From Microbacterium sp. EYE_78 (GTDB taxonomy: Bacteria; Actinomycetota; Actinomycetes; Actinomycetales; Microbacteriaceae): a stretch of 64,000 nt of DNA. The notes under the pieces were generated by a model. It had not been told where the DNA came from. It made no database searches and saw nothing but the letters and a program-made list of their open reading frames with translations. Position numbers and translations under genes: made by a program. Shown here piece by piece: positions 1 through 64,000 of the stretch; position 1 is the stretch's first letter; every line of letters begins with the position of its first letter. The stretch covers positions 372,001-436,000 of the forward strand of contig NZ_JAHXMY010000001.1 of NCBI RefSeq assembly GCF_023149035.1. Reading direction: 5' to 3'.

Positions 1-636
1 GTCGGGCCGGCGTGGCTCGAGCAGGGGCGCGTGTTCGTCGTGGCGAACATCCGCGGCGGCGGGGAGTTCGGGCCGCAGTGGCATCTGGCCGCCCTCCGCG
101 AGCATCGCCATCGTGCCTACGAGGACTTCGCCGCCGTCGCGCGCGATCTCGTCGCCCGCGGCGTCTCGACGGCCGACCGCATCGCCTGCCACGGGCGCAG
201 CAACGGCGGGCTGCTCGTCGGCAACATGCTGACGCAGTATCCCGATGACTTCGGGGCCGTCGTGTGCGGTGTGCCGCTGCTCGACATGCGCCGCTACACG
301 CGCCTGTCGGCCGGTGCCAGCTGGATCGCCGAGTACGGCGACCCGGACGACCCCGCGCAGTGGGAGTACGTGAAGACCTTCTCGCCGTACCATCTGATCG
401 AGCCGGGGCGGCGGTACCCGGCATCCCTCATCTACGCGGCCGCCAGCGATGACCGCGTGGGGCCGGTGCAGGCGCGGAAGATGGCGGCGCGCATGGCGGA
501 CGAGACCGACGCCGAGGTCCACTACCTGGAGCCCGTCGAGGGCGGCCATGCCGGCGCGATCGACGCGCGAACGACCGCCGCGCTGCACGCCACCATCCAC
601 GCCTTCCTCGAACGGACGGTGGCGCGCGGCGCCTGA
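1..636 (+). CDS. S9 prolyl oligopeptidase-family serine peptidase, C-terminal part
   Basis: The frame is open from base 1, so the start and the N-terminal propeller lie outside the window; 211 residues of the alpha/beta-hydrolase domain are visible. The nucleophile elbow GRSNGG puts the serine at visible residue 67, DDRVGP carries the acid (150 or 151) and EGGHAG the histidine (183), the order and spacing of S9A peptidases. The stretch NIRGGGEFG near residues 16-24 is typical of this family. Such enzymes cleave short peptides in the cytosol after proline or basic residues; prolyl oligopeptidase and oligopeptidase B cannot be separated without the N-terminus. The next gene follows on the same strand after 45 bases. 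Confidence 0.85.
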   Translation, partial: VGPAWLEQGRVFVVANIRGGGEFGPQWHLAALREHRHRAYEDFAAVARDLVARGVSTADRIACHGRSNGGLLVGNMLTQYPDDFGAVVCGVPLLDMRRYTRLSAGASWIAEYGDPDDPAQWEYVKTFSPYHLIEPGRRYPASLIYAAASDDRVGPVQARKMAARMADETDAEVHYLEPVEGGHAGAIDARTTAALHATIHAFLERTVARGA

Positions 637-681
637 GCGTCCGGGGTGCGCCCTCTACGCTGGGGGCGGGAGGTCCACCGC

Positions 682-2106
682 ATGAGCACCATCGGGACCG
701 TCGACGACGAGCTCGCCGCGGCCCTGTCCGCCGCCGAGAACGCAGCGCGCGTCGACGACGCGCTGCGGGTGCGCATCGACGAGTCCTTCGCCGCACTGCA
801 CGACGCGGTGGGGCGGATGCCGGGGGCCACCTCCGCCGAGCTGTCGGCACTCGTGACCGCGGCGGTCGTCTCGTCGCACGCCCGCTCCCTCGACCTGCGC
901 GTGCACGGCGAGCAGCGCGCCGCCCGACCCGACCGGATGACCTCGCGCTTCGCGCTGGGCGCCGCCTGCTACGCGGACCGGTTCGCGGGCAACCTGGCGG
1001 GGCTGCGGGACGAGATCCCGTACCTCCGCGAGCTGGGCGTCAGCCTGCTGCACGTGCAGTCCCCGTTCGCGCGGAGGGGCGACGGGACCGTCGACCTGCG
1101 CCGCGGGGACCCGGGCCTCGGTTCCATCGACCGTCTCACCGAGCTCGCCGCCGCGCTGCGGCTGGCCGGCATCTCGCTCGCGGTGGACGTGGCGGCATCC
1201 GGATCGATCCTGTCCTTCGCCGACGACCTGCTGTTCCTCGCGAACCGCGGCGTCGAGGCGTTCATCATCGCCGACCGCGCAGTGGGCGCGGTCATCGCGC
1301 CGGTGCTCGCGATCGGGGCACCCGGTGTCGCTGTGCTGGCGGCCTCCCCGGGATCGGCACCGCTCTGGCAGGCACTCGCCACGGGAGACGCCGCCCCATT
1401 GCGGCGAGCGGTCGGTCGACGGGGCGGCAGAGCGGATGTGGCCGCCGTCCGCGACGCGGACGCCGTGGTCTGGCACGAGGACACCGACCGGCTCACCGCG
1501 GCCTATGCCGACGGCCTCGGCCTGCCCGTTCCCGGCGGCATCGCGGGGACGGCGGCATCGCTCGCCGGCGTCGGCCAGGGCTCGCATCTGGGGGAAGCGC
1601 GTCTCGCCCTCGCGCATGCCGTCGCCCTGAGCGTGCCGGGGCTGCCCGTGCTGTGGCTCGGCGACGAGGTCGGCGCGCTGAACGACGAGACCTTCCGCGA
1701 CGATCCCGACCGCCGCGACGATCCGCGCTGGGTGCATCGTGGGCAGAAACCCCGCGATCGCTATGCGACGAGGACGGATGCCGCGACCGCGGCGGGGCGC
1801 ATCTTCCGCGACACGACGAAGCTGATCGCCGTCCGCCACACGACGCCCGAGTTCGACGGGACGACGCTCGTGGGCTTCGACGTGCCCGCGCCGTCCGTGG
1901 CCGCCTGGCAGCGCCCGGGGGCTGATGCCGTCGTGCTCGTGCTCGTCAACGCGGCATCCCACCCCGTGACGATCGATCCCGTCACGTTCTCTGGCTTCGC
2001 GCCGGAAGCCTCGGATCTCGTCGAAGGCGTCGACGTGGACCTTGGCGGAGGGCTCACGCTGCCCGCCTGCGGATTCCGCTGGCTGCGCGTGAGCCCTGCC
2101 GCCTGA
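682..2106 (+). CDS. Degenerate amylosucrase-like GH13 protein (probable pseudoenzyme)
   Basis: 474 residues, against roughly 630-650 for amylosucrases. The family is betrayed by TSRFALGAACYADRFAGNL (residues 87-105), IPYLRELGVSLLHV (112-125), GDEVGALND (327-335), RRDDPRWVHR (344-353) and the barrel-terminal beta domain. The catalytic part is eroded: the usual FNHTS strand end reads DVAASGSI (169-176), about 60-100 residues up to the nucleophile strand are missing, the DAVAF-type nucleophile segment reads IIADRAVGA (195-203), no SEAIV-type acid/base remains, and the usual SHDD site reads WHEDTD (264-269). Start chosen at ATG 682 because GGGAGGT (667-673) is a good ribosome binding site. A sugar-binding or regulatory role is inference. 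Confidence 0.75.
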   Translation: MSTIGTVDDELAAALSAAENAARVDDALRVRIDESFAALHDAVGRMPGATSAELSALVTAAVVSSHARSLDLRVHGEQRAARPDRMTSRFALGAACYADRFAGNLAGLRDEIPYLRELGVSLLHVQSPFARRGDGTVDLRRGDPGLGSIDRLTELAAALRLAGISLAVDVAASGSILSFADDLLFLANRGVEAFIIADRAVGAVIAPVLAIGAPGVAVLAASPGSAPLWQALATGDAAPLRRAVGRRGGRADVAAVRDADAVVWHEDTDRLTAAYADGLGLPVPGGIAGTAASLAGVGQGSHLGEARLALAHAVALSVPGLPVLWLGDEVGALNDETFRDDPDRRDDPRWVHRGQKPRDRYATRTDAATAAGRIFRDTTKLIAVRHTTPEFDGTTLVGFDVPAPSVAAWQRPGADAVVLVLVNAASHPVTIDPVTFSGFAPEASDLVEGVDVDLGGGLTLPACGFRWLRVSPAA

Positions 2107-2118
2107 GTCCGGCGGAGG

Positions 2119-2541
2119 TCAGTCCTCGACGACCGTGACGGTGACCTCGATGTTGCCGCGCGTGGCGTTCGAGTAGGGGCACACCTGGTGCGCGGCGTCG
2201 GCGAGCGCCTGCGCCTGGTCGTGCGGGAGGTTCGGGATGACGACCTCGAGCTCGACGGCGAGACCGAAGCCGCCCTCGCCGTTGGAGCCGATACTGACGC
2301 GCGAGCCGACGCTCGTGTCCTCGAGGGTCACCTTCTGGGCGCGCGCGACGGACTGCAGTGCGCTGTGGAAGCAGGCCGCGTATCCCGCGGCGAAGAACAC
2401 CTCGGGGTTCGGGGCGCCGCCGGCGCCGCCCATCTCCTTGGGCACGCGGACGTCGGTGTCGACGAGACCGTCGACCGTGCGGACGTGGCCGTTGCGGCCA
2501 CCGCCGGTGGCGAGGGCTTCTGCGGTGTAGAGGGCTTCCAT
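2119..2541 (-). CDS. ohr: Organic hydroperoxide resistance protein Ohr (OsmC family)
   Basis: 140 residues, the normal Ohr length. Two redox cysteines are present: C57 in YAACFHSAL and C121 in QVCPYSNATRGN. The first acts as peroxidatic thiol and the second resolves it, reducing organic and fatty-acid hydroperoxides with lipoyl or dihydrolipoamide-linked electrons in the cytosol (family knowledge). The PNPEVFFAAGYAAC stretch separates Ohr from the OsmC subgroup. It lies 12 bases downstream of ohrR on the same strand and is probably co-transcribed with it. Its 3' end faces the amylosucrase-like gene with a 12-base gap. Confidence 0.93.
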   Translation of the reverse strand: MEALYTAEALATGGGRNGHVRTVDGLVDTDVRVPKEMGGAGGAPNPEVFFAAGYAACFHSALQSVARAQKVTLEDTSVGSRVSIGSNGEGGFGLAVELEVVIPNLPHDQAQALADAAHQVCPYSNATRGNIEVTVTVVED

Positions 2542-2553
2542 GGGGTCCTTTCG

Positions 2554-2994
2554 TCAGGAGGCGGATGCCTCGTCGGTGGCGCGCATGACGCGGTTCAGCT
2601 CGTGCACCGCGTCGAGCAGTGCGCGGGCCTTCTCGCCCGTGAGTCCCGTGCAGCGCGCGATCTCGGCGCCGACCGGGGCCATGTCGGACTGCAAGGCACG
2701 ACCCTCGTCGGTCAGGGCGATCTCGACGACGCGGTCGTCGTCGATGCGACGGGACCGACTCACGAGGCCGCGCGCCTCGAGGCGCCGGAGGAGGGGCGAG
2801 AGCGTGCCCGAGTCGAGGAAGAGCTGGTCGCCCAGCTCGCCCACGGTGCGGGGCTGCTGCTCCCAGAGCGCGATGAGGACGAGGTACTGCGGATACGTCA
2901 GCTTCCACGGTGCGAGCACGCGTCGGTACGCCTGCCCGAACGCGTGGCTCGCGGAATACATGCCGAAGCACACCATGTCGTCGATCACGCTCAT
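2554..2994 (-). CDS. ohrR: MarR-family organic peroxide sensor OhrR
   Basis: 146 residues with a MarR winged helix (GELGDQLFLDSGTLSPLLRR is the recognition region, around 71-90). The single sensing cysteine C9 in DDMVCFGMYSAS matches the N-terminal reactive cysteine of OhrR proteins, which is oxidised by organic peroxides and releases DNA. A dyad just upstream of the start (3006-3030) is the likely operator, so the protein should repress its own promoter and with it ohr. A second cysteine sits in IARCTGLTG; in two-cysteine OhrR types such a residue can form the disulfide, but whether it does here is not known. Confidence 0.92.
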   Translation of the reverse strand: MSVIDDMVCFGMYSASHAFGQAYRRVLAPWKLTYPQYLVLIALWEQQPRTVGELGDQLFLDSGTLSPLLRRLEARGLVSRSRRIDDDRVVEIALTDEGRALQSDMAPVGAEIARCTGLTGEKARALLDAVHELNRVMRATDEASAS

Positions 2995-3005
2995 GCTCCA
3001 ATGGT

Positions 3006-3030
3006 TGCACGCAATTCAATTGCGCACAAT
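3006..3030. promoter_or_regulatory. Probable OhrR operator
   Basis: The core GCAATT-C-AATTGC (3011-3023) is a perfect 13-base dyad, with weaker symmetry out to TTG (3005-3007) and CAA (3027-3029). AATT-rich inverted repeats of this kind are known OhrR/MarR sites. It is conspicuously A+T-rich against its surroundings and lies 12 bases upstream of the ohrR start codon, the position for autorepression. Confidence 0.7.
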
Positions 3031-3145
3031 TTGTCGAGAGGCGGGCGCGGCTCGCGGAGTTTCTACGGATGGATGGGGGAGAAGGGGCCGACGAAGGGCC
3101 GCCAGGACGGATCCATCCGGAGAACGGGCCGGATGACCCCCGGTC

Positions 3146-3187
3146 CGCGGTTCGCGGCCCGCGGTTTGCGGCCCGCGGCCGCGCCGG
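3146..3187. repeat. Short tandem repeat, 14-base unit, about 3 copies
   Basis: CGCGGTTCGCGGCC (3146-3159) is followed by CGCGGTTTGCGGCC (3160-3173) and a decayed third unit beginning CGCGGCCGCG. It sits in the 430-base gene-free stretch between ohrR and the tRNA gene. Apart from the OhrR operator, this repeat and the tRNA terminator I see no coding potential or other signal in 3031-3409. Confidence 0.5.
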
Positions 3188-3409
3188 CGGCGGCGCTTCC
3201 GCTCCGCATCGCGCACGACGCGATTCCGCACCGACGCTCAAACAACGGACGCGATGTGCCGCCCGGCAGGGCGCACAGCGACCGTTCACGTCCCCGGAGC
3301 ACAGACTCGTCACGTTCCAGGGACGCGAACTGTCGCCGACTTCGGCGCGAGCGACGATTCGCGTCCCTCGAACGCGCTCCGGGCCGAGCCGCCGGGCGCC
3401 CGCGGAAAC

Positions 3410-3441
3410 AGAGAAGGCCCCGCCGAAGCGGGGCCTTCTCT
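3410..3441 (-). terminator. Terminator behind tRNA-Arg
   Basis: A perfect 14-bp stem (3410-3423 with 3428-3441) closed by a CGAA/TTCG tetraloop, followed on the minus strand by a short T-containing tail. It starts 20 bases beyond the tRNA 3' end and would end that transcript. Confidence 0.8.
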
Positions 3442-3460
3442 GGACTGTCTCAACACAGTG

Positions 3461-3533
3461 TGCGCCCGAAGGGACTCGAACCCCTAACCTTCTGATCCGT
3501 AGTCAGATGCTCTATCCATTGAGCTACGGGCGC
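3461..3533 (-). tRNA. tRNA-Arg (anticodon ACG)
   Basis: Read on the minus strand the 73 bases fold as a cloverleaf: acceptor GCGCCCG with CGGGCGC plus discriminator A, D arm GCTC-loop-GAGC, anticodon stem TCTGA with TCAGA around the loop CTACGGA (anticodon ACG), and T arm with TTCGAGT. The 3' CCA is not encoded. The ACG wobble base is normally deaminated to inosine to read CGU, CGC and CGA, so this is a major arginine tRNA in a high-GC genome. No integrase gene or duplicated tRNA end is seen nearby. Confidence 0.95.
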
Positions 3534-3597
3534 GTCGCCCTTTTCAGGGCCGAGGAACAGCATACGTCACGCATGCGCGCATCCGAAATCGAGCGGG

Positions 3598-4248
3598 CTA
3601 CTCGAGCTCGCCGGGATCGATCCGCCCGGGCGCGGCCTCGACGACGGGTTCCGCCTCGACGCCGTCGTCACGGAGGGCCTGCTGCTTGGCGACGCTGCGG
3701 CGATGCGCGCGCAGCTTGGGCAGGTCCACCAGGCGGAGCGCCTGCATGCGGGCCACCCGCATCCGCTCGTAGTCGGCGTCGAGATCCGGGCGGGCGGCGG
3801 TGATCCGCAGTGACCGGTCGATGTTCTTCGAGACCTCGCCCCACGCGGCGTCGCGCGCGTCGGCGATGAGCTTGCGCAGCTCGTCCTGATCCTCAGCGCG
3901 GGCGCGCAGCTCCTTCGCCACGTGCAGGGACTGCTTGCGGCGTCGCCGGAGGTTGCGCACGTCACGGCTGCGGTAGTCGTGAGTCCCGCTCGAATCCGAG
4001 TATCGGTTGCGGGCGGCTTTGCGCTCGCGCTCGGTGCGGTCGGCATCGGCCTCCGCCTCCTCCGCGAGCGAGACGAGGATGTCCCGGGCATCCGGCACGA
4101 ACCGATCGGGATCGAAGTCGTCGCCGTCGACGAGGATGTCCACGAGGATGCGGTTCTTCAACGCCAAACGCGTCGCCGCGGACGCGATGTAGAGCCCCTC
4201 GGCGACGACGTCTCGGGTCTTGACCCGTTCATTCTCCGTCACGCTCAC
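3598..4248 (-). CDS. Conserved-looking hypothetical protein, charged and helical
   Basis: 216 residues, not recognised. It is strongly charged with long predicted helices; residues about 55-115 alternate acidic and arginine-rich blocks (EEAEADADRTERERKAA, then RDVRNLRRRRKQ) and look coiled-coil. No signal peptide or membrane segment. A GTG start at 4248 is preceded by GGAGAAGAGG and, further up, a TAGGAT box. It is isolated between tRNA-Arg and a serine hydrolase on the same strand. The regular codon usage and length support a real gene; function is open. Confidence 0.7.
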   Translation of the reverse strand: MSVTENERVKTRDVVAEGLYIASAATRLALKNRILVDILVDGDDFDPDRFVPDARDILVSLAEEAEADADRTERERKAARNRYSDSSGTHDYRSRDVRNLRRRRKQSLHVAKELRARAEDQDELRKLIADARDAAWGEVSKNIDRSLRITAARPDLDADYERMRVARMQALRLVDLPKLRAHRRSVAKQQALRDDGVEAEPVVEAAPGRIDPGELE

Positions 4249-4303
4249 CCCTCTTCTCCGATCCTACCGAGAGGGCGGCTGCGAGACCCAGGAGAGGATG
4301 CCG

Positions 4304-5779
4304 TCAGCCGCGCGACGGCAGGGCGTGACCGCCGGGTCCGTCACCGCGCAGCGGCGGGTACCGCCACGAGATCGTCGCCGCCGCACCGGGAGCGATGTCG
4401 ACCTGCAGGGTGTGGGGCGTCTGGATCATCCTCAGCCGCGCACGCCAGACGCCGTCCGGATCCACCCCCGCGACCGACCGGAACGGCACCGCGTCGAGAC
4501 CCTCTGCCGATGCGGGCCACTCCCCCGCAGCCCACGCGCCTCGACCGACGGCGAGGGCCACATCGAGACCGTCACCGAGGAAGCGGAGGGTCCACCCGTC
4601 GCCCGCCTCGACCACCTCCACCTGCTGCGCGCCGGGCACGGCCTCACCGAACGAGAACGGACCCACGACCGGCGAGCTCACGTCGGCGGCGAACGTGCCG
4701 GCGAACGGCGCGCCGGTGTCGTGCGGCAGCGGCAGCGCGAGCGACGCGAGCCGGGCGGCGAGCGCGGCATCCGCCTCGGCCGTCCCCGAACCGGTCATCG
4801 CGGGGCGCAGGTGCGTCGTGATGAGGCTCAGCAGCGCCTGCATGTCGATGGTCTCGGCGGTCGTGACGATGACGGCGTCCTCCTCCGGCCACACGATGAT
4901 GAACTGCCCGTAGGCGCCGTCGCCCCGGAAACCGTGCCGGTTCATCCAGTACTGGAACCCGTACCCTTGCTGCCAGTCGGTCGGCTCGAGGCCACCCGGG
5001 GCGCGGTGGGCGGCGTCGTTCTGCATCTGCTCCGACGTCGCGGCCGCGACCCATGCGGGGTCGAGGATCTGCTGACCGTGCCACGCACCCCCGTCGAGCA
5101 CGAGCTGACCCGTCTTGGCGAGGGACTCGGTGAAGACGTGGATGCCGCTGAAGCCCATCTCGACGTCGCCGAGCATCATCCACTGCGCCTCGTGGATGCC
5201 GAGCGGTTCGAGCAGGCGCGGCGTCAGGTAGTCGAGGATCGTGCCGCCGGTGGTCTTCGCCACGAGCCGTCCGACCCCGTAGATCGTGGGCTGGTTGTAC
5301 GCGAAGATCGTGCCGGGTTCGCGCTCGGGCGGCACCCGGAAGAAGCCGGCGAGCAGGTCGCCGTCCGCGTCGCTGCTCGCCGCGGCCGCACGGTCGAGTG
5401 CCTCCTGCTCGTGGCCGCTCGACATCGAGAGCGCGTGACGGACGAGGTACCGGCGGTACTTCTCGTCGAGGTCGCTCGGGATGAGCTCGGGGAAATGATC
5501 GGCGACAACGTCATCGAGGCCGAACCGCCCCTCGGCGACCGCGAGGCCCGCCGCGGCCGAGGTGAAGGTCTTCGACAGCGAGTAGACGAGGTGCTTCAGG
5601 TCTGCCGCGAACGGCGCCCACCAGCCCTCCGCGACGACGTGTCCGTGACGCAGGACCATGAGGCTGTGCATCTCGATGTCCGCGTCCGCCACGGCGTCCA
5701 GCAGACGGTCGACGCCGGCGGCATCCACCCCCTGCGCGGACGGGGCGGACCGGGGCAGCGGGGCGGACGTCGACGTCAT
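4304..5779 (-). CDS. Serine hydrolase, class C beta-lactamase / penicillin-binding-protein fold
   Basis: 491 residues. The SxxK motif is SLSK (S67 to K70) in LVYSLSKTFTS, and the YxN position is supplied by FAYNQPTIY, the two signatures of the beta-lactamase/transpeptidase-like family. A C-terminal extension of about 150 residues (DUF-type beta domain) follows the catalytic fold. No signal peptide, so probably cytosolic esterase or peptidase rather than a secreted antibiotic-resistance enzyme. The ATG is preceded by TAGGAT with only six bases between, so the mRNA is probably leaderless. Confidence 0.8.
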   Translation of the reverse strand: MTSTSAPLPRSAPSAQGVDAAGVDRLLDAVADADIEMHSLMVLRHGHVVAEGWWAPFAADLKHLVYSLSKTFTSAAAGLAVAEGRFGLDDVVADHFPELIPSDLDEKYRRYLVRHALSMSSGHEQEALDRAAAASSDADGDLLAGFFRVPPEREPGTIFAYNQPTIYGVGRLVAKTTGGTILDYLTPRLLEPLGIHEAQWMMLGDVEMGFSGIHVFTESLAKTGQLVLDGGAWHGQQILDPAWVAAATSEQMQNDAAHRAPGGLEPTDWQQGYGFQYWMNRHGFRGDGAYGQFIIVWPEEDAVIVTTAETIDMQALLSLITTHLRPAMTGSGTAEADAALAARLASLALPLPHDTGAPFAGTFAADVSSPVVGPFSFGEAVPGAQQVEVVEAGDGWTLRFLGDGLDVALAVGRGAWAAGEWPASAEGLDAVPFRSVAGVDPDGVWRARLRMIQTPHTLQVDIAPGAAATISWRYPPLRGDGPGGHALPSRG

Positions 5780-5808
5780 CCCGCCATCCTAGGGACGGCG
5801 AAGCGCGG

Positions 5809-6765
5809 TCAGATCGCGGCGATGCGCCACGACGCCGAGAACTCCGCGCCCGGCTCGAGCACCAACAGACCCGCGTCGTAGTCGTAGGACGCGGCGTTGA
5901 AGGCGTCCGGCGCGCACGTCATCGGCTCGACGGCGACGCCGTTCCGGTGATCCGGGTTCGCGGGCCCCTCGGGCTTGTCGCCCGTGTAAACCTGCACCCA
6001 CGGGCACTCCGCGCCCCACGTGACCTCGACGCCGACACCAGAGGGGTCGGTCAGGCGCAGGACGGCTGCGCCGCCGGCATCCGTCTCGAGGTCGGTGAAC
6101 GCGTGGTCGAGCTGCACCGCGCCGAGGGGACGCGGTTCGCGCCGGTCGAAACGGTCCGCGTCGTGCTCAGCGACCGCGCGCAGGGCGACGGGGCTGAGGC
6201 GGTCGGGCGTCACTTCCAGGACGGATGCCGCGGGCAGCGCGAGCGTCCATTCGTCCAGCGGCGCAGGTCCGGCCTGCAGGTACGGGTGCGGCCCCGTGCC
6301 GAACGGCGCGGGCCGGGCACTCAGGTTGCGGGCGCGGACCGTCTGGGTGAGGCCGTCGGCGCCGAGCGCGTAGGTCGTCTCGACGCGCACGCGCCACGGG
6401 TAACCCGACTGCGGCGCGATCGTTGTGGCGAGGGTGACGCTGTCGTCCGACGCGGCGACCTGCTCGAAATCCGCCCACGAGACGAGGCCGTGGAGGGCGT
6501 GCGAGCGCTCGGGCTCGGTGAGGGCGGTGACGATGTCCTCGCCCTCGAAGGCGTAGGTGCCGTCGACGATCCGGTTGGGCCACGGGGCGAGCGTCGCACC
6601 GCGGTAGTCGGGACGGACCTCGTCGGCGCCGAACGGAACGATGAGGTCGCGGCCGTCGTGGCGCAATTCGCGCAGCGACGCCCCGGTCGAGGCGATGACC
6701 GCCTCGTAGGCCCCGGAGCGGATGCGGTGCTGGGCGCCCGAGAGGGGCAGTGCGGCAGAGGTCAC
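5809..6765 (-). CDS. Aldose 1-epimerase (mutarotase) family protein
   Basis: 318 residues, normal for galactose mutarotase-like enzymes. Histidines in HALHGLV and GPHPYLQ and a glutamate in GVAVEPMTC sit where the acid/base pair of the family lies; NRIVDGTYAFEG near the N-terminus is also characteristic. The family interconverts alpha and beta anomers of hexoses in the cytosol. The start overlaps the stop of the upstream alcohol dehydrogenase by four bases, so the two are translationally coupled and perhaps act on a common sugar or sugar alcohol. Substrate cannot be read from the sequence. Confidence 0.85.
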   Translation of the reverse strand: MTSAALPLSGAQHRIRSGAYEAVIASTGASLRELRHDGRDLIVPFGADEVRPDYRGATLAPWPNRIVDGTYAFEGEDIVTALTEPERSHALHGLVSWADFEQVAASDDSVTLATTIAPQSGYPWRVRVETTYALGADGLTQTVRARNLSARPAPFGTGPHPYLQAGPAPLDEWTLALPAASVLEVTPDRLSPVALRAVAEHDADRFDRREPRPLGAVQLDHAFTDLETDAGGAAVLRLTDPSGVGVEVTWGAECPWVQVYTGDKPEGPANPDHRNGVAVEPMTCAPDAFNAASYDYDAGLLVLEPGAEFSASWRIAAI

Positions 6766-7796
6766 GGGCGGAGCATCACTTTCAGGGCGGCGCGGTCATC
6801 CATCAGGCGGTAGCCGTCGGCGGCTTCGCCCAGAGCCAGTTCACGGTCGAAGACGGCCCCGGGATCGACCGTACCGTCCAGCACGCCCGGCAGCAGACGG
6901 TCGATGTACGCGCGGACGGGCGCGACGCCGCCGGTGACCGTGACGTTCTTCTCGAACTGCAACCGCTGCAGCGGCCCCTCGGCGTACTGGGGAACTCCGA
7001 CGCGGGTGACGGTGCCTCCCGCTCGGATGGCGCCCATCGCCTGCTCGTATGCGGGCAGGTGACCGACCGCATCGATGACGACGTGCGCACCGAGCCCGTC
7101 CGTCAGCTCGCGGACGGCGGCCACACCCTCGTCGCCGCGCTCCGCGACGACGTCCGTCGCGCCGTACCGGCGACCCAGATCTGTCCGCGCCTCGTGGCGC
7201 CCCATGAGGATGATGCGCTCCGCGCCGAGCTGACGGGCGGACAGCACGGCCAGCAGGCCCACCGCACCGTCGCCGATGACGACGACGTCCTTCCCGGGCG
7301 CGACACCGCCGGTGACAGCGGCGTGCCAGCCGGTGCCGTAGACATCGCTCAGGGTGAGCAGCCCCGGCATCCGCTCGTCGTCTTCGACGACGTCGACGCG
7401 GTACAGCGTGCCGTCGGCGAAGGGCGCACGGCGGCGCTCGGCCTGTGCGCCGCCGGCACCGGTCGGCACCGAGACCCCTGCGACACGGCACGAGGTCTGC
7501 AGCCCCGCGCGGCAGAACTCGCACACGCCGCAGGAGAAGACGAAGGGCACGATGACGACATCGCCCGGAGCGACGATGCGCACGTCGGCGCCGACCTCCT
7601 CGACGACCCCGATCATCTCGTGCCCCATCGAGCGCCCCTGCGCGGAGGGCTTCATCGAGTGGTACGGATGCAGGTCGCTGCCGCACACGCAGGCGACGAC
7701 GGTGCGCAGCACGGCGTCGGTGGCGTGTTCGATCCGGGGCTCGGGGGCATCGATCACGCGGACATCACCAGGGCCGTACATGTACGCAGCTCGCAT
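6762..7796 (-). CDS. Zinc-dependent medium-chain alcohol dehydrogenase
   Basis: 344 residues from ATG 7796; an in-frame TTG at 7808 is the alternative. Catalytic zinc ligands C38 (VCGSD) and H59-E60 (GHE) are present, as is a structural zinc cluster in SCGVCEFCRAGLQTSC. The nucleotide-binding loop reads VIGDGAVGLLA. Oxidises an alcohol or polyol with NAD(P). Coupled by a 4-base overlap to the aldose epimerase downstream. Divergent from the FAD enzyme at 7855, leaving 58 bases for both promoters. It belongs to the same superfamily as the enzyme at 57640 but is clearly a different subfamily. Confidence 0.87.
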   Translation of the reverse strand: MRAAYMYGPGDVRVIDAPEPRIEHATDAVLRTVVACVCGSDLHPYHSMKPSAQGRSMGHEMIGVVEEVGADVRIVAPGDVVIVPFVFSCGVCEFCRAGLQTSCRVAGVSVPTGAGGAQAERRRAPFADGTLYRVDVVEDDERMPGLLTLSDVYGTGWHAAVTGGVAPGKDVVVIGDGAVGLLAVLSARQLGAERIILMGRHEARTDLGRRYGATDVVAERGDEGVAAVRELTDGLGAHVVIDAVGHLPAYEQAMGAIRAGGTVTRVGVPQYAEGPLQRLQFEKNVTVTGGVAPVRAYIDRLLPGVLDGTVDPGAVFDRELALGEAADGYRLMDDRAALKVMLRP

Positions 7797-7854
7797 CCTC
7801 CGATTCAACTACGGATGCGACGCCGCCGCGCGCGTGCTGTGCGAGGCTGTCGCC

Positions 7855-9105
7855 ATGGCTGCTGTCCACGACGTCGCGATCGTCGGAGCCGGCCTCGCCG
7901 GCCTCCGGGCAGCCGCGCTGCTCGCCCGCGCCGGTCGCGAGGTGGTCGTGCTCGACGCCGCGGACGAGGTCGGCGGCCGGCAGCGCACGGACCGCGTCGA
8001 CGGATTCCTGCTCGACCGCGGCTTCCAGGTGATCAATCCGCGATACGACGCCCTCGCCCGCGCGCTCGACCCCGCATCCCTCGATCTGCGCCCGTTCCCC
8101 GTCGGCGTGCGCGTCGTACGGGACGGTCGGTCGGACGTCCTCGCGCATCCCCTGCGGCACCCCGGGATGCTGCCCGCAACGATCGCGGGCGCACTGTCGG
8201 GTCTCGTGTCGCCCGCCGATGCGGCGGGTGCGGCGCGGTGGCTCCTGCCGGCGCTCGTGCGGCCGGCATCCGTCGCGGCCTCGGGCGACTCGACACTGCA
8301 CGCGGCGTGGGACCGAGCCGGCCTCACCGGTCCGCTGCGGCGCTCGGTGCTCGAGCCGTTCCTGAGCGGCGTGCTCGCCGACGACGGCGCCGACACCTCG
8401 GCGGCGTACGCGACCCTCCTCGCACGACTGTTCGCGCTCGGCCGACCGGGTGTGCCGGCTGACGGCATCGCCACGCTGCCTCGCCGACTGGCCGACATCG
8501 CCCGGGCGGCGGGCGCCGGCATCCGCCTGTCGCACCGCGCGACCGCGATCGACGTGCGCGCCGAGCGCATCGAGATCGCGATCGAGGCCGGCGACACCGT
8601 GACGGCGCGCGAGGTCGTCGTCGCCGTGGGCGGCGCACAGGCGGCGGGGCTCGTCGATCTGCCGGCACCCGCGATGCACGGACTGCAGACCTGGTGGTTC
8701 GGTGCTGATGCCGGGGCTCCGGCATCCGCTCTGCTCGCCGTCGACGGCGAGCGCCGCGGACCGATCGTGAACAGCGTGGTCATGACGCGCACGGCACCGG
8801 CGTACGCGCCGGCGGGGCGGCACCTCGTCGCGGCGAGCTGCCTGTCGCGGGATGCCGCCGACGAGGCGAGCGTGCGCGCCCAGCTGGCGCGCATGTGGGG
8901 CTCCGAGGCAGGCTCGTGGGAGCTGCTGCGCCGCGACGACATCCCCGACGCGCTGCCCGCGCTCGGGCCGCCCATGCGGCATGCGTCCCCGGTGCGGCTG
9001 GCGGAGCGGGTCGTCGTCGCGGGCGACCACCGCGAGACGCCCTCGATCGCGGGAGCGCTCGTGTCAGGCGAGCGGGCGGCAGCGGCGGTGCTCGGTCAGG
9101 GCTGA
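7855..9105 (+). CDS. FAD-dependent amine oxidase / protoporphyrinogen oxidase-like protein
   Basis: 416 residues. The N-terminus VAIVGAGLAGLRAAALLARAG is a Rossmann ADP-binding motif with the acid at the second strand end (VVVLDAADEVGGRQRT), exactly the amine-oxidase/phytoene-desaturase pattern. The C-terminal VVVAGDHRETPSIAGALVSG is the usual second FAD contact. Start chosen at ATG 7855, which places the Rossmann motif 8 residues in. Substrate unknown; such solitary actinobacterial members are usually annotated NAD(P)/FAD-dependent oxidoreductase. Its last ten bases overlap the 3' end of the convergent sulfurtransferase gene. Confidence 0.82.
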   Translation: MAAVHDVAIVGAGLAGLRAAALLARAGREVVVLDAADEVGGRQRTDRVDGFLLDRGFQVINPRYDALARALDPASLDLRPFPVGVRVVRDGRSDVLAHPLRHPGMLPATIAGALSGLVSPADAAGAARWLLPALVRPASVAASGDSTLHAAWDRAGLTGPLRRSVLEPFLSGVLADDGADTSAAYATLLARLFALGRPGVPADGIATLPRRLADIARAAGAGIRLSHRATAIDVRAERIEIAIEAGDTVTAREVVVAVGGAQAAGLVDLPAPAMHGLQTWWFGADAGAPASALLAVDGERRGPIVNSVVMTRTAPAYAPAGRHLVAASCLSRDAADEASVRAQLARMWGSEAGSWELLRRDDIPDALPALGPPMRHASPVRLAERVVVAGDHRETPSIAGALVSGERAAAAVLGQG

Positions 9106-9938
9106 TCGCCGGTCGCGACCGGGCGGTCGGGGTGGTTCGACCACTGGCTCCACGATCCGCCGTACAGTGCCGCGTCGACGCCCGCGAGGCGCAGCGCGAA
9201 CGCCGCCTGCGCGGCCGACACCCCTGAGCCGCAGCTCACGCCGACCGTCGTGTCGCCGGTGACGCCGAACGCCGCGTACCGCGCGCGGATCTCGTCGGGC
9301 GAGCGGAATCGCCCGCGGTCGTCGACGTTCCCGCCGGTGGGGGCGTTGACCGCGCCGGGGATGTGACCGGCGCGGGGATCCATAGGTTCGACGTCGCCCC
9401 GGTAGCGCTCGGGCGCGCGGACGTCGAACAGGATGCCGGTGGCCGGAAGCTCCGCCGCCTCGCCGATGTCGAGGCGGGCCAGGTGCCCCGGCGTGAGCGA
9501 CACGTCGCCGCGGGCTGCGTGCACCGGCCCGGTCTCGAGCGGGAGGCCGGCGTCGCGCCAGGCCTGCAGGCCGCCGTCGAGGACCCGGACGTCGGGGACA
9601 CCGGCATCCGTCAACACCCACCAGGCGCGCGCGGCGCCGAACGTCTGCCAGTCGTCGTACACGACGACGGTGTCGCCCTTGTCGATGCCCCAGCGGCGAG
9701 CGGCCGTCTGCAGGTCGGCGATCTCGGGCAGCGGATGCCGGCCGTCCTCCGGCGCGCCGTGGGCGGCGAGCTCGTCGTCGAGGCTCACGTACACCGCGGT
9801 CGGGACGTGACCCGCCTCGTAGTCGCCGCGGCCGTCGGGCCGGTCGAGGCGCCACCGGACGTCGAGGACCGTCAGCGGAGCGGCATCCCGGATCATGCCG
9901 TCGAGCTCGTCGGGGGTGATCAGTCGCGCACGCGTCAT
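9096..9938 (-). CDS. 3-mercaptopyruvate/thiosulfate sulfurtransferase (tandem rhodanese)
   Basis: 280 residues with two rhodanese domains: an inactive N-terminal one (VLDVRWRLDRPDG to GLQAWRDAGLP) and a catalytic C-terminal one whose loop reads CGSGVSA. CGSG(V)-type loops favour 3-mercaptopyruvate, whereas thiosulfate sulfurtransferases usually have CRKGVT. The enzyme moves sulfane sulfur to thiols or cyanide. The start follows TAGGGT by six bases, so the transcript is probably leaderless. It may belong with the sulfur metabolism genes further along the window, but it is not adjacent to them. Confidence 0.88.
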   Translation of the reverse strand: MTRARLITPDELDGMIRDAAPLTVLDVRWRLDRPDGRGDYEAGHVPTAVYVSLDDELAAHGAPEDGRHPLPEIADLQTAARRWGIDKGDTVVVYDDWQTFGAARAWWVLTDAGVPDVRVLDGGLQAWRDAGLPLETGPVHAARGDVSLTPGHLARLDIGEAAELPATGILFDVRAPERYRGDVEPMDPRAGHIPGAVNAPTGGNVDDRGRFRSPDEIRARYAAFGVTGDTTVGVSCGSGVSAAQAAFALRLAGVDAALYGGSWSQWSNHPDRPVATGDQP

Positions 9939-10053
9939 GTCCCGACCCTACGACGACGGTCGCATGCGCCGAGCCGCCTCAATCGGTCGCCCGTCCGTCC
10001 CGAGTGCGACACTCTGCGGCGGCTCGGGAGTGACGTGACCGCCGGACACGACG

Positions 10054-10082
10054 ATGCCGGGGCCCCGATGGGGCCCCGGCAT
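10054..10082 (-). terminator. Terminator of the secreted repeat protein gene
   Basis: A perfect 13-bp stem (10054-10066 with 10070-10082) with a three-base loop, 41 bases beyond the stop codon of the gene at 10123-10674. There is no clear T run, as is usual in high-GC actinobacteria. Confidence 0.75.
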
Positions 10083-10122
10083 GTCGGGAAGCGCGGGCGG
10101 ACCAGTGGTCCGCCCGCGAGGA

Positions 10123-10674
10123 TCAGTCGCCCAGGACGCCGTCGACCAGGTCGCTGACCTCGGAGGAGACGTCGCCGACGGTGCTGTCCACGTCGTTCGT
10201 GATGTCGTTCACCAGGTCGCCCGTCTCAGAGGTGACGTCGCTGGTGACGTCACCGACCTCGTTGCTGACGTCGGGCGAGACGTCGGTGTTCGGCGACACG
10301 TTCGTGTCGTTGCCCGAGCCGACCTCGTTGCCGCTGCCGACGGGTGCGTCGACGGAGGTGTCGTTACCCGAGCCGATCGGCGCGTCGACGCTGTTGCCCG
10401 AACCGATGGGTGCGTCGTTGCCCGAGCCGATGTCGCCGACGGACAGGTCGCCGGTCGAGACGTCACCCAGGAGCGGGCCGTCGAGCAGCGAGCCGATGGA
10501 GCCCTGGAGCGCCTCGTTCGCGTCGAGGAAGTCGGTGAAGCCCTCGGTCGCGGTGGTGGTCGTGGTGTCCTCGCTCTCCGCGGCGTTCGCCGGGAGGGCG
10601 AACCCTGCCGTGAGGGCGACGGCCGCGAGGCCGGTCGAGCCGAGGACGATGGTCCGCTTCAGGTTGGTACGCAT
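10123..10674 (-). CDS. Secreted low-complexity protein with GSGN repeats
   Basis: 183 residues. The N-terminus is a clear Sec signal peptide (MRTNLKRT, a hydrophobic run, then cleavage near ANAAES, about residue 31). Residues about 80-125 hold five GSGN units spaced by D-A-P-[IV] (IGSGND, IGSGNS, IGSGND, VGSGNE, VGSGND). The C-terminal third repeats D/S-V-x-x-D/E blocks such as VTSDVTSETGDLVNDI, so it may form a coil or a calcium-binding acidic tail. Strongly acidic and without cysteine. Start at ATG 10674 with GGAAGGAAG just upstream. Not recognised; probably exported and cell-surface or extracellular. Confidence 0.75.
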   Translation of the reverse strand: MRTNLKRTIVLGSTGLAAVALTAGFALPANAAESEDTTTTTATEGFTDFLDANEALQGSIGSLLDGPLLGDVSTGDLSVGDIGSGNDAPIGSGNSVDAPIGSGNDTSVDAPVGSGNEVGSGNDTNVSPNTDVSPDVSNEVGDVTSDVTSETGDLVNDITNDVDSTVGDVSSEVSDLVDGVLGD

Positions 10675-10801
10675 GAATGTCTTCCTTCCTTCAGTGCGGC
10701 TTTCGCACGGTGGGTGGTCCGGAGGCATGCGCGGATCGGATGGGACGGATGCCGCCGCCGGCCCCTCTTCGGCGGTATCGGAGCCCCCGGCATCCCGCGG
10801 A

Positions 10802-10825
10802 AACACGGGCCTCGCGACCGGTTCC
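10802..10825 (-). promoter_or_regulatory. Possible ECF-type promoter of the secreted repeat protein
   Basis: On the minus strand GGAAC (10825-10821), 16 bases and GTT (10804-10802) match the general pattern of envelope-stress ECF sigma promoters. It would give a leader of about 120 bases before ATG 10674, containing a small GTGCG/CGCAC hairpin (10694-10708). Such short matches occur by chance. Confidence 0.25.
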
Positions 10826-10860
10826 TGAACATTCCTTATGCGTCGGCGGATGCTGACCCG

Positions 10861-10918
10861 CCGACCCGACGCAAGCGGCGTCCAATCCCCCGTGATGACC
10901 GCCGTTTGCGTCGGGTCG
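10861..10918. repeat. 58-base palindromic element, copy 1
   Basis: Arms 10862-10879 and 10901-10918 pair over 18 bp with a single G-T wobble (CGACCCGACGCAAGCGGC on the left), enclosing 21 bases. The same element, same length and about 79% identical without gaps, recurs at 12367-12424. Copy 1 lies upstream of the WXG100-like gene, in the region divergent from the secreted repeat protein; copy 2 lies just behind its partner gene. The rest of the 334-base gap 10675-11008 shows only the candidate promoter above. Confidence 0.8.
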
Positions 10919-11008
10919 AGCGGCGCAGCGAGTGCGCGTCGATGGGGCGTTCTCCCCATCGCGCGCGGCTGCGCGCCCTCACTACTGTCGGCTGCGGAGG
11001 TGGTCGCG

Positions 11009-11716
11009 GTGGGGATGATGTTGCCCAATGAGCTGATCTGGATCATGGACAAGATGGGGCTGGAGTGGCCCGACATCGACGAGGACGAGGTCCACAAGGC
11101 GGCCGATCTCGTGCGCGGGTACCGCGACGACATGGAGTCGATCATCCAGACGGTCGACAGCCGCGTGAACGGCGATCTCGCCACCGCACTGCAGGGCAAT
11201 GCCGGGACGGCGCAGGTCGAGGGGTGGAACCGCAACCGCTCGGACAACATGCAGAAGCTCCTCGATGTGCTCGGGCCCGCCGCGACGGGGATCGACATCG
11301 CGGGTGGCATCGTCCTCGCGATGAAGATCAAGGTCATCGCCGAGGTGACCCTGACCCTCATCCAGCTCGTCCCGCTGCTCGCCGCGGGTCCGCTCGGCGC
11401 CGGCGGCGCAGCGGTGCTGCTGCTCGCGCGGAAGAAGCTGCTCGCCATGGCGATGGAGGCGACGATCGAGCAGGTCATCAACGAGGTGCTGCCGCTCGCC
11501 GTCGAGCCGCTCGTCGAGCAGGTCCCGGTGGTCGTCATGGCGCTGATGGATGCGCCCGTCGTGGAGGGCGCCATCGGCGACGTGGACGAGTTCCAAGCCG
11601 ACCTCGCCGCGCTCGAAGCAGCAGCCGATGAGATGGACGCGCAGGCCGTCGACATCGAGGACCGCACCGATCGCCTGCTCGCCGACCTCGCCAATCTGCA
11701 GATCTCGGGAGACTGA
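11009..11716 (+). CDS. WXG100-like helical protein, possible type VII secretion substrate domain
   Basis: 235 residues from GTG 11009, chosen because GGAGG (10996-11000) lies eight bases upstream; ATG 11015 is the alternative. The N-terminal part (LPNELIWIMDKMGLEWPDID, then long helices to GWNRNR about residue 75) resembles the WXG100-like head of actinobacterial polymorphic toxins such as the CpnT N-domain. A very hydrophobic helical middle (about 90-150, AGGIVLAMKIKVIAEVTL and following) and an acidic C-terminal helix (DEFQADLAALEAAADEMDAQ) follow. No toxin domain is attached. The next gene starts two bases behind the stop. Family assignment is from pattern only. Confidence 0.6.
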   Translation: MGMMLPNELIWIMDKMGLEWPDIDEDEVHKAADLVRGYRDDMESIIQTVDSRVNGDLATALQGNAGTAQVEGWNRNRSDNMQKLLDVLGPAATGIDIAGGIVLAMKIKVIAEVTLTLIQLVPLLAAGPLGAGGAAVLLLARKKLLAMAMEATIEQVINEVLPLAVEPLVEQVPVVVMALMDAPVVEGAIGDVDEFQADLAALEAAADEMDAQAVDIEDRTDRLLADLANLQISGD

Positions 11717-11717
11717 C

Positions 11718-12353
11718 ATGACCATGAAGCACCTCATGCGCGAGATCGTCGATGCCGTCGACGGCGCGGGCCGCGAGTTCAAGAAGGGGTTCGGGAGCGC
11801 GTTCCGCAAGCGTGGCGGCAAGCACCGCGCGGACGCCGATCGCATCCGGGGCACGGACCGGCGCAACAGCACCGACGCCGGACGCCACCGGCGCGACGCA
11901 CCGGTCGCGACCCACGCCAAGAAGTACGACATGCTCACCGACGTCAGTCGCGGACTCGATCAGCTCGGCCGCACCGGGCGACACGCCGCGCCGGACTACG
12001 ACATCTCGCGCGATCTCGGGACCTCGATCGGCCAGGCCGTGCGCGAGACCCCGCGCGAGGTGCTCGACGACGTCCTCGGCGCCCCGAAGAAGATCCCCGG
12101 GCAGGTCGTCGAGGAGCTGTACGAGGACGCCATCGGTCAGGACGACCCCGACGCGTACGGGCAGACGAGCAGCGGCGACATGGAGTTCCTCGCTCCCGCC
12201 GGCGAGGCATCGGAGCTGCGCGGACTGGACCGGGCCGCCGTGGAGGAGCGCTTCGATCTCGCGCCCGGCGCACTGGACGGCGCGACATGGGAGGTCCGCC
12301 CCGTCCCCGGCACGAACTTCGTCACCATCGACATCTCCCGCCCCGAAGACTGA
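11718..12353 (+). CDS. Hypothetical protein, partner of the WXG100-like gene
   Basis: 211 residues, not recognised. The N-terminal 65 residues are very basic (EFKKGFGSAFRKRGGKHR and RHRRD clusters), the middle is helical with DVLGAPKKIPGQVVEELYED, and the end is a small beta-rich domain (WEVRPVPGTNFVTIDISRP). No signal peptide or membrane segment. It begins one base after the upstream stop codon, so the pair is co-translated; a chaperone, immunity or co-substrate role for the WXG100-like protein is only a guess from position. Palindromic element copy 2 follows 13 bases after the stop. Confidence 0.65.
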   Translation: MTMKHLMREIVDAVDGAGREFKKGFGSAFRKRGGKHRADADRIRGTDRRNSTDAGRHRRDAPVATHAKKYDMLTDVSRGLDQLGRTGRHAAPDYDISRDLGTSIGQAVRETPREVLDDVLGAPKKIPGQVVEELYEDAIGQDDPDAYGQTSSGDMEFLAPAGEASELRGLDRAAVEERFDLAPGALDGATWEVRPVPGTNFVTIDISRPED

Positions 12354-12366
12354 CCCGACGGCACCG

Positions 12367-12424
12367 CCGACCCGACGCGAGCGGCATCCACCCCGGTCGA
12401 ATGACCGCGGTTCGCGTCGGGTCG
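12367..12424. repeat. 58-base palindromic element, copy 2
   Basis: Arms 12368-12385 and 12407-12424 match in 16 of 18 positions. The outer ten bases on the left and the last eight on the right are identical to copy 1 (10861-10918); differences cluster in the loop and are partly compensated in the stem. Here it lies between two convergent genes and could serve as a bidirectional terminator, which copy 1 cannot. Confidence 0.8.
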
Positions 12425-12444
12425 CGGCCACGGCGGGGCGACGG

Positions 12445-13068
12445 TCAGGTGCGCAGCGCGTCGGGCGTGACGCCCAGCAGCGCGGCGAGCGCGCGGCGGG
12501 TGAGGTCGGCGCGCGACGGGTCGGCGCGCCAGCGGACGAGTCCCTGCGCACCCAGGCCGTCGATGATCGCGAGCAGGTGCCAGGCGATCGCGTCGGCGTC
12601 GACGGCGCCGAACTCGCCGCGCTCGCGGCCACGGTCGATCTCCGCAGCGAGCGCGCGCTGCCACGCGTCCATCTCGGCGCGCACCCGCACCGCGAGCTCC
12701 TCGTTGCGGGTGCCCAAGGCCCACCCCTGCACCCAGACGAGCGTGACGGCGCTCGGCTCCTCACCGAAGACCGTGTCGAGCAGGATGCCGAGGCGCGTCG
12801 TCGCGGCATCCGTCACCCGCATCGCGGCCACGACGGCGGCGAGCTCCTCGGCGACGACGGCGCCGAACGCCTCGGCCACGAGCGCGTCCATGCCGTCGGC
12901 ATGGTGCGCGACGAGCCCGGGCGCGACGCCGACGCGGGCGGCGACGGCGCGCAGGGTGACCGCATCGAGGCCCTCGGCGAGCGCGATCTCGCGGGCCGCC
13001 GCCGCGATCTCGTCGCGACGTTCGGCCGGGGTCTTCCGCATCCGGCGGACGGTTGACGCCTGTGACAT
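12445..13068 (-). CDS. TetR-family regulator, BetI-like C-terminal domain
   Basis: 207 residues. N-terminal helix-turn-helix is TLRAVAARVGVAPGLVAHH (about 38-56). The C-terminal ligand domain (VWVQGWALGTRNEELAVRVR, WHLLAIIDGLGAQGLV) has the layout of BetI/TetR_C_6 proteins. It is divergent from the agmatine deiminase operon, with a 16-base dyad in the shared 66-base region, so it probably represses that operon and itself. GGGGAGG precedes ATG 13068. The ligand is likely a pathway amine, an inference from context. Confidence 0.85.
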   Translation of the reverse strand: MSQASTVRRMRKTPAERRDEIAAAAREIALAEGLDAVTLRAVAARVGVAPGLVAHHADGMDALVAEAFGAVVAEELAAVVAAMRVTDAATTRLGILLDTVFGEEPSAVTLVWVQGWALGTRNEELAVRVRAEMDAWQRALAAEIDRGRERGEFGAVDADAIAWHLLAIIDGLGAQGLVRWRADPSRADLTRRALAALLGVTPDALRT

Positions 13069-13089
13069 CGACTCGGTAGCCTCCCCTTG

Positions 13090-13105
13090 TTGATCAAACG
13101 ATCAA
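13090..13105. promoter_or_regulatory. Probable TetR operator
   Basis: TTGATC-AAAC-GATCAA is a perfect 6-bp inverted repeat and one of the few A+T-rich words in the area. It abuts TAAGCT (13106-13111), a good -10 box for the deiminase operon, and lies 22 bases upstream of the tetR start, so a bound dimer would block both promoters. Confidence 0.7.
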
Positions 13106-13134
13106 TAAGCTACCGGACACCCGAGGGAGATGCC

Positions 13135-14169
13135 ATGGCCTGGCGGATGCCGAGCGAGACCGCGCCGCACGAGCGGACATGGATGGCCTTCCCCCGCGAG
13201 GGCGTGACCCTCGGTGAGACCGCCGCCGAGCGCGAGGAGGGCTACGCGACGTGGGCGGCGGTCGCCGCCGCCGTCGCCCGGTTCGAGCCGGTCACGATGG
13301 TCGTGGACCCGAGCGAGACGGGCCGCGCCCGCCGCATGCTGCCCGCTGAGGTCACGCTCCTCGAGGCGCCCGTCGATGAGTACTGGATGCGGGACCACGG
13401 CCCGACCTTCGTCGTCGACGACGAGCGCCCCGGCGCCCTCGGCGCCGTGGACTGGATCTTCAACGGCTGGGGCGCCCCCGAATGGGCGCAATGGCAGGAT
13501 TCGGCCGCGCACGCCCGGATCATCGCCGCGGAGGTGGGCGCCGAGCTCGTCTCCTCGGTGCTCGTGAACGAGGGCGGCGGCATCCACGTCGACGGCGAGG
13601 GCACGGTGCTGCTCACCGGGACCGTGCAGCTCGACCCGCGTCGCAACCCGTTCGCCGACCGTGCCCGGGTCGAGGCCGAGATGGCCCGCACCCTCGGCAC
13701 GACACGCGCCGTCTGGCTGAGCCGGGGGCTGACCCGCGACTACGACGACTTCGGCACCAACGGGCACGTCGACATCGTCGCGACGATCCCCTCGCCCGGC
13801 CGCATCCTGCTCCACGACCAGCGCGACGCGTCGCACCCCGACCACGCTGTCACCGCGCAACTGCGCGCAGAACTCGAGGAGCAGACGGATGCCGCCGGCC
13901 GCCGCTTCGAGATCGTCGCCCTCCCCGCCCCCGAGACCCTGACCGACGCACACGGCCCCGTGGACTGGAGCTACGTCAACCACCTCGTCGTGAACGGCGG
14001 CGTCATCGCCTGCGGGTTCGGCGAGGAGCAGGCCGATGCGCAGGCCCGGGCGATCCTCGCGGAGGCCTACCCGGGGCGCGAGGTCGTCACGGTCGACGCC
14101 CGTCCGCTGTTCGATCGCGGCGGAGGCATCCACTGCATCACCCAGCAGCAGCCGAAGGTGACCCGATGA
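13135..14169 (+). CDS. aguA: Agmatine deiminase family protein
   Basis: 344 residues of the PPAD/agmatine deiminase fold. Substrate-binding and catalytic stretches are all present: DEYWMRDHGPTF (acid and arginine), VNEGGGIHVDGEG, GTNGHVDIV (histidine) and the terminal GGGIHCITQQQP with nucleophile C334. The enzyme hydrolyses agmatine to N-carbamoylputrescine and ammonia in the cytosol. First gene of a four-gene operon under a divergent TetR regulator; GAGGGAG precedes the ATG. Peptidyl-arginine deiminase of the Porphyromonas type is unlikely because no signal peptide is present. Confidence 0.88.
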   Translation: MAWRMPSETAPHERTWMAFPREGVTLGETAAEREEGYATWAAVAAAVARFEPVTMVVDPSETGRARRMLPAEVTLLEAPVDEYWMRDHGPTFVVDDERPGALGAVDWIFNGWGAPEWAQWQDSAAHARIIAAEVGAELVSSVLVNEGGGIHVDGEGTVLLTGTVQLDPRRNPFADRARVEAEMARTLGTTRAVWLSRGLTRDYDDFGTNGHVDIVATIPSPGRILLHDQRDASHPDHAVTAQLRAELEEQTDAAGRRFEIVALPAPETLTDAHGPVDWSYVNHLVVNGGVIACGFGEEQADAQARAILAEAYPGREVVTVDARPLFDRGGGIHCITQQQPKVTR

Positions 14170-15878
14170 TCGACGTCGTCGAGGCGACGATCGCCCAGCT
14201 GCGGGCGGCGCTGGAGTCGGGCGAGACGACCGCAGTCGACCTCGTCGACGCCTACCTCGCCCGCATCGACGCGTACGACGGGCCCGACACCGGGACCGCG
14301 CTGAACGCCGTCGTGGTGCGGAACCCCGACGCGCGCGCCGAGGCCGCGGCAGCCGATGCCCGTCGCGCCCGCGGCGAGACCCTCGGGCCGCTCGACGGCA
14401 TCCCGTACACGGCGAAGGACAGCTACCTCGTGCGGGGGCTGACCGCCGCGGCCGGCTCCCCCGCGTTCGCGGAGCTCGTCGCGCAGCGCGACGCGTTCAC
14501 GATCGAGCGCTTGCGCGCCGGCGGGGCGATCTGCCTCGGCCTCACGAACATGCCGCCGATGGCCAACGGAGGGATGCAGCGCGGCGTCTACGGCCGCGCC
14601 GAGAGCCCGTACAACGCCGACTGGCTGACCGCGCCGTTCGCCAGCGGCTCGTCGAACGGGTCGGGCACGGCCACCGCCGCGAGCTTCGCCGCGTTCGGCC
14701 TCGGCGAGGAGACCTGGTCGTCGGGCCGCGGGCCGGCGTCGAACAACGCGCTCTGCGCCTACACGCCCTCCCGCGGCGTCATCTCGGTGCGCGGCAACTG
14801 GCCGCTCGTCCCGACGATGGACATCGTCGTCCCGCACACCCGCACGATGGCGGACCTCCTCGAGGTGCTCGACGTCATCGTCGCCGACGACACCGAGACG
14901 CGCGGGGACTTCTGGCGCGTGCAGCCGTGGGTCGGGCTCCCCGCCGCGTCGACCGTGCGGCCCGCGTCGTACCCGGCGCTCGCGGAGGGCGCGTCGCTCG
15001 CGGGGGCGCGGATCGGCATCCCACGCATGTACGTGAACGCCGATCCGGATGCGGGGACCGGCACCGGCATCGGCGGTCCGACCGGCGAACGCATCGAGAC
15101 CCGTGGGTCGATCCTGGAGCTGTGGCGCGCTGCGCGCACCGAGCTCGAGGCTGCCGGCGCGACCGTCGTCGAGGTCGACTTCCCCGTCGTGAGCAACTAC
15201 GAGGGCGACCGCGCCGGCGCATCGACGATCCGCGATCGCCTGCCCGAGGGGTACCCGCACCGCGAGATCGTCGACCTGTCGGCGTGGGCGTGGGAGGACT
15301 TCCTCGCCGCCAACGGCGACCCCGCCCTCTCCACCCTGGCGGACGTCGACGGCGCGACGATCTTCCCCCACCCGCCGGGCGCCCTCACCGACCGCTACAC
15401 CGGGTTCGACGACGACATCGCCGAATACCCCGACTGGGTGCGCGCCCACCCGGGCGCGGGCCTCGACGACATGCCCGAACTGGCCGACGGCCTCCGCGCC
15501 CTCGAAGACGTCCGCCGCACCGATCTCGAGGAGTGGCTGGATGCCGCCGGCCTGGACGCAGTCGTGTTCCCTGCCGTCGCCGACGTCGGCGCCGCCGACA
15601 TGGACGTGAACCCGGCCTCGGCCGACCTCGGCTGGCGCAACGGCGTGTGGATCGCCAACGGCAACCTCGCGATCCGGCACCTCGGCATCCCGACCGTCAC
15701 CGTCCCGATGGGCACCATGACCGACACCCGGATGCCGGTGGGCCTCACCATCGCCGGCCGCGCCTACGACGATTCCGCCCTGCTGCGCCTCGGCGTAGCC
15801 TTCGAACGTCTGGGCACCCGCCGGACCGCCCCCCCGCGCACACCCGCGCTCCCCCGCAGCACCTCGGAGAACCGATGA
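14166..15878 (+). CDS. Amidase-signature family hydrolase
   Basis: 570 residues. The Ser-cisSer-Lys triad can be placed: K84 in YTAKDSY, the cis-serine in ASGSSNGSGTA (159-169) and the nucleophile in TWSSGRGPAS (184-192); the usual GGSSGGS is altered to GSSNGSG. A large insertion with PDAGTGTGIGGPTGER lies mid-protein. Starts inside the stop of agmatine deiminase (ATGA), so the two products are made together. N-carbamoylputrescine hydrolysis would be the next step of the pathway; normally that is done by a nitrilase-family enzyme (AguB), and none is present here. That substitution is an inference. Confidence 0.82.
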   Translation: MIDVVEATIAQLRAALESGETTAVDLVDAYLARIDAYDGPDTGTALNAVVVRNPDARAEAAAADARRARGETLGPLDGIPYTAKDSYLVRGLTAAAGSPAFAELVAQRDAFTIERLRAGGAICLGLTNMPPMANGGMQRGVYGRAESPYNADWLTAPFASGSSNGSGTATAASFAAFGLGEETWSSGRGPASNNALCAYTPSRGVISVRGNWPLVPTMDIVVPHTRTMADLLEVLDVIVADDTETRGDFWRVQPWVGLPAASTVRPASYPALAEGASLAGARIGIPRMYVNADPDAGTGTGIGGPTGERIETRGSILELWRAARTELEAAGATVVEVDFPVVSNYEGDRAGASTIRDRLPEGYPHREIVDLSAWAWEDFLAANGDPALSTLADVDGATIFPHPPGALTDRYTGFDDDIAEYPDWVRAHPGAGLDDMPELADGLRALEDVRRTDLEEWLDAAGLDAVVFPAVADVGAADMDVNPASADLGWRNGVWIANGNLAIRHLGIPTVTVPMGTMTDTRMPVGLTIAGRAYDDSALLRLGVAFERLGTRRTAPPRTPALPRSTSENR

Positions 15879-17236
15879 CCCAGCCCGCCCGCATGCACGA
15901 CGTGACCGACGAGACCCGTCAGATCGTCGACCTCGTCCTCGACTACTCGCGGCAGCGGCTGCTGACCGACGACAACCCGCTCGACAAGCCGCTGCCGCCC
16001 GCCGAGCTCGCTCGCCTCGCGGGCGTGACGATCAGCGAGCAAGGCATCGGCGCACGCAAGGCGCTCGGCGTGTTCGAGCACGTGCTCGCCCCCGCCTGCA
16101 TCACGACCGACGACCCGCGGTACCTGTCCTTCATCCCCAGCGCGCCGTCGAAGGCCGCCGCCGCGTTCGATCTCGTCGTCTCGGCGAGCGCGCTCTACGG
16201 CGGATCCTGGCTCGAAGGCGCGGGCGCAGTCCACGCCGAGAACGAGGTGCTCCGCTGGCTGGCGAACGAGTTCGGCCTGCCCGCGACCGCGGGCGGCGTG
16301 TTCGTGCAGGGCGGGACGCTCGGCAACCTGTCGGCGCTCGTCGCCGCGCGTGAGACCGCCCGGGAGCGCGGCATCCGTCCCGACCGTTGGCGCGTGGTGT
16401 GCTCGGCGGAGGCGCACTCGTCGATCGCGTCCGCCGCGCGCGTCATGGACGTCGAGGTCGTCCCGGTCGCGCCGGACGCCGGCGGCGTGCTGCACGGCGA
16501 CGGCGTGCGTACCGCGCTCGAGGAGCACGGCGACAGCGTGTTCGCCGTGGTCGCGACGGCCGGGTCGACGAACTTCGGGATCGTCGACGACATCGCCTCG
16601 GTCGCGGACGTCGCACGGGAGTACGGCGTGTGGCTGCACGTCGACGGCGCGTACGGGCTCGCGGCGGCGCTCTCGCCGGAGGCGCGGCACCACTTCGCGG
16701 GTCTCGAGCACGCCGACTCGCTCATCGTCGACCCGCACAAGTGGCTGTTCGCCCCGTTCGACGCGTGCGCGCTGCTCTACCGCGACCCGGAGCTCGGCCG
16801 CCGTGCGCACACGCAGCACGCCGAATACCTCGACACCCTCACGGAGACGAGCGACTGGAGCCCGTCGGACTTCGCCGCGCACCTCACGCGCCGGGCCCGT
16901 GGTCTGCCGCTGTGGTTCTCGCTCGCGACCTACGGCGCGGAGGTCTACCGCGAAGCGATCACGTCGTCGATCACGCTCGCCGAGCGCATCGCCGCCGAGA
17001 TCGAGTCCCGCGACGAGTTCGAGCTCGTGCGGCGTCCCCAGCTGAGCGTCGTCGTGTTCGAGCGCCGCGGCTGGACGAAGGACGACTACACCGCCTGGTC
17101 GAACCGCCTGCTCGACGACCAGCACGCCTTCGTCACGCCGTCGAGCCACGCGGGGCGCACGAACGCCCGCTTCGCGATCCTGAATCCGCGCACGCGGTTC
17201 GAGGACCTCGTCGGCATCCTGAACACGATGCGCTGA
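15875..17236 (+). CDS. PLP-dependent group II decarboxylase
   Basis: 453 residues with the fold-type I decarboxylase layout: TAGGVFVQGGTLGNLSAL binds the cofactor phosphate, HVDGAYG holds the pyridine nitrogen aspartate, and K289 in DPHKWLF is the Schiff-base lysine. The family decarboxylates aromatic amino acids, glutamate, or 2,4-diaminobutyrate. Overlaps the amidase stop by four bases. Its presence between the amidase and an aminotransferase suggests it supplies or removes an amine in the same pathway; the substrate is not readable. Confidence 0.85.
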   Translation: MTQPARMHDVTDETRQIVDLVLDYSRQRLLTDDNPLDKPLPPAELARLAGVTISEQGIGARKALGVFEHVLAPACITTDDPRYLSFIPSAPSKAAAAFDLVVSASALYGGSWLEGAGAVHAENEVLRWLANEFGLPATAGGVFVQGGTLGNLSALVAARETARERGIRPDRWRVVCSAEAHSSIASAARVMDVEVVPVAPDAGGVLHGDGVRTALEEHGDSVFAVVATAGSTNFGIVDDIASVADVAREYGVWLHVDGAYGLAAALSPEARHHFAGLEHADSLIVDPHKWLFAPFDACALLYRDPELGRRAHTQHAEYLDTLTETSDWSPSDFAAHLTRRARGLPLWFSLATYGAEVYREAITSSITLAERIAAEIESRDEFELVRRPQLSVVVFERRGWTKDDYTAWSNRLLDDQHAFVTPSSHAGRTNARFAILNPRTRFEDLVGILNTMR

Positions 17237-17293
17237 CGTGATGCGCTGACGCCCGGCATCCGCCCCACCCGCAACGACGCACCGGAGGAACCC

Positions 17294-18676
17294 ATGGCAC
17301 CGTCCGAGAACGACCTGCAGCAGAAGGCCCGCGATCACCTGTGGCTGCACTTCGCGCGGCAGTCGACGATGACCGAGGGGTCGGGGGTCCCGATCATCGT
17401 CAAGGGTGAGGGCCACCACATCTGGGACGCGAGCGGCAAGCAGTACATCGACGGCCTGTCGGGGCTGTTCGTCGTCGCCGCCGGGCACGGCCGCGCGCGA
17501 CTCGCGCAGGCCGCGGCGCGGCAGGCGGAGGAGCTGGCGTTCTTCCCGATCTGGTCGTACGCGCACCCGCCCGCGATCGAGCTCGCCGAGCGCCTCGCCC
17601 ATCTCGCCCCCGGCGACCTCAATCGCGTCTTCTTCTCGACCGGCGGCGGTGAGGCCGTCGAGACGGCGTTCAAGCTCGCCAAGCAGTACTGGCGACTGCA
17701 GGGCAAGCCCACCAAGCACAAAGTGATCTCGCGCTTCGTGGCGTACCACGGCACGCCGCAGGGCGCGCTCGCCATCACGGGCCTTCCGGCCATGAAGTCG
17801 ATGTTCGAGCCCGTGACCCCGGGTGGGTTCCGCGTGCCGAACACGAACTGGTACCGCGCCGCCGAGCAGGGCTTCACCGGCACGACGCCTGAGGAGTACG
17901 GCCGGTGGGCGGCGGATCGCATCGAGGAGGCGATCCTGTTCGAGGGCGCCGACACGGTGGCGGCGGTCTTCCTCGAGCCGGTGCAGAACTCGGGTGGATG
18001 CTTCCCGCCGCCGCCCGGCTACTTCCAGCGCGTCCGCGAGATCTGCGACCGCCACGACGTGCTGCTCGTCTCGGATGAGGTGATCTGCGCGTTCGGGCGC
18101 CTCGGCGAGTGGTTCGGCGCCGACCGGTACGGCTCCCAGCCCGACATGATCACCTTCGCGAAGGCGGTCACGAGCGGGTACTCGCCGCTGGGCGGCACGA
18201 TCATCAGCGACCGCATCCACGAGCCCTTCGCGCACGGGACGACGTCGTTCCCGCACGGGTACACGTTCGGCGGGCACCCGGTGTCGGCCGCGGTCGCCCT
18301 CGAGAACCTCGACATCTTCGAGGAGGAAGGTCTGCTGCAGAACGTACGCGAGAACTCGCCCGCCTTCCGCGCGTCGCTCGAGCGTCTGCTCGACCTGCCG
18401 ATCGTCGGCGACGTGCGCGGCGACGGCTACTTCTTCGGGATCGAACTCGTGAAGGACAAGGCGACGAAGACGACGTTCGACGCCGACGAGTCCGAGCGGC
18501 TGCTGCGCGGCTTTCTCTCGAGGGCCCTCTTCGACGCGGGGCTCTACTGCCGTGCCGACGACCGCGGCGACCCCGTCATCCAGCTCGCTCCGCCGCTCAC
18601 GATCGGACCGGCGGAGTTCGACGAGATCGAGGGGATCCTCCGACGCGTGCTGACCGAGGCATCCGCCCGACTGTGA
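17294..18676 (+). CDS. Class III aminotransferase (omega-amino acid/polyamine type)
   Basis: 460 residues. Fold-type I class III signatures: STGGGEAVETAFKLA, LVSDEVICAFGR (cofactor aspartate) and K290 in TFAKAVTSGYSPLGG. The length and the N-terminal LWLHFARQSTM resemble beta-alanine/pyruvate and putrescine/pyruvate aminotransferases. A strong ribosome site (GGAGGA, 17283-17288) precedes ATG 17294. As last gene of the operon it would convert the primary amine, such as putrescine or 4-aminobutyrate-type compounds, to an aldehyde with pyruvate as acceptor. Confidence 0.87.
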   Translation: MAPSENDLQQKARDHLWLHFARQSTMTEGSGVPIIVKGEGHHIWDASGKQYIDGLSGLFVVAAGHGRARLAQAAARQAEELAFFPIWSYAHPPAIELAERLAHLAPGDLNRVFFSTGGGEAVETAFKLAKQYWRLQGKPTKHKVISRFVAYHGTPQGALAITGLPAMKSMFEPVTPGGFRVPNTNWYRAAEQGFTGTTPEEYGRWAADRIEEAILFEGADTVAAVFLEPVQNSGGCFPPPPGYFQRVREICDRHDVLLVSDEVICAFGRLGEWFGADRYGSQPDMITFAKAVTSGYSPLGGTIISDRIHEPFAHGTTSFPHGYTFGGHPVSAAVALENLDIFEEEGLLQNVRENSPAFRASLERLLDLPIVGDVRGDGYFFGIELVKDKATKTTFDADESERLLRGFLSRALFDAGLYCRADDRGDPVIQLAPPLTIGPAEFDEIEGILRRVLTEASARL

Positions 18677-18688
18677 CGCCGACCCGGC

Positions 18689-21547
18689 TCACGCGATGAC
18701 GTTGCGTCGCGTGAGCTCGGGTTCGCGCGGCGGCACGAGCCAGTTGACGGCCGCGATCCCCAGCGGCAGCGCGACGGCGAGCGCCCCGAGCAGCCACCAC
18801 GGGATGTCGGCGAGGTCCATCGGCTCCCAGGACGTCTGCGACTGCAGCCAGAAGCCGATCGGTGGAAGGATGCCGGCGGCCGCCCCCGCGAACGTGCCGA
18901 AGCCCGCGATCACGAGCCCCTGCCACAGGCCGATGCGACGCCGGAGTCCCGGGGTGCCGCCCACGGCGGCGAGGGTCGCGTCGTCGGGCCGACGCTCGAA
19001 CCGCGCGAGCCCGAGCGCGACGGCGCTCGCGCCGAGCACGAGGACGGCGACGGCCGCGAGCAGCGGAACGAGCCAGGCAGCGGGGCTCGGCGGGCCGGTC
19101 TCCACGGAAACGTAGACCGAGTGGTCGTCGGTCGTCAGGCTGTCCCCCAGCGCGTACGCCCGATCCCAGTTCCGATAGGGGGAGTCCTCGGGCATCGCCG
19201 CGAACAGGGCCGTCGGCTCCAGGTTCAGGCCGAGCTCCTCAGCGGCAGACGGATGCAGCACCACGCTCAGCGGCTGATCCGGCGCGTCGAGCGCGATCGC
19301 GGGGAGGGTCGTCCGCCACTGCGGCTCGGCGAACGCGGCATCGTTCGCCGAAGCGAAGATGTTGTCCGGCGCCTTGCCCGTCGCCCACTCCCGCTCGGTC
19401 CACGCGGCGACGTCGATGCGTCCATCGGTGATCAGGTCGCTGTCAGTGATCAGCGCAGCTCCCTGCTCGAACGCCCTCTTGTCGACGGCGCTCAGTTCGA
19501 CCCCCATCACGGTCGGAACGTCCGACGCGTCCATCACGGCGATGTTGTTGGTCGGATCGCCGAAGACTCCCGACCATCCCTGATCGGTGTCGTCCCCGCT
19601 GAGCAGGTTTCGCTGGGGAACCATGACGGTCGCCCGCACAGCGTCGCCGGGGATGTCCTCCTCGCCGCTCCAGTACAGCTGGTATTGGCGCTGCACGAGC
19701 GCGGTCGCCGTCGCCCCCGCCTGCTCGAAGGCGTCGCGGACGTCCTCGAACACGGCGAGCCGTACGGTCGGATCGAGCTGGTCCCCGTCCATGCTCGACA
19801 CGTCGGCGGTCACGGTACCGATCGGCGCGGAGTAGTCCCACGTCCGCACCTGCGTCCCGGCCGACATCATCCCGACCCCGACCGCGAACACGCCGACGAA
19901 CACCGTGGCGCCGATGGCCGCGAACGCCGGCACCGTCCGAGCGCCGTTCGCGACCGCATCTCGCGACGCCATCCGCGCCGCTATGCCGAACCGCGACAGC
20001 AGCCGTGAAGCCAGCCAGAGCAGCCACCGACCGGAGATGAGGATGCCCACCTGCGCCAGGACGGGACCCGCGATGATGCCCACAACGGGGAGCCACCGGA
20101 AGGGCGAGTCCCAGGGGAGCATCGTGTCCGCAGCGACGGCCGCTGCCGCCACGCCGCAGAGGATCGTGACGACGACGCCGACGAGGATCAGCAGCGATCC
20201 CCACAGCGGCCGAGCAGCGTTCACCCGCTGGGGACGACGTGCTCCGCGAAGCGCGCTGATCGTGTCCGATCGCCCGACGGACCGGGCGGGCACGAATGCG
20301 GACGCCGTCCCGACGAGCGTCGAGAAGAGCAGGATGCCGATGAGGATGACCCAGGGCACATGGAAGCCCCAGAACTGCATCGCCGAGCCGTTGTCCGTCA
20401 GCCGCATCACGACGGCCGCCAATCCGACGCCGGCGGCGAGCCCCACGCCGCCGGCGACGAGACCGAGCACCGTCCCCTGGAGGAGGACGATTCTGCGCAC
20501 GTCCCGCGTGTCGGCACCCACGCTGGCCGCGATAGCGAGCGCACGCTGCTGTCGCCGCGCACTCACCGCGAAGGCCGCTCCGGCGAGCATCACCACCATG
20601 TAGGCGGCCGCGAGGCCACCCGCGCCCAGGCCCGCTGCCAGGGCGAGCAGTCCTTGCTCCTCCGCTGTCGCCGCGGTGTACACCTGAGAACCGTCCGGCC
20701 AAGAGAACGCCGGTGGGTCGAGGACCACCTCGCGCGAGTAGACCCCGATGCCCTGCTCGTTCAACGTCCGGATCTCCGTCCACGACAGGGAGGTCTCGGG
20801 CAGGTACCAGGTCGCCCCCTCGAAGCGGTCTGCGTCCGGGAAGGCGACAGCGCTCTCGGTATCGGCGAGCTCCGCGGCATCGAAGGTGCCGACGATCCGA
20901 AGGACGTCATCCGAGTCGACCAGGCGCAGCTCTCCGCCCACCCGCGCCCCCACACGATCGAGTGTCGCGGTGGTCACCATGACCTCGCCGGCGCCGCTCG
21001 GCGCGTTCCCCGAGACCATGTCGAAACGACCCGTGAATCGAGGATCCCCGATGTCGCCCGCCCAGGCCCGGATCGCCGCGATCCCCGCGCTCGTCTGGAC
21101 GCGCTCGCGTCCCTGCGACACCTCGATCGTCTCGGTCCCCGCGGGCAGCGCGGAGGTGGGGTCCGATAACGGTTCCCCCTCTGCCTCGGAGGTCCACTCC
21201 GGCCCCGTCCCGTACCCGTACGAGTACGGCTCGTCCGGCGCCTGCCAGAACCCCGCATCGGGGACGCCGATCGGCTCCACCCAGCCCTGCATCTCTCCGA
21301 GTTGCACCGCCACGCGCTCCGCCGGTGTCGCGATCATGCTCGCGACGTATACCGCAACCCCCGCCATCCCCGCGATCGGCAGCGCGATGAGCGTCATGAT
21401 GAGCAGCGACGACACCCACGCGCGGCGCACCTGGCGCCGAGCGATGCGCACGGCGACGCGCACCCGCGCCGTGCGCGACGGCGCGGGTCGCTCGGCGCGG
21501 CGGCGCGCCCCGGCATCCGCTCGGGGCCGGTCCTGCACCGCGGTCAT
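18689..21547 (-). CDS. FtsX-type ABC transporter permease
   Basis: 952 residues. A basic cytoplasmic N-terminus leads into a first membrane segment (AWVSSLLIMTLIALPIAGM, about 43-62), followed by a large extracytoplasmic domain (about 80-310), a block of three membrane segments, several central membrane segments, a second outer domain (about 610-830) and three C-terminal segments (LVPLLAAVAVLVLGASAV and following). This two-FtsX-domain architecture is that of MacB/bacitracin-type exporters. It is coupled (ATGA) to the ATPase at 21544-22263 and should form an exporter or mechanotransmission complex for peptides or lipids. Confidence 0.88.
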   Translation of the reverse strand: MTAVQDRPRADAGARRRAERPAPSRTARVRVAVRIARRQVRRAWVSSLLIMTLIALPIAGMAGVAVYVASMIATPAERVAVQLGEMQGWVEPIGVPDAGFWQAPDEPYSYGYGTGPEWTSEAEGEPLSDPTSALPAGTETIEVSQGRERVQTSAGIAAIRAWAGDIGDPRFTGRFDMVSGNAPSGAGEVMVTTATLDRVGARVGGELRLVDSDDVLRIVGTFDAAELADTESAVAFPDADRFEGATWYLPETSLSWTEIRTLNEQGIGVYSREVVLDPPAFSWPDGSQVYTAATAEEQGLLALAAGLGAGGLAAAYMVVMLAGAAFAVSARRQQRALAIAASVGADTRDVRRIVLLQGTVLGLVAGGVGLAAGVGLAAVVMRLTDNGSAMQFWGFHVPWVILIGILLFSTLVGTASAFVPARSVGRSDTISALRGARRPQRVNAARPLWGSLLILVGVVVTILCGVAAAAVAADTMLPWDSPFRWLPVVGIIAGPVLAQVGILISGRWLLWLASRLLSRFGIAARMASRDAVANGARTVPAFAAIGATVFVGVFAVGVGMMSAGTQVRTWDYSAPIGTVTADVSSMDGDQLDPTVRLAVFEDVRDAFEQAGATATALVQRQYQLYWSGEEDIPGDAVRATVMVPQRNLLSGDDTDQGWSGVFGDPTNNIAVMDASDVPTVMGVELSAVDKRAFEQGAALITDSDLITDGRIDVAAWTEREWATGKAPDNIFASANDAAFAEPQWRTTLPAIALDAPDQPLSVVLHPSAAEELGLNLEPTALFAAMPEDSPYRNWDRAYALGDSLTTDDHSVYVSVETGPPSPAAWLVPLLAAVAVLVLGASAVALGLARFERRPDDATLAAVGGTPGLRRRIGLWQGLVIAGFGTFAGAAAGILPPIGFWLQSQTSWEPMDLADIPWWLLGALAVALPLGIAAVNWLVPPREPELTRRNVIA

Positions 21548-22263
21548 CGCGTGCCCGACAGCAGCGCGTCCGCGCCGTGACGCTGCGACTCGTCGACGAT
21601 GCGACCGTCGCGGAGGAACACGATGCGGTCCGCCCACGCCGCATGGCGCGGCTCGTGGGTGACGAGGATGCCGGCGGCCCCCTGATCGACGCGATGGCGG
21701 ATCATCTTCATGACCGCCTCCCCCGTCACGGAGTCCAGCGCTCCGGTCGGCTCGTCGGCGAGGATGAGCCGACGCCCGCCGACCACCGCCCGGGCGATGG
21801 CGACGCGCTGCTGCTGCCCGCCCGACAGATCGTCGGGGTAGGCGTCGAGCTTGTCCTCGAGTCCGACGGAGGCGAGCGCATCCCGACCCGCACGGCGCGC
21901 CACCCGGGCTCGGAAGCCGTCGAGCTCGAGCGGCAGCGTCACGTTCTCGACCGCCGTGAGGGTCGGGATGAGATTGAAGTCCTGGAACACGAATCCCAGC
22001 GAGCGCCGCCGCAGCTGCGCCAGATCGCGACGCGTCGCCGTCGAGAGGTAGGTCCCCTCGACGACGACCTCGCCGCTGGTGGGCTTCTGCAGCCCGCCCG
22101 CGATCGACAGGAGCGTGGATTTGCCCGAACCGGACGCTCCCATGATCGCGACGAGCTCGCCCTTGTCGACCGTCAGGTCGACGCCCGACAGTGCCGAGAC
22201 GCTCGTCTCGCCCTCGCCGTACTGCTGCGTGACCCCCACCAGCTGCAGGACGGCGGCGGTCAC
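21544..22263 (-). CDS. ABC transporter ATP-binding protein (MacB/LolD type)
   Basis: 239 residues. Walker [11 protein letters not shown]-loop FVFQDFNLI, signature [12 protein letters not shown], Walker [13 protein letters not shown], and the switch histidine in VTHEP. The [10 protein letters not shown] form is typical of MacB/LolD exporters that pair with FtsX permeases. A GTG start at 22263 overlaps the stop of the PadR gene (GTGA), and its own stop overlaps the permease start, giving a tight three-gene operon regulator-ATPase-permease. Confidence 0.92.
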
Positions 22264-22877
22264 CGCACGACCGCCTCGGCGTCGACGCCCTCGGCTTTCG
22301 CCGGTCGGCCGCGTTTCGGTGTCTCGGTCGAGAGCTCGAGTCCCATCGTGCGGTGCGGGTGCTGCGCCAGCCGGTGCTCGGTGTGGTCGAGCCACCGCGC
22401 CTCGGCCTCGGCCGCGAAGATCATCGAGTCCACGACGAGCGACCAGGCGAGCTCCTCCGGCCCGTCCGGGTTCGCGCCGGCGTACTTCGCGCGATTCAAC
22501 TCCTGCAGCTGCCGCAGCGAGGCGGATCGCTGCCGCTGGATGACCGCGGCCAGGTCGACCCCCGGCAGCGTCGCAGCGATCGCCAGCTTGATCGCGAGCT
22601 CGTCGCGCGTGCCCTGCGCGCGCTCGACCGGCGCGTCGAGCCACGCCTGCACCTCGGCGGAACCGGCATCCGTGATCTGCCAGTAGACGTGGCCCTGCTC
22701 GTCGACGTCGCCCTTCTCGACGAGACCGTCGCGCTCGAGACGGTCGAGGGTGTTGTAGATCTGGCCCACGTTGAGGGGCCAGGTCGACCCCGTGCGGCGG
22801 TCGAACTCCGCTCGCAGCTGATACCCGTAGCAGGCGCCCTGATCCAGGATCGCCAACAGGCTCTGACGTACCGACAC
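22260..22877 (-). CDS. PadR-family transcriptional regulator
   Basis: 205 residues from GTG 22877, chosen because GAGGAGA lies seven bases upstream and because the product then begins SVRQSLLAILDQGACYGYQL, the usual PadR N-terminus; a longer frame to 22955 runs through the promoter. The winged helix is QIYNTLDRLERDGLVEK (about 40-56) and a C-terminal helical dimerisation arm follows. It leads the ABC exporter operon, as regulators of antimicrobial-peptide or drug efflux often do. The dyad at 22894-22906 is the likely autoregulatory site. Confidence 0.87.
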   Translation of the reverse strand: MSVRQSLLAILDQGACYGYQLRAEFDRRTGSTWPLNVGQIYNTLDRLERDGLVEKGDVDEQGHVYWQITDAGSAEVQAWLDAPVERAQGTRDELAIKLAIAATLPGVDLAAVIQRQRSASLRQLQELNRAKYAGANPDGPEELAWSLVVDSMIFAAEAEARWLDHTEHRLAQHPHRTMGLELSTETPKRGRPAKAEGVDAEAVVR

Positions 22878-22893
22878 GGAGGTCTCCTCGCTG

Positions 22894-22906
22894 CATACCG
22901 GGTATG
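22894..22906. promoter_or_regulatory. Probable PadR operator
   Basis: CATACC-G-GGTATG is a perfect 13-base dyad 17 bases upstream of the padR start, and the half site GCATACC recurs at 22923-22929. A TATACT box (22921-22916, minus strand) lies between them, so binding would cover the promoter. Confidence 0.65.
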
Positions 22907-22971
22907 TGTTTTCTGAGTATATGCATACCGAGCAACGCCACCGCAAGCGAATCAAGCAATACGCTGGAGGA

Positions 22972-23547
22972 ATGGCCGACGACCGCGCCGAGAACGAGGA
23001 CCCGCGCGTCAGCGCCGCCCGCTATCGGGCCGAGAAGGCGGCGCGCGAGAACGGCGAGACGCCGCCCGAACCGGAGCGCCACGCGGGGACGCCGACCGGG
23101 ACCGAGCGCGCGATGTACGTCGAGACCGCCATCCAGCAGGCGATCCGCCGCGGCGACTTCGACGACCTGCCCGGAGCGGGCAAGCCGATCGAAGGACTCG
23201 GCGCGTCGCACGACCCCGACTGGTGGATCCGTCGGAAGATCGCCAACGAGCAGCTGACCGGGCTCGGACCGCCCGCGCTGCGACTGCGCATCGAGCACAC
23301 CGAGTTCGAGCAGCGCGTCGACGCGCTCAGCCGCGAGGACGACGTGCGCGAGTACACCGAGGACTTCTCGCGCCGGGTCGTCGAGGCCCGTCGTCAGCTG
23401 CTGGGCGGGCCTCCGGTCGTCACACCGACCCGCGACCCCGACGAAGAGGTCGCTGCCTGGCGGGATCGGCGCGCAGCGCGACTCGCGGCATCCGCCCCCG
23501 CGGTCGCCGACGAGCAGCCGCGGCGACGCTGGCGCCGCCGGCGCTGA
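22972..23547 (+). CDS. DUF1992 (DnaJ-homologue subfamily C member 28-like) protein
   Basis: 191 residues. The core (about residues 35-110) ETAIQQAIRRGDFDDLPGAG, GKPIEGLG and DPDWWIRRKIANEQL is the DUF1992 domain, found in bacteria and as part of eukaryotic DNAJC28. The tails are disordered and the C-terminus is arginine-rich (RRRWRRRR). No J domain is present. Start ATG 22972 follows GGAGGA by one base of spacing from a longer purine tract; an upstream in-frame ATG at 22906 lies inside the PadR operator and is unlikely. Function of the domain is not established. Confidence 0.85.
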   Translation: MADDRAENEDPRVSAARYRAEKAARENGETPPEPERHAGTPTGTERAMYVETAIQQAIRRGDFDDLPGAGKPIEGLGASHDPDWWIRRKIANEQLTGLGPPALRLRIEHTEFEQRVDALSREDDVREYTEDFSRRVVEARRQLLGGPPVVTPTRDPDEEVAAWRDRRAARLAASAPAVADEQPRRRWRRRR

Positions 23548-23550
23548 TCG

Positions 23551-24534
23551 TCAGTCGATCGCGGCCCGCCACTCGGCGAGCAGACGCGCGACGGTACGGG
23601 TCTGCGCCCACGGCATCTCGGGCACCTCGGTGCGTCCGTCGCGGAGGGCGCGGATGACGGCGTCGGCCTCGGCGGCCATCGGCTGGACCGTCGGTACCTC
23701 GATCTCCTCGCGGGTCCCGTCGGTGAGGATGAGGGTGGCCCCGGCCGTGCTCTCGGTGCGGCTGCCCCAGACGTTGGGGACCTCCAGCGCGGCGGCCCGC
23801 CCCACGATCCGAGCCAGGCGCGGAAGGTCGTGCACGATCGCCGTGCGGATGTTCGCCGACGCGCCGCCGAGATCGATGGATGCCGCAGCGCTCTCGTCGA
23901 CGCCCGTCTCACCGATCGTGCCGGCCGCCGCCTGCACGGTCAGCGCATCGAGGTCGCGCCCCGACCACGCGGCGACGCCGACCACCAGCGAGACGGGGTA
24001 GCACCCGGCATCCAGGATCGCGCCGCCCGCCGTCGCGGGATCGAACAGCCGCCCCGTCCGCGTCGCCGCGGTGAAGCCGATCGACGACTCGACGTCGACG
24101 ATCTCGCCGAGCCGGCCGCTCTCGACCACCTCGCGCATGGCGTCGGCGAAGGGGCCGAACCGGTACTTGAAGGCCTCGACGAGCGGCAGGCCGGCGGCGC
24201 GCGCTGCGGCCATCGCGGCATCCGTCTGCATCGGATCGACACCGAGCGGCTTCTCGCACAGCACCGCCTTGCCCGCCTCGAGCGCCCGCTGCACGAGGTC
24301 CGTATGCGTCGTGTGCACGGTGCCGATGTAGACGGCGTCGATGTCCTCTCGCTCGAGGACCTCGTCGTAGGTCCCGACCGCCGCCGCGCCGTGAGCGGCG
24401 GCGAACTCCTCAGCACGGGACGCGTCGCGCGCGCCGACGGCGTGCAGCCTGCCCAGCTCGGATTCCGGCAGGGCTCGGGCGAAATCGCCGCTGATCGTTC
24501 CGGCTCCGAGGATGGCCCACCGCGCGTGTGTCAT
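23551..24534 (-). CDS. Gfo/Idh/MocA-family NAD(P) oxidoreductase
   Basis: 327 residues. N-terminal Rossmann motif AILGAGTISG (7-16) and the family signature CEKPLG (93-98, with the catalytic lysine) are clear; the C-terminal domain has the EAFKYRFGP stretch of sugar/polyol dehydrogenases. Substrate unknown, typically a sugar, inositol or dihydrodiol. The ATG follows TAGCGT by six bases, so the transcript is probably leaderless. The stop is only three bases from the stop of the convergent DUF1992 gene. Confidence 0.88.
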   Translation of the reverse strand: MTHARWAILGAGTISGDFARALPESELGRLHAVGARDASRAEEFAAAHGAAAVGTYDEVLEREDIDAVYIGTVHTTHTDLVQRALEAGKAVLCEKPLGVDPMQTDAAMAAARAAGLPLVEAFKYRFGPFADAMREVVESGRLGEIVDVESSIGFTAATRTGRLFDPATAGGAILDAGCYPVSLVVGVAAWSGRDLDALTVQAAAGTIGETGVDESAAASIDLGGASANIRTAIVHDLPRLARIVGRAAALEVPNVWGSRTESTAGATLILTDGTREEIEVPTVQPMAAEADAVIRALRDGRTEVPEMPWAQTRTVARLLAEWRAAID

Positions 24535-24712
24535 CCGGCCACGCTACCCGCCGACCTCGTCGGGTCTCCCTGCCGAACTGCGGAGATTTCCGCCGACACG
24601 CCGCGCCACGCCGACGAACCGCCGGCGGGTGGCCGATCTCTCCGCCGTTGCGCACGCCGGACGTCGGATGCCGCACGCCGGGCGCCGGGGCGGCACCGCG
24701 GCCCGCCCGGAG

Positions 24713-25870
24713 TCAGGCCTGCAGCGCCTGCTCGACGTCGGCGAGCAGGTCGGCGGCATCCTCGATGCCGACCGACAGGCGCACGACCTCGACCGGCACG
24801 GCCGCCTCGGTGCCGCGCACCGAGGCGTGCGTCATCGCGTCGGGGTAGTTCACGAGCGACTCGACGCCGCCGAGCGACTCGGCCAGCGTGAACAGCTGCA
24901 GCGACTCGGCGAACCGGCGCGCGGCCTCGCCGGACTCGAGCGCGAGCGAGACGATGCCGCCGAAGCCCGACATCTGCCGCGCGGCGAGCTCGTGGCCGGG
25001 GTGCGAGGCGAGGCCCGGGTAGAACACCTTCGCCACGCGGTCGTGACCGTCGAGGAAGGATGCCACGGCCAGGCCGTTCTCGCTGTGACGCTGCATGCGC
25101 ACCGCGAGCGTCTTGACGCCGCGCGTGGTGAGCCACGCGTCGAGCGGCCCCGAGACGGCGCCGACGGCGAACTGGAGGAAGCCGATCTTCTCGGCGAGCG
25201 CGTCGTCGTTCAGCACGAGCGCGCCGCCCACGACGTCCGAGTGTCCACCCAAGTACTTCGTGGTCGAGTGCACGACGACGTCGGCGCCGAACGACAGCGG
25301 GCGCTGCAGCGCAGGCGTCGCGAAGGTGTTGTCGACCACGACGAGCGCGCCGGCGGCGTGGCCGATCTCGACGAGGCCGGCGATGTCGGTGATGCGCAGC
25401 AGCGGGTTGGAGGGCGTCTCGACCCAGAGGATGCGGGGGGCCCGCTCGGCGACCGCGGCGCGGACGGCGTCGGGGTCGCTCATGTCGACGACGCGCAGCT
25501 GCACGCCCCAGTCGCCGAGGACGCGCGAGATGAGCCGGAACGTCCCGCCGTAGACGTCGTTGCCGAGCAGCACCTCGTCGCCCGGTCGGAGGACCGCGCG
25601 GAGGAGGGCGTCCTCGGCGGCGAGGCCGGACGCGAACGAGATCGCGTGGGCGCCGCCCTCGATCGCGGCGAGCTGCGTCTGCAGCGCGGTGCGGGTCGGG
25701 TTGCCGCTCCGGCCGTACTCGTAGCCGCCGCGCAGCCCCCCGATCCCGTCCTGGGCGAACGTGGTCGAGAAGTGGACGGGAGGGATGACGGCGCCGGTGG
25801 CGCTGTCGGGCTCCTGCCCTGCGTGGACGGCGAGGCTGGCGAAGCCTCGGGCCGCGGACTGTGCGCTCAT
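24713..25870 (-). CDS. Cystathionine gamma-lyase/synthase family PLP enzyme
   Basis: 385 residues. Cys/Met-metabolism signatures: YEYGRSGNPTR, the phosphate-binding FASGLAAEDA, VDNTFATPALQ and the Schiff-base lysine in VHSTTKYLGGHSDVVGG. Coupled to the cystathionine beta-synthase-like gene by an ATGA overlap (25867-25870), which favours the reverse transsulfuration role: cleavage of cystathionine to cysteine, ammonia and 2-oxobutyrate. Gamma-synthase activity cannot be excluded by sequence alone. The next 178 bases (24535-24712) downstream hold only short GC-rich inverted repeats. Confidence 0.88.
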   Translation of the reverse strand: MSAQSAARGFASLAVHAGQEPDSATGAVIPPVHFSTTFAQDGIGGLRGGYEYGRSGNPTRTALQTQLAAIEGGAHAISFASGLAAEDALLRAVLRPGDEVLLGNDVYGGTFRLISRVLGDWGVQLRVVDMSDPDAVRAAVAERAPRILWVETPSNPLLRITDIAGLVEIGHAAGALVVVDNTFATPALQRPLSFGADVVVHSTTKYLGGHSDVVGGALVLNDDALAEKIGFLQFAVGAVSGPLDAWLTTRGVKTLAVRMQRHSENGLAVASFLDGHDRVAKVFYPGLASHPGHELAARQMSGFGGIVSLALESGEAARRFAESLQLFTLAESLGGVESLVNYPDAMTHASVRGTEAAVPVEVVRLSVGIEDAADLLADVEQALQA

Positions 25871-26856
25871 GCGAGGCTCCCGGTGGTCTCGGAGTCGGCG
25901 GCGACGGAGAAGCCGTGGTCGGCCATCCACCCGTCGTCGTAGATCTTGCTGAGGTAGCCGCGCCCGTGGTCGGGCAGCAGAACGACGACGACCGCGTCGG
26001 CGGGCAGATCGCGCGCGACGCGCAGCGCCGCGACGACCGCCATGCCCGATGAGCCGCCGACGAGGAGCCCCTCCTCCCGGGCGAGGCGACGGGTCATGGC
26101 GAAGGACTCGGCATCCCCCACCCGCTCGTAGCCGTCGACCACGGTCGGGTCGAAGGTCGCCGGCATGAAGTCCTCGCCGACGCCCTCGACGAGGTAGCCG
26201 TGGATGTCGCCGCCGGAGTAGATCGACCCCTCGGGGTCGGCGCCGATGACGGTCACTTCGCCCGCGGTCGCCTCTTTCAAGAACCGGCCGGTGCCGCTGA
26301 TGGTGCCGCCCGTGCCGACACCGGCGACGAAGTGCGTGACCCGACCCTCGGTGTCGCGCCAGATCTCGGGACCGGTGGTCTCGTAGTGACCCCGCGGGCC
26401 GTTGAGGTTCGCGAACTGGTTGGGCTTGAACGCGCCGGGGATCTCGGCTGCCAGGCGATCCGAGACGCTGTAGTACGAGTCGGGATGCTCCGGCGGGACG
26501 CTCGTGGGCGTCATCACGATCTCGGCGCCGTAGGCCTTCAACACCGCGACCTTCTCGCCCGCGAACTTGTCGGGCACGACGAAGATCATCCGGTAGCCGC
26601 GCTGCAGCGCGATGAGCGCCAGCCCGACGCCGGTGTTGCCGCTCGTGGGTTCGACGATGGTGCCGCCGGGCCGCAGCAGCCCGTCGCGCTCGGCGGCGTC
26701 GATGATGTTCCGCGCGATGCGGTCCTTCGCCGAGCTGCCGGGGTTGAAGTACTCCACCTTCGCGAGGACGGTGGCGGCGATGCCCTCGGTGACGGAGTTC
26801 AGACGGACGAGGGGTGTGTTGCCGACGAGGTCGGCGATGGAGCTGGCGTAGCGCAC
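25867..26856 (-). CDS. Cystathionine beta-synthase (catalytic domain only) / cysteine synthase-like
   Basis: 329 residues of fold-type II PLP enzyme: NTPLVRLNS, Schiff-base lysine in NPGSSAKDRIA, SGNTG substrate loop and GTGGTISGTG phosphate loop. The N-terminus MRYASSIADLVGNTPLV and the SSAKDRIA variant are closer to actinobacterial cystathionine beta-synthases than to CysK. The C-terminal tandem CBS regulatory domains of the mycobacterial type are absent; the chain ends after the catalytic core. It makes cystathionine from serine (or O-acetylserine) and homocysteine, feeding the lyase encoded next. Confidence 0.83.
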   Translation of the reverse strand: MRYASSIADLVGNTPLVRLNSVTEGIAATVLAKVEYFNPGSSAKDRIARNIIDAAERDGLLRPGGTIVEPTSGNTGVGLALIALQRGYRMIFVVPDKFAGEKVAVLKAYGAEIVMTPTSVPPEHPDSYYSVSDRLAAEIPGAFKPNQFANLNGPRGHYETTGPEIWRDTEGRVTHFVAGVGTGGTISGTGRFLKEATAGEVTVIGADPEGSIYSGGDIHGYLVEGVGEDFMPATFDPTVVDGYERVGDAESFAMTRRLAREEGLLVGGSSGMAVVAALRVARDLPADAVVVVLLPDHGRGYLSKIYDDGWMADHGFSVAADSETTGSLA

Positions 26857-27021
26857 GAGTTCTTCCTGACGGGATGCCGCGCTCGCAGAGGCGCGGAAGC
26901 TGTTGGGGTCGCGGGAGTCGCCGGGGAACCGGCGGTCAGCGACGACAACAGCGAAGGGTCAGCACCCCACCAGCGTACCCGACGGCCACTCGGGCGCGCC
27001 ACGAACCCCGCACCACGAGCA

Positions 27022-27327
27022 CTAGGCGACTGCCGTCGGCGGTTCCGCGACGATCACGAGGCCGCTCGGCGAGTTGGCGGTGAGCATCAGCGCCGAGTAC
27101 CAGGCCGCATCCACTCTGGGGCGCTCATGGCGGTACTTGTAGACGAGGTTGCTCGCCCTGTTGACCCAGATGGCGACGCGGCCGCTGCCGTCGTTCGCCT
27201 CGGTCGGGATGACGAACATGAAGCTCTCGCCCCTGCGGAGCTTCGCCTCGATGACCGCCTCGAGCTGCGAGAGCAGACGGTCGTCGAGTTCGAACGTGTT
27301 GATGCGGTGATAGATCAAACGGCCCAT
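27022..27327 (-). CDS. Small family-A protein (KLRRGESF family), orphan copy
   Basis: 101 residues. First of six paralogues in this window; the shared plan is a MG-x-[FL]-x-Y start, a helix ending in KLRRGESF (about 30-37), a tryptophan strand (GRVAIWVNR), a YKY/FKYY strand, then ANSPSGLVIV near the end. This copy is the most divergent and stands alone, 20 kb from the others. Function unknown; I recall such Microbacteriaceae proteins being labelled ATP-dependent DNA ligase or DUF7882, without any ligase motif visible. GGAGG precedes the ATG, and a dyad lies 94 bases upstream. Confidence 0.8.
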   Translation of the reverse strand: MGRLIYHRINTFELDDRLLSQLEAVIEAKLRRGESFMFVIPTEANDGSGRVAIWVNRASNLVYKYRHERPRVDAAWYSALMLTANSPSGLVIVAEPPTAVA

Positions 27328-27420
27328 GCGGGGTGCCTCCGGCGCAGGAACGGCTCCGTCGACGCGCGGGCCGCGTCAGGCGGAGGAATCGATCGCAACG
27401 GGGCGGTTGGGAAATCGACC

Positions 27421-27433
27421 CTTACAGCGTAAG
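27421..27433. promoter_or_regulatory. Dyad upstream of the orphan family-A gene
   Basis: CTTAC-AGC-GTAAG is a perfect 5-bp inverted repeat. Read on the minus strand it contains TACGCT, a plausible -10 box for the gene at 27022-27327, so it may be an operator overlapping that promoter. No second copy was found at the other family members. Confidence 0.35.
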
Positions 27434-27502
27434 CCATTCACCCGTGTCGCCGTGTGACGACGCCGCGGGCCGTGGCCGGGGCGCGCTCCTATCGTTTCGG
27501 GC

Positions 27503-27859
27503 ATGCCATCCCCGACTGAGCACTTCGACCGCGCCGGCGACCCGGCCTACACCCGCGTCTACAAGGAGCACACGCCCGACGTCCTCAAGACGTGGGCGGA
27601 GTTCAACGGTGCCGTCTTCGCGGCGGAGGGCCGCGAGATCCCGCTGAAGTACCGCGAGCTCATCGCCGTCGCCGTCGGCATCACGACCCAGTGCGTGTAC
27701 TGCATCGACGGTCACACGCAGGCAGCCGTCCGGGCCGGCGCGACCGAGGCCGAGCTGGCTGAGACGGCCTGGGTCGCGACCGCGATCCGCGCCGGCGGCG
27801 GTTTCACGCACGGCCGGCTCGCGTTCAAATTCGCCGAGAACCCGCCCCACGCCCACTGA
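27503..27859 (+). CDS. Carboxymuconolactone decarboxylase / AhpD-like protein
   Basis: 118 residues. The CxxC pair is in TQCVYCIDGHTQAAV (about residues 70-84) with the downstream histidine, the AhpD alkylhydroperoxidase motif; the proton-relay glutamate (YRELIAVAVG) is also there. Such proteins are thiol peroxidase or reductase partners that protect flavin monooxygenase pathways. First gene of the sulfur cluster; the next gene follows after 33 bases. ATG follows TATCGT by seven bases with no ribosome site, so the transcript is probably leaderless. Confidence 0.87.
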   Translation: MPSPTEHFDRAGDPAYTRVYKEHTPDVLKTWAEFNGAVFAAEGREIPLKYRELIAVAVGITTQCVYCIDGHTQAAVRAGATEAELAETAWVATAIRAGGGFTHGRLAFKFAENPPHAH

Positions 27860-27892
27860 CACACCCGTCCCGCCCACCGAAAGAGGCCGCCC

Positions 27893-29101
27893 GTGTCCAC
27901 GCATCCCGTCCACCTCGCCCTCGCGCTCGACCGCGCCGGCTGGCACCCCGCCGCATGGCGGGATGCCTCGGCCCGCCCCGCCGACCTCACCTCGCCGCGC
28001 TACTGGCGCGACCTGCTGCAGCTCGCCGACCGCGCCGGAGCGATATTCGCGACGATCGAGGACGCCCTCGCCGTGCCCGATCGGTTCGAGTCCGCCGACG
28101 ATCTCCGCGCCGGGCGCGTGCGCGGACGACTCGACGCCGTCCTCGTCGCGTCGTTCGCTGCGCGGAGCACGACGCGCCTCGGGCTCGTCCCGACCGTCAC
28201 GACGACCCACACCGAGCCGTTCCATGTGGCCACCGGCATCCAGACCCTCGACCACACCACCCGCGGCCGCGCCGGCGTCCGTCTGGTCGTCGGCGGGTCG
28301 GATGCGGAGCGGGCCAACTTCGGCCGCAGGCCGCTCGGCGGCACCGGCTTCCCCGCGTCCGGCCGCGTCGAGGACGCACCGGAACTCGTCCGCGGCTTCC
28401 GCGAGGCGGGCGAGTTCGCGGACGTCATCGGCCGGCTCTGGGATTCGTGGGAGGACGACGCCATCATCCGCGACGCGTCCACCGGGAGGTACGTCGACGC
28501 GGACCGCATCCACAACGTCGGGTTCGAGGGCGAATTCTTCGATGTGACCGGGGCATCCATCGTCCCGCGGTCGCCGCAGGGCCGGCCGCTCGTCACGGTG
28601 CTCGCGCACCAGACCCTGCCGTACCGGCTCGCGGCCGAGCACGCCGACGTCGTGTTCATCACGCCGCACGATGCCGCGGCCACCACCGGCATCCTGGCCG
28701 AACTCGACCGTGCCGCCGCCGAGCTCCGCCACGGCCGCGAGCGTCTCCGCGTGTTCGTCGACCTGGTCGTCCTCGTCGAGGACACCCGCCGCGCCGCCAC
28801 CGACGCCCTCGCCCGGCTCGACGAGCTCGACGGCCAGGCCTTCGCCTCGGACGCGCGCATCGTCGCGGGGACGGCGGTCGACGTGGTGGACGCGATCCGC
28901 GACCTCGCCGAGGCGGGGGTCGACGGCATCCGACTGCGGCCGGCCCGACAGCCCGCCGACGTCGTGGCGATCGGCGAACGCGTCATCCCTCTGCTCGCCG
29001 CCCTCGGCGGTGTCGCGGACGGCGACGCGTCGTCGCTGCGCAGCCGCCTCGGGCTCGCCCGCCCGCACAGTGTGTTCGCCCGAGAGGAGATCCCCGCATG
29101 A
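27893..29101 (+). CDS. Luciferase-like (LLM) flavin-dependent monooxygenase
   Basis: 402 residues from GTG 27893. LLM fold features: N-terminal ALALDRAGWH strand, ATIEDALAVPD, THTEPFHVATGIQTLDHTT (bacterial luciferase barrel strand 3-4), WDSWEDDAIIRD and RSPQGRPLV. This is the NtaA/SnaA/DszA branch that takes FMNH2 from a separate reductase; the reductase gene at 47709 is the obvious partner. Overlaps the next LLM gene by four bases. Substrate expected to be an S- or N-substituted small molecule. Confidence 0.85.
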   Translation: MSTHPVHLALALDRAGWHPAAWRDASARPADLTSPRYWRDLLQLADRAGAIFATIEDALAVPDRFESADDLRAGRVRGRLDAVLVASFAARSTTRLGLVPTVTTTHTEPFHVATGIQTLDHTTRGRAGVRLVVGGSDAERANFGRRPLGGTGFPASGRVEDAPELVRGFREAGEFADVIGRLWDSWEDDAIIRDASTGRYVDADRIHNVGFEGEFFDVTGASIVPRSPQGRPLVTVLAHQTLPYRLAAEHADVVFITPHDAAATTGILAELDRAAAELRHGRERLRVFVDLVVLVEDTRRAATDALARLDELDGQAFASDARIVAGTAVDVVDAIRDLAEAGVDGIRLRPARQPADVVAIGERVIPLLAALGGVADGDASSLRSRLGLARPHSVFAREEIPA

Positions 29102-30465
29102 CCGAGACACCTCGCCAGATCCACCTGGCCGCCCACTTCCCCGGGGTCAACAGCACCACGGTCTGGACCGACCCCCGCTCCGGCAGCCAGATCGACGTCG
29201 GCGCCTTCGAGTACTTCGCCCGCACGGCCGAGCGCGGCTTCTTCGACTACGTCTTCCTGGCCGAGGGCCTGCGCCTGCGCGAGCACCACGGCCGGATCCA
29301 CGAGTTCGACGTCGTCGGCCGGCCGAACACCCTCGCGATCCTCGCCACGCTCGCCGGCGTGACCGACCACGTCGGACTCGTCGGCACACTCAACACGACG
29401 TTCAACGAGCCCTACGAGCTGGCCCGCCAGCTCGCGACGCTCGACCACCTGTCCGGCGGCCGGGCGGGCTGGAACGCCGTCACGAGCTCGGACGCCTTCC
29501 ACGGCGCGAACTTCCGCCGCGGCGGCTTCCTCGCGCACGCCGACCGGTACGAGCGCGCGAAGGAGTTCGTCGCGCTCGCCAAGAAGTTCTGGGACTCGTG
29601 GGCCGTCGACGCCGTCGCGGCCGACGCGGACGCCGGTCGGTACCTGCGCGAGGACGCCATCGACCGCATCCGTCACCAGGGGGCCCAGTTCGACGTCGAC
29701 GCCCTCTTCGACGTGCCGCGATCCCCGCAGGGGCGACCGGTGGTCGTGCAGGCGGGCGACTCGGCCGACGGCCGGGACTTCGCCGCCGAGCACGCCGAGG
29801 TGATCTTCTCGCTCCACACCGGGTACGACGACGCGCGCGTCTTCTACGACTCGGTCAAGGGCCGCCTCGCGGCGTGGGGTCGCGACGAGGACTCGCTGAA
29901 GATCCTCCCCGCCGCCACGTTCGTCATCGGCGACTCCGACGCCGACGCCCGCGAGCGCGCCCGCGAGATCGCCCTCGCCCAGGTGCGCCCCGACTCCGCG
30001 CTGCGCTACGTCGAGCAGGTCTGGGGGCGCGACCTCAGCGGCTACGACCCCGACGGACCGCTCCCCGATCTCGAGCCCGACACCGGGGACGAGTCCGAGC
30101 ACGGCTGGGCGAACCGTCACGCGACCGCGCGTGCCCGCATCGACAAGCTCCGCGCCCTCGCCGAGACCGAGCAGCTGTCGATCCGCGAGCTCGTGATCCG
30201 CCAGACCGCGAACCCCACGTTCCTCGGGACGCCGGAGCACATCGCGGCTGAGATCGATCGCTACGTCCAGGGCCGGGCGACCGACGGCTTCACCGTCGTC
30301 GGCCACCTGACCCCGCACGGGCTCGACGAGTTCGCGTCGCGCGTCGTGCCGCTGCTGCAGGAGCGCGGGTCGTACCGCGAAGGGTACGAGGAGGGGGCGA
30401 CCCTGCGCGACCTGCTGGGCCTGCCCGCCGTCGCGCCCGCGCAGCTGTCGCAGACCGCTCGGTGA
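29098..30465 (+). CDS. LLM flavin monooxygenase, NtaA/SnaA/DszA/SoxA branch
   Basis: 455 residues, the usual size of this branch. HLAAHFPGVNSTTVW at the N-terminus, FFDYVFLAEGL, LDHLSGGRAGWNAVTSS, RYERAKEF.ALAKKFWDSW and FDVPRSPQGRPVVVQAG are diagnostic. Members include nitrilotriacetate and dibenzothiophene-sulfone monooxygenases and the Bacillus enzymes CmoJ/YxeK, which open S-modified N-acetylcysteines. FMNH2-dependent, cytosolic. Coupled at both ends (ATGA with the previous gene, GTGA with the next). Confidence 0.9.
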   Translation: MTETPRQIHLAAHFPGVNSTTVWTDPRSGSQIDVGAFEYFARTAERGFFDYVFLAEGLRLREHHGRIHEFDVVGRPNTLAILATLAGVTDHVGLVGTLNTTFNEPYELARQLATLDHLSGGRAGWNAVTSSDAFHGANFRRGGFLAHADRYERAKEFVALAKKFWDSWAVDAVAADADAGRYLREDAIDRIRHQGAQFDVDALFDVPRSPQGRPVVVQAGDSADGRDFAAEHAEVIFSLHTGYDDARVFYDSVKGRLAAWGRDEDSLKILPAATFVIGDSDADARERAREIALAQVRPDSALRYVEQVWGRDLSGYDPDGPLPDLEPDTGDESEHGWANRHATARARIDKLRALAETEQLSIRELVIRQTANPTFLGTPEHIAAEIDRYVQGRATDGFTVVGHLTPHGLDEFASRVVPLLQERGSYREGYEEGATLRDLLGLPAVAPAQLSQTAR

Positions 30466-32336
30466 TGACTGCCGGCCCGACGATCGCTGCCCGCCTCGCC
30501 ATCGTCGGGGCGGGTCCGCGCAGCGCGATGCTGCTCGAGCGCGTCGTCGCGCGGCGGACGCCCGACGACGAGCCGATCGAGATCGTGCTGATCGATCCGC
30601 ATCCCCCGGGACCGGGCCGGATCTGGCGGCGGGAGCAGTCGCCGCTGCTCCGACTCAACTCCATGGCGCGCGACGTCACCGTCTTCACCGATGACACGTG
30701 CGCGATCGAGGGGCCGATTCGCCCCGGCCCCTCCCTCATCGAGTGGCTCGAGCAGTGGCGCGCCGGCGAGCATCCGGACGTCGATCCGGGGGATGCCTCG
30801 GCCGAAGCACGCGCGCTGACCGCCGACGGATTCCCCACACGGCGGCTGCACTCGCACTACCTCGCCTGGTTCCTGCAGCGGACGATCGCGTCGGCGCCGC
30901 ACGGCACATCGGTCCGCTGGGTGCAGGACACGGTCGTCGGTGTGGACCTTTCCGCCGGGGCGAGGATCCGACTGGCCTCGGGTGACGAGCTCGACGCCGA
31001 CGCGGTGGTCTATGCGCTGGGGCACAACGCCCGGCATCCCGACGGCGCGACCGTCGCCCTGCTCGCCCGCGCGGAGTCCGAGCGCGTCACCTATGTGCCC
31101 CCGTCCTTCACCGCAGACGCCGACCTCCGCTCGGTCGAGGCCGGGCGCGACGTCATCGTGCGCGGGATGGGGCTGGCCGCCGTCGACCTCGTCGTGCTGC
31201 TCGCCGAAGGTCGAGGGGGGCGGTTCGTCCACTCGAGCGAGGGTCTGCGGTACGAGCGCTCGGGTGACGAGCCCCGCCTGCACCTGGGCTCGCGGCGGGG
31301 TGTGCCGTACCGGTCGAAGGTGTCGTCGACGCTGCAGGGAGACCCACCAGCGCTCGAGGCGCTGACCGACGAGGTCCGCGACGCCCTCGTCGCCCGGCCC
31401 GGACTCCTCGACTTCGAGACCGACGTCTGGCCGCTCCTGGCGACCGAGCTGCTGATCGGCCACTATCGCGAACTGTTCACGGGTCACCCCGAGCGCGTCC
31501 GAGGGCGCTGGACGGAGTTCCGCGACATCATCCTGCGCTACCGCTGGGACGCGACCGAGCTGCACGACGCTGCCGTCGCCCAGGTTCCCGACCCCGCCGA
31601 CCGCTTCGACGTCGACGAGCTCGACCGGCCGTTGGCGGGACTGCCCGCCTCGGACGCCGACACCGTCCACGCGAGGGTCCGGGCACACATCGTCCGCGAC
31701 CTGGGGCTCCGGACCCGGCAGGAGCACAGCCCGGCACAGGGCGTCTTCCTCGCAGCACTCCTGTCGTTCATGTCGATCGCGGAGATCCCGGCGGAACGCT
31801 GGAACGTGCGGTCCCGCATCGAGGGCCTGGCACGCCTGCACACGTTCTTCAGCTACGTCGCGAGCGGCCCGCCGCCGCAGCGGCTCGAGGAGCTGCTCGC
31901 CCTCGCCGACGCGGGCGTCGTCCGCTTCCTCGGACCCGACGTCACCGTCGACATCGCGGGCGGTGCCGTCATCGCCCGCACGCGCAGCGGCGAGGTGCGC
32001 GCCGACGCACTGGTCGACGCCTGGCTGCCCGAGGCCGACGCCGCCGCGAGCGAGAACCCCGCCCTCCGCGAGCTCGCCGACGTGCACGGCACCGTCCTCC
32101 ACCTCGCGGACGGCGACCGGCGCGTCTCCGTCGGGCGGGTGCTCGTCGACACCGACGGCCGCGTGGTCCGCCCGGACGGCACCGCCCACGACACGCTCTT
32201 CGCCATCGGGCCGTTCACGAGCAGGCCCGAGGCGGGCGCCTTCACCCGCCCGCGCAGCAACGCACTGTCCTTCCGGTCCACCGATCGCGTCGCCGCCACG
32301 GTCCTCGACGCACTGGCGCGGGTCCACGCCGGCTGA
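30462..32336 (+). CDS. FAD/NAD(P)-binding domain oxidoreductase-like protein
   Basis: 624 residues from GTG 30462 (ATG 30465 is equivalent). Opens with a Rossmann motif, LAIVGAGPRSAMLLERV, followed by an acid-ended second strand (IVLIDPHPPGPGRIWR) as in the FAD/NAD(P)-binding NAD_binding_9 proteins; the middle LRLNSMARDVTVFTDD and RGMGLAAVDLVVLLAEG fit that family. Some relatives sit beside flavin monooxygenases in actinobacteria. The precise reaction is unknown; it may recycle a cofactor or oxidise an intermediate. Last gene of the first LLM operon. Confidence 0.75.
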   Translation: MMTAGPTIAARLAIVGAGPRSAMLLERVVARRTPDDEPIEIVLIDPHPPGPGRIWRREQSPLLRLNSMARDVTVFTDDTCAIEGPIRPGPSLIEWLEQWRAGEHPDVDPGDASAEARALTADGFPTRRLHSHYLAWFLQRTIASAPHGTSVRWVQDTVVGVDLSAGARIRLASGDELDADAVVYALGHNARHPDGATVALLARAESERVTYVPPSFTADADLRSVEAGRDVIVRGMGLAAVDLVVLLAEGRGGRFVHSSEGLRYERSGDEPRLHLGSRRGVPYRSKVSSTLQGDPPALEALTDEVRDALVARPGLLDFETDVWPLLATELLIGHYRELFTGHPERVRGRWTEFRDIILRYRWDATELHDAAVAQVPDPADRFDVDELDRPLAGLPASDADTVHARVRAHIVRDLGLRTRQEHSPAQGVFLAALLSFMSIAEIPAERWNVRSRIEGLARLHTFFSYVASGPPPQRLEELLALADAGVVRFLGPDVTVDIAGGAVIARTRSGEVRADALVDAWLPEADAAASENPALRELADVHGTVLHLADGDRRVSVGRVLVDTDGRVVRPDGTAHDTLFAIGPFTSRPEAGAFTRPRSNALSFRSTDRVAATVLDALARVHAG

Positions 32337-32371
32337 GCCCTCGGCCCCGGGCGCCGCGCCGCCCTTCCCCT

Positions 32372-32440
32372 GTCACGAGATGCAGGGGCCGGTGTCGCGA
32401 CCGGCGGAGGATCAACCGGCAGCGGGATGCCGCGCATGAC
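32372..32440 (+). promoter_or_regulatory. Structured leader, possible riboswitch-like element
   Basis: The 228-base gap before the ABC transporter genes holds a three-way fold: GTCA (32372-32375) with TGAC (32437-32440), hairpin GCCGGT/ACCGGC (32388-32405), a CAACC segment (32413-32417 region) and hairpin CGGCA/TGCCG (32417-32432). GTCA-x-GAG at the start and TGCC...TGAC at the end recall the SAM-I/SAM-IV core of actinobacteria, and sulfur genes follow, but the match is partial. Directly behind lie three degenerate 10-base repeats of CGTGACGC type (32437-32465). Confidence 0.25.
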
Positions 32441-32564
32441 GCCGCGTGACGCAGCGTGACCCCGCGCGACTGCGGCCCGCGACACCGCGACAGCCGGCAC
32501 GAAGAGTGGAGGGCGTCACGCCGAACCCGGCATCCGCCCCACGCCACACCGCCCCGGAGATCAC

Positions 32565-34178
32565 ATGCCCTCGACCGCTCGCCCCGGCCCCGCGCTCGTC
32601 CTGCTCGGCGCCGTCGCCCTCGTCCTCACCGCCTGCGGCAGCACCGCGCCGGCTGCCTCGCCCGCCGGCGACGCCGAACCCGTGGCGGGCGGCGATCTGA
32701 CGTTCGCCATCTCCGTCGACAGCGGATGCATCGACCCGCAGCAGGTCGGCAACAACGACGCCATCGCGATCGCCCGCCAGACGGTCGCGTCGCTGACCGT
32801 GCAGGACCCCGACTCCGGCGAGATCCTGCCGTGGCTCGCCGAGGAGTTCGACGTGAACGACGACGCCACGGCGTTCACCTTCACCCTGCGCGAGGGTGCG
32901 ACGTACGCCGACGGCGCGCCGATCGACGCGGCATCCGTGAAGACAAACTTCGAGGCGATCCAGGCGCTCGGTGCGAAGTCCACGCTCGGGTCGTCCTACC
33001 TCGCGGGGCTGCAGGACATCGAGGTCGCCGACGACCGCACCGTCACCATCACGTTCGAGCGCCCGAGCGCCCAGTTCCTGCAGGCCACGTCGACGTTCTC
33101 CCTCGGCCTCCTCTCGCCGGCAACCGCGGGACTGACCCCCGAGGAGCGCTGCGCGGGCGAGTACATCGGCTCGGGACCCTTCGCGGTGGCGTCGTACACG
33201 GTCGGCGACCGCGCCGTGCTCGAACGCCGCGACGGCTTCGACTGGGCCCCGCCCACCAGCGCACACCAGGGCGACGCCTACCTCGACACGATCACCTATC
33301 TGGTCGTCCCCGAAGCGGGCAACCGCACCGGCAGCCTGCAGTCCGGACAGATCGACGCGACCACCGGCATCTCCACCGCCGATGCCGCGCTGTTCGACAC
33401 CGACGGGTTCTGGTCGACCACCCGGGCCAACCCCGGGTCGGTGTACAACCTGTACGCCAACCAGACGACCCCGATCCTCGCGGAGAAGGACGTGCGCCTG
33501 GCGATCCAGAAGGGCATCGACCGCGAGACGATCACCTCGACGCTGCTGGGCGCGGACGACACCCCCGCCGTCTCGCCACTGGCGAGCTCCACGCCGTTCT
33601 TCACCGATCTGAGTGACGTCCTCGAGTTCGATCCGGATGCCGCCCGCGACCTGCTCGAGCAGGCCGGCTGGACCGAGGGCGCCGACGGCATCCGCGAGAA
33701 GGACGGCACCCCGCTGCGCTTCCACGTCACCTACTGGCAGACCCCGAAGGAGGTGCTCGAGCTCGTGCAGCAGCAGCTCCGGGAAATCGGCGTCGACCTG
33801 CAGCTCACCTTCGCCGCCATCGCAGACGTCACGGCGGCCAACGCCGACGGCGACTACGACTTCAGCTACGGCAACCTCACCCGCGCCGACCCCGACGTCC
33901 TCCGCACCGTCTTCGGCGTCGACAGCCCGACCAACCCGACGCAGCGCACCGAGCGGAACACCCTCGACGACGCGCTCGATGCCCAGTCGGCCGTCGTGGA
34001 CGCAACGGAGCGGCAGCAGCTCGTCGACGAGGCCGCACGGCAGCTCATCACCGAGGGCCACTCGATCCCCATCTACGAGCTGTCGACGACGATCACCGCC
34101 GCCGAACGGGTCCAGGGCCTCACCTTCGAGGCATCCAGCCGGCTCGACTTCTACGACGCCTGGGTGGCAGCCGAATGA
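32565..34178 (+). CDS. ABC transporter substrate-binding lipoprotein, peptide/nickel (SBP_bac_5) family
   Basis: 537 residues. Lipoprotein signal peptide with lipobox LTAC (lipidated C24). The mature protein shows the family hallmarks ILPWLAEEFDV, FTFTLREGATYADGAPIDA and a C-terminal LIEEAARQL-like stretch. Members bind di/oligopeptides, glutathione, opines or other amino-acid conjugates on the outer face of the membrane. First gene of a tight transporter operon with permeases, a fused ATPase, an M20 hydrolase and a third LLM enzyme, so the ligand is probably an S- or N-modified amino acid or peptide. Confidence 0.9.
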   Translation: MPSTARPGPALVLLGAVALVLTACGSTAPAASPAGDAEPVAGGDLTFAISVDSGCIDPQQVGNNDAIAIARQTVASLTVQDPDSGEILPWLAEEFDVNDDATAFTFTLREGATYADGAPIDAASVKTNFEAIQALGAKSTLGSSYLAGLQDIEVADDRTVTITFERPSAQFLQATSTFSLGLLSPATAGLTPEERCAGEYIGSGPFAVASYTVGDRAVLERRDGFDWAPPTSAHQGDAYLDTITYLVVPEAGNRTGSLQSGQIDATTGISTADAALFDTDGFWSTTRANPGSVYNLYANQTTPILAEKDVRLAIQKGIDRETITSTLLGADDTPAVSPLASSTPFFTDLSDVLEFDPDAARDLLEQAGWTEGADGIREKDGTPLRFHVTYWQTPKEVLELVQQQLREIGVDLQLTFAAIADVTAANADGDYDFSYGNLTRADPDVLRTVFGVDSPTNPTQRTERNTLDDALDAQSAVVDATERQQLVDEAARQLITEGHSIPIYELSTTITAAERVQGLTFEASSRLDFYDAWVAAE

Positions 34179-35146
34179 GCGCGGGGAGCGGGACCGTGTG
34201 GGCGCGCTACGTCGGCCTGCGCCTCCTGCAGGGAGCGATCGTCCTGTGGGCGGCCTACACGGTCTCGTTCCTCGTCCTCTACCTCCTGCCGGGAGACGCC
34301 GCATCGCTGGCCGCCGGCGGCGATCAGAGCGTGGATCCCGCGCTCGTGGCGGAGCTCCGCGCGCAGCTGGGGCTCGACCGTCCGCTGTGGGAGCAGTACG
34401 TCCTGGCGCTCGGACGAGCGCTGACGGGGGACTTCGGCGTCTCGACGCAGACGGGCCGGCCGGCCGTCGATCTGCTCGCGGAGTCCCTACCTCCCACGCT
34501 CGCGCTGACCTCCGCCGCATTCGTGCTGGCGATCGCACTGGGCGCCTCGCTCGCGGTCGCCGCCTCGCTCTCCCGCACCCCGTGGGTGCGGAACGTGCTG
34601 TTCGCGCTCCCGCCCATCGGCGTGTCGATCCCGGTCTTCTGGATCGGCCTGCTCCTGCTGCAGGCGTTCTCCTTCCGGCTTCGGATCTTCCCCGCCGTGG
34701 GCGACGCAGGCCTCGTCAGCCTCGTCCTGCCCGCGCTGACGATCGCGATCCCGTCCGGCGCATTCGTCGCGCAGCTGCTTTCGCGCAGCCTCCGCTCGAC
34801 GATGTCGCAGCCGTACATCGAGGTCGTCCGCGCCAAGGGGGCGGGCGAGGCGCGGGTGCAGCTCGGTCATGCGCTGCGCAACGCCGTCATCCCGACCCTG
34901 ACGATGCTCGGGGTGATGGTCGGCGGGCTCCTGTCCGGGGCGGTCGTGACCGAGACCGTCTTCTCGCGCCTCGGGATCGGCCGCCTCGTCGTGACGGCCG
35001 TCAACAACCGCGACATCCCGATCGTGCAGATCGTGGTCGTCTTCGCGGCGCTGGTGTTCGTCACCGCGAACCTCGTCGTCGATCTCGTGTACCCCCTCAT
35101 CGACCGCCGCATCACCGTGGCCCGCACCGCATTCGCGGTCGCCTGA
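34175..35146 (+). CDS. ABC transporter permease, DppB type
   Basis: 323 residues, six membrane segments starting with GLRLLQGAIVLWAAYTVSFL (about 14-33). The EAA loop is EVVRAKGAGEARVQLGHALRNAVIPTL, and the LPGDAASLAAGG stretch after helix 1 is typical of DppB. Its ATG overlaps the stop of the binding protein gene by four bases. It would form the membrane channel with the DppC-type permease encoded next, whose frame is broken. Confidence 0.92.
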   Translation: MSAGSGTVWARYVGLRLLQGAIVLWAAYTVSFLVLYLLPGDAASLAAGGDQSVDPALVAELRAQLGLDRPLWEQYVLALGRALTGDFGVSTQTGRPAVDLLAESLPPTLALTSAAFVLAIALGASLAVAASLSRTPWVRNVLFALPPIGVSIPVFWIGLLLLQAFSFRLRIFPAVGDAGLVSLVLPALTIAIPSGAFVAQLLSRSLRSTMSQPYIEVVRAKGAGEARVQLGHALRNAVIPTLTMLGVMVGGLLSGAVVTETVFSRLGIGRLVVTAVNNRDIPIVQIVVVFAALVFVTANLVVDLVYPLIDRRITVARTAFAVA

Positions 35147-35160
35147 CGATCGGAGCCGAC

Positions 35161-36059
35161 ATGTCCGCCGACCTCGCCACCGCCCGGGCGGCCGCTCCTC
35201 CCGCGACCCCCGTCGACCCTCCGGCCCCCGGGCGCCCGCGGCGGCCCGGCAACCTCGCGTTCCTGCGCCGGCCGAGCCTGCTGATCGCGATCGGCGTCCT
35301 CGCCGTGGTGATCCTCTGGGCACTCGCGCCGACCTGGTTCACGTCGGCCGATCCTCTCGCGGGCGACCTCGGGATCGCCTGCTGCCGCCCGGCCCCGCGC
35401 ACCCGTTCGGCACCGACAACCTGGGCCGAGACCTCTACGCCCGCGTCGTGCACGGATCGGCGACCTCGCTCGCCGCGACGACCGTCGCCGTCCTCGTCGG
35501 CCTGAGCGTGGGATCGTTCTTCGGGCTGCTGGCCGGCTTCATCCGCGGCTTCGTCGACGACGCGATCATGCGACTCATGGATGTGCTCCTCGCCATCCCG
35601 AGTCTCCTCCTCTCGCTGGCGCTCATCACCGCCCTCGGATTCGGGACGCTCAACGTCGCCGTCGCCGTCGGGCTCGCCTCGATCGCCACCTTCTCGCGGG
35701 TGATGCGCGCCGAGGTCCTCTCCGTCGCAACCTCGGTCTACGTCGAAGCCGCTCGGGTCAGCGGGGTGCGCTGGACGACAATCCTCCGTCGTCACGTCCT
35801 CCCGAACGCGGCGGCACCCGTCGTCGCGCTCGCTGCGCTGGAGTTCGGCGTGATGGTGCTCGCGATCTCGTCGCTGTCCTTCCTGGGGTTCGGCGCGCCG
35901 CCGCCGGCACCCGAGTGGGGATCCCTCGTCTCGGGCGGTCGGGACTACCTCGCCGTGGCGTGGTGGCTGACGACGCTGCCGGGCCTGGTCATCGTCGCCG
36001 TGGTGCTCTCCGCCAATCGGATCGCGCGCGCGCTCGAGCGGGACGGCGGCGCGCGGTGA
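35161..36059 (+). pseudogene. ABC transporter permease, DppC type, with a one-base frameshift
   Basis: Frame 1 from ATG 35161 encodes a normal DppC N-terminus with membrane helix 1 (LLIAIGVLAVVILWALAP) up to DPLAGDLGIA. At 35377-35379 one base is missing: reading on in the third frame from 35379 gives LLPPGPAHPFGTDNLGRDLY, the canonical DppC continuation, and then the intact transport domain with its EAA loop to 36059. The unshifted frame stops at 35505 with junk sequence. Either a recent inactivating deletion or a sequencing error in a GC-rich stretch. A GTG at 35448 could restart translation but would lose helix 1. Flanking genes are intact. Confidence 0.85.
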
Positions 36060-37681
36060 CGGCCTTGCTCGAGGTGACCGATCTCGCCGTCTCGTACACG
36101 GTGGGCGGCCGGACGCGGACGGCCGTCGACGGCGCCTCGTTCTCGGTCGAGCGCGGTGAGGTCGTGGCCATCGTCGGAGAGTCGGGCTCGGGCAAGAGCA
36201 CGACCGCGCATGCCGTGCTGCGCCTGCTCGCACGGAACGCGACGGTGGATGCCGGGAGCATCCGCTTCGCCGGCGAAGAGGTCTCGCGGCTGTCGGCACG
36301 CCAGTGGCGGGCTGTCCGCGGTCGCCGCATCGGGCTGATCCCCCAGGATCCCGCGACCAGCCTCAACCCGGTCAAGCGGGTGGGACCGCAGGTCGCGGAG
36401 CCGCTGGTCATCCACGGCATCGCCTCGCGCCGGGCGGCCGAGCAGCAGGCCGTCGAACTGCTCCGCCTCGCCGGCATCCCCGAGCCCGAGGCCCGCGCAC
36501 AGCAGTTCCCCCACCAGTTCTCCGGCGGCATGACCCAGCGCGCCCTCATCGCGACGGCACTCGCGGCGGAGCCGGACCTGGTCATCGCCGACGAACCGAC
36601 CAGCGCGCTCGACGTCACGGTGCAGCAGCAGATCCTCGACCACATCGACGGGCTCTCCCGCCGACTCGGCACCGCCGTCCTCCTCATCACCCACGATCTC
36701 GCCGTCGCGAGCGACCGCGCGCACCGCATCGTGGTGATGCAGCACGGCCGGATCGTGGAGCAGGGGCCGACGGCGGCGGTGCTCGGCGACCCACGGCATC
36801 CGTACACCCGCGCCCTCATCGACGCGGCTCCGGGTCTTCGTTCCGCCCCGATCGCACGGGTCCCGCGTCGACAGCCGGATGACGCGCAGCCGCTGCTGGA
36901 ACTGACGGGCGTCTCGAAGGAGTTCGCGCTACCGGGGCGACGCACGCTGCGTGCGGTCGACGACGTGTCGCTGACGGTCGGGCGAGGCGAGACGCTCGCG
37001 ATCGTCGGCGAATCGGGGTCGGGCAAGAGCACGACCGCCCGGCTCGCGCTGCGCCTGGAGACGCCGACCTCGGGCCGGATCCGGTTCGACGGCATCGACC
37101 TGGGCGCCGCGGACGCAGCGGAGGTGCGCGCGGTTCGCCGTCGGCTGCAACTCGTCTATCAGAACCCGTTCGCCTCCCTCGACCCGCGGTTCACGATCGA
37201 GCAGGTCATCGACGAGCCGCTGCGGGCCTTCCGCGAGGGCGACCGCCCCGCTCGGGCGGCTCGCGTCCGCGAGCTGCTCGACCAGGTCGCGCTGCCCTCG
37301 GGCGTCGCGACCCGGCGGCCCGCAGAGCTGTCCGGCGGGCAGCGCCAGCGGGTCGCGATCGCTCGTGCACTCGCACTCCGACCCGACCTCGTCGTCCTCG
37401 ACGAGGCGGTGTCGGCCCTCGACGTCTCGGTTCAGGCGCAGGTGCTCGCGCTGCTCACCGAGATACAGGACGCCACCGGTGTGTCGTACCTCTTCATCAG
37501 TCACGACCTGGCCGTCGTGCGGGAGATCTCGGATCGCGTCGCCGTGATGAGCGCTGGACGCGTCGTCGAGCTCGGCACTGCATCGCAGGTGCTCACAGAC
37601 CCCCGCGACCCGTACACCCGACGCCTGCTCGCGGCGGTCCCCGGACGGCGGAGCGGCTCGTGGACGGAGGCGACGCGGTGA
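36056..37681 (+). CDS. Fused dipeptide-type ABC ATPase (DppD-DppF)
   Basis: 541 residues with two complete nucleotide-binding domains. Domain 1 (about 1-255): Walker A GESGSGKST, signature FSGGMTQRALIA, Walker B VIADEPTSALD. Domain 2 (about 285-541): Walker A GESGSGKST, QNPFASLDP, signature LSGGQRQRVAIA, Walker B VVLDEAVSALD. One chain therefore replaces the DppD/DppF pair. GTG 36056 overlaps the stop of the DppC frame (GTGA). In domain 2 the usual DEP after Walker B reads DEA. Intact genes on both sides of the frameshifted permease argue the transporter was recently functional. Confidence 0.93.
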   Translation: MTALLEVTDLAVSYTVGGRTRTAVDGASFSVERGEVVAIVGESGSGKSTTAHAVLRLLARNATVDAGSIRFAGEEVSRLSARQWRAVRGRRIGLIPQDPATSLNPVKRVGPQVAEPLVIHGIASRRAAEQQAVELLRLAGIPEPEARAQQFPHQFSGGMTQRALIATALAAEPDLVIADEPTSALDVTVQQQILDHIDGLSRRLGTAVLLITHDLAVASDRAHRIVVMQHGRIVEQGPTAAVLGDPRHPYTRALIDAAPGLRSAPIARVPRRQPDDAQPLLELTGVSKEFALPGRRTLRAVDDVSLTVGRGETLAIVGESGSGKSTTARLALRLETPTSGRIRFDGIDLGAADAAEVRAVRRRLQLVYQNPFASLDPRFTIEQVIDEPLRAFREGDRPARAARVRELLDQVALPSGVATRRPAELSGGQRQRVAIARALALRPDLVVLDEAVSALDVSVQAQVLALLTEIQDATGVSYLFISHDLAVVREISDRVAVMSAGRVVELGTASQVLTDPRDPYTRRLLAAVPGRRSGSWTEATR

Positions 37682-39075
37682 CCGCGCGCTCGATCGGCCC
37701 GCTGGGCGCGCAGACGACGGACCTGCTGCGCGAGCTGATCCAGAACGCCGCCGTCAACGACGGCACCCCCGACTCGGGGCACGAACACCGGCAGGTCGCG
37801 ACACTGCAGCGGTTCTTCGAGGGCTCGGGACTCGAGGGCGTGACCGTCGAGCCGCATCCCGGGCGCACGTCCCTGATCGTGCGCATCCCCGGCACCGATC
37901 CGGATGCTCCGTCGTTGGCCCTCGTGGGCCACACCGACGTCGTACCCGTCGAGCCCGCGGGCTGGCAGCGGGATCCCTTCGCCGCCGAGGTGGTCGATGA
38001 CGTCCTGTGGGGTCGGGGCGCGATCGACATGCTCAACCTCACCGCCGCGTACGCCGTGGTGACGCGGGCTCTCGCGGCCGGGGCATTCGAACGCTCGGCC
38101 TTCAGACCGCGCGGTGACCTCATCTTCGCCGCGGTGGCCGACGAAGAGCACGGGAGCCGATTCGGCGTCGACTGGCTGGTCACGCACCGGCCGGACCTCA
38201 TCGACGCCGATTACGTCCTCACCGAGTCCGGCGGCGCCTCGGCAGGACCACTGCCGTCCATCGGCGTCATGGTCGGCGAGAAGGGTGCCGCTCCTCGCAC
38301 CCTGCGCATCACGGGCAGCCCCGGGCACGGATCGGCCCCCTGGAGCGCGCGCAACGCCGCCACGATCGCCGCGGAGGCCGTCGTCCGACTGTCCCGGCAC
38401 CGCACACCGACGGTCATCACGCCGCAGTGGCGCGACTACGCGCGCGCGCTCGACCTCGACGACGCCGTCCGCGACGCCGTCACCGACCCTCGGCGCTTCT
38501 TCGACGGGATCGGCGGCGTCGGCGGTCTCGACGGCTTCGCGCACGCGTCGACGCACACGACGATCGCCCCCACGGTCGTGCGCGCGGGCGAGAAGGGCAA
38601 CGTGATCCCCGGCGAAGCCACCGTGCAGCTCGACATCCGCATCCTCCCCGGTGTCACCCCCGAGGACGTGGACGGGTACCTGCGCGACGCGCTCGGCGAC
38701 CTCATCGAGCACATCGACGTCGTCGGCGACTGGTTCGGAGCGTCGACGGTCTCGCCGACGGACACCCCGCTGTTCGGTGCGCTCGAGGCCGCCGTGCGTC
38801 GGGCCTATCCTCGGGCGGAGCTCCTCCCCATGCTCGGGATCGGCGGGACGGACGGCCGGTTCTTCCGGCGCCGCGGCATCCCCGCGTACGGCTTCGGCGT
38901 CCTCAGCGAACGGTGGGACTACGGCACCTTCCGCCGCCTCTTCCACGGTCACGACGAGCGCATCGACCTGGCATCCCTCGACCTCACGGCCGAGGCCCTC
39001 GACCACGTCGTCCGTCGCTTCCACGACCCCGCCGGCGCCGCGCGGCGGCCCGCGCGGCGGGACTCACGCGCGTGA
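37678..39075 (+). CDS. M20-family metallopeptidase / deacylase
   Basis: 465 residues. Zinc ligands and catalytic acids in GHTDVVP, GRGAIDM and ADEEHGS, dimerisation lid domain in the middle, and a final RLFHGHDERI ligand region. GTG 37678 overlaps the upstream stop. M20 enzymes hydrolyse dipeptides or remove acyl groups from amino acids; in this transporter/monooxygenase setting an N-acyl-amino-acid deacylase or peptidase acting on the imported compound is likely. Confidence 0.88.
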   Translation: MTARSIGPLGAQTTDLLRELIQNAAVNDGTPDSGHEHRQVATLQRFFEGSGLEGVTVEPHPGRTSLIVRIPGTDPDAPSLALVGHTDVVPVEPAGWQRDPFAAEVVDDVLWGRGAIDMLNLTAAYAVVTRALAAGAFERSAFRPRGDLIFAAVADEEHGSRFGVDWLVTHRPDLIDADYVLTESGGASAGPLPSIGVMVGEKGAAPRTLRITGSPGHGSAPWSARNAATIAAEAVVRLSRHRTPTVITPQWRDYARALDLDDAVRDAVTDPRRFFDGIGGVGGLDGFAHASTHTTIAPTVVRAGEKGNVIPGEATVQLDIRILPGVTPEDVDGYLRDALGDLIEHIDVVGDWFGASTVSPTDTPLFGALEAAVRRAYPRAELLPMLGIGGTDGRFFRRRGIPAYGFGVLSERWDYGTFRRLFHGHDERIDLASLDLTAEALDHVVRRFHDPAGAARRPARRDSRA

Positions 39076-40091
39076 CGGCCGTCATCCCCACCGCGGGGGT
39101 CATCTTCGCCGGAACCTATGCCGAGGACTCGCCTGCCGCGGGCCTTGAGGCCGCGCTCAAGCTGTTCGCGCACGCCGAGGAGCTCGGCTTCGACGTGGCC
39201 GGCATCCGTCAGCGCCACCTCGAGCGCGGCGTCTCCGGCGCGCTCGCCTTCCTCGCCGCCGCGACGCAGCGCACCGACTCGATCACCCTCGAGAGCGCTG
39301 TCGTACCGCTCGGACACGAGACGCCGTTCCGCGTGGCGGAGGATGCCGCGCTCGTCGACGCGCTCGCAGGCGGACGGCTGCACCTCGGTGTCAGCACGTC
39401 GCGCCCGCACGACGAGCTGCTCACGCCCTACGCGCGCCCGGTCGCCGGCCACCACGCGGACCCGTACGCGGCCGTCGAACGACTGCTGCGAGCGCTCGAG
39501 GGGATGCCGCTGTCGGATGACCCGCTTCCGACGCCCTCCGGCCCTCAGATCCCGCGCATCCAGCCGCACGCCCCTGGACTGCGGGGCCGCGTCTGGCTGG
39601 GCGGCGGCTCGCTCCGGTCGGTGCGGTGGGCGGCCGAGAACGGGCTCCGCCTGCTGCTCGGCAACGTGGGCGACGGCGACGCGGCCCCGACCTTCGAGCA
39701 CGCGCAGCGGATCCACCTCGACGAGTATCACGAGCGATTCGCCGGCGGCGAGCGCGCGGTCGGCGTCGAACGCGTCGTCATCCCCGTCGACTCGGCGACA
39801 GCCTCGCAGCGAGAGCACTACGCGGCGTACACCGCCGCCCGCGAGGAGCGGACGCATCGACCGGTCCTCGCGGGGGATCGTCGCCTCGTGTTCGGGCGCG
39901 ACCTGCACGGTACCGTGGCCGAGATCGCCGACCGTCTCTCTGCGGACGAGGTGTTCGACGGCCGCACGCAGCTGCGGGTGTCGCTGCCCTACGGGTTCAC
40001 CGTCGACGAGTACCGCCAGATCCTCGGCGACATCCGCCACGGCCTCCTCCCCGTCCTCGGCTGGCGCCCGTCCACCGTCTCCGTCCACTGA
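39072..40091 (+). CDS. LLM class flavin-dependent oxidoreductase
   Basis: 339 residues from GTG 39072, overlapping the M20 stop by four bases. Luciferase-like features: AEELGFDVAGIRQRH, LESAVVPLGHETPFRVAEDAA, DALAGGRLHLGVSTSRP and RVWLGGGSLRSVRWAAENG. It belongs to the shorter alkanal-monooxygenase-like group, distinct from the two long enzymes at 27.9-30.5 kb. Requires reduced FMN from a separate reductase. Third oxygenase of the sulfur cluster. Confidence 0.85.
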   Translation: MTAVIPTAGVIFAGTYAEDSPAAGLEAALKLFAHAEELGFDVAGIRQRHLERGVSGALAFLAAATQRTDSITLESAVVPLGHETPFRVAEDAALVDALAGGRLHLGVSTSRPHDELLTPYARPVAGHHADPYAAVERLLRALEGMPLSDDPLPTPSGPQIPRIQPHAPGLRGRVWLGGGSLRSVRWAAENGLRLLLGNVGDGDAAPTFEHAQRIHLDEYHERFAGGERAVGVERVVIPVDSATASQREHYAAYTAAREERTHRPVLAGDRRLVFGRDLHGTVAEIADRLSADEVFDGRTQLRVSLPYGFTVDEYRQILGDIRHGLLPVLGWRPSTVSVH

Positions 40092-40116
40092 CCGCACGAT
40101 CACCGGGAGCATCCCC

Positions 40117-40971
40117 ATGACCAGCACGACCGACGTCGACCTCGAGCAGTTCGAGACCGAATGGGAGCAGTGGCACCACCGGCACGAGCGGCGCCGGAAC
40201 GACCCCCTCGGATTCCATGCCATCACGGGCCTGTACTGGCTCACCGAAGATCCCGTCGCCCTCGCGGACGCGCCGGGGCGTTGGAGCATCGGACCCGAGG
40301 GAGCGGTCGTCGAGCTGGCCGAGGGTGAGACGCTCACGCACGACGGCACCGTCATCCGCGGTCGGCACGCGTTCGGCGAGCTCGCCGAACGCGCCGGCAT
40401 CCTGCTCCACTTCAGCGACGGGCCCGTCGCCGGGGCGATCGAACTCGCGAAGCGAGGCGGGTTCACGATCGTCCGCCCGCGCCGGTCGGACCACCCCTTC
40501 CTCGCGGCGTACACGGGAACCCCCGCCTACGACCCGCACCCGCGGTGGCGGGTCGATGCCGCGTTCGTCGCCTTCGACGAGCCGGAACCGACCGAAGTGG
40601 GCGCCGCTGTCGAGGGCCTGACGCACGTCTACGACGCTCCCGGTGTGCTCCGCTTCGAACTCGACGGCGGGCCCCGCGACCTGCTGGCCTTCTCCGCCGG
40701 CGCGGAGCACCTCCTCGTCCTGTTCCGCGACGAGACGAGCGGGGTCACCACCTACGCCGCCAACCGATCGATCCTCGTCCCGGCGCCGGATGCGGAGGGC
40801 CGCACGACGATCGACTTCACGCGGGCGACGAACCTGCCCTGCGCGTATACGGACCACGCCACGTGCCCACTGCCGCCGTCGCGGAACCACCTGCCCGTTG
40901 CGGTCGAGGCCGGCGAGAAGACGCCGCTCGACCGCGTCCGCGCCGACGCCGTCCCCGTCCGGCGCAGCTGA
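40117..40971 (+). CDS. DUF1684 family protein
   Basis: 284 residues. The conserved C-terminal signature is clear: IDFTRATNLPCAYTDHATCP followed by PPSRNHLPVAVEAGEK. N-terminal FETEWEQWHHRHERRRNDPL and GFHAITGLYWL are also typical. The family has no established reaction; the invariant N-C-x-Y and C-P-L-P-P-x-x-N-x-L residues look like a catalytic or metal site. It is the last gene of the transporter/LLM operon, followed by a strong terminator. Confidence 0.88.
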   Translation: MTSTTDVDLEQFETEWEQWHHRHERRRNDPLGFHAITGLYWLTEDPVALADAPGRWSIGPEGAVVELAEGETLTHDGTVIRGRHAFGELAERAGILLHFSDGPVAGAIELAKRGGFTIVRPRRSDHPFLAAYTGTPAYDPHPRWRVDAAFVAFDEPEPTEVGAAVEGLTHVYDAPGVLRFELDGGPRDLLAFSAGAEHLLVLFRDETSGVTTYAANRSILVPAPDAEGRTTIDFTRATNLPCAYTDHATCPLPPSRNHLPVAVEAGEKTPLDRVRADAVPVRRS

Positions 40972-40986
40972 CCGTCGACGCACGAG

Positions 40987-41023
40987 GAAGGGGCGGGACC
41001 CGGCATCCGGATCCCGCCCCTTC
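40987..41023. terminator. Bidirectional terminator between convergent operons
   Basis: A 12-bp perfect stem, GAAGGGGCGGGA (40987-40998) with TCCCGCCCCTTC (41012-41023), with T-rich sequence behind on the plus strand. It lies between the DUF1684 stop (40971) and the stop of the amino acid binding protein (41032). Confidence 0.8.
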
Positions 41024-41031
41024 TCTCGTCG

Positions 41032-42045
41032 TCACTCGGACTTCGGCAGCCCCGGAGGGTTCACCCGCGACTCGGTGACGCCCTCGGACTCGAGGCCCCA
41101 GGCTTCGAGCACCTCGGCGTACGTGCCCTCTTCGATGAGGTGGTTGATGACGATCGAGACCGGCTCGGCGAGGCCGTTGCCCTTCTTCGTGCCGGCGGCG
41201 ATCTCGGCCGTCTGCGGCCATCCGCCGGGGACGATCCCCACGAGCTTCGTGTCGCCGGTCTCGCGGGCGGCCCATGCCGCCGTCGCGTTCGGGCCGAAGC
41301 CCGCGTCGGCACGCCCCGACTGCAGCGCGAGGGTCGCCGCGGCGGTGTCGTCGTAATAGGCCAGCTCGGCCGGCGCCTCGCCGTCCGCCTCGAGCTCCTC
41401 GTTCCACGCGAGCAGCACCTGCTCCTGGTTCGTGCCCGAGCCGACGGTGATGGTCAGGCCCGAGATGTCGGCCGCTTCGGTGATCGCGTCGATGTCGCTG
41501 TCGCTCCGCACGTAGAACCCGAGCAGGTCCTGCCGGTAGCTGGCGAAGTCGTAGAGCTCCTTGCGCTCCTCGGTCACCGTCACGTTCGAGGTGATGAGGT
41601 CGTACTTGCCGGACTGCACGCCGAGCGGCCAGTCCGCCCAGGCGACGACCTGCGGGTTGTACTCGAGACCGAGGCCCTCCGCGATGAGCGAGCCGATGTT
41701 CGGCTCGGTGCCGGCGACGTCCGTCGCGGCGGAGGTTCCCTCGGGCTGATAGCTCAGCGGCGGGACGAACGAGCCGATGGCGACCGTCAGCTTGCCCGCC
41801 TCGATCGGCTCGAACCCGCTCGCCTCGAGCGCGTCGACGGCCTCGGGGACCGGCTCGGTGTGGATCCAGGTGATGTCGCCCGACGCGACGTTCTTCTCGG
41901 CTGCCGGCGTGCTGTCGGCGGCGGCGGGGGCGGCGTCGACGGGCGCGCCGCCGAGGTTCACCGCCGCGACGACTCCGCCGACGACGGCGGCGACGGCGAC
42001 GATCCCGACGCCGAGGGCGACGCCCTGCTTCTTGCTGATGGCCAT
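41032..42045 (-). CDS. Amino acid ABC transporter substrate-binding protein (SBP_bac_3)
   Basis: 337 residues. The binding domain begins near residue 80 (LTVAIGSFVPPLSY) and shows LTITVGSGTNQEQVLLAWN and SGRADAGFGPNATA of the polar amino acid family. The N-terminus is a hydrophobic segment (GVALGVGIVAVAAVVGGVVAAV, about 9-30) without a lipobox cysteine, so it is held by an uncleaved anchor or secreted, unusual for a Gram-positive binding protein. Made from the same transcript as the ATPase and permease upstream (order permease, ATPase, binding protein). Cystine or an S-substituted cysteine is a plausible ligand given the neighbours. Confidence 0.88.
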   Translation of the reverse strand: MAISKKQGVALGVGIVAVAAVVGGVVAAVNLGGAPVDAAPAAADSTPAAEKNVASGDITWIHTEPVPEAVDALEASGFEPIEAGKLTVAIGSFVPPLSYQPEGTSAATDVAGTEPNIGSLIAEGLGLEYNPQVVAWADWPLGVQSGKYDLITSNVTVTEERKELYDFASYRQDLLGFYVRSDSDIDAITEAADISGLTITVGSGTNQEQVLLAWNEELEADGEAPAELAYYDDTAAATLALQSGRADAGFGPNATAAWAARETGDTKLVGIVPGGWPQTAEIAAGTKKGNGLAEPVSIVINHLIEEGTYAEVLEAWGLESEGVTESRVNPPGLPKSE

Positions 42046-42084
42046 GTTCTGCTCTCTCTGGTGCTGTGGTGTTCGGGTGGAGGG

Positions 42085-42876
42085 TCAGGCGAGGACGTTG
42101 GCGAGGAACTCGCGGGTGCGGGGATGCGCCGGGGCGGAGAGGACCTCGTCGGGTGCTCCCTCCTCGACGATGCGTCCGTCGTCGACGAAGACGACGCGAT
42201 CGGCCACCTCGCGGGCGAAGCCGATCTCGTGCGTGACGATGATGAGCGTCGTGCCGCTGCGCGCGAGGCCGCGGATGACGTCCAGGACCTCGCCGACCAG
42301 TTCGGGGTCGAGGGCGCTGGTCGGCTCGTCGAAGAGCAGCACCTTCGGAGTGAGCGCGAGCGCCCGCGCGATCGCCACCCGTTGCTGCTGACCGCCCGAC
42401 AGCTGCCGCGGGTAGTGCCCCGCCTTGTCGGCGAGCCCCACGCGCTCGAGGAGCGAGCGGGCGAGGTCGGATGCGGCATCCCTCGACAGCCTGCCGGTCG
42501 CCACCGGCGCCTCGGAGACGTTCTCGAGGGCCGTCAGGTGCGGGAAGAGGTTGAAGTTCTGGAAGACGATGCCGATCTGGGTCCGACGACGCAGGATCTC
42601 CTTCTCGCGGAGCTCGTGGAGCTTGCCGCCCCGTTGCTCGTACCCGATGAGCTGACCGTCGACGGTAACCGATCCGCGATCGATCGACTCGAGGTGGTTG
42701 ATCGTGCGCAGGAGCGTGGACTTTCCCGATCCGCTCGGGCCGAGGATCGCGACGACCTGACCCGGCTCGACCGTCAGGTCGATGCCCCGCAGGACCTCGA
42801 TGCCGTTGTAGGACTTGTGGACGTTGTGGATCTCGACGAGGCCGGTCCGCGGCGCCGCGTCGACGATGCCGCTCAT
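42085..42876 (-). CDS. Polar amino acid ABC transporter ATP-binding protein
   Basis: 263 residues. Walker A GPSGSGKST, Q-loop VFQNFNLFPHLTALENV, signature [12 protein letters not shown], Walker B VLLFDEPTSALDPE, switch histidine VTHEIGFA: the GlnQ/TcyC subfamily. Overlaps the permease stop by four bases. An insertion near residues 75-95 (GYEQRGGKLHELREKEI) is common in this subfamily. Confidence 0.93.
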   Translation of the reverse strand: MSGIVDAAPRTGLVEIHNVHKSYNGIEVLRGIDLTVEPGQVVAILGPSGSGKSTLLRTINHLESIDRGSVTVDGQLIGYEQRGGKLHELREKEILRRRTQIGIVFQNFNLFPHLTALENVSEAPVATGRLSRDAASDLARSLLERVGLADKAGHYPRQLSGGQQQRVAIARALALTPKVLLFDEPTSALDPELVGEVLDVIRGLARSGTTLIIVTHEIGFAREVADRVVFVDDGRIVEEGAPDEVLSAPAHPRTREFLANVLA

Positions 42877-43928
42877 GCGCCGGTCCCCCCGTATCGCACG
42901 TCGTTGCGGTCGCCGACGGATGCCGTCGCCTGCCCGGGCGGCGGCGGCGGTGCCGGCGCGTCACCGAGGCGTCGCCACTGCGCCGTCGACCAGCGGCGGA
43001 AGCGCTGGAGCGGGGTGGGCGGCAGGACGCGGGTCGCGCCGCGTGCGTAGTGCCGCTCGACGTAGTACTGCGCGATGCTCAGGATCGTCGTGATGATCGT
43101 GTACCAGACGACGGCGACCAGCAGCAGCGGGATCACCCGGCTGTTGCGGTTGTAGATCACCTGCACGGCGTAGAAGAGCTCGGGGATCGCGATGACGAAG
43201 ACGACCGACGCCCCCTTCACCAGCCCGATCACCTCGTTGGACGCGTTCGGGATGATCGAGCGCGCGGCCTGCGGCAGGATGATGCGGAACAGGCGCTGAC
43301 GGGCGGGGATGCCGAGTGCCGCCGCGGCCTCGTGCTGCCCCTGGTCGACCGACAGGAGTCCGCCGCGGATGATCTCGGCGGAGTACGCGGCCTGGTGCAG
43401 TCCGAGCCCGAGGATCGCGGCGGCGAAGGCGCTGATCAGCTGCACGGTGGGGAACTCGACGATCCAGAAGTCGGTCGTGAACGGGGTGCCGAGCCCGAGC
43501 GTTGGGTACAGGTATCCGAGGTTGTACCAGACGATGATCTGCACGACGAGCGGCACCGAGCGGAAGAACCAGATGTACGACCACGAGATGGCGTTCAGCA
43601 GCGGTGACGCCGCGAGCCGGCCGAGCGCCAGGACCGTGCCGAGGACGAACCCGATCACCGCCGACACCGCAGTGAGGGTGAGGGTGTAGCCGATGCCGAC
43701 GAGCACCGGCTCGGAGAAGAAGTACTGCCCGAAGACGCCCCATTCGTAGTTCTCGTTCGTGACGAGCGACCAGGCGAACTGCGCGATGACGAAGAGGAGG
43801 ATCGCGCTCAGGGTCCATCGGAACCAATGCCGGGTGTGGACCACGGGCAGCTCGCCCAGGTCGACGCGGGATGACGGACGGACGGGTGCGACGGGTGCGA
43901 CGGGTGCGTCCGTGACGGTCGTTGCCAT
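42873..43928 (-). CDS. Polar amino acid ABC transporter permease
   Basis: 351 residues from ATG 43928 (AGGGAG upstream). After a proline/valine-rich cytoplasmic leader the HisM/GlnP-type permease begins: membrane helix WTLSAILLFVIAQFAWSLV (about 39-57), GIGYTLTLTAVSAVIG, and the EAA loop EAAAALGIPARQRLFRIILP. It ends in a proline-rich cytoplasmic tail (APAPPPPPGQ). First gene of the three-gene transporter operon, 140 bases downstream of the GNAT gene on the same strand. Confidence 0.92.
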   Translation of the reverse strand: MATTVTDAPVAPVAPVRPSSRVDLGELPVVHTRHWFRWTLSAILLFVIAQFAWSLVTNENYEWGVFGQYFFSEPVLVGIGYTLTLTAVSAVIGFVLGTVLALGRLAASPLLNAISWSYIWFFRSVPLVVQIIVWYNLGYLYPTLGLGTPFTTDFWIVEFPTVQLISAFAAAILGLGLHQAAYSAEIIRGGLLSVDQGQHEAAAALGIPARQRLFRIILPQAARSIIPNASNEVIGLVKGASVVFVIAIPELFYAVQVIYNRNSRVIPLLLVAVVWYTIITTILSIAQYYVERHYARGATRVLPPTPLQRFRRWSTAQWRRLGDAPAPPPPPGQATASVGDRNDVRYGGTGA

Positions 43929-44068
43929 GGTTCTCCCTGCGGGGTGTGAAGCGCGGACCGGATGGCCGCGTGCACGTGACGCTAGGGATTCGGCTCGGGC
44001 GTCGCGCGCGATGACGGCACATGCCGACATCGAGCGAGATACGGCGTAACACCGCCGATGCCCGAGCG

Positions 44069-44764
44069 TCAGTCGGGGATGCGGATCCCCATGAAGGTGG
44101 TCCGTCGACGGAGCTCGAAGCCGAGCTTCTCGTAGACCGCGATCGCACTGGTGTTGGCCGCGGCGGCGTGCAGCATGGCCCGCCCGCCGCGCGCCTGGAT
44201 GTGGAAGGCGACGTCGAGGACCAGTCGCGAGGCCAGGCCCTGGCGACGGTACGCGTCATCCGTGGACACGGCACTGATCTCGGTCCACTCCCCCGGCTGC
44301 AGCCGCTCGCCCGCCATCGCGATGAGTCGACCCTCGCGGCGGATCCCGACGTAGCGTCCGAGCAGGTGGGTGCGCGGAAGGAAGGGACCGGGTTGGTTGC
44401 GCTCGACGAGCGCCAGCATCTCGGGCACGTCGTCGGCTCCGAGCACGACGACCTCGTCGTCGGGGCGCGGCCGCAGCCGATCGGTCTCGACGAGCTGCAC
44501 GCCCTGGCCGTGCCATGTCGTCTGCCATCCGGCGGGCAGCTCCGGGTCGGCCCCGCTGATGCCGAAATCCGCCCCGCGCCCGAGCACCGCGACGAGCGAG
44601 TCCCAGACGGCGGGGTCATCCCACGTCCGGACCCCGACGAAGCCCGCGACGTCCGGCGGATAGCGCCCGACGAGGTCGTCACCCTCCGCGAGGTGCGCGT
44701 GCGTCCCCGCGAGGGAGTGCCAGGCCGGGTTGTCGCGGACGTCCGTCGTCGTCGTGCTGCTCAC
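44069..44764 (-). CDS. GNAT-family N-acetyltransferase
   Basis: 231 residues from GTG 44764, chosen for GGGAGGAAGG seven to eight bases upstream. The acetyl-CoA motif is VSTDDAYRRQGLASRLVLDV (about 165-184), followed by NTSAIAVYEKLGFELRR, both standard for the fold; the N-terminal half is a degenerate second GNAT-like domain (FR47 type). In the Bacillus ytm and yxe operons a GNAT enzyme acetylates S-modified cysteine before oxidation; here it sits between an amino acid transporter and an M20 deacylase, which suggests the same job. That role is inference. Confidence 0.85.
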   Translation of the reverse strand: MSSTTTTDVRDNPAWHSLAGTHAHLAEGDDLVGRYPPDVAGFVGVRTWDDPAVWDSLVAVLGRGADFGISGADPELPAGWQTTWHGQGVQLVETDRLRPRPDDEVVVLGADDVPEMLALVERNQPGPFLPRTHLLGRYVGIRREGRLIAMAGERLQPGEWTEISAVSTDDAYRRQGLASRLVLDVAFHIQARGGRAMLHAAAANTSAIAVYEKLGFELRRRTTFMGIRIPD

Positions 44765-44895
44765 TGCATCGCCTTCCTCCCGACGCCGCGCGTCGGACGG
44801 TGTCGACTCTAGACACGTGATCCGGTGCGGCGGCCGAGCGCCGCCACGCCCCGACACACGCCGTCACGTAGCACCGGCGCGATCCGCCGGTGTCG

Positions 44896-46224
44896 TCAGG
44901 CGGTGCGGAGGATGCGCTCGGTGACTCGCGCCCCGAACGCGAGGGCGTCCACGGGCACCCGCTCATCGGCGGCGTGGAACTGGGCGAAGACGTCGAAGTC
45001 GAGTGGGACCCGCAGGGGGACGAACCCGTAGCCCGCGATGCCGAGCCGGGCGAAGTGCTTGTTGTCCGTGCTGGCGGGCAGCAGGTACGGGACGACGACG
45101 CCGTCCGGGTCGTCCTCGCCTACCGCACGCTGGATCACCCCGAGCAGCGGTGCGTCGATCGGCGCCTCGGTCGCGGACCACCATCGCCCGAAGTCGACGT
45201 CGACGTCGTCGCCGGCGATCGCACGGACGGTGCGCCGCAGGTCGTCGTCACCGCCGGGCACGATCCGCAGGTCGAGCCGCGCGCTGGCCTCGGCGGGGAT
45301 GACGTTGGTCTTCTCCCCGGCGGCCAGCACCGTCGGCGTCGCGGTGTTCCGAGTGGATGCCCCGACCAGACCCGCGACGAAGCCGAGCGACTCGACGTCC
45401 TCGGCCAGCGTCTCGTCCGTGAACGCGAGCCCTCTCGCCGCCCCGAAGACGTCGAAGAAGCGTTGCAGCGCGGGTGTGCGGACGACGGGGAACCGGTGCG
45501 CGCCGACCGCCGCGACCGCACGCGCGAGCCGTACGACGGTGTTATCGTCCCGGGGACGGGACCCGTGGGATGCCTCGCCCCGGGCGACGAGCGTGGCCCA
45601 GGACACGCCCTTCTCGCTGGTCGCGACGAGGTAGGCGCGCCGGTCGTGGCCCGGCCGTCCGGACAGCGGCACCGAGAAGCCGCCCACTTCGCTGAGGGCC
45701 TCGGTGACCCCGGCCAGCAGATCGGGTCGGTGCTCGACGATCCACCCCGCTCCCCACACACCGCCGCTCTCCTCATCGGCGAGAAAGGCGAACACGAGGT
45801 CGCGCCGGGGCACGATGCCCTCGCGCGCGTAGTGGCGCGCGACGGCCAGCAGCATCCCCGCGTAGTCCTTCATGTCGACCGCGCCCCGGCCGTAGAGGAA
45901 GCCGTCGTGGATCTCGGCGCCGAACGGCGGGCGCGTCCAGTCCGTCTCATCGACGGGCACCACATCGAGGTGCGCATGCACGAGCAGCGCCCCGGCAGCC
46001 GGCTCTCGACCGCGGATGCGGGCGACCACCGACGCGCGCCCCGGCCGCGGTTCGACGAGCTCCGCCTCGATCCCCGCGTCGGCGAGCCGCTCCTGCACGT
46101 ATCGTGCGGCCCGCGTCTCGCCGTCGCCGATGGTCTCGGCGACCCCCGTGTTCACGCTGTCGATCCGGATGAGGTCGCGGACGAAGTCCAGCGTCTCCTT
46201 CTCGAGGAGCGACCCACCGGTCAT
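44896..46224 (-). CDS. M20-family deacylase / peptidase
   Basis: 442 residues. Zinc site residues in VHAHLDVVP, GRGAVDMKDYAG, LADEESGG; lid domain with EASHGSRP; C-terminal PVDALAFGARV. ArgE/DapE/CPG2 subfamily. Its ATG overlaps the stop of the sulfhydrylase gene (ATGA, 46221-46224), so it is made with that enzyme. As an N-acetyl-cysteine-type deacylase it would release a sulfur amino acid next to the sulfhydrylase, matching the SndA/YxeP step in Bacillus. Confidence 0.88.
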   Translation of the reverse strand: MTGGSLLEKETLDFVRDLIRIDSVNTGVAETIGDGETRAARYVQERLADAGIEAELVEPRPGRASVVARIRGREPAAGALLVHAHLDVVPVDETDWTRPPFGAEIHDGFLYGRGAVDMKDYAGMLLAVARHYAREGIVPRRDLVFAFLADEESGGVWGAGWIVEHRPDLLAGVTEALSEVGGFSVPLSGRPGHDRRAYLVATSEKGVSWATLVARGEASHGSRPRDDNTVVRLARAVAAVGAHRFPVVRTPALQRFFDVFGAARGLAFTDETLAEDVESLGFVAGLVGASTRNTATPTVLAAGEKTNVIPAEASARLDLRIVPGGDDDLRRTVRAIAGDDVDVDFGRWWSATEAPIDAPLLGVIQRAVGEDDPDGVVVPYLLPASTDNKHFARLGIAGYGFVPLRVPLDFDVFAQFHAADERVPVDALAFGARVTERILRTA

Positions 46225-47549
46225 GGGAGAGCGACCCGGTCGAGCGCCTGTGCGATGTCGGCGACGATGTCGTCCGGATCCTCGAGGCCGATCGACAGTC
46301 GGATCGTGCGCGCCGAGATCCCGGCTTCGGCCAGCTGGCCGTCATCGAGGTGGCTGTGGGTCATCGACGCGGGGTGCGCGACCAGGCTTCGCGCGTCGCC
46401 GATGTTGGCGACCAGCTTGACCAGCCCGAGCGCGTCGACGAAGCGGTGCACCCGCGTCCGGTCGGTCTCGGCGTCACCGCTCGAGGCGAGGTCGAACGAG
46501 AACACCGCCGGCACGCCTCGTGGGAGGTAGGTCGTCGCGGCATCCGCCCAGGCGTTGCCGTCGAGGCCGGGGTGGTGGACGACGTCGACGTGCGGGTGGG
46601 CATCGAGATACCGGGCCACGACGAGACCGGATGCCGCGTGCCGCGCCATCCGCAGATCCAGCGTCTCGAGGCCCTGCAGCAGCTGGAACGCGTTGAAGGG
46701 AGACAGCGACGGCCCGAGGTCATGCACGTACTTGGTCTTCAGCAGAGCGATGAACGCGAGCCCCTCCGCCGAGAACCGGTCCCACAGGACGACGTCGCCG
46801 ACGCGCGCATAGGGCTGCGTGAGCTGCGGCCAGCGCCCGGGTTCGACACCGAAGTCGAACGAGCCGATGTCGACGACGACGCCCCCCATCGATGTGCCGT
46901 GACCGCCGAGGTACTTCGTCGCCGAGTGGACGACGAGATCGGCGCCGTGATCGCCGGGCCGCTGCAGGAACGGTGTCGCGACGGTGTTGTCGACGACGAA
47001 GGGGACGCCCGCGTCGTGGGCGATGTCGGCGACGGTGCGGATGTCGAGGACGTGGGCCGTGGGGTTCGTCACCGACTCCGCGAACAGCGCCCGCGTCGTG
47101 GGCCGGATCGCCCGCCGCCACGCATCCGGATCGTCCTGGTCGACGAAATCCACCTCGATCCCCCAGTCGGCGAAGGTGTCCTGCAGCAGATCCACCGTGC
47201 CGCCGTAGAGCTGGGCCGCCGCGACGATGTGCTCCCCGGCGCGCGCCAGCGCGAGCAGGGTGATGGCGACGGCAGCCTGCCCGGACGCGACCGCTGCCGC
47301 CGCCCGGCCGCCCTCCAGCGCCGCCACCCGCTCCTCGAAGATCTGCTGTGTGGGCGTGGAGGAGCGGCTGTAGAGGTTGCCGGCGCGACGGAGGGCGAAG
47401 ATGTCCGCCGCGTCCTGCAGCGAGGCGAACTCGTACGCGGTCGTCTGATAGATCGGCGGCGCCACGGCGTTCTGCGGTGTGCCGGGGACGTATCCCGAAT
47501 GCACCTGGAGGGACGCGAACCGGTCGGCGGGGGCGCTCATACGGCCCAT
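46221..47549 (-). CDS. metY: O-acetylhomoserine sulfhydrylase-like PLP enzyme
   Basis: 442 residues; ATG 47540 is an equally good start giving 439. Length and LYSRSSTPTQQIFEERVAAL, the YGGTVDLL substrate loop, and the Schiff-base lysine in VHSATKYLGGHGTSMGG identify the MetY branch of Cys/Met PLP enzymes, which are longer than MetB/cystathionine lyases and carry the extra RFSAEGLAFIALLKTKY segment. It would fix sulfide or methanethiol released in the cluster into homocysteine or methionine. Confidence 0.88.
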   Translation of the reverse strand: MGRMSAPADRFASLQVHSGYVPGTPQNAVAPPIYQTTAYEFASLQDAADIFALRRAGNLYSRSSTPTQQIFEERVAALEGGRAAAAVASGQAAVAITLLALARAGEHIVAAAQLYGGTVDLLQDTFADWGIEVDFVDQDDPDAWRRAIRPTTRALFAESVTNPTAHVLDIRTVADIAHDAGVPFVVDNTVATPFLQRPGDHGADLVVHSATKYLGGHGTSMGGVVVDIGSFDFGVEPGRWPQLTQPYARVGDVVLWDRFSAEGLAFIALLKTKYVHDLGPSLSPFNAFQLLQGLETLDLRMARHAASGLVVARYLDAHPHVDVVHHPGLDGNAWADAATTYLPRGVPAVFSFDLASSGDAETDRTRVHRFVDALGLVKLVANIGDARSLVAHPASMTHSHLDDGQLAEAGISARTIRLSIGLEDPDDIVADIAQALDRVALP

Positions 47550-47708
47550 TCCACAGGAGTGCGCGATGGCGGGACGCCGTGTTGCTCCGTGTGTCGGCGG
47601 GAATGCTTTGCGCGCGCGACCGGTTGTCGTGTGCGGAGGTTTCGCCGTATGACGTCACGAGAAGCACGCACGAGTACGTCCGCCGCGATCGGGCTAACGT
47701 CGCGGAGC

Positions 47709-48254
47709 ATGAGTGAGGCATCCCCGCTCGGCGCCGCGCAGCCGCCGACCCACACGTTCGGTGAGTCGCTGTCGGCCGACGAGTTCAAAGCGGTCTTCCG
47801 GGGTCATCCCGGCGGTGTCGCGGTCATCACCGCCGACGCGGGCCACGGCCCGGTCGCGTTGACGGCGACGTCCGTTTCGTCCGTGAGCGCAGACCCGCCG
47901 CTGCTCATCTTCTCCGTGTCGGCGCTGTCGTCCGCAGCGAAGACGCTGCTGGAGGCTGAAACCGTGGTCGTCCACCTGCTCGACGCCGAGGACCTCCCGG
48001 TCGCCAAGACCGGCGCCACGAGCGGTATCGACCGGTTCGCGGAACTCCCCTGGTCACGCCTCGTGACCGGCGAGCCCGTCTACCACGGTGTCCGGGCGTG
48101 GGTCCGCTGCGCCGTCATCGACCGAATGGACGCCGGAGGCTCCACGATCATTGCCGCGCATGCTCTGCAGGCGAACATCGAGCGCGATTCCTCGATCCCG
48201 CTGGTCTACCACAACCGGACGTGGCACCGGCTCGGCGAGGACACGACGATCTGA
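47709..48254 (+). CDS. Flavin reductase family protein (FMN:NAD(P)H)
   Basis: 181 residues with the flavin reductase-like split barrel: FKAVFRGHPGGVAVITAD, ALTATSVSSVSADPPLLIF and the terminal LVYHNRTWHRL. Such two-component partners deliver FMNH2 to LLM monooxygenases; three of those are encoded at 27.9-40.1 kb. Divergent from the sulfhydrylase gene. TAACGT ends eight bases before the ATG, so the mRNA is probably leaderless. Confidence 0.88.
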   Translation: MSEASPLGAAQPPTHTFGESLSADEFKAVFRGHPGGVAVITADAGHGPVALTATSVSSVSADPPLLIFSVSALSSAAKTLLEAETVVVHLLDAEDLPVAKTGATSGIDRFAELPWSRLVTGEPVYHGVRAWVRCAVIDRMDAGGSTIIAAHALQANIERDSSIPLVYHNRTWHRLGEDTTI

Positions 48255-48284
48255 CGTCGTTCCCCTGCAGCGGGCGGCCGGACG

Positions 48285-48791
48285 TCAGGACCGGCGGGCG
48301 AGGTCGTCCAGCGAACCGGCGATGCGGCGGATGACCTCGGTCGCCGCGATGACCTGGGCCTCGTCCAGCCCGTCGATCACCGAGACGACGGCGCCGTGGT
48401 GGGCGCCGTACACCTCGTCCACGAGCTCCACCGCCGCGTCCGTCGGCACCAGGTAGTGCGCGCGTCGGTCGGTCGGGTGCTGCTCGCGGATGACATAGCC
48501 CTTGCCGACGAGTCGCTCGATCACGTTCGTGACCGTGGCGCTCGACGTTCCGAGCATGACGATGAGGCCCTTTGGGCTGATCTCGCGGTCCTCCCGCTGC
48601 GCCTGCACGAGGTACCGGAGGGCGGAGAGGTCGATGCTGCCGAGGCCGGAGATCCGCTGCGAGCGGTCGGCCTGGACCTGCTCGGCGTGACGCAGCTCCA
48701 AGATGGCGCTGCTGAGGTCACGACCGGCGTCCGTCTTCGGCTGCGCCGCATACAGATGGGTGTGTTCGTGACGAACGATCGATTGAGGCAT
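48285..48791 (-). CDS. MarR-family transcriptional regulator
   Basis: 168 residues. Winged helix: ISPKGLIVMLGTSSATVTNVIERLVGKGYV (about 75-104), split helix-turn-helix plus wing EQHPTDRRAHYLV. No cysteine, so not an OhrR-type thiol sensor. GGGGAG precedes the ATG. It lies 30 bases downstream of a 70-residue gene on the same strand, probably co-transcribed from the low-GC promoter region 49035-49156, whose palindromes are its likely targets. Confidence 0.88.
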   Translation of the reverse strand: MPQSIVRHEHTHLYAAQPKTDAGRDLSSAILELRHAEQVQADRSQRISGLGSIDLSALRYLVQAQREDREISPKGLIVMLGTSSATVTNVIERLVGKGYVIREQHPTDRRAHYLVPTDAAVELVDEVYGAHHGAVVSVIDGLDEAQVIAATEVIRRIAGSLDDLARRS

Positions 48792-48821
48792 GTCAGCTCC
48801 CCGGCTCGCTGCGCTTGTCGT

Positions 48822-49034
48822 TCATCCGATCGCCGCCCGAGCCTCGGCGACGACCGAATACGTCCCCACGATGCCACCGGCATCGTCTCGGGTGACGTAA
48901 CCGGAAGGAGTGGACTCCACGGTTCCGAGGAACCGCCCGTGGGTGTTGCCGACCCAGAAGCCCTTCTCCACTTCGTGCCACGTCGCGACTGCGTCGCGGA
49001 CGCCCACGCTGTCGTGCGAGTCGAGCATCGTCAT
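48822..49034 (-). CDS. Small hypothetical protein upstream of MarR gene
   Basis: 70 residues, not recognised. One compact beta-rich domain seems likely: WHEVEKGFWVGNTHGRFLG, TVESTPSGYVTRD, GGIVGTYSVVAEARAA. The G-x-F-x-V-G-x-x-x-G-x-F-x-G pattern recalls small beta-barrel or SH3-like folds. First gene of the marR transcript, read from the A+T-rich divergent region. Confidence 0.6.
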   Translation of the reverse strand: MTMLDSHDSVGVRDAVATWHEVEKGFWVGNTHGRFLGTVESTPSGYVTRDDAGGIVGTYSVVAEARAAIG

Positions 49035-49056
49035 CGGCTAGTCCACCTTACTCATT

Positions 49057-49078
49057 CAGATCTGTGACAGATTCTGTC
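49057..49078. promoter_or_regulatory. Overlapping palindromes, probable MarR operator
   Basis: CAGATCTG (49057-49064) abuts GACAGA-T-TCTGTC (49066-49078), a perfect 13-base dyad. Both lie in a 122-base gap of about 40% GC, some 30 points below the rest of the window, between the small-protein/marR operon and the divergent small-gene cluster. A third inverted repeat, ACTAG...CTAGT (49117-49139), lies nearer the plus-strand genes. Confidence 0.6.
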
Positions 49079-49156
49079 CTTCTCGAGATCAATGATAGAC
49101 AAGAGATGTGAAATCCACTAGATGTATTGTTTAGCTAGTAATTCAGGAACGGACAG

Positions 49157-49309
49157 ATGAACCCCACCACCGCTCGCCCCGTACCCGCGCCCTTCACTGC
49201 GCTGGGAGTCGCACTCATCCCTGAGCAGCGCAACTGGTGGCGCGGCGGCATCATCGACGCCCTGTCTCGGCGCCGCCACCGCTCGACGGCGACGCCGGCC
49301 ACCAACTGA
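49157..49309 (+). CDS. Small ORF, 50 residues
   Basis: ATG 49157 is preceded by AGGA at eight bases and the frame ends 32 bases before the next gene. The product is basic at the C-terminus (ALSRRRHRSTATPATN) with a central LIPEQRNWWRGGIID. No homologue recognised. Position, ribosome site and spacing support translation; whether the peptide or only the leader matters is unknown. Confidence 0.45.
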   Translation: MNPTTARPVPAPFTALGVALIPEQRNWWRGGIIDALSRRRHRSTATPATN

Positions 49310-49341
49310 ACACCTGCACACGTCACACACCAGGAGGAATC

Positions 49342-49695
49342 ATGGGAAACCTGTACTACGGCAACGTCGACGCCCCCATCACGATGCCCGATCGCGTCCT
49401 CGCCCATCTTGCGGCGATCGCGACGACCAAGCTGCGCCGCAGCGAGAGCTTCGTCGTCTCGTGGAAGGGCACCGAGGCCGACGGCCAGGGCCGCACGACG
49501 CTCTGGTTCCAGCCCGCAATCCCGCTGCGCTTCGTATACGAGCAGGCCGAAGCGATCGCCCTCAACCCCGCCACCCTTCGCGAGATGGCCGATCAGGCCA
49601 CCTCCAACGGCGGCTTGGTGCTCGACGCCGACCTCGACATCCCCGAGATCTCCCAGAACCGGGCCGAGCCCCGCCGAGCCGTGGTGGCCGCGTGA
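49342..49695 (+). CDS. Small family-A protein (KLRRSESF subtype)
   Basis: 117 residues. Subtype with an MGNLYYG start and KLRRSESFVVSW (about 33-44), GRTTLWFQP and NGGLVLD; shares this subtype only with the gene at 50769. AGGAGGA precedes the ATG. C-terminal tail EISQNRAEPRRAVVAA is disordered. A 32-residue gene overlaps its stop. Unknown function; compact alpha/beta domain predicted, no membrane segment, no cysteine. Confidence 0.82.
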   Translation: MGNLYYGNVDAPITMPDRVLAHLAAIATTKLRRSESFVVSWKGTEADGQGRTTLWFQPAIPLRFVYEQAEAIALNPATLREMADQATSNGGLVLDADLDIPEISQNRAEPRRAVVAA

Positions 49696-49790
49696 GCGAG
49701 ACCGATCTCTTCGACGACGCGGACGCCTTCGAGGACGCCCTCGCCGCCGACTTCACCGAGCGATTCGGCACTCCGCCGCTCTTGGTGTGA
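49692..49790 (+). CDS. Tiny acidic protein, 32 residues, coupled to family-A gene
   Basis: GTG 49692 overlaps the upstream TGA (GTGA). The product SETDLFDDADAFEDALAADF plus TERFGTPPLLV is strongly acidic and would form one amphipathic helix. The 4-base overlap, the same arrangement as for other coupled genes here, is the main evidence that it is real. Confidence 0.5.
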   Translation: MSETDLFDDADAFEDALAADFTERFGTPPLLV

Positions 49791-49857
49791 CCATCCCCCT
49801 GGTGTGACGGACCCCGGAGGCTCCCCACCTCCGAACGTCGGCCCCCATCGCCGACAG

Positions 49858-49907
49858 ACGTGCCGCAAGACCTCGCACTCCCCCGACTGCGACGTGTTGC
49901 GGCACGT
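49858..49907. terminator. Inverted repeat between convergent genes, probable bidirectional terminator
   Basis: ACGTGCCGCAA (49858-49868) and TTGCGGCACGT (49897-49907) pair perfectly over 11 bp around a 28-base spacer, with partial outer pairing (CAGAC/GTCTG). It lies between the tiny gene ending at 49790 and cinA-like stop at 49925. The spacer is long for a terminator, so a repeat-element origin is also possible. Confidence 0.5.
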
Positions 49908-49924
49908 CGCATGTCTGGGCGGCG

Positions 49925-50431
49925 TCAGTGGACCCGACCGGTGATGACGTCGTCGAGCAGGCTGAGTGCCGACCGGACAGCCGCGTCGAGAATCTCTTCC
50001 GGCTCGCCGTCGAAGTGCAGCAAACGATGCCCTGTCCGATCCCCCGTCGCCCAGCCTAGGTACACCGTGCCGGCCGGGTGCCCGTCCTGGTCGTCCGGTC
50101 CTCCCACGCCCGTCGTCGACACCGCGACGTCGGCGTCCATGATGCTTCGCGCACCCCGCGCGAGCTGCTCGGCGCACGCCGCGGAGCACGGGTCGGTGCC
50201 GGGCTCGAGGCCGAGCACCTGCTCCTTGACCCGTGTCTGATAGGCGACGATGCCTCCGGCGAACCACTCCTGTGCGCCCTCGCCGCGCCCGACCTCCGCG
50301 GCGAGCTTGCCGCTGGTCAGCGATTCAGCGACGGCGCAGGTGAGCCCCGCGCGGCGAGCGGCGGCGGAGATGTCCTCGACGATGTCAGGCAGAGGACTCC
50401 GCCTCACCGGGGTCGGCGGGCTCGGGAACAA
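49925..50431 (-). CDS. CinA C-terminal domain protein (nicotinamide-nucleotide amidohydrolase)
   Basis: 168 residues, the stand-alone PncC-type CinA domain: CAVAESLTSGKLAAEVG, GGIVAYQTRVKEQVLG, VSTTGVGGPDDQDGHPAGTVYLGW. It deamidates nicotinamide mononucleotide to recycle it into NAD. The ATG at 50431 lies 47 bases inside the upstream small family-A gene; a GTG at 50407 and a CTG at 50392 (GGCGGAG upstream) are alternative starts, all overlapping, so translation is coupled in any case. Confidence 0.85.
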   Translation of the reverse strand: MFPSPPTPVRRSPLPDIVEDISAAARRAGLTCAVAESLTSGKLAAEVGRGEGAQEWFAGGIVAYQTRVKEQVLGLEPGTDPCSAACAEQLARGARSIMDADVAVSTTGVGGPDDQDGHPAGTVYLGWATGDRTGHRLLHFDGEPEEILDAAVRSALSLLDDVITGRVH

Positions 50432-50708
50432 GGTGCAGTCCCGCGGGCGAGTTCGCCGCGTACATCAGCGCCTCGGACCACGCACGGTTGATGCGCGACT
50501 GACGGCTGCCGTAGTACTTGAAGACGAGGGATGCGTGCGGGTGGAGCCACACCGACGTTCGCCCCTCGCCGATGCTCTTATCGTCGCGCCACGTGAAGTG
50601 GAAGGACTCGCCGCGGCGGAGCTTGTTGCCGATCACCTGCTGAAGGTGCGCCAGCGTGCGGTCCTCGAAGTCCACCTTGATGGAATCCTCATAGATGAAC
50701 TTGCCCAC
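50385..50708 (-). CDS. Small family-A protein (KLRRGESF subtype)
   Basis: 107 residues from GTG 50708 with GGAAGGAAA just upstream. GKFIYEDSIKVDFEDRTLAHL, NKLRRGESFHFTW, GRTSVWLHP, VFKYYGSRQ and ANSPAGLHLVPEP are nearly identical in plan to the copies at 51333 and 55788. Divergent from the family-A gene at 50769 with a 60-base shared promoter region; overlaps cinA-like gene downstream. Function unknown. Confidence 0.83.
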   Translation of the reverse strand: MGKFIYEDSIKVDFEDRTLAHLQQVIGNKLRRGESFHFTWRDDKSIGEGRTSVWLHPHASLVFKYYGSRQSRINRAWSEALMYAANSPAGLHLVPEPADPGEAESSA

Positions 50709-50768
50709 TCGTTTCCTTCCCCGTGTCACCGCGGTCCCGCAGCGACGTCTTCCCATTATGGTGTCCCC

Positions 50769-51101
50769 ATGGGCCTCATCTACTACGGCGGCTCGGCGAT
50801 GCCGATTCGGATCGAGGATCGTGCGCTCGCGCACTTGAAGGTCGTCATCGCCACGAAGCTCCGCCGCTCCGAGAGCTTCACCGTGTCGTGGCAGCATCCC
50901 GACGACTTCCCCCGTGGCCGCACGACCATCTGGCTGCACCCCTCGATCCCCCTGCGTTTCGTCTTCGACGAGCCGGAGCCGCCGGAACTGAGCCGGGAGT
51001 GGATCGAGGAGCTCGCCACCTCCGCGAACTCGTCGGGTGGCATCCAGCTCGTGTCGGGCCTCTTCGAGGTCGAGCACGGGCCCGAGCTCAGCTCGGAGTA
51101 A
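50769..51101 (+). CDS. Small family-A protein (KLRRSESF subtype), leaderless
   Basis: 110 residues. MGLIYYGG start, TKLRRSESFTVSW (about 30-42), GRTTIWLHPSIPLRFVFDEP, then ANSSGGIQLVSG. TATGGT (50757-50762) ends six bases before the ATG and there is no ribosome site, so the message is probably leaderless. Its 3' end overlaps the convergent family-B gene by 14 bases. Paired head-to-head with a member of the other subtype. Confidence 0.83.
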   Translation: MGLIYYGGSAMPIRIEDRALAHLKVVIATKLRRSESFTVSWQHPDDFPRGRTTIWLHPSIPLRFVFDEPEPPELSREWIEELATSANSSGGIQLVSGLFEVEHGPELSSE

Positions 51102-51336
51102 ACGCGCCCTCCGCGGCGCCGTCGTCCTCGGGCGCGTCGGGGATCGGGATCAGGGCGATCGGCACACCGGGGGAGATCAGCAGATGCGCCGGGCGAGGCG
51201 CGCCCTCGCCGTCGTTGACGGTGATCCAGCCGTGCCCCGACGCCAGCGCGGCCGCGATCTGACCCGCGATCTCCTCGTAGGTCTCCTCGCCGATGCTGTA
51301 CTGCTCCCCGCCGTAGTGCACGTCGATCCGCTTCAC
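51088..51336 (-). CDS. Small family-B protein (VNDGEG.PRPA family)
   Basis: 82 residues from GTG 51336, overlapping the stop of the family-A gene (GTGA). Plan: KRIDVHYGGEQYSIG start, a helix, WITVNDGEGAPRPAHLLISP, GVPIALIPIPD, acidic tail. The only relative in the window is at 53544. No annotation recognised. The direct coupling to a family-A member suggests equal stoichiometry or a complex of the two proteins. GGAGG lies upstream. Confidence 0.78.
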   Translation of the reverse strand: MKRIDVHYGGEQYSIGEETYEEIAGQIAAALASGHGWITVNDGEGAPRPAHLLISPGVPIALIPIPDAPEDDGAAEGAFTPS

Positions 51337-51659
51337 AGCCCGACCTCCTCCTTCGCCGAGGCCGCCGTCGGCTCGGGCACGATGTAGAGCCCACCGGGCG
51401 AGTTCGCCACGGACGACAAGGCCTCGATCCACGCCATGTTCAGCGGCGGTCGCTCGCCGCGGTAGAACTTGAAGACGAGCGTGCACCGGGGGTGCAGCCA
51501 GACGCTCGTCCGACCGTCGCCGATCGACGGGTCGTCCTTCCACGTGAAGTGGAAGGACTCCCCGCGTCTCAGCTTCGTGCTGATGACGAGCTGCAGGTGG
51601 GCAAGCGCGCGGTCGTCGAAGTCGACTTTGAGCGTGCCGTCGTAGATGAACTTGCCCAC
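51333..51659 (-). CDS. Small family-A protein (KLRRGESF subtype), downstream of dps
   Basis: 108 residues from GTG 51659, seven bases behind the dps stop and so in the dps transcript. GKFIYDGTLKVDFDDRALAHL, TKLRRGESFHFTW, GRTSVWLHPRCTLVFKFY, ANSPGGLYIVPEP. Followed by the coupled family-B gene. Operon order dps, family A, family B links the family to the stress/stationary-phase response by context only. Confidence 0.83.
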   Translation of the reverse strand: MGKFIYDGTLKVDFDDRALAHLQLVISTKLRRGESFHFTWKDDPSIGDGRTSVWLHPRCTLVFKFYRGERPPLNMAWIEALSSVANSPGGLYIVPEPTAASAKEEVGL

Positions 51660-51666
51660 CGCAGGA

Positions 51667-52215
51667 TCACCGAGGGGTGCGGTTCTCGGCGCTGATCATC
51701 CACGCGAACTGCTCGAGCGACTCGAGGATGCTGTGCAGAATGTCGGCGCTCGTCGGGTCCTCGTCGTCGACGTCGTCGTGGACGTCGCGGCAAGTGCCGA
51801 TGACGGCTTCGAGCCGCTCGGTGACGAGGTCGATGACCTCGGAGGTCAGGACCTCGCCGTGCGGGAACTCGGGGAGGGTGGTCGTCTCGGCGACCGTGTC
51901 GCTGCGCCCGTCCGGGACGGCGTGGAGCGCACGCATGCGCTCGGCGACGGTGTCGCTGAATTCGCGGGCGGCGTCGATGATCTCGTCGAGCTGCAGGTGG
52001 GTGTCGCGGAAGTTCTTGCCGACGACGTTCCAGTGGGCCTGCTTGCCCTGGATCGAGAGCTCGAGGAGGTCGACGAGCACGGCCTGCAGGTTGTCGCTCA
52101 GCTTCTGCGACGCGGTGAAGCCGCGCTCGGCGTTCTGCTCCTCGGTCAGTTGCGCACCCGACTTCGCGGGGCGGCGCTTGTTACGGGCGGCGGGCTTCGC
52201 CTCAGTGGTCGTCAT
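51667..52215 (-). CDS. dps: Dps-family DNA-binding ferritin-like protein
   Basis: 182 residues. Ferroxidase-site residues in GKQAHWNVVGKNFRDTHLQLDE and the second helix pair; the dodecamer family stores iron and shields DNA in starved or oxidatively stressed cells. A lysine/arginine/alanine-rich N-terminal tail (AKPAARNKRRPAKSG, about 6-20) is the usual DNA-binding extension. TAGCGT lies upstream, and an 8-bp inverted repeat in the leader surrounds the ribosome site. Confidence 0.93.
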   Translation of the reverse strand: MTTTEAKPAARNKRRPAKSGAQLTEEQNAERGFTASQKLSDNLQAVLVDLLELSIQGKQAHWNVVGKNFRDTHLQLDEIIDAAREFSDTVAERMRALHAVPDGRSDTVAETTTLPEFPHGEVLTSEVIDLVTERLEAVIGTCRDVHDDVDDEDPTSADILHSILESLEQFAWMISAENRTPR

Positions 52216-52216
52216 G

Positions 52217-52248
52217 GGACATCCCTTCTTCGCGGAACGTGGATGTCC
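52217..52248 (-). promoter_or_regulatory. Leader inverted repeat of dps
   Basis: GGACATCC (52217-52224) and GGATGTCC (52241-52248) are perfect 8-base arms 16 bases apart. In the dps mRNA they would form a hairpin just before the ATG with the ribosome site (AAGAAGG) at the base of the 3' arm, which could limit translation or mark an operator. Confidence 0.4.
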
Positions 52249-52408
52249 TTCACGCTACGACCGCGCATCGCGCCGGGGCATCGGGTTGCGTCCCCTCCTG
52301 CCCGGTGATAACCCCGCGACGAGGGACGGTTGCGCACGCCGGGTCGCTCGTCAAGCCTGCTGTCTCCGAGAACGATCGCGTCCACAGTGGACGGTGGCAG
52401 GAGGTTCC

Positions 52409-53155
52409 ATGCCCACGACCCACCCCATCGAGGCGATCGTCGTCGTCGTGCCCGCGCGCGACGAGGAGGAGCTGCTGGCCGCGTCGCTCGGCGCCCTCGA
52501 GATCGCGGCACTGGCGGCCCGCGCCGCCGGCATCGGGGTGCAGATCGTCGTGGTCCTCGATGCGTGCCGCGACGCATCCGCCGACATCGCCTCCGCCGCC
52601 GATGTCATGGTCGTCGAGATCGACGAATGCTCGGCCGCCGCGGGCCGGAACGCCGGCGTGGACGCCGCGCTCCAGCTGTTCGCCGACCTGCCGCCCGAGC
52701 GGATCTGGACGGCGCACACCGATGCCGACTCGATCGTGCCGCCGCACTGGCTCACGCATCAGCTCTCGCTTGCGCGGCGGGGCGCCGTCGCGATCGCGGG
52801 TACCGTCCGCCCCGATTTCGCCGACCTCACACCCGAGCAGACCGACGCGTGGTGGGCAGCGCACACACCGGGGGTCGCCGACGGTCGCGCGCACGGAGCG
52901 AACCTCGGCGTCCGCGCCGACGCCCTCCGTGACGTCGGAGGATTTCCGCGCGCCGACCGGGAGGACATCACCCTCGTCGACGCGCTGCGCGGATCCGGCG
53001 CTGAGGTGGTCGCGTCGGATGCCGCCTGGGTGCGCACGAGCGGGCGCGCGGCACGGCAGGCAGGCCGGGGGTACGCCGAGCGCCTGCGGGACGACCTGCA
53101 GCGGGCGGCGGCCGACGGCATCCGTCGCGTCGCGCACCCGATCTCGATGATCTGA
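52409..53155 (+). CDS. Glycosyltransferase family 2 protein
   Basis: 248 residues. GT-A features: VVVVPARDEEELLAASLGAL, VVVLDACRD, HTDADSIVPPHWL (metal-binding DxD), and GANLGVRADALRDVGGFP followed by REDITLVDALRGSG. Inverting transferase acting on the cytoplasmic side; no membrane segment. GGAGG precedes the ATG. Such orphan GT2 proteins in this lineage often sit with methyltransferase and deacetylase genes, absent here. Substrate unknown. Confidence 0.88.
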   Translation: MPTTHPIEAIVVVVPARDEEELLAASLGALEIAALAARAAGIGVQIVVVLDACRDASADIASAADVMVVEIDECSAAAGRNAGVDAALQLFADLPPERIWTAHTDADSIVPPHWLTHQLSLARRGAVAIAGTVRPDFADLTPEQTDAWWAAHTPGVADGRAHGANLGVRADALRDVGGFPRADREDITLVDALRGSGAEVVASDAAWVRTSGRAARQAGRGYAERLRDDLQRAAADGIRRVAHPISMI

Positions 53156-53164
53156 CGCAGCCGT

Positions 53165-53473
53165 TCAGCCGTTCAGCCGGACGGCGACCGCCTCGAACTC
53201 CTCGTCGGTGACAGCGATCCCGGCCTCCTTCAGCCGCTGCGCGAGGATGGATCTCGGGTCCACGTCGTCGTGACCGGCGACGTCCGCGCGCGTCTGCACG
53301 AGGATGCCCTCGATCTTCTGGCCGGCGTCGGCGTCGTTCTGCGACATCATCGGCGCGGTCTGCGCAGGGTCGCCTGCGGTGCCGCGTTGGACGTCCCCCG
53401 CCCAGATCTCTTCGCGTCCGCCGTCCTGGCCGTGGTGGTCACCCGTGCGGCCGACATCCTTCGCATCGCTCAT
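53165..53473 (-). CDS. Small acidic hydrophilic protein
   Basis: 102 residues, not recognised. The first 45 residues are polar and disordered-looking; the C-terminal half (GQKIEGILVQTRADVAGHDD, then ILAQRLKEAGIAVTDEEFEA) looks like two or three helices. The stop is nine bases from the convergent glycosyltransferase stop. Length, start spacing and context in the small-protein island support a gene. Confidence 0.55.
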   Translation of the reverse strand: MSDAKDVGRTGDHHGQDGGREEIWAGDVQRGTAGDPAQTAPMMSQNDADAGQKIEGILVQTRADVAGHDDVDPRSILAQRLKEAGIAVTDEEFEAVAVRLNG

Positions 53474-53543
53474 AGCGCAAGTGTGCTCGCCCGTTCCACG
53501 GACCGTTATCCCCTTGACCGTGTCGGCACGCAGGGATAGGCGC

Positions 53544-53861
53544 TCACCGGCGGCGTGGTCGCCCGGTGTGGATCGTTGGTCCGTCCCAGAGCGGTGACAG
53601 GCCTTCCGGCTCCGGATCGTCGAACGCCGGGGCCTGTCCGTCCGTCGGCGGGTCCTGCGGCTCGGGCACGGGGATCACGGCGATGGGCACGCCCGGTGTG
53701 ATGAAGAGGTACGCGGGGCGAGGACTGCCCTCACCGTCGTTGACGGCGAGCCAGTGCTCGCCGGCCCGCGCGCCCTCCTGGATCTCGCGGTGCACGTCGT
53801 CGAGCGTCCGGTTGCCGACGCTGTACCACTGACCGCCGTACGAGATGTCGATGCGCTTCAT
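53544..53861 (-). CDS. Small family-B protein (VNDGEG.PRPA family)
   Basis: 105 residues from ATG 53861 with GAGGAG upstream. MKRIDISYGGQWYSVGNRTL, WLAVNDGEGSPRPAYLFITP, GVPIAVIPVPEP correspond residue for residue to the gene at 51088-51336; the tail is longer and proline/acid-rich, ending basic (GRPRRR). Here it is not coupled to a family-A gene. Function unknown. Confidence 0.75.
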   Translation of the reverse strand: MKRIDISYGGQWYSVGNRTLDDVHREIQEGARAGEHWLAVNDGEGSPRPAYLFITPGVPIAVIPVPEPQDPPTDGQAPAFDDPEPEGLSPLWDGPTIHTGRPRRR

Positions 53862-53960
53862 CGGGTCTCCTCGGCTTCCGGCGGGCTTCGGTGCACCAGC
53901 ATCCGACCTATCGGACGCGAAGGCCACGATCTTGACAGGCCGGGACGCAGACACTACCCG

Positions 53961-54251
53961 TCAGAGCGCGGCGAGCGGCGGACGGTGCGCGATCGGCTTC
54001 GGCTTGCCCCGACGCGAGGCGCAGGCGGCGAGATGGCGGGCGCCGCCGAGAAGGAGTTCGTCGACGGTCGGGAACCATGCGGTACCCGACCCGCCGTGGA
54101 CCCAGGTGACGTCGTAGCCGCCGTCGGCCGCCTCCTCGACGTATGCCAGGAGGTTCGCCGCGTCGGCGCGCGAGACCCGCGAATTGCAAAGACGCCAGGC
54201 GCCCGGCGCCAGCGCCTCGAGCGTGAGTTGATGGACGGGGTCTGCGCTCAT
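53961..54251 (-). CDS. Small hypothetical protein
   Basis: 96 residues, not recognised. MSADPVHQLTLEALAPGAWR, an LCNSRVSRADAANLLAYVEE helix, then YDVTWVHGGSGTAWFPTVDE and a basic tail. The mixture of W, H and G around residues 50-60 suggests a compact alpha/beta domain. Lies 99 bases upstream of the family-B gene on the same strand. Confidence 0.6.
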   Translation of the reverse strand: MSADPVHQLTLEALAPGAWRLCNSRVSRADAANLLAYVEEAADGGYDVTWVHGGSGTAWFPTVDELLLGGARHLAACASRRGKPKPIAHRPPLAAL

Positions 54252-54460
54252 GGTCGCACCTCCGGGGTGTAGCGTGTCTGGCGATCGTCATTGACCGTCG
54301 GCGAGCAAACTGCCTCGCGGATTCACCATCGCTCGCAGAGCCCGTCTCACGGAGGGCCTTGACACACCGCGCACCCGGGGGTACCCGCCGCCGAGGTGAG
54401 TAGCAGACCCGGCGGGGCGGAGTCAATGCCCCCACGCACATCCAACAGCCCGCCTAGCGT

Positions 54461-54570
54461 TGGGCGTGCAAGGTAAGTAGGCGGATGGTCGAGTCGAGAG
54501 GTGTTCGGGTCACCGTTCCACTCCCCCGCTTATGACAGGCCCCGGCGATCGGGCTTATCGCCGGGGCCTT
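54461..54570 (+). ncRNA. Candidate small RNA or structured leader
   Basis: The 390-base gene-free stretch 54252-54641 contains TAGCGT (54455-54460, a possible -10 box) followed 75 bases later by a perfect 13-bp hairpin and a short T run. The enclosed sequence has a C-rich unpaired segment (CTCCCCCGC, 54521-54529). A free ~105-base RNA, or an attenuated leader of the gene at 54642, would both fit. Upstream, TTGACA at 54359-54364 has no convincing -10 partner. Nothing else is visible in the stretch. Confidence 0.3.
54537..54569 (+). terminator. Intrinsic terminator/attenuator hairpin
   Basis: AGGCCCCGGCGAT (54537-54549) pairs perfectly with 54557-54569 around a 7-base loop. It lies 72 bases before a gene in the same direction, so it ends an upstream transcript or attenuates that gene. 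Confidence 0.7.
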
Positions 54571-54641
54571 ACCTGTGCAAGCCCCTCTCCCGTGGCGCCC
54601 CTCGGACGTACCGTCGGCCCACCGAACGAGAGGAGCACGAC

Positions 54642-54833
54642 ATGACCGATCACACCGAACGCGCGGAGTCGGACGGCTCGCTGCCCGGGGGCTCGCTGCC
54701 GGACGAGGACCCGATCGAGGCCGTCCGTCACGCAGCCTCGAACGACGAGAGCGTGCCCATCGAGAACGTCGAGCCGGGCGTCGACCCCGACTCGGCGGAC
54801 TCGAGCAGGTCGCTGCACCGCGACGGCGACTGA
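54642..54833 (+). CDS. Small acidic disordered protein
   Basis: 63 residues: MTDHTERAESDGSLPGGSLP, DEDPIEAVRHAASNDESVPI, then ENVEPGVDPDSADSSRSLHRDGD. Highly acidic, no hydrophobic core. GAGAGGAG precedes the ATG at good distance. Resembles the small hydrophilic stress proteins common in actinobacteria, but no family recognised. Confidence 0.55.
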   Translation: MTDHTERAESDGSLPGGSLPDEDPIEAVRHAASNDESVPIENVEPGVDPDSADSSRSLHRDGD

Positions 54834-54848
54834 GGTCCCCCGATCGGG

Positions 54849-54881
54849 GAGCGGCCGCATCCGAACGGGGTGCGGCCGCTC
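54849..54881. terminator. Bidirectional terminator
   Basis: GAGCGGCCGCA (54849-54859) pairs with TGCGGCCGCTC (54871-54881) around an 11-base loop, between the stops of the acidic small protein (54833) and the transglycosylase (54889). Confidence 0.75.
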
Positions 54882-54888
54882 CTCTGCG

Positions 54889-55686
54889 TCAGCGGCTGTC
54901 GTCGACGAAGTGGGCGTATTCGTTGGCCCGCACCGCGACGTCGTCCACGTATCGCGTCAGCGGGTTGTACGTGAAGATCGCCTGCCGCCACCGTGCCGCG
55001 GTGTCGAGCGGTCCCGATCGGCAGAGGTACCGGCCGGCGGCGAGGGCGGCATCGTCGATGTGGTTCGGGTCTCGCGTGCCGTCGGCGTCGCCGTCGGCAC
55101 CCCACCTCCGCCAGGTCTCGGGGATGAACTGCATCGGCCCGACAGCCCGATCCCACCGTTCGTCGCCGTCGAGCCGGCCGCCGTCGGTGTCATCGACGGC
55201 GGCGACACCGTCGCCGTCGAGGCGCGGACCCAGGATGCGCGGGGACACGAGTCCGCTCTCGTCGAGCGACGCTCCGCCGTACGCGCCGTGACGGGTCTCG
55301 ACCCATCCGATGCCCGCCAGCGTGTTCCACGCGATCGCGCACGACGGCTGCTCGTTCGCGAGGGTGAGATCCGCCGCTGCGTAGGCGACGACCGCGCGAC
55401 GCGGGATGCCGGTGGCCGCCGCGACCTCCGTCGCCCACGCCGGGTCGACGAGGTCGATCGCCGGCGCCCGCGCGGGATCGGCGCCCGTCACCGCGACGGC
55501 CGCCTCCGGGATACGCGCCGCTGTCGACGAGACCTCGGGCGGCGCCTGCTCGTCGCGCTCCGGGACGGACAGGCAGGCTGCCAGGAGCACGACGATCCCC
55601 GCCGGAACGACGCCGAGCGCGACCGCGACGACCGCTGACCGGCGTCGCTGGACCCGTGCGGAACGGCGGCGCCGACGTGCAGCCAT
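54889..55686 (-). CDS. Lytic murein transglycosylase (SLT/MltB-like) lipoprotein
   Basis: 265 residues. Arginine-rich N-terminus, hydrophobic segment (AVVAVALGVVPAGIVVLLAAC) ending in a lipobox-like LAAC (C38). Catalytic glutamate E130 in GIGWVETRHGAYGG; then GPMQFIPETWRRWGADGDAD, DPNHIDDAALAAGRYLC and IFTYNPLTRYVDDV, the MltB-type lysozyme-like domain. It cleaves peptidoglycan glycan strands outside the membrane during growth, division or spore/resuscitation-like events. Confidence 0.9.
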   Translation of the reverse strand: MAARRRRRSARVQRRRSAVVAVALGVVPAGIVVLLAACLSVPERDEQAPPEVSSTAARIPEAAVAVTGADPARAPAIDLVDPAWATEVAAATGIPRRAVVAYAAADLTLANEQPSCAIAWNTLAGIGWVETRHGAYGGASLDESGLVSPRILGPRLDGDGVAAVDDTDGGRLDGDERWDRAVGPMQFIPETWRRWGADGDADGTRDPNHIDDAALAAGRYLCRSGPLDTAARWRQAIFTYNPLTRYVDDVAVRANEYAHFVDDSR

Positions 55687-55787
55687 CTCGACGCCTCCTC
55701 CCGCGCCGAACGGTGTCAGGGCGCCCGGTCCACCGTAGTGCCGGCCTCTCCGGATTCGCCGGGGACGGGCCCAGAGGCATCCACCCC

Positions 55788-56117
55788 TCAGATCGTCTCG
55801 AGCGAGCCGATACGACTGTCGTCGGCCGGCTCGCTCATGACGAAGAGCCCTCCGGTCGAGTTCGCGGCGTGGGCCAGCTTCTCGAGCCAGGTCCGGTTGA
55901 TCGACGGGGCGCGCGAGCCGTAGTACTTGAAGTCGAGATCCGCAGACGGGTGGATCCAGACCGCACGACGACCGTCACCGACGCTCGGGTCGTCCCGCCA
56001 CGTGAAGTAGAAGGACTCGCCCCGCTTGAGTTTGTTGCCGATGACGATCTGCAGGTGGGCGAGCACCCGGTCCTCGACTTCGGTCTTCACGAGCGTGTTG
56101 TAGTGAAACCTGCCCAT
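55788..56117 (-). CDS. Small family-A protein (KLKRGESF subtype)
   Basis: 109 residues from ATG 56117, GGAGGG upstream. GRFHYNTLVKTEVEDRVLAHL, NKLKRGESFYFTW, GRRAVWIHPSADLDFKYYGSR, ANSTGGLFVMSEP. The arginine before GESF is preceded by lysine rather than arginine. Sixth copy in the window; single-gene unit between the transglycosylase and a hydrolase, both on the same strand. Confidence 0.83.
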   Translation of the reverse strand: MGRFHYNTLVKTEVEDRVLAHLQIVIGNKLKRGESFYFTWRDDPSVGDGRRAVWIHPSADLDFKYYGSRAPSINRTWLEKLAHAANSTGGLFVMSEPADDSRIGSLETI

Positions 56118-56235
56118 GGGGCGGCCCTCCGGCCGAGAAGCAGCGCCGACCGCGAACACACCGCTGAGCGGTGCTGCGGATTCGTGGGGGTGACGTTTCT
56201 CCGTTGTCCCCCACCGTCCTCGCCTGCGGGCGTGT

Positions 56236-57147
56236 TCACAACCCCCGGCGGCGGATCGGACCCTCCCGCTCGGCGTGTCGGACTCCCGCGTCGAGGATCG
56301 CCGTCGCCGTCGCGGCGGGACTGTGCTCGTGCACGACGTGCGCACCTCCGGCGATCTCCACCACCGTGCCGCGAGGGGCCGCGGCCGCCAGGCGCCGGCA
56401 CCATTCGGGGCCTGCGATCGGGTCGCGCGACCCGCGGACGACCATGACGGGCATCTGCAGACACCTCACGCGCTCCTCGAGCGGGTAGGCGATCATGTGG
56501 CGCAGCTGCGTCACGTACCAGCGCGGACCGCAGCGCAGGTAGTCGGAGAAGACCATCGCATTGACGCGGGGCGACTCGCGGAGGGTGTCGGCCGCGAGTG
56601 CGACAGCCTGCGCTCGGACGTTCCGATGCCGATCGTCCGCCACGGGGCCGACCAGAACGACTCGACCGGCGACGGCGGGGTCGCGCCGCGCAGCCTCGAC
56701 CACCCACTGGGCGCCCATCGAGTGCCCGACCAGCGTCGCGGTACCGATCCGCAGTCGCCGCAGCGCGACGGTGAGCGCCGCGGCCATGGTGTCGATGTCG
56801 ACGTCACGGCCCGGCTTCGGCATGCCGCCGTAGCCGGGCAGATCGACGGACAGGACCGTCGCGGACCGCGCCAGCTCACGGCGAAGGCCGCGCAGGTAGC
56901 GGTGCGACATGCCGATGCCGTGGACGAGGAGGACGACCGGAGCGGATGCCGACGGTGCGGCATCCGCGATCACGCCGAAGACGAGCCCGTCGACGTCGAT
57001 GCGTCGGCGCGTCTCGCCGCGGGTCGTGATCAGGAGCGGGGCGCCGGGTGGCGCCGGGATGCGGGGACGAACGCGGCGCGCCCGATCCGGAAGACCACGA
57101 CAGCCGCGACCACCCAGGGGCCGACCACGAGGATCGGATCCAGCCAC
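56236..57147 (-). CDS. Alpha/beta hydrolase
   Basis: 303 residues in the longest frame. VLLVHGIGMSHRYL (oxyanion), VGHSMGAQWV (nucleophile serine), VVRGSRDPIAG (acid) and GGAHVVHEHSP (histidine) form a complete triad. Start uncertain: no ATG, GTG or TTG lies in frame between 57147 and the needed first strand near 57000, so either translation begins at ATG 57147, overlapping the upstream gene by 118 bases, or at CTG 57033, which overlaps that gene's stop as CTGA. Substrate unknown; esterase or lactonase-like. Confidence 0.82.
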   Translation of the reverse strand: MAGSDPRGRPLGGRGCRGLPDRARRVRPRIPAPPGAPLLITTRGETRRRIDVDGLVFGVIADAAPSASAPVVLLVHGIGMSHRYLRGLRRELARSATVLSVDLPGYGGMPKPGRDVDIDTMAAALTVALRRLRIGTATLVGHSMGAQWVVEAARRDPAVAGRVVLVGPVADDRHRNVRAQAVALAADTLRESPRVNAMVFSDYLRCGPRWYVTQLRHMIAYPLEERVRCLQMPVMVVRGSRDPIAGPEWCRRLAAAAPRGTVVEIAGGAHVVHEHSPAATATAILDAGVRHAEREGPIRRRGL

Positions 57148-57623
57148 ACGTGCCGCTGATCGACCCGTCCGCGCCCGAATCGCGAGGCGACGGGGTGCCG
57201 CCCACGCTCGCCGAGGACGCCGGACTGCGTGATCGGATCGTCGGGGCGACGTGAGAACAGTGATCGCACGTGCGCTCCCGCCGACTCGACGCGGTCGCCG
57301 AGGATCAGCAGCATCCAGTGCGGGGTCTGCCCCTCGCTGTACCGCGCGTACGCGAGCCGGCGGATCGCTCCCGAGACGCCGTGCAGCGGCTGCGCCGTGC
57401 CGAACACGGGGGTGAGCCGTTCATGCTCGATCGAACGCTCCCTGCCATGCCCGAAGGGCTGCTGCTCGGGCAGGTCCCAGTGGGCGCCGGTGTCGATGCC
57501 GGGTTGTTCCCTGGGGAAGGCGGGACGGTCGGCGGGGTCGAGGTCGCTCCCCCACCCGGGGATGCGGCGACGGAGCTCGTCGGGATCGGGCGTCGGACCG
57601 GGCTTGTCTGCGGTGTAGGGCAT
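57030..57623 (-). CDS. Membrane-anchored hypothetical protein
   Basis: 197 residues, not recognised. A proline-rich soluble N-terminal region (MPYTADKPGPTPDPDELRRR, then DLPEQQPFGHG) precedes a helical part (GAIRRLAYARYSEGQTPHW) and a C-terminal membrane segment (LDPILVVGPWVVAAVVVF, about 165-182) with a basic end. GGAGGAG precedes the ATG. Tail-anchored topology with the bulk in the cytoplasm is likely. Overlaps the hydrolase downstream. Confidence 0.65.
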   Translation of the reverse strand: MPYTADKPGPTPDPDELRRRIPGWGSDLDPADRPAFPREQPGIDTGAHWDLPEQQPFGHGRERSIEHERLTPVFGTAQPLHGVSGAIRRLAYARYSEGQTPHWMLLILGDRVESAGAHVRSLFSRRPDDPITQSGVLGERGRHPVASRFGRGRVDQRHVWLDPILVVGPWVVAAVVVFRIGRAAFVPASRRHPAPRS

Positions 57624-57639
57624 GTCTCCTCCTCGGGTC

Positions 57640-58785
57640 TCAGGCGCCGAATGTGACGACGGGCTTGATGATGCCGTCGAGCTTCGACGAGAACACGTGG
57701 TACCCCTCGGCGATGTCGTCGAGGGCGAAGCGGTGGGTGATCAGCTCCCGAGGAGCGATGTGGCCCGCGCGGATGTGCTCGAGCAGCCGCGGCCACTGCC
57801 GCTTCACGGGGGCCTGGTTCGCCCGGATCGTGAGGCCCTTGTTCATGGCGTCACCGAACTTCACCGCGCTGAACAGCGGGCCGTAGGCGCCCATCACCGA
57901 GACGGTCCCGCCCTTACGGACGGCATCGATCGCCCAGTTCAGCGCGACGGGCGATCCGCCCTGCAGCTTCAGCTTCGCGGCCGTGACGTGCTGCAGGACG
58001 TGCCCGTCGGCCTCGGCGCCGACGGCCTCGATCACCGCGTCGGCGCCCAGCCCGTCGGTCATCTTCTTCAGCGTCAGGACGACGTCGTCGACCTCGCCGA
58101 AGTGCACCGTCTCGGCGAGCGCGAACTCCCGGGCCTTCTGCAGTCGGTAATCGAGGTGGTCGACGACGATGACGCGTCCCGCCCCCATGAGCCAGCTCGA
58201 GCGTGCCGCCGCGAGACCTACCGGCCCGGCGCCGAACACGACGACGGTGTCGCCTTCGACGATGTCGGCGAGCTGTGAGCCGAAGTAGCCCGTCGAGAAG
58301 GCGTCGGTGAGCAGCAGGGCATCCTCCGACGCGATGTCGGCGGGGATCACCTGCGGGCCGACATCGGCGAACGGCACGCGGACGAGCTCGGCCTGACCGC
58401 CGTCGAAGCCGCCCGTCGAGTGCGAGTAGCCGTAGATGCCGCCGATCGCGGTCGCGTTCGCGTTGACGTTGTGACAGTTGGAGTACAGCCCGCGCGCGCA
58501 GAAGAAGCACGAGCCGCAGAAGATGTTGAAGGGCACCATGACGCGGTCCCCCACCTTGAGGTTCCGCACCGACGAGCCGACCTCTTCGACCCAGCCGATG
58601 AATTCGTGCCCGAACGTGTGGCCGACCCGGGTGTCGGGCATCATGCCGTGGTACAGGTGCAGGTCCGACCCGCAGATGGATGCCAGTTCGACGCGCACGA
58701 TCGCGTCGTTCGGGTGCTCGACCACCGGGTCGCGCTTGCGGTCGACGCGCACCTTGTACGGCCCGCGGTAGGTCATCGCCTTCAT
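57640..58785 (-). CDS. Zinc alcohol dehydrogenase, glutathione-independent formaldehyde dehydrogenase-like
   Basis: 381 residues. Catalytic zinc ligands in SICGSDLHLYHG and GHTFGHEFIG; structural zinc cysteines in FCGSCFFCARGLYSNC; nucleotide loop VFGAGPVGLAAARS. The long insertion after the structural zinc (GIYGYSHSTGGFDGG) and the LFSAVKFGDAMNKGLTIRANQ tail are typical of the FdhA/tandem dehydrogenase group that oxidises formaldehyde or aldehydes with bound NAD. It lies 16 bases upstream of the membrane-anchored gene's start and downstream of the kdp operon, same strand. Substrate not certain. Confidence 0.87.
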   Translation of the reverse strand: MKAMTYRGPYKVRVDRKRDPVVEHPNDAIVRVELASICGSDLHLYHGMMPDTRVGHTFGHEFIGWVEEVGSSVRNLKVGDRVMVPFNIFCGSCFFCARGLYSNCHNVNANATAIGGIYGYSHSTGGFDGGQAELVRVPFADVGPQVIPADIASEDALLLTDAFSTGYFGSQLADIVEGDTVVVFGAGPVGLAAARSSWLMGAGRVIVVDHLDYRLQKAREFALAETVHFGEVDDVVLTLKKMTDGLGADAVIEAVGAEADGHVLQHVTAAKLKLQGGSPVALNWAIDAVRKGGTVSVMGAYGPLFSAVKFGDAMNKGLTIRANQAPVKRQWPRLLEHIRAGHIAPRELITHRFALDDIAEGYHVFSSKLDGIIKPVVTFGA

Positions 58786-58864
58786 ACGTCCTCCTGTGGT
58801 CTCGGGCGAGCCTGGTCGCGCGAGCCGGAGAGGTGGAGGGGGTTGCGGTCTGCTCCGCGACGTG

Positions 58865-59569
58865 TCAGACGGGGGCGGCGTCGTCGCCGAGCTCGAAGCG
58901 GTAGCCCATGCCCGCTTCGGTGAGGATGTGCCGCGGATGCGCCGGGTCAGCCTCGAGCTTGCGGCGCAGCTGCGACACGTAGAGGCGCAGGTAGCCGGTG
59001 TCGCTGACGTGCTCCGAGCCCCAGATGCTCGTGAGCAGGGTCTGGCGGGTGACGAGCCTGCCCGGATTCCGGATGAGCATCTCGAGCAGCTGCCACTCGG
59101 TCGGCGTGAGGCGCACTCGTTCCGTGCGGCCGTCCGTCGTCCGGTTCACGCTCCGCGCGGCGAGGTCGACCGAGATCGCTCCGAACTCGGTGACGGGGTC
59201 GGGCTCCTGCTGCGGTGCGCGCCGCGTGAGGGCTCGGATCCGCGCCAGCAGCTCATCGATCGCGAAGGGCTTCGTCACGTAGTCGTCGGCGCCTGCGTCG
59301 AGCGCGTCGACCTTGTCGGCCGCCCCCGTCCGGCCCGAGACGACGAGGATCGGCGCGTCGGACCACCCTCGGATGGCGTGGATGACCTCGATGCCGTCGA
59401 GCTGCGGCATCCCGAGATCGAGCAGGAAGATGTCGGGTCGGTGATCGATCGCGGCGGCGATGGCCTGCGACCCGTCGGACGCGGTAAAGACCTCGTACCC
59501 ACGGGCGGACAGGGTGATACGGAGGGCTCGGACGATCTGCGGGTCGTCGTCGGCGATGAGGATCCTCAC
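58865..59569 (-). CDS. kdpE: KdpE response regulator
   Basis: 234 residues. Receiver domain with acidic pocket D7-D9, phosphoacceptor D51 (FLLDLGMP), S78 and K100 (TKPF); OmpR-type winged helix in the C-terminal half (RVRLTPTEWQLLEMLIRNPG, RLYVSQLRRKLEADP). Phosphorylated by KdpD to turn on kdpFABC at low potassium or high osmolarity. ATGA overlap with kdpD. Confidence 0.95.
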   Translation of the reverse strand: MRILIADDDPQIVRALRITLSARGYEVFTASDGSQAIAAAIDHRPDIFLLDLGMPQLDGIEVIHAIRGWSDAPILVVSGRTGAADKVDALDAGADDYVTKPFAIDELLARIRALTRRAPQQEPDPVTEFGAISVDLAARSVNRTTDGRTERVRLTPTEWQLLEMLIRNPGRLVTRQTLLTSIWGSEHVSDTGYLRLYVSQLRRKLEADPAHPRHILTEAGMGYRFELGDDAAPV

Positions 59570-62052
59570 GGTCTCGCCTCCGCGGAGGGGACCGGCAGCG
59601 AGACGACCATGGTCAGCCCTCCGCCCGGTGTGTCCTCGGGCGTGAGCGTACCGCCCATCCCCTCGACGAACCCCTTCGACAGGGCGAGGCCGAGCCCGAG
59701 TCCCGTGCTGTTGTCGGTGTCACCCAGTCGCTGGAACGGCACGAACACGTCGTCGCGTCTGTCCTCGGGGATGCCCGCACCGTGGTCGACGATCCGGATC
59801 TCGACGGCGCCGCCGAACGCGCTCGTCGCGATCCGGACGCGCTCGCCCTCGGGCGAGTGGCGCAGCGCGTTGGCGAGCAGGTTGACGACGACCCGCTGCA
59901 GCAGCACGGGGTCGGCGCGGACCCCCGCGGCATCCGGTTCGAGGTGGAGGTCGACGGATGCCGGTCCCGCACCGACCTCTTCGAGCGCGGGCAGGATCGC
60001 ATCCGCCGGATCGACATCCTGCAGCGCGACCGCGAGAGCCCCGGCCTGCAGGCGGCTGACGTCGAGCAGGTCGGTCACGAGCCCTGCGAGCGTGCCGAGG
60101 CTCTCGTCGGCGGTCTGCAGCAGCTCGTCGCGATCGCTGTCGCTGTACGTGCCGCTCCGCAGGCCGCCGACCGCGGCGGTCGCGGCGGCGAGGGGACGGC
60201 GGAGATCGTGGCTGAGCGCCGACAGCAGGGCGCTCCGCACCCGATCGGACGCCTCGAGCGGCGCCAGCCCGCTCGCGACCTCAGCGAGGTCCTGGCGCTG
60301 CAGGGCGGCATCCAGCTGGGCGACGATCGCCGCGATCAGGCGGCGCTCCGACGCGCGGAGATCGTGTCCGTGGAGTTCGAGGACCGCGCGGTCGCCGACC
60401 GGCAGCGCGGTGTGCCGGCCGTCGCGCAGGGGCTCACCGCTCGAGGCGAGCGTCGTCTCGCCCGTGACCAGCCGGACGCCGGCGAGCCGGAACGCCTCGC
60501 GGGTGCGCTCGACGAGCGTCTCGACGGCGCCGCCGCCGCGCAGCACGCTCCCGGCGACCGTCTGCAGGAGTTCCGCCTCGGCGGCGGCGCGCCGGGCGGC
60601 GCGGGTCTGGCGCGCCGCGCGGTCGACGACGACGCTCACGAGGATCGCGATGACGACGTAGAGCCCGAGGGCGAGCAGGTGCTGCGGTTCGTGGACGTGC
60701 ACGGTGAAGAGCGGGTCGACGAAGAAGAAGTCGAGGGTGAGCCCGCTGAGCAGGGCGGCCCAGAGCGCGGGCCAGACGCCGCCGACGAGGGCGACGACGA
60801 CGACGAGCAGCTGGTAGCTGAGGACGTCGCTCGTGATCGACTCGGGCGTCCGCATCGTGAAGAGCAGCCAGGTGAGGAGGGGCCCGCCGACGAAGGCGAG
60901 GGCGAACCCCGCGAGGCGTCGCCGCATCGAGAGGGCGCCGCCCAGGCGTGGCAGTGCGAAGCGGCCGCCCGCCGCCGAGTGCGTGACGATGTGCACGTCG
61001 ATGTCGCCGGATTCGCGGATGACGGTCGCGCCGATGCCGGGCCCGGTGAGCAGCGCCGCGAGCCGGCTGCGCCGGCTGACGCCCAGCACGAGCTGCGTCG
61101 CGTTCACCGACCGGGCGAACTCGACGAGCGCAGTCGGGACGTCCTCCCCCACGACCTGGTGGAAGCTGCCCCCGAGCGTCTCGACCAGGGCTCGCTGCTC
61201 GGCGAGCGCGGCCGGATCGCCGCTGCGGAGCCCGTCGTTGCTCGTGACGTGCACCGCGAGCAGCTGCCCGCCCGCCGACCGCGCGGCGATGCGTGCGCCG
61301 CGTCGGAGCAGGGTCTCGCCCTCGGGTCCGCCGGTGAGGGTCACGACGACGCGCTCGCGCGCCTCCCACCGGCTGTCGATCCCGTGCTCGGCACGGTACG
61401 AGGTGAGCGCCTGATCGACTTCGTCGGCCAGCCACAGCAGCGCAAGTTCGCGGAGCGCCGTCAGGTTGCCGAGACGGAAGTAGTTCGACAGGGCGGCGTC
61501 CACCCGCTCCGCCGGGTAGACGAGGCCACCGGCGAGCCGGTCGCGCAGCGCCTGTGGCGCGAGGTCGACGACCTCCACCTGGTCGGCGCCGCGGAGCACC
61601 TGGTCGGGGATCGCCTCGCGCTGCGGCGCCCCGGTGATCTGCTGGACGACATCGTTGAGCGACTCGATGTGCTGGACGTTGACGGTCGAGATGACCGAGA
61701 TCCCGGCATCCAGCAGCCGCTGCACGTCCTGCCAGCGCTTCTCGTTCGCGGACCCGGGTGCGTTGGTGTGGGCGAGTTCGTCGACGAGCGCGATGTCCGG
61801 ACGCCGCTCGATCACCGCGTCGAGGTCCATCTCGGTCAGCGTCACGCCACGGTGGGTGACCTCGCGTCGCGGTACGTGCTCGAGGCCCTCCGTCATGCGT
61901 TGGGTCGCCGCCCGGCCGTGGGTCTCTACGACGGCGATGACGACGTCCGTGCCCTCCGCGGCGAGGCGACGCCCCTCCTCGAGCATCGTGTACGTCTTGC
62001 CGACGCCGGGGGCGGCGCCCAGCAGCACGCGCAGCCGTCCGCGTCCCCCCAC
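59566..62052 (-). CDS. kdpD: KdpD potassium-responsive sensor histidine kinase
   Basis: 828 residues. N-terminal KdpD domain with Walker A GAAPGVGKT (12-20) and the LVDELAHTNAPGS motif, a USP-like domain (VLGVSRRSRLAALLTGPG), four membrane segments (about 385-480), a GAF-like region, HisKA with the phosphoacceptor in LSHDLRRPL and an HATPase_c domain (LLANALRHSPEGERV, DHGAGIPEDRR, TGLGLGLALSKG). Senses potassium status at the membrane. Two bases separate it from kdpC. Confidence 0.95.
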   Translation of the reverse strand: MGGRGRLRVLLGAAPGVGKTYTMLEEGRRLAAEGTDVVIAVVETHGRAATQRMTEGLEHVPRREVTHRGVTLTEMDLDAVIERRPDIALVDELAHTNAPGSANEKRWQDVQRLLDAGISVISTVNVQHIESLNDVVQQITGAPQREAIPDQVLRGADQVEVVDLAPQALRDRLAGGLVYPAERVDAALSNYFRLGNLTALRELALLWLADEVDQALTSYRAEHGIDSRWEARERVVVTLTGGPEGETLLRRGARIAARSAGGQLLAVHVTSNDGLRSGDPAALAEQRALVETLGGSFHQVVGEDVPTALVEFARSVNATQLVLGVSRRSRLAALLTGPGIGATVIRESGDIDVHIVTHSAAGGRFALPRLGGALSMRRRLAGFALAFVGGPLLTWLLFTMRTPESITSDVLSYQLLVVVVALVGGVWPALWAALLSGLTLDFFFVDPLFTVHVHEPQHLLALGLYVVIAILVSVVVDRAARQTRAARRAAAEAELLQTVAGSVLRGGGAVETLVERTREAFRLAGVRLVTGETTLASSGEPLRDGRHTALPVGDRAVLELHGHDLRASERRLIAAIVAQLDAALQRQDLAEVASGLAPLEASDRVRSALLSALSHDLRRPLAAATAAVGGLRSGTYSDSDRDELLQTADESLGTLAGLVTDLLDVSRLQAGALAVALQDVDPADAILPALEEVGAGPASVDLHLEPDAAGVRADPVLLQRVVVNLLANALRHSPEGERVRIATSAFGGAVEIRIVDHGAGIPEDRRDDVFVPFQRLGDTDNSTGLGLGLALSKGFVEGMGGTLTPEDTPGGGLTMVVSLPVPSAEARP

Positions 62053-62054
62053 TG

Positions 62055-62669
62055 TCAGCCTCCGAGCCCGTCCAGGGCGAGATTGAGTTCCAGCACGTTC
62101 ACGGTCGATTCGCCCAGGAACCCGAGGTCGGGACCCTGGGTGTGATCGGCGACGAGGCGTCGGACCTCCGACACGAGCAGGCCGCGGGCCTCGGCAACGC
62201 GGTCGACCTGGATCGAAGCGTACGCGGGGCTGATGTGCGGGTCGAGTCCGGAGCCCGAGGCGGTGACGGCGTCGGCGGGGACGTCCGCGGCGGGCACGCC
62301 GTCGCGCTCCGCGATGGCCGCCTTCCGCTCCCGGATCGCGGCGACGAGATCCTCGTTCTCGGGGCCGAGGTTCGAGCCCGACGAGGCGCCTCCGTCGTAC
62401 CCGTCGCCGGCGGCCGAGGGACGCGGCTGGAAGTACTGCGGGAGCGCGTCGCCGTCGGCATCCGCGACGGGCTGCCCGAGGAGCGAGGAGCCGACGGCCG
62501 CGCCGTCGGCGCCCCGCACGAGCGACCCGTTCGCCTGGGCCGGCAGGGCGACCTGGCCGACGAGGGTGATGACCGCGGTGTAACCGACGCCCAGGAGGAG
62601 CGTGAAGACGACCATGGCGCGGACGGCGACCGCGACGGTGCGCCAGGTGGAGCGGGATGAGCTGTGCAT
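62055..62669 (-). CDS. kdpC: KdpC, potassium-transporting ATPase subunit C
   Basis: 204 residues. One N-terminal membrane anchor (AVRAMVVFTLLLGVGYTAVI, about 16-35) and the family signatures GSLLGQ, YFQPRPSA, SSGSNLGPEN, DPHISPAYA and LGFLGESTVNVLELNLAL. KdpC assists ATP binding and stabilises the KdpFABC complex on the outer face. Immediately downstream of kdpB. Confidence 0.95.
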   Translation of the reverse strand: MHSSSRSTWRTVAVAVRAMVVFTLLLGVGYTAVITLVGQVALPAQANGSLVRGADGAAVGSSLLGQPVADADGDALPQYFQPRPSAAGDGYDGGASSGSNLGPENEDLVAAIRERKAAIAERDGVPAADVPADAVTASGSGLDPHISPAYASIQVDRVAEARGLLVSEVRRLVADHTQGPDLGFLGESTVNVLELNLALDGLGG

Positions 62670-62686
62670 GACGGGGTGTCCTCGAT

Positions 62687-64000
62687 TCAGAAGCCGGGGA
62701 GGAGGCGGACGACCAGGTCGATCAGCCAGATCCCGATGAAGGGGGCGACCACACCACCGAGGCCGTAGACGGCGAGGTTGCGGCCGAGGATCGACGACGC
62801 GCCGCCGGGGCGGTAGCGCACGCCGCGCAGGGCGAGCGGGATGAGCGCGATGATGACGAGCGCGTTGAAGATGATCGCCGAGAGCACCGCGGATGCCGGT
62901 GAGTGCAGGCCCATGATGTTCAGCGCCCCCAGCTGCGGGAACACGCCCATGAACATCGCCGGGATGATCGCGAAGTACTTGGCGATGTCGTTCGCGATCG
63001 AGAACGTCGTCAGCGCGCCGCGCGTGATGAGGAGTTGCTTGCCGATCCGGACGATGTCGATGAGCTTCGTCGGGTCGGAGTCGAGATCGACCATGTTGCC
63101 GGCCTCCTTGGCCGCTGACGTGCCCGAGTTCATCGCGACGCCGACGTCCGCCTGCGCGAGCGCGGGCGCGTCGTTCGTGCCGTCACCGGTCATCGCGACG
63201 AGGTTGCCGCCCTCCTGCTCCCTGCGGATGTAGGCGAGCTTGTCCTCGGGCGTCGCCTCGGCGAGGACGTCGTCGACACCGGCCTCCTTCGCGATCGCGG
63301 CCGCGGTCAACGGGTTGTCGCCGGTGATCATGACGGTGCGGATGCCCATGGACCGCAGCTCGGCGAAGCGCTCGCTGAGGCCGTCCTTGACGACGTCCTT
63401 CAGGTGCACGACCCCGAGCACGCGGCCGGAGCCGGCGGCATCCTTCGTCGCGACCACCAGCGGGGTGCCGCCGGACTGCGAGATCTCCTCGGTGCGTGCG
63501 GTCAGATCCGCCCGGACGTCGGCGGGCAGCGGCGTGCCGCCCTGCTCGAGCCAGCCGACGATCGCCGAGCCGGCGCCCTTGCGGATGGCCGAGCCGCCGG
63601 GCAGGTCGAGACCGCTCATGCGCGTCTGCGCCGTGAACGGCACGACGACGCCCTGCGACTGCCGCGTCACGTCGATGCCGCGGCGGACGGCGAGGTCGAC
63701 GATCGAGCTGCCCTCGGGCGTCGGGTCGGCCAGCGACGAGAGCGCGGCCGCGCGCGTGAGCTCCTGCTGCGCCTGGCCTGCCAGCGGGACGAACTCGGAC
63801 GCCCGACGATTGCCGTACGTGATCGTGCCGGTCTTGTCGAGCAGCAGCGTCGTCACGTCGCCCGCCGCCTCGACCGCGCGGCCGGACATGGCGAGGACGT
63901 TCCGCTGCACGAGCCGGTCCATGCCGGCGATCCCGATGGCCGACAGGAGCGCGCCGATCGTCGTCGGGATGAGGCACACCAGGAGCGCGACGAGGACGGG
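62687..64000 (-). CDS. kdpB: KdpB, potassium-transporting P-type ATPase (C-terminal part)
   Basis: Open to the right edge, so the N-terminus and kdpFA lie beyond it; 437 residues are visible. Phosphorylation motif [10 protein letters not shown], nucleotide-binding [27 protein letters not shown], and hinge [21 protein letters not shown] are intact, with C-terminal membrane helices ([19 protein letters not shown]). Energises high-affinity potassium uptake through KdpA. Confidence 0.95.

Follow-up and report, generated by a model that had tools for sequence, protein, structure and literature searches.

Proteins of the DUF7882 family (PF25355) have been described in print, as far as the literature was searched under these two names, solely as rhodopsin partners. 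According to the accessible part of PMC12227055 they are putative cytoplasmic transducers of CryoRhodopsins and predicted pentamers. An AlphaFold3 model of a homopentamer on one rhodopsin was published there as a prediction, docking to the CryoRhodopsin tail was predicted to occur by strand addition, and the pentamer sheet was likened to the bacterial PH-domain rings (3DCX). The second point of reference is Rv3208A (DUF3107, PF11305; PDB 7rur, 7rus), which was solved as an octamer and a hexadecamer. We analyzed a 64,000-nucleotide stretch (the window) of Microbacterium sp. EYE_78, where DUF7882 genes surround dps. We tentatively suggest, at somewhat less than an even chance, that a conserved locus of dps, DUF7882 proteins of two clades (I and II) and a second small family, F2, encodes predicted, likely mixed rings acting as stress-linked adaptors.

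Organization of the island

The first-pass annotation reported an island of small proteins around dps, and this observation is confirmed. Five DUF7882 genes and two F2 copies are located at 49342-56117, and a sixth, divergent clade II DUF7882 gene lies outside the island (27022-27327, minus strand, PF25355 92.3 bits, G000:C1:399043-399327). All six proposed paralogues are present (92.3-126.9 bits, Pfam cut-off 27), and the KL[RK]R[GS]ESF and GRxxxW motifs read from the sequence occur in all six translations. The AxSxxGL end was detected in five copies, the 50769 copy ending in GI, and the start motifs are looser than the MGKF (minus strand) and MGxLYYG (plus strand) that had been claimed: MGKF twice, MGRF and MGRL on the minus strand, MGNLYYG and MGLIYYG on the plus strand. 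The second small-protein family that had been announced corresponds to the MKRIDxxYGG proteins (F2) at 51088-51336 and 53544-53861.

According to the gene calls, dps (51667-52215, minus), encoding a ferritin-like DNA-protection protein (PF00210, 73.6 bits; NCBIfam Dps equivalog score 89.1, below the cut-off of 114), is the first gene of a single tight run. It lies 7 bp upstream of a clade II DUF7882 gene (51333-51659, minus, MGKF/GESF, PF25355 122.7 bits; clade HMM scores 153.7 bits for clade II and 115.6 for the other clade; AlphaFold2 pLDDT 89.7). The start of the following F2 gene (51088-51336, minus, MKRIDVHYGG) is inside the stop of this DUF7882 gene, with an overlap of 4 bp. The dps-DUF7882-F2 run would probably be one operon.

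The head-to-head pair noticed previously consists of a clade II gene (50385-50708, minus, PF25355 122.9 bits, assigned by clade HMM) and a clade I gene (50769-51101, plus, MGLIYYG/SESF, 126.9 bits; clade HMM scores 140.0 for clade I and 109.5), separated by a 60-bp divergent spacer (50709-50768). The cinA gene (CinA C-terminal domain protein, 49925-50407, minus, PF02464 131.6 bits) is downstream of DUF7882 50385 and overlaps it by 23 bp in the gene calls. The other two island DUF7882 genes, assigned by clade HMM, are the clade I copy at 49342-49695 (plus, MGNLYYG/SESF, 109.7 bits) and the clade II copy at 55788-56117 (minus, 124.8 bits). The second F2 gene (53544-53861, minus, MKRIDISYGG, F2 profile 112.7 bits) has no DUF7882 gene within 1.5 kb, the nearest being about 1.9 kb away on either side.

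A MarR-family regulator (48285-48791, minus, PF12802/PF01047) marks the island edge, and the gene described as a cell-wall hydrolase (54889-55686, minus) indeed encodes an SLT-type transglycosylase-like protein (PF13406, SLT_2, 31.1 bits). Three minus-strand genes encode proteins of unknown family with no match in Pfam: a 70-aa protein (48822-49034) and a small protein between dps and F2 53544 (53165-53473), both recurring in orthologous islands (six loci each, the former near DUF7882), and a 96-aa recurrent DUF7882 neighbor (53961-54251, 14 loci).

Of the 79 named loci, seven (L263, L264, L265, L283, L327, L332 and L340) repeat the island gene order completely or partially, and this order therefore is not due to chance. 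The last 17 bp of the spacer (50752-50768, CCCATTATGGTGTCCCC), beside the plus-strand gene, carry few changes in six of the seven orthologous pairs, that is, all except L264, which was left out with miscalled gene starts and no spacer read; the remainder of the spacer is variable. The regions preceding 222 DUF7882 genes and 1755 other genes were compared for words and dyads. A common DUF7882 promoter was rejected as a candidate, the enriched words being mostly those of the island's own head-to-head spacer. One dyad, TCGC with GAGG, lies upstream of 24/222 DUF7882 genes and 33/1755 other genes (uncorrected p 1.3e-9). The sigma-70-type scan of the island detected one site (0.3 expected), and the terminator scan of the island detected none.

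Distribution of DUF7882

The proposal of a lineage-specific family agrees with the genome survey: DUF7882 was detected in 77 of 120 Microbacteriaceae genomes (76 above the cut-off), and only five genomes of a phylum-wide draw (n=346) contain it, all Microbacteriaceae. The 120 genomes hold 377 matches; this genome has 12 copies. In NCBIfam, none of the proteins compared (three of DUF7882, three of F2 and one of T3) had a match. T3 is a third small family that also recurs next to DUF7882, as judged from the 30 highest-scoring loci of a larger set.

The small size and adjacency of the genes, the up to 15 DUF7882 matches per genome and the copies on 17 plasmid records could also describe toxin-antitoxin-like or selfish genes spread by mobility. 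We consider this very improbable, since the islands are syntenic across species, the members of a pair are homologous to each other, DUF7882 51333 matches none of 50,697 phage records and five island proteins match no PADLOC defense model.

Clades, partners and predicted fold

The two subtypes proposed from the start motifs are real, and they are old: the DUF7882 tree has two deep clades (support 99/87), and 27 of 32 adjacent DUF7882 pairs unite clade I with clade II. By gene placement, F2 is the usual partner of DUF7882, with a DUF7882 gene within 1.5 kb of 56/81 F2 matches. A near-obligate partnership was rejected, as 29 of the 30 top-scoring F2 loci, but 27/50 of the remaining fetched loci, have DUF7882 close by.

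Each DUF7882 protein might instead form its own homo-ring dedicated to the adjoining gene, with the paralogues insulated from one another and the clade pairing reflecting shared regulation. This is rather unlikely in our estimation, yet it agrees with the homopentamer on one rhodopsin predicted in the accessible part of PMC12227055, with neighbors that differ widely between DUF7882 copies and with the third of F2 matches that have no DUF7882 nearby. Some of the residues telling the clades apart lie in strand 5 and in the loop between strands 3 and 4, and these could insulate as well as pair. The mostly cross-clade composition of adjacent pairs argues against this alternative, as does the 4-bp overlap found in 24 of 55 cases where F2 directly follows DUF7882, which suggests a joint product.

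The DUF7882 and F2 models have a common element order, beta-beta-alpha-beta-beta-beta, with an extra C-terminal helix in DUF7882. Profile comparisons linked F2 with DUF7882, T3 and DUF3107, and the two families DUF7882 and F2 are likely related. The predicted F2 fold resembles Rv3208A; together with the significant profile similarity, this makes F2 a likely relative of DUF3107. Foldseek found no match in the PDB at E <= 0.001 for either model, and a sequence search of solved structures with F2 and DUF7882 gave no credible match, the best being a designed protein (E 0.012). A ring sensing small molecules by a PII-like logic, with no protein docking partner, is very improbable; the fold matches underlying this idea are at background level.

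Neighbors and the ligase label

Among 173 DUF7882 loci, MarR-family genes are nearby in 16, Dps in 12 (seven of which, with the window, are orthologues of one island), CsbD in six and GAF-ANTAR pairs in six. Judged from gene content, the neighbors are thus often stress or sensing genes, and it is these neighbors alone that bear out the stress association put forward in the first-pass annotation. Recurrent gene clusters beside DUF7882 and the orthologous islands in the seven named loci uphold its module with conserved neighbors, and its interpretation overall is partly supported. The main text of a uranium proteomics study of M. oleivorans A9 names no individual proteins (PMC6231083).

The suspicion that databases mislabel DUF7882 as ATP-dependent DNA ligase was correct: we found the name on the family, but not the domain. 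Because of the label, stress adaptors may have been taken for DNA-repair ligases in a published desiccation transcriptome (PMC12029717, accessible in part), and the two induced "ATP-dependent DNA ligases" reported there may be mislabelled DUF7882 proteins. The label could alternatively point to the right process with the wrong enzyme, if the small proteins were nucleic-acid or nucleoid factors acting with Dps and DNA repair. The nearly invariant basic KLRR stretch, dps within the same gene run, a true ATP-dependent ligase gene adjoining DUF7882 in one genome and four loci with a topoisomerase IB cluster close to DUF7882 are consistent with such a role. We regard it as improbable nonetheless: in the five island copies, Pfam scanning detected no ligase catalytic domain (PF01068), the sole other match, in one copy, being a sub-threshold 2'-5' RNA ligase (PF13563, 17.4 bits, cut-off 27), regulators, sensors and genes for membrane and metabolic functions prevail over repair genes among the enriched nameable neighbors, and the rhodopsin link does not fit.

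A rhodopsin partner in this genome was rejected, the rhodopsin model (PF01036) having no match here; the same model matches 28 of the 120 family genomes. Rhodopsin and DUF7882 co-occur with no above-chance signal in this sample (13/28 rhodopsin genomes, p 0.99). There were 34 rhodopsin matches; DUF7882 was found in six of the 30 loci fetched, and one further adjacent case was seen. Few of the 377 DUF7882 matches were seen beside a rhodopsin, and none in this genome, and therefore a broader role is needed.

Proposed role of the locus

The mixed adaptor rings suggested above would work as follows. In this conserved Microbacterium locus dps, both old DUF7882 clades and F2 are encoded together, and the small proteins may build beta-sheet rings, likely together, as suggested by the Rv3208A oligomers and the AlphaFold3 DUF7882 pentamer in the accessible part of PMC12227055. 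Clade I, clade II and F2 would mix, either within a single ring or as rings stacked on one another. The rings are likely adaptors that would dock onto stress sensors or effectors by strand addition to the partner's tail, Dps being a candidate only, and would be induced under starvation, oxidative or water stress.

A bolder hypothesis, which we hold to be unlikely, extends this to Microbacteriaceae in general: DUF7882 I, DUF7882 II, F2 and T3, derived with DUF3107 from one ring-forming ancestor, would form combinatorial hetero-oligomeric rings that plug by strand addition into varied stress sensors and effectors (CryoRhodopsin, RsbQ-like/PAS-GGDEF, GAF-ANTAR pairs, Dps), with a dozen exchangeable transducer parts in one genome. 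If the adaptor reading is true, the adaptor family extends far beyond the one branch that serves rhodopsins, the unnamed F2 and T3 are its missing subunits, and the signaling role is testable in ordinary rhodopsin-free soil strains.

Comparison with known systems

New here are the coupling of F2 to DUF7882, the T3 family, the likely F2-DUF3107 kinship, and the deep DUF7882 clades with their cross-clade pairing. The first-pass annotation mentions neither the first three of these nor the published CryoRhodopsin link. The ATP-dependent DNA ligase (PF01068) shares only its database name with DUF7882, a protein of about 100-117 residues without a ligase domain match. The PH-domain ring 3DCX is absent among the matches listed for the DUF7882 and F2 models. 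In contrast to DUF3107 proteins, both F2 copies have no PF11305 match in the Pfam scan, and this genome has a separate DUF3107 gene of its own (C2:757824). The CryoRhodopsin transducers belong to the same Pfam family, all six window copies scoring above its cut-off; the window proteins differ from them in being clade-paired and placed with F2 and Dps, an arrangement not mentioned in the accessible part of PMC12227055.

Gene order in the dps island

Gene calls and Pfam placed in 48285-56117 a MarR regulator, five DUF7882 (PF25355) genes, cinA, two genes of the unnamed MKRIDxxYGG family (F2), dps, a family-2 glycosyltransferase, an SLT-type transglycosylase and four small unnamed genes without Pfam match (48822-49034, 53165-53473, 53961-54251 and 54642-54833), which recur in orthologous islands; an extra 51-aa call at 49157 is doubtful. 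The 53961-54251 type was found near DUF7882 in 14 loci. The dps gene (51667-52215) is followed, on the same strand, by the DUF7882 gene 51333-51659 and the F2 gene 51088-51336, with a 7-bp gap after dps and a 4-bp overlap between the other two. The DUF7882 gene 50385-50708 overlaps cinA by 23 bp and lies head to head with the DUF7882 gene 50769-51101, 60 bp apart.

A 17-bp element with CCATTATGG (50752-50768) adjoins the start of the plus-strand copy and is kept in six orthologous spacers, which otherwise vary; it could hold a -10 box serving a transcript with a short leader or none. The M. oleivorans loci L332 and L340 retain the island with dps and the head-to-head pair, the dps-linked DUF7882-F2 pair being absent. 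Reversible hydrolase activity is described for AAH of M. arborescens, a Dps-like protein (PMC3289904), and might be shared by the Dps of the window.

Distribution of the families

Across the genome (3.10 Mb in four contigs), profile search detected 12 DUF7882 genes, two F2 genes, both within the window, and two genes of T3, a third small family, both outside it. DUF7882 is present in 77 of 120 Microbacteriaceae genomes (own genome counted), with 377 matches including a few fragments, and in 5 of 346 genomes of the phylum draw, all five Microbacteriaceae. DUF7882 or F2 genes were also seen in records named outside the family: L318 (titled Planococcus sp. APC 4015), with T3 too, and P0096 and P0148 (named Micromonospora sp. 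DT81.3). Since L318 falls among Microbacterium rows in the DUF7882 tree, all three are probably mislabelled or mixed assemblies. The M. proteolyticum plasmid NZ_CP121273.1 (136 kb) has eight DUF7882 places; in the stretch read, three of these have genes for a sigma factor, a response regulator and an Asp23/Gls24 stress protein nearby.

F2 and T3 as partners

Neighbouring genes, called by our codon-usage script, were compiled for 101 loci, one of them the window, and for 20 control regions; a scan of a genome collection then added 79 named loci. DUF7882 was called in 173 of the resulting 180 loci, or 172 after removing a duplicate (L139 and L309 are the same stretch). Within three genes of DUF7882, F2 was detected in 68 and T3 in 41 of the 172 loci, and neither in the 20 controls. 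Because these loci had been selected by DUF7882, loci selected by F2 or T3 were also taken. DUF7882 lies within 1.5 kb of 56 of all 81 F2 matches in the 120 genomes (29 of the 30 best, 27 of 50 others) and of 20 of the 30 best-scoring T3 loci, with a chance level of about 0.5% by our own arithmetic (377 matches, 77 genomes of about 3.4 Mb) and with both profiles built mainly from members near DUF7882. The remaining third or so of F2 matches (e.g., L362, L363, L367, L373, L375, L379) lie away from DUF7882, the second F2 copy of the window among them. At the genome level, DUF7882 accompanies F2 in 43 of 44 genomes and T3 in 59 of 60. Among 55 F2 genes directly downstream of DUF7882, the spacing is -20 to +30 bp in 45 and an overlap of exactly 4 bp in 24. 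A Curtobacterium plasmid carries DUF7882, F2 and T3 in succession.

Two DUF7882 clades and their pairing

The DUF7882 tree (127 domains after a 78% identity cut) rests on 100 columns, so many of its forks stay open; it has a deep split (support 99/87) into clades I and II, of 49 and 78 rows, and clade HMMs sort 248 of 250 genes. The YY-type start was rejected as a clade, well-supported branches forcing at least four changes. Adjacent pairs combine the two clades in 27 of 32 cases versus 44% expected (p 2.6e-6, shared descent ignored), and in 15 of 20 (p 0.005) without the eight loci of the window island and its orthologues; the exceptions are L094, L095, L118, L142 and L299. By eye, there are about seven separate arrangements: divergent and convergent pairs in the window island, further divergent sets and one further convergent set elsewhere, and tandem pairs in other genera. 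Both clades share KLRR-E-F, W40, W54 and W77. They are best told apart by columns in strands 2 and 5, at the end of strand 3 together with the strand 3-4 loop, and at helix position 23. An acidic residue occupies position 41 in 21 of the 49 clade I rows, and a basic one in 65 of the 78 clade II rows. This pattern is compatible with partners that may have different edges.

Stress and sensing neighbours

Genes within three of DUF7882 were compared with the remaining genes of these loci together with the controls, the p values ignoring locus relatedness. We detected MarR (16 loci, p 2.0e-6), DUF6766 (16, p 4.7e-6), AraC regulators (12, p 1.7e-5), desaturase (14, p 2.6e-5), Dps (12, p 2.0e-3), GAF-ANTAR pairs (6, p 0.019), and clusters that we take to be CsbD (6, p 0.019), EAL (4, p 0.026) and an RsbQ-like hydrolase (3, p 0.065; alpha/beta hydrolase by Pfam). 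SDR genes likewise come out as "enriched" (p 3.4e-3); small effects therefore carry little weight. L104 and L119 have the RsbQ-like hydrolase, PAS-GAF-GGDEF, two DUF7882, F2 and then EAL on the opposite strand. Two small neighbours presumably only resemble membrane-associated proteins, of holin type (L286:4502-4915) and DUF3618 type (L266:203-778). Overall, the neighbours point to stress and sensing.

Public records, Curtobacterium included, name DUF7882 "ATP-dependent DNA ligase", and two such induced genes in a desiccation transcriptome (PMC12029717) may be mislabelled DUF7882. True PF01068 matches occur in 54 of 80 family genomes, mostly one to three each, some LigD-sized; the two genes could therefore also be real ligases. 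A true ligase gene adjoins DUF7882 on the same strand in L098 (G079:C1:1518573-1519909), a possible origin of the label.

Discussion

A single paper on DUF7882 or PF25355 was found in our literature search. According to its sections on these proteins, the small genes adjoin CryoRhodopsin genes, the family was deposited as DUF7882, pentamers docking onto the rhodopsin C terminus are predicted, and the sheet is likened to bacterial PH-domain rings (PMC12227055). Our profile search found rhodopsin in 28 of 120 Microbacteriaceae genomes and none in the window's own genome. Loci were retrieved for 30 of the 34 rhodopsin matches, and DUF7882 lies nearby in 6 of them, with one more adjacency visible from match coordinates; since so few of the 377 DUF7882 matches are involved, the rhodopsin link accounts for no more than a few percent of the family.

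The island of small-protein families described in the first-pass annotation is real and conserved, and it has more structure than was described there. Predictions and gene context make mixed rings acting as adaptors that would dock onto stress partners the best-supported reading of the mechanism. The system is an enlarged, re-interpreted form of the Pfam-named DUF7882, with two unnamed partner families, F2 and T3, added.
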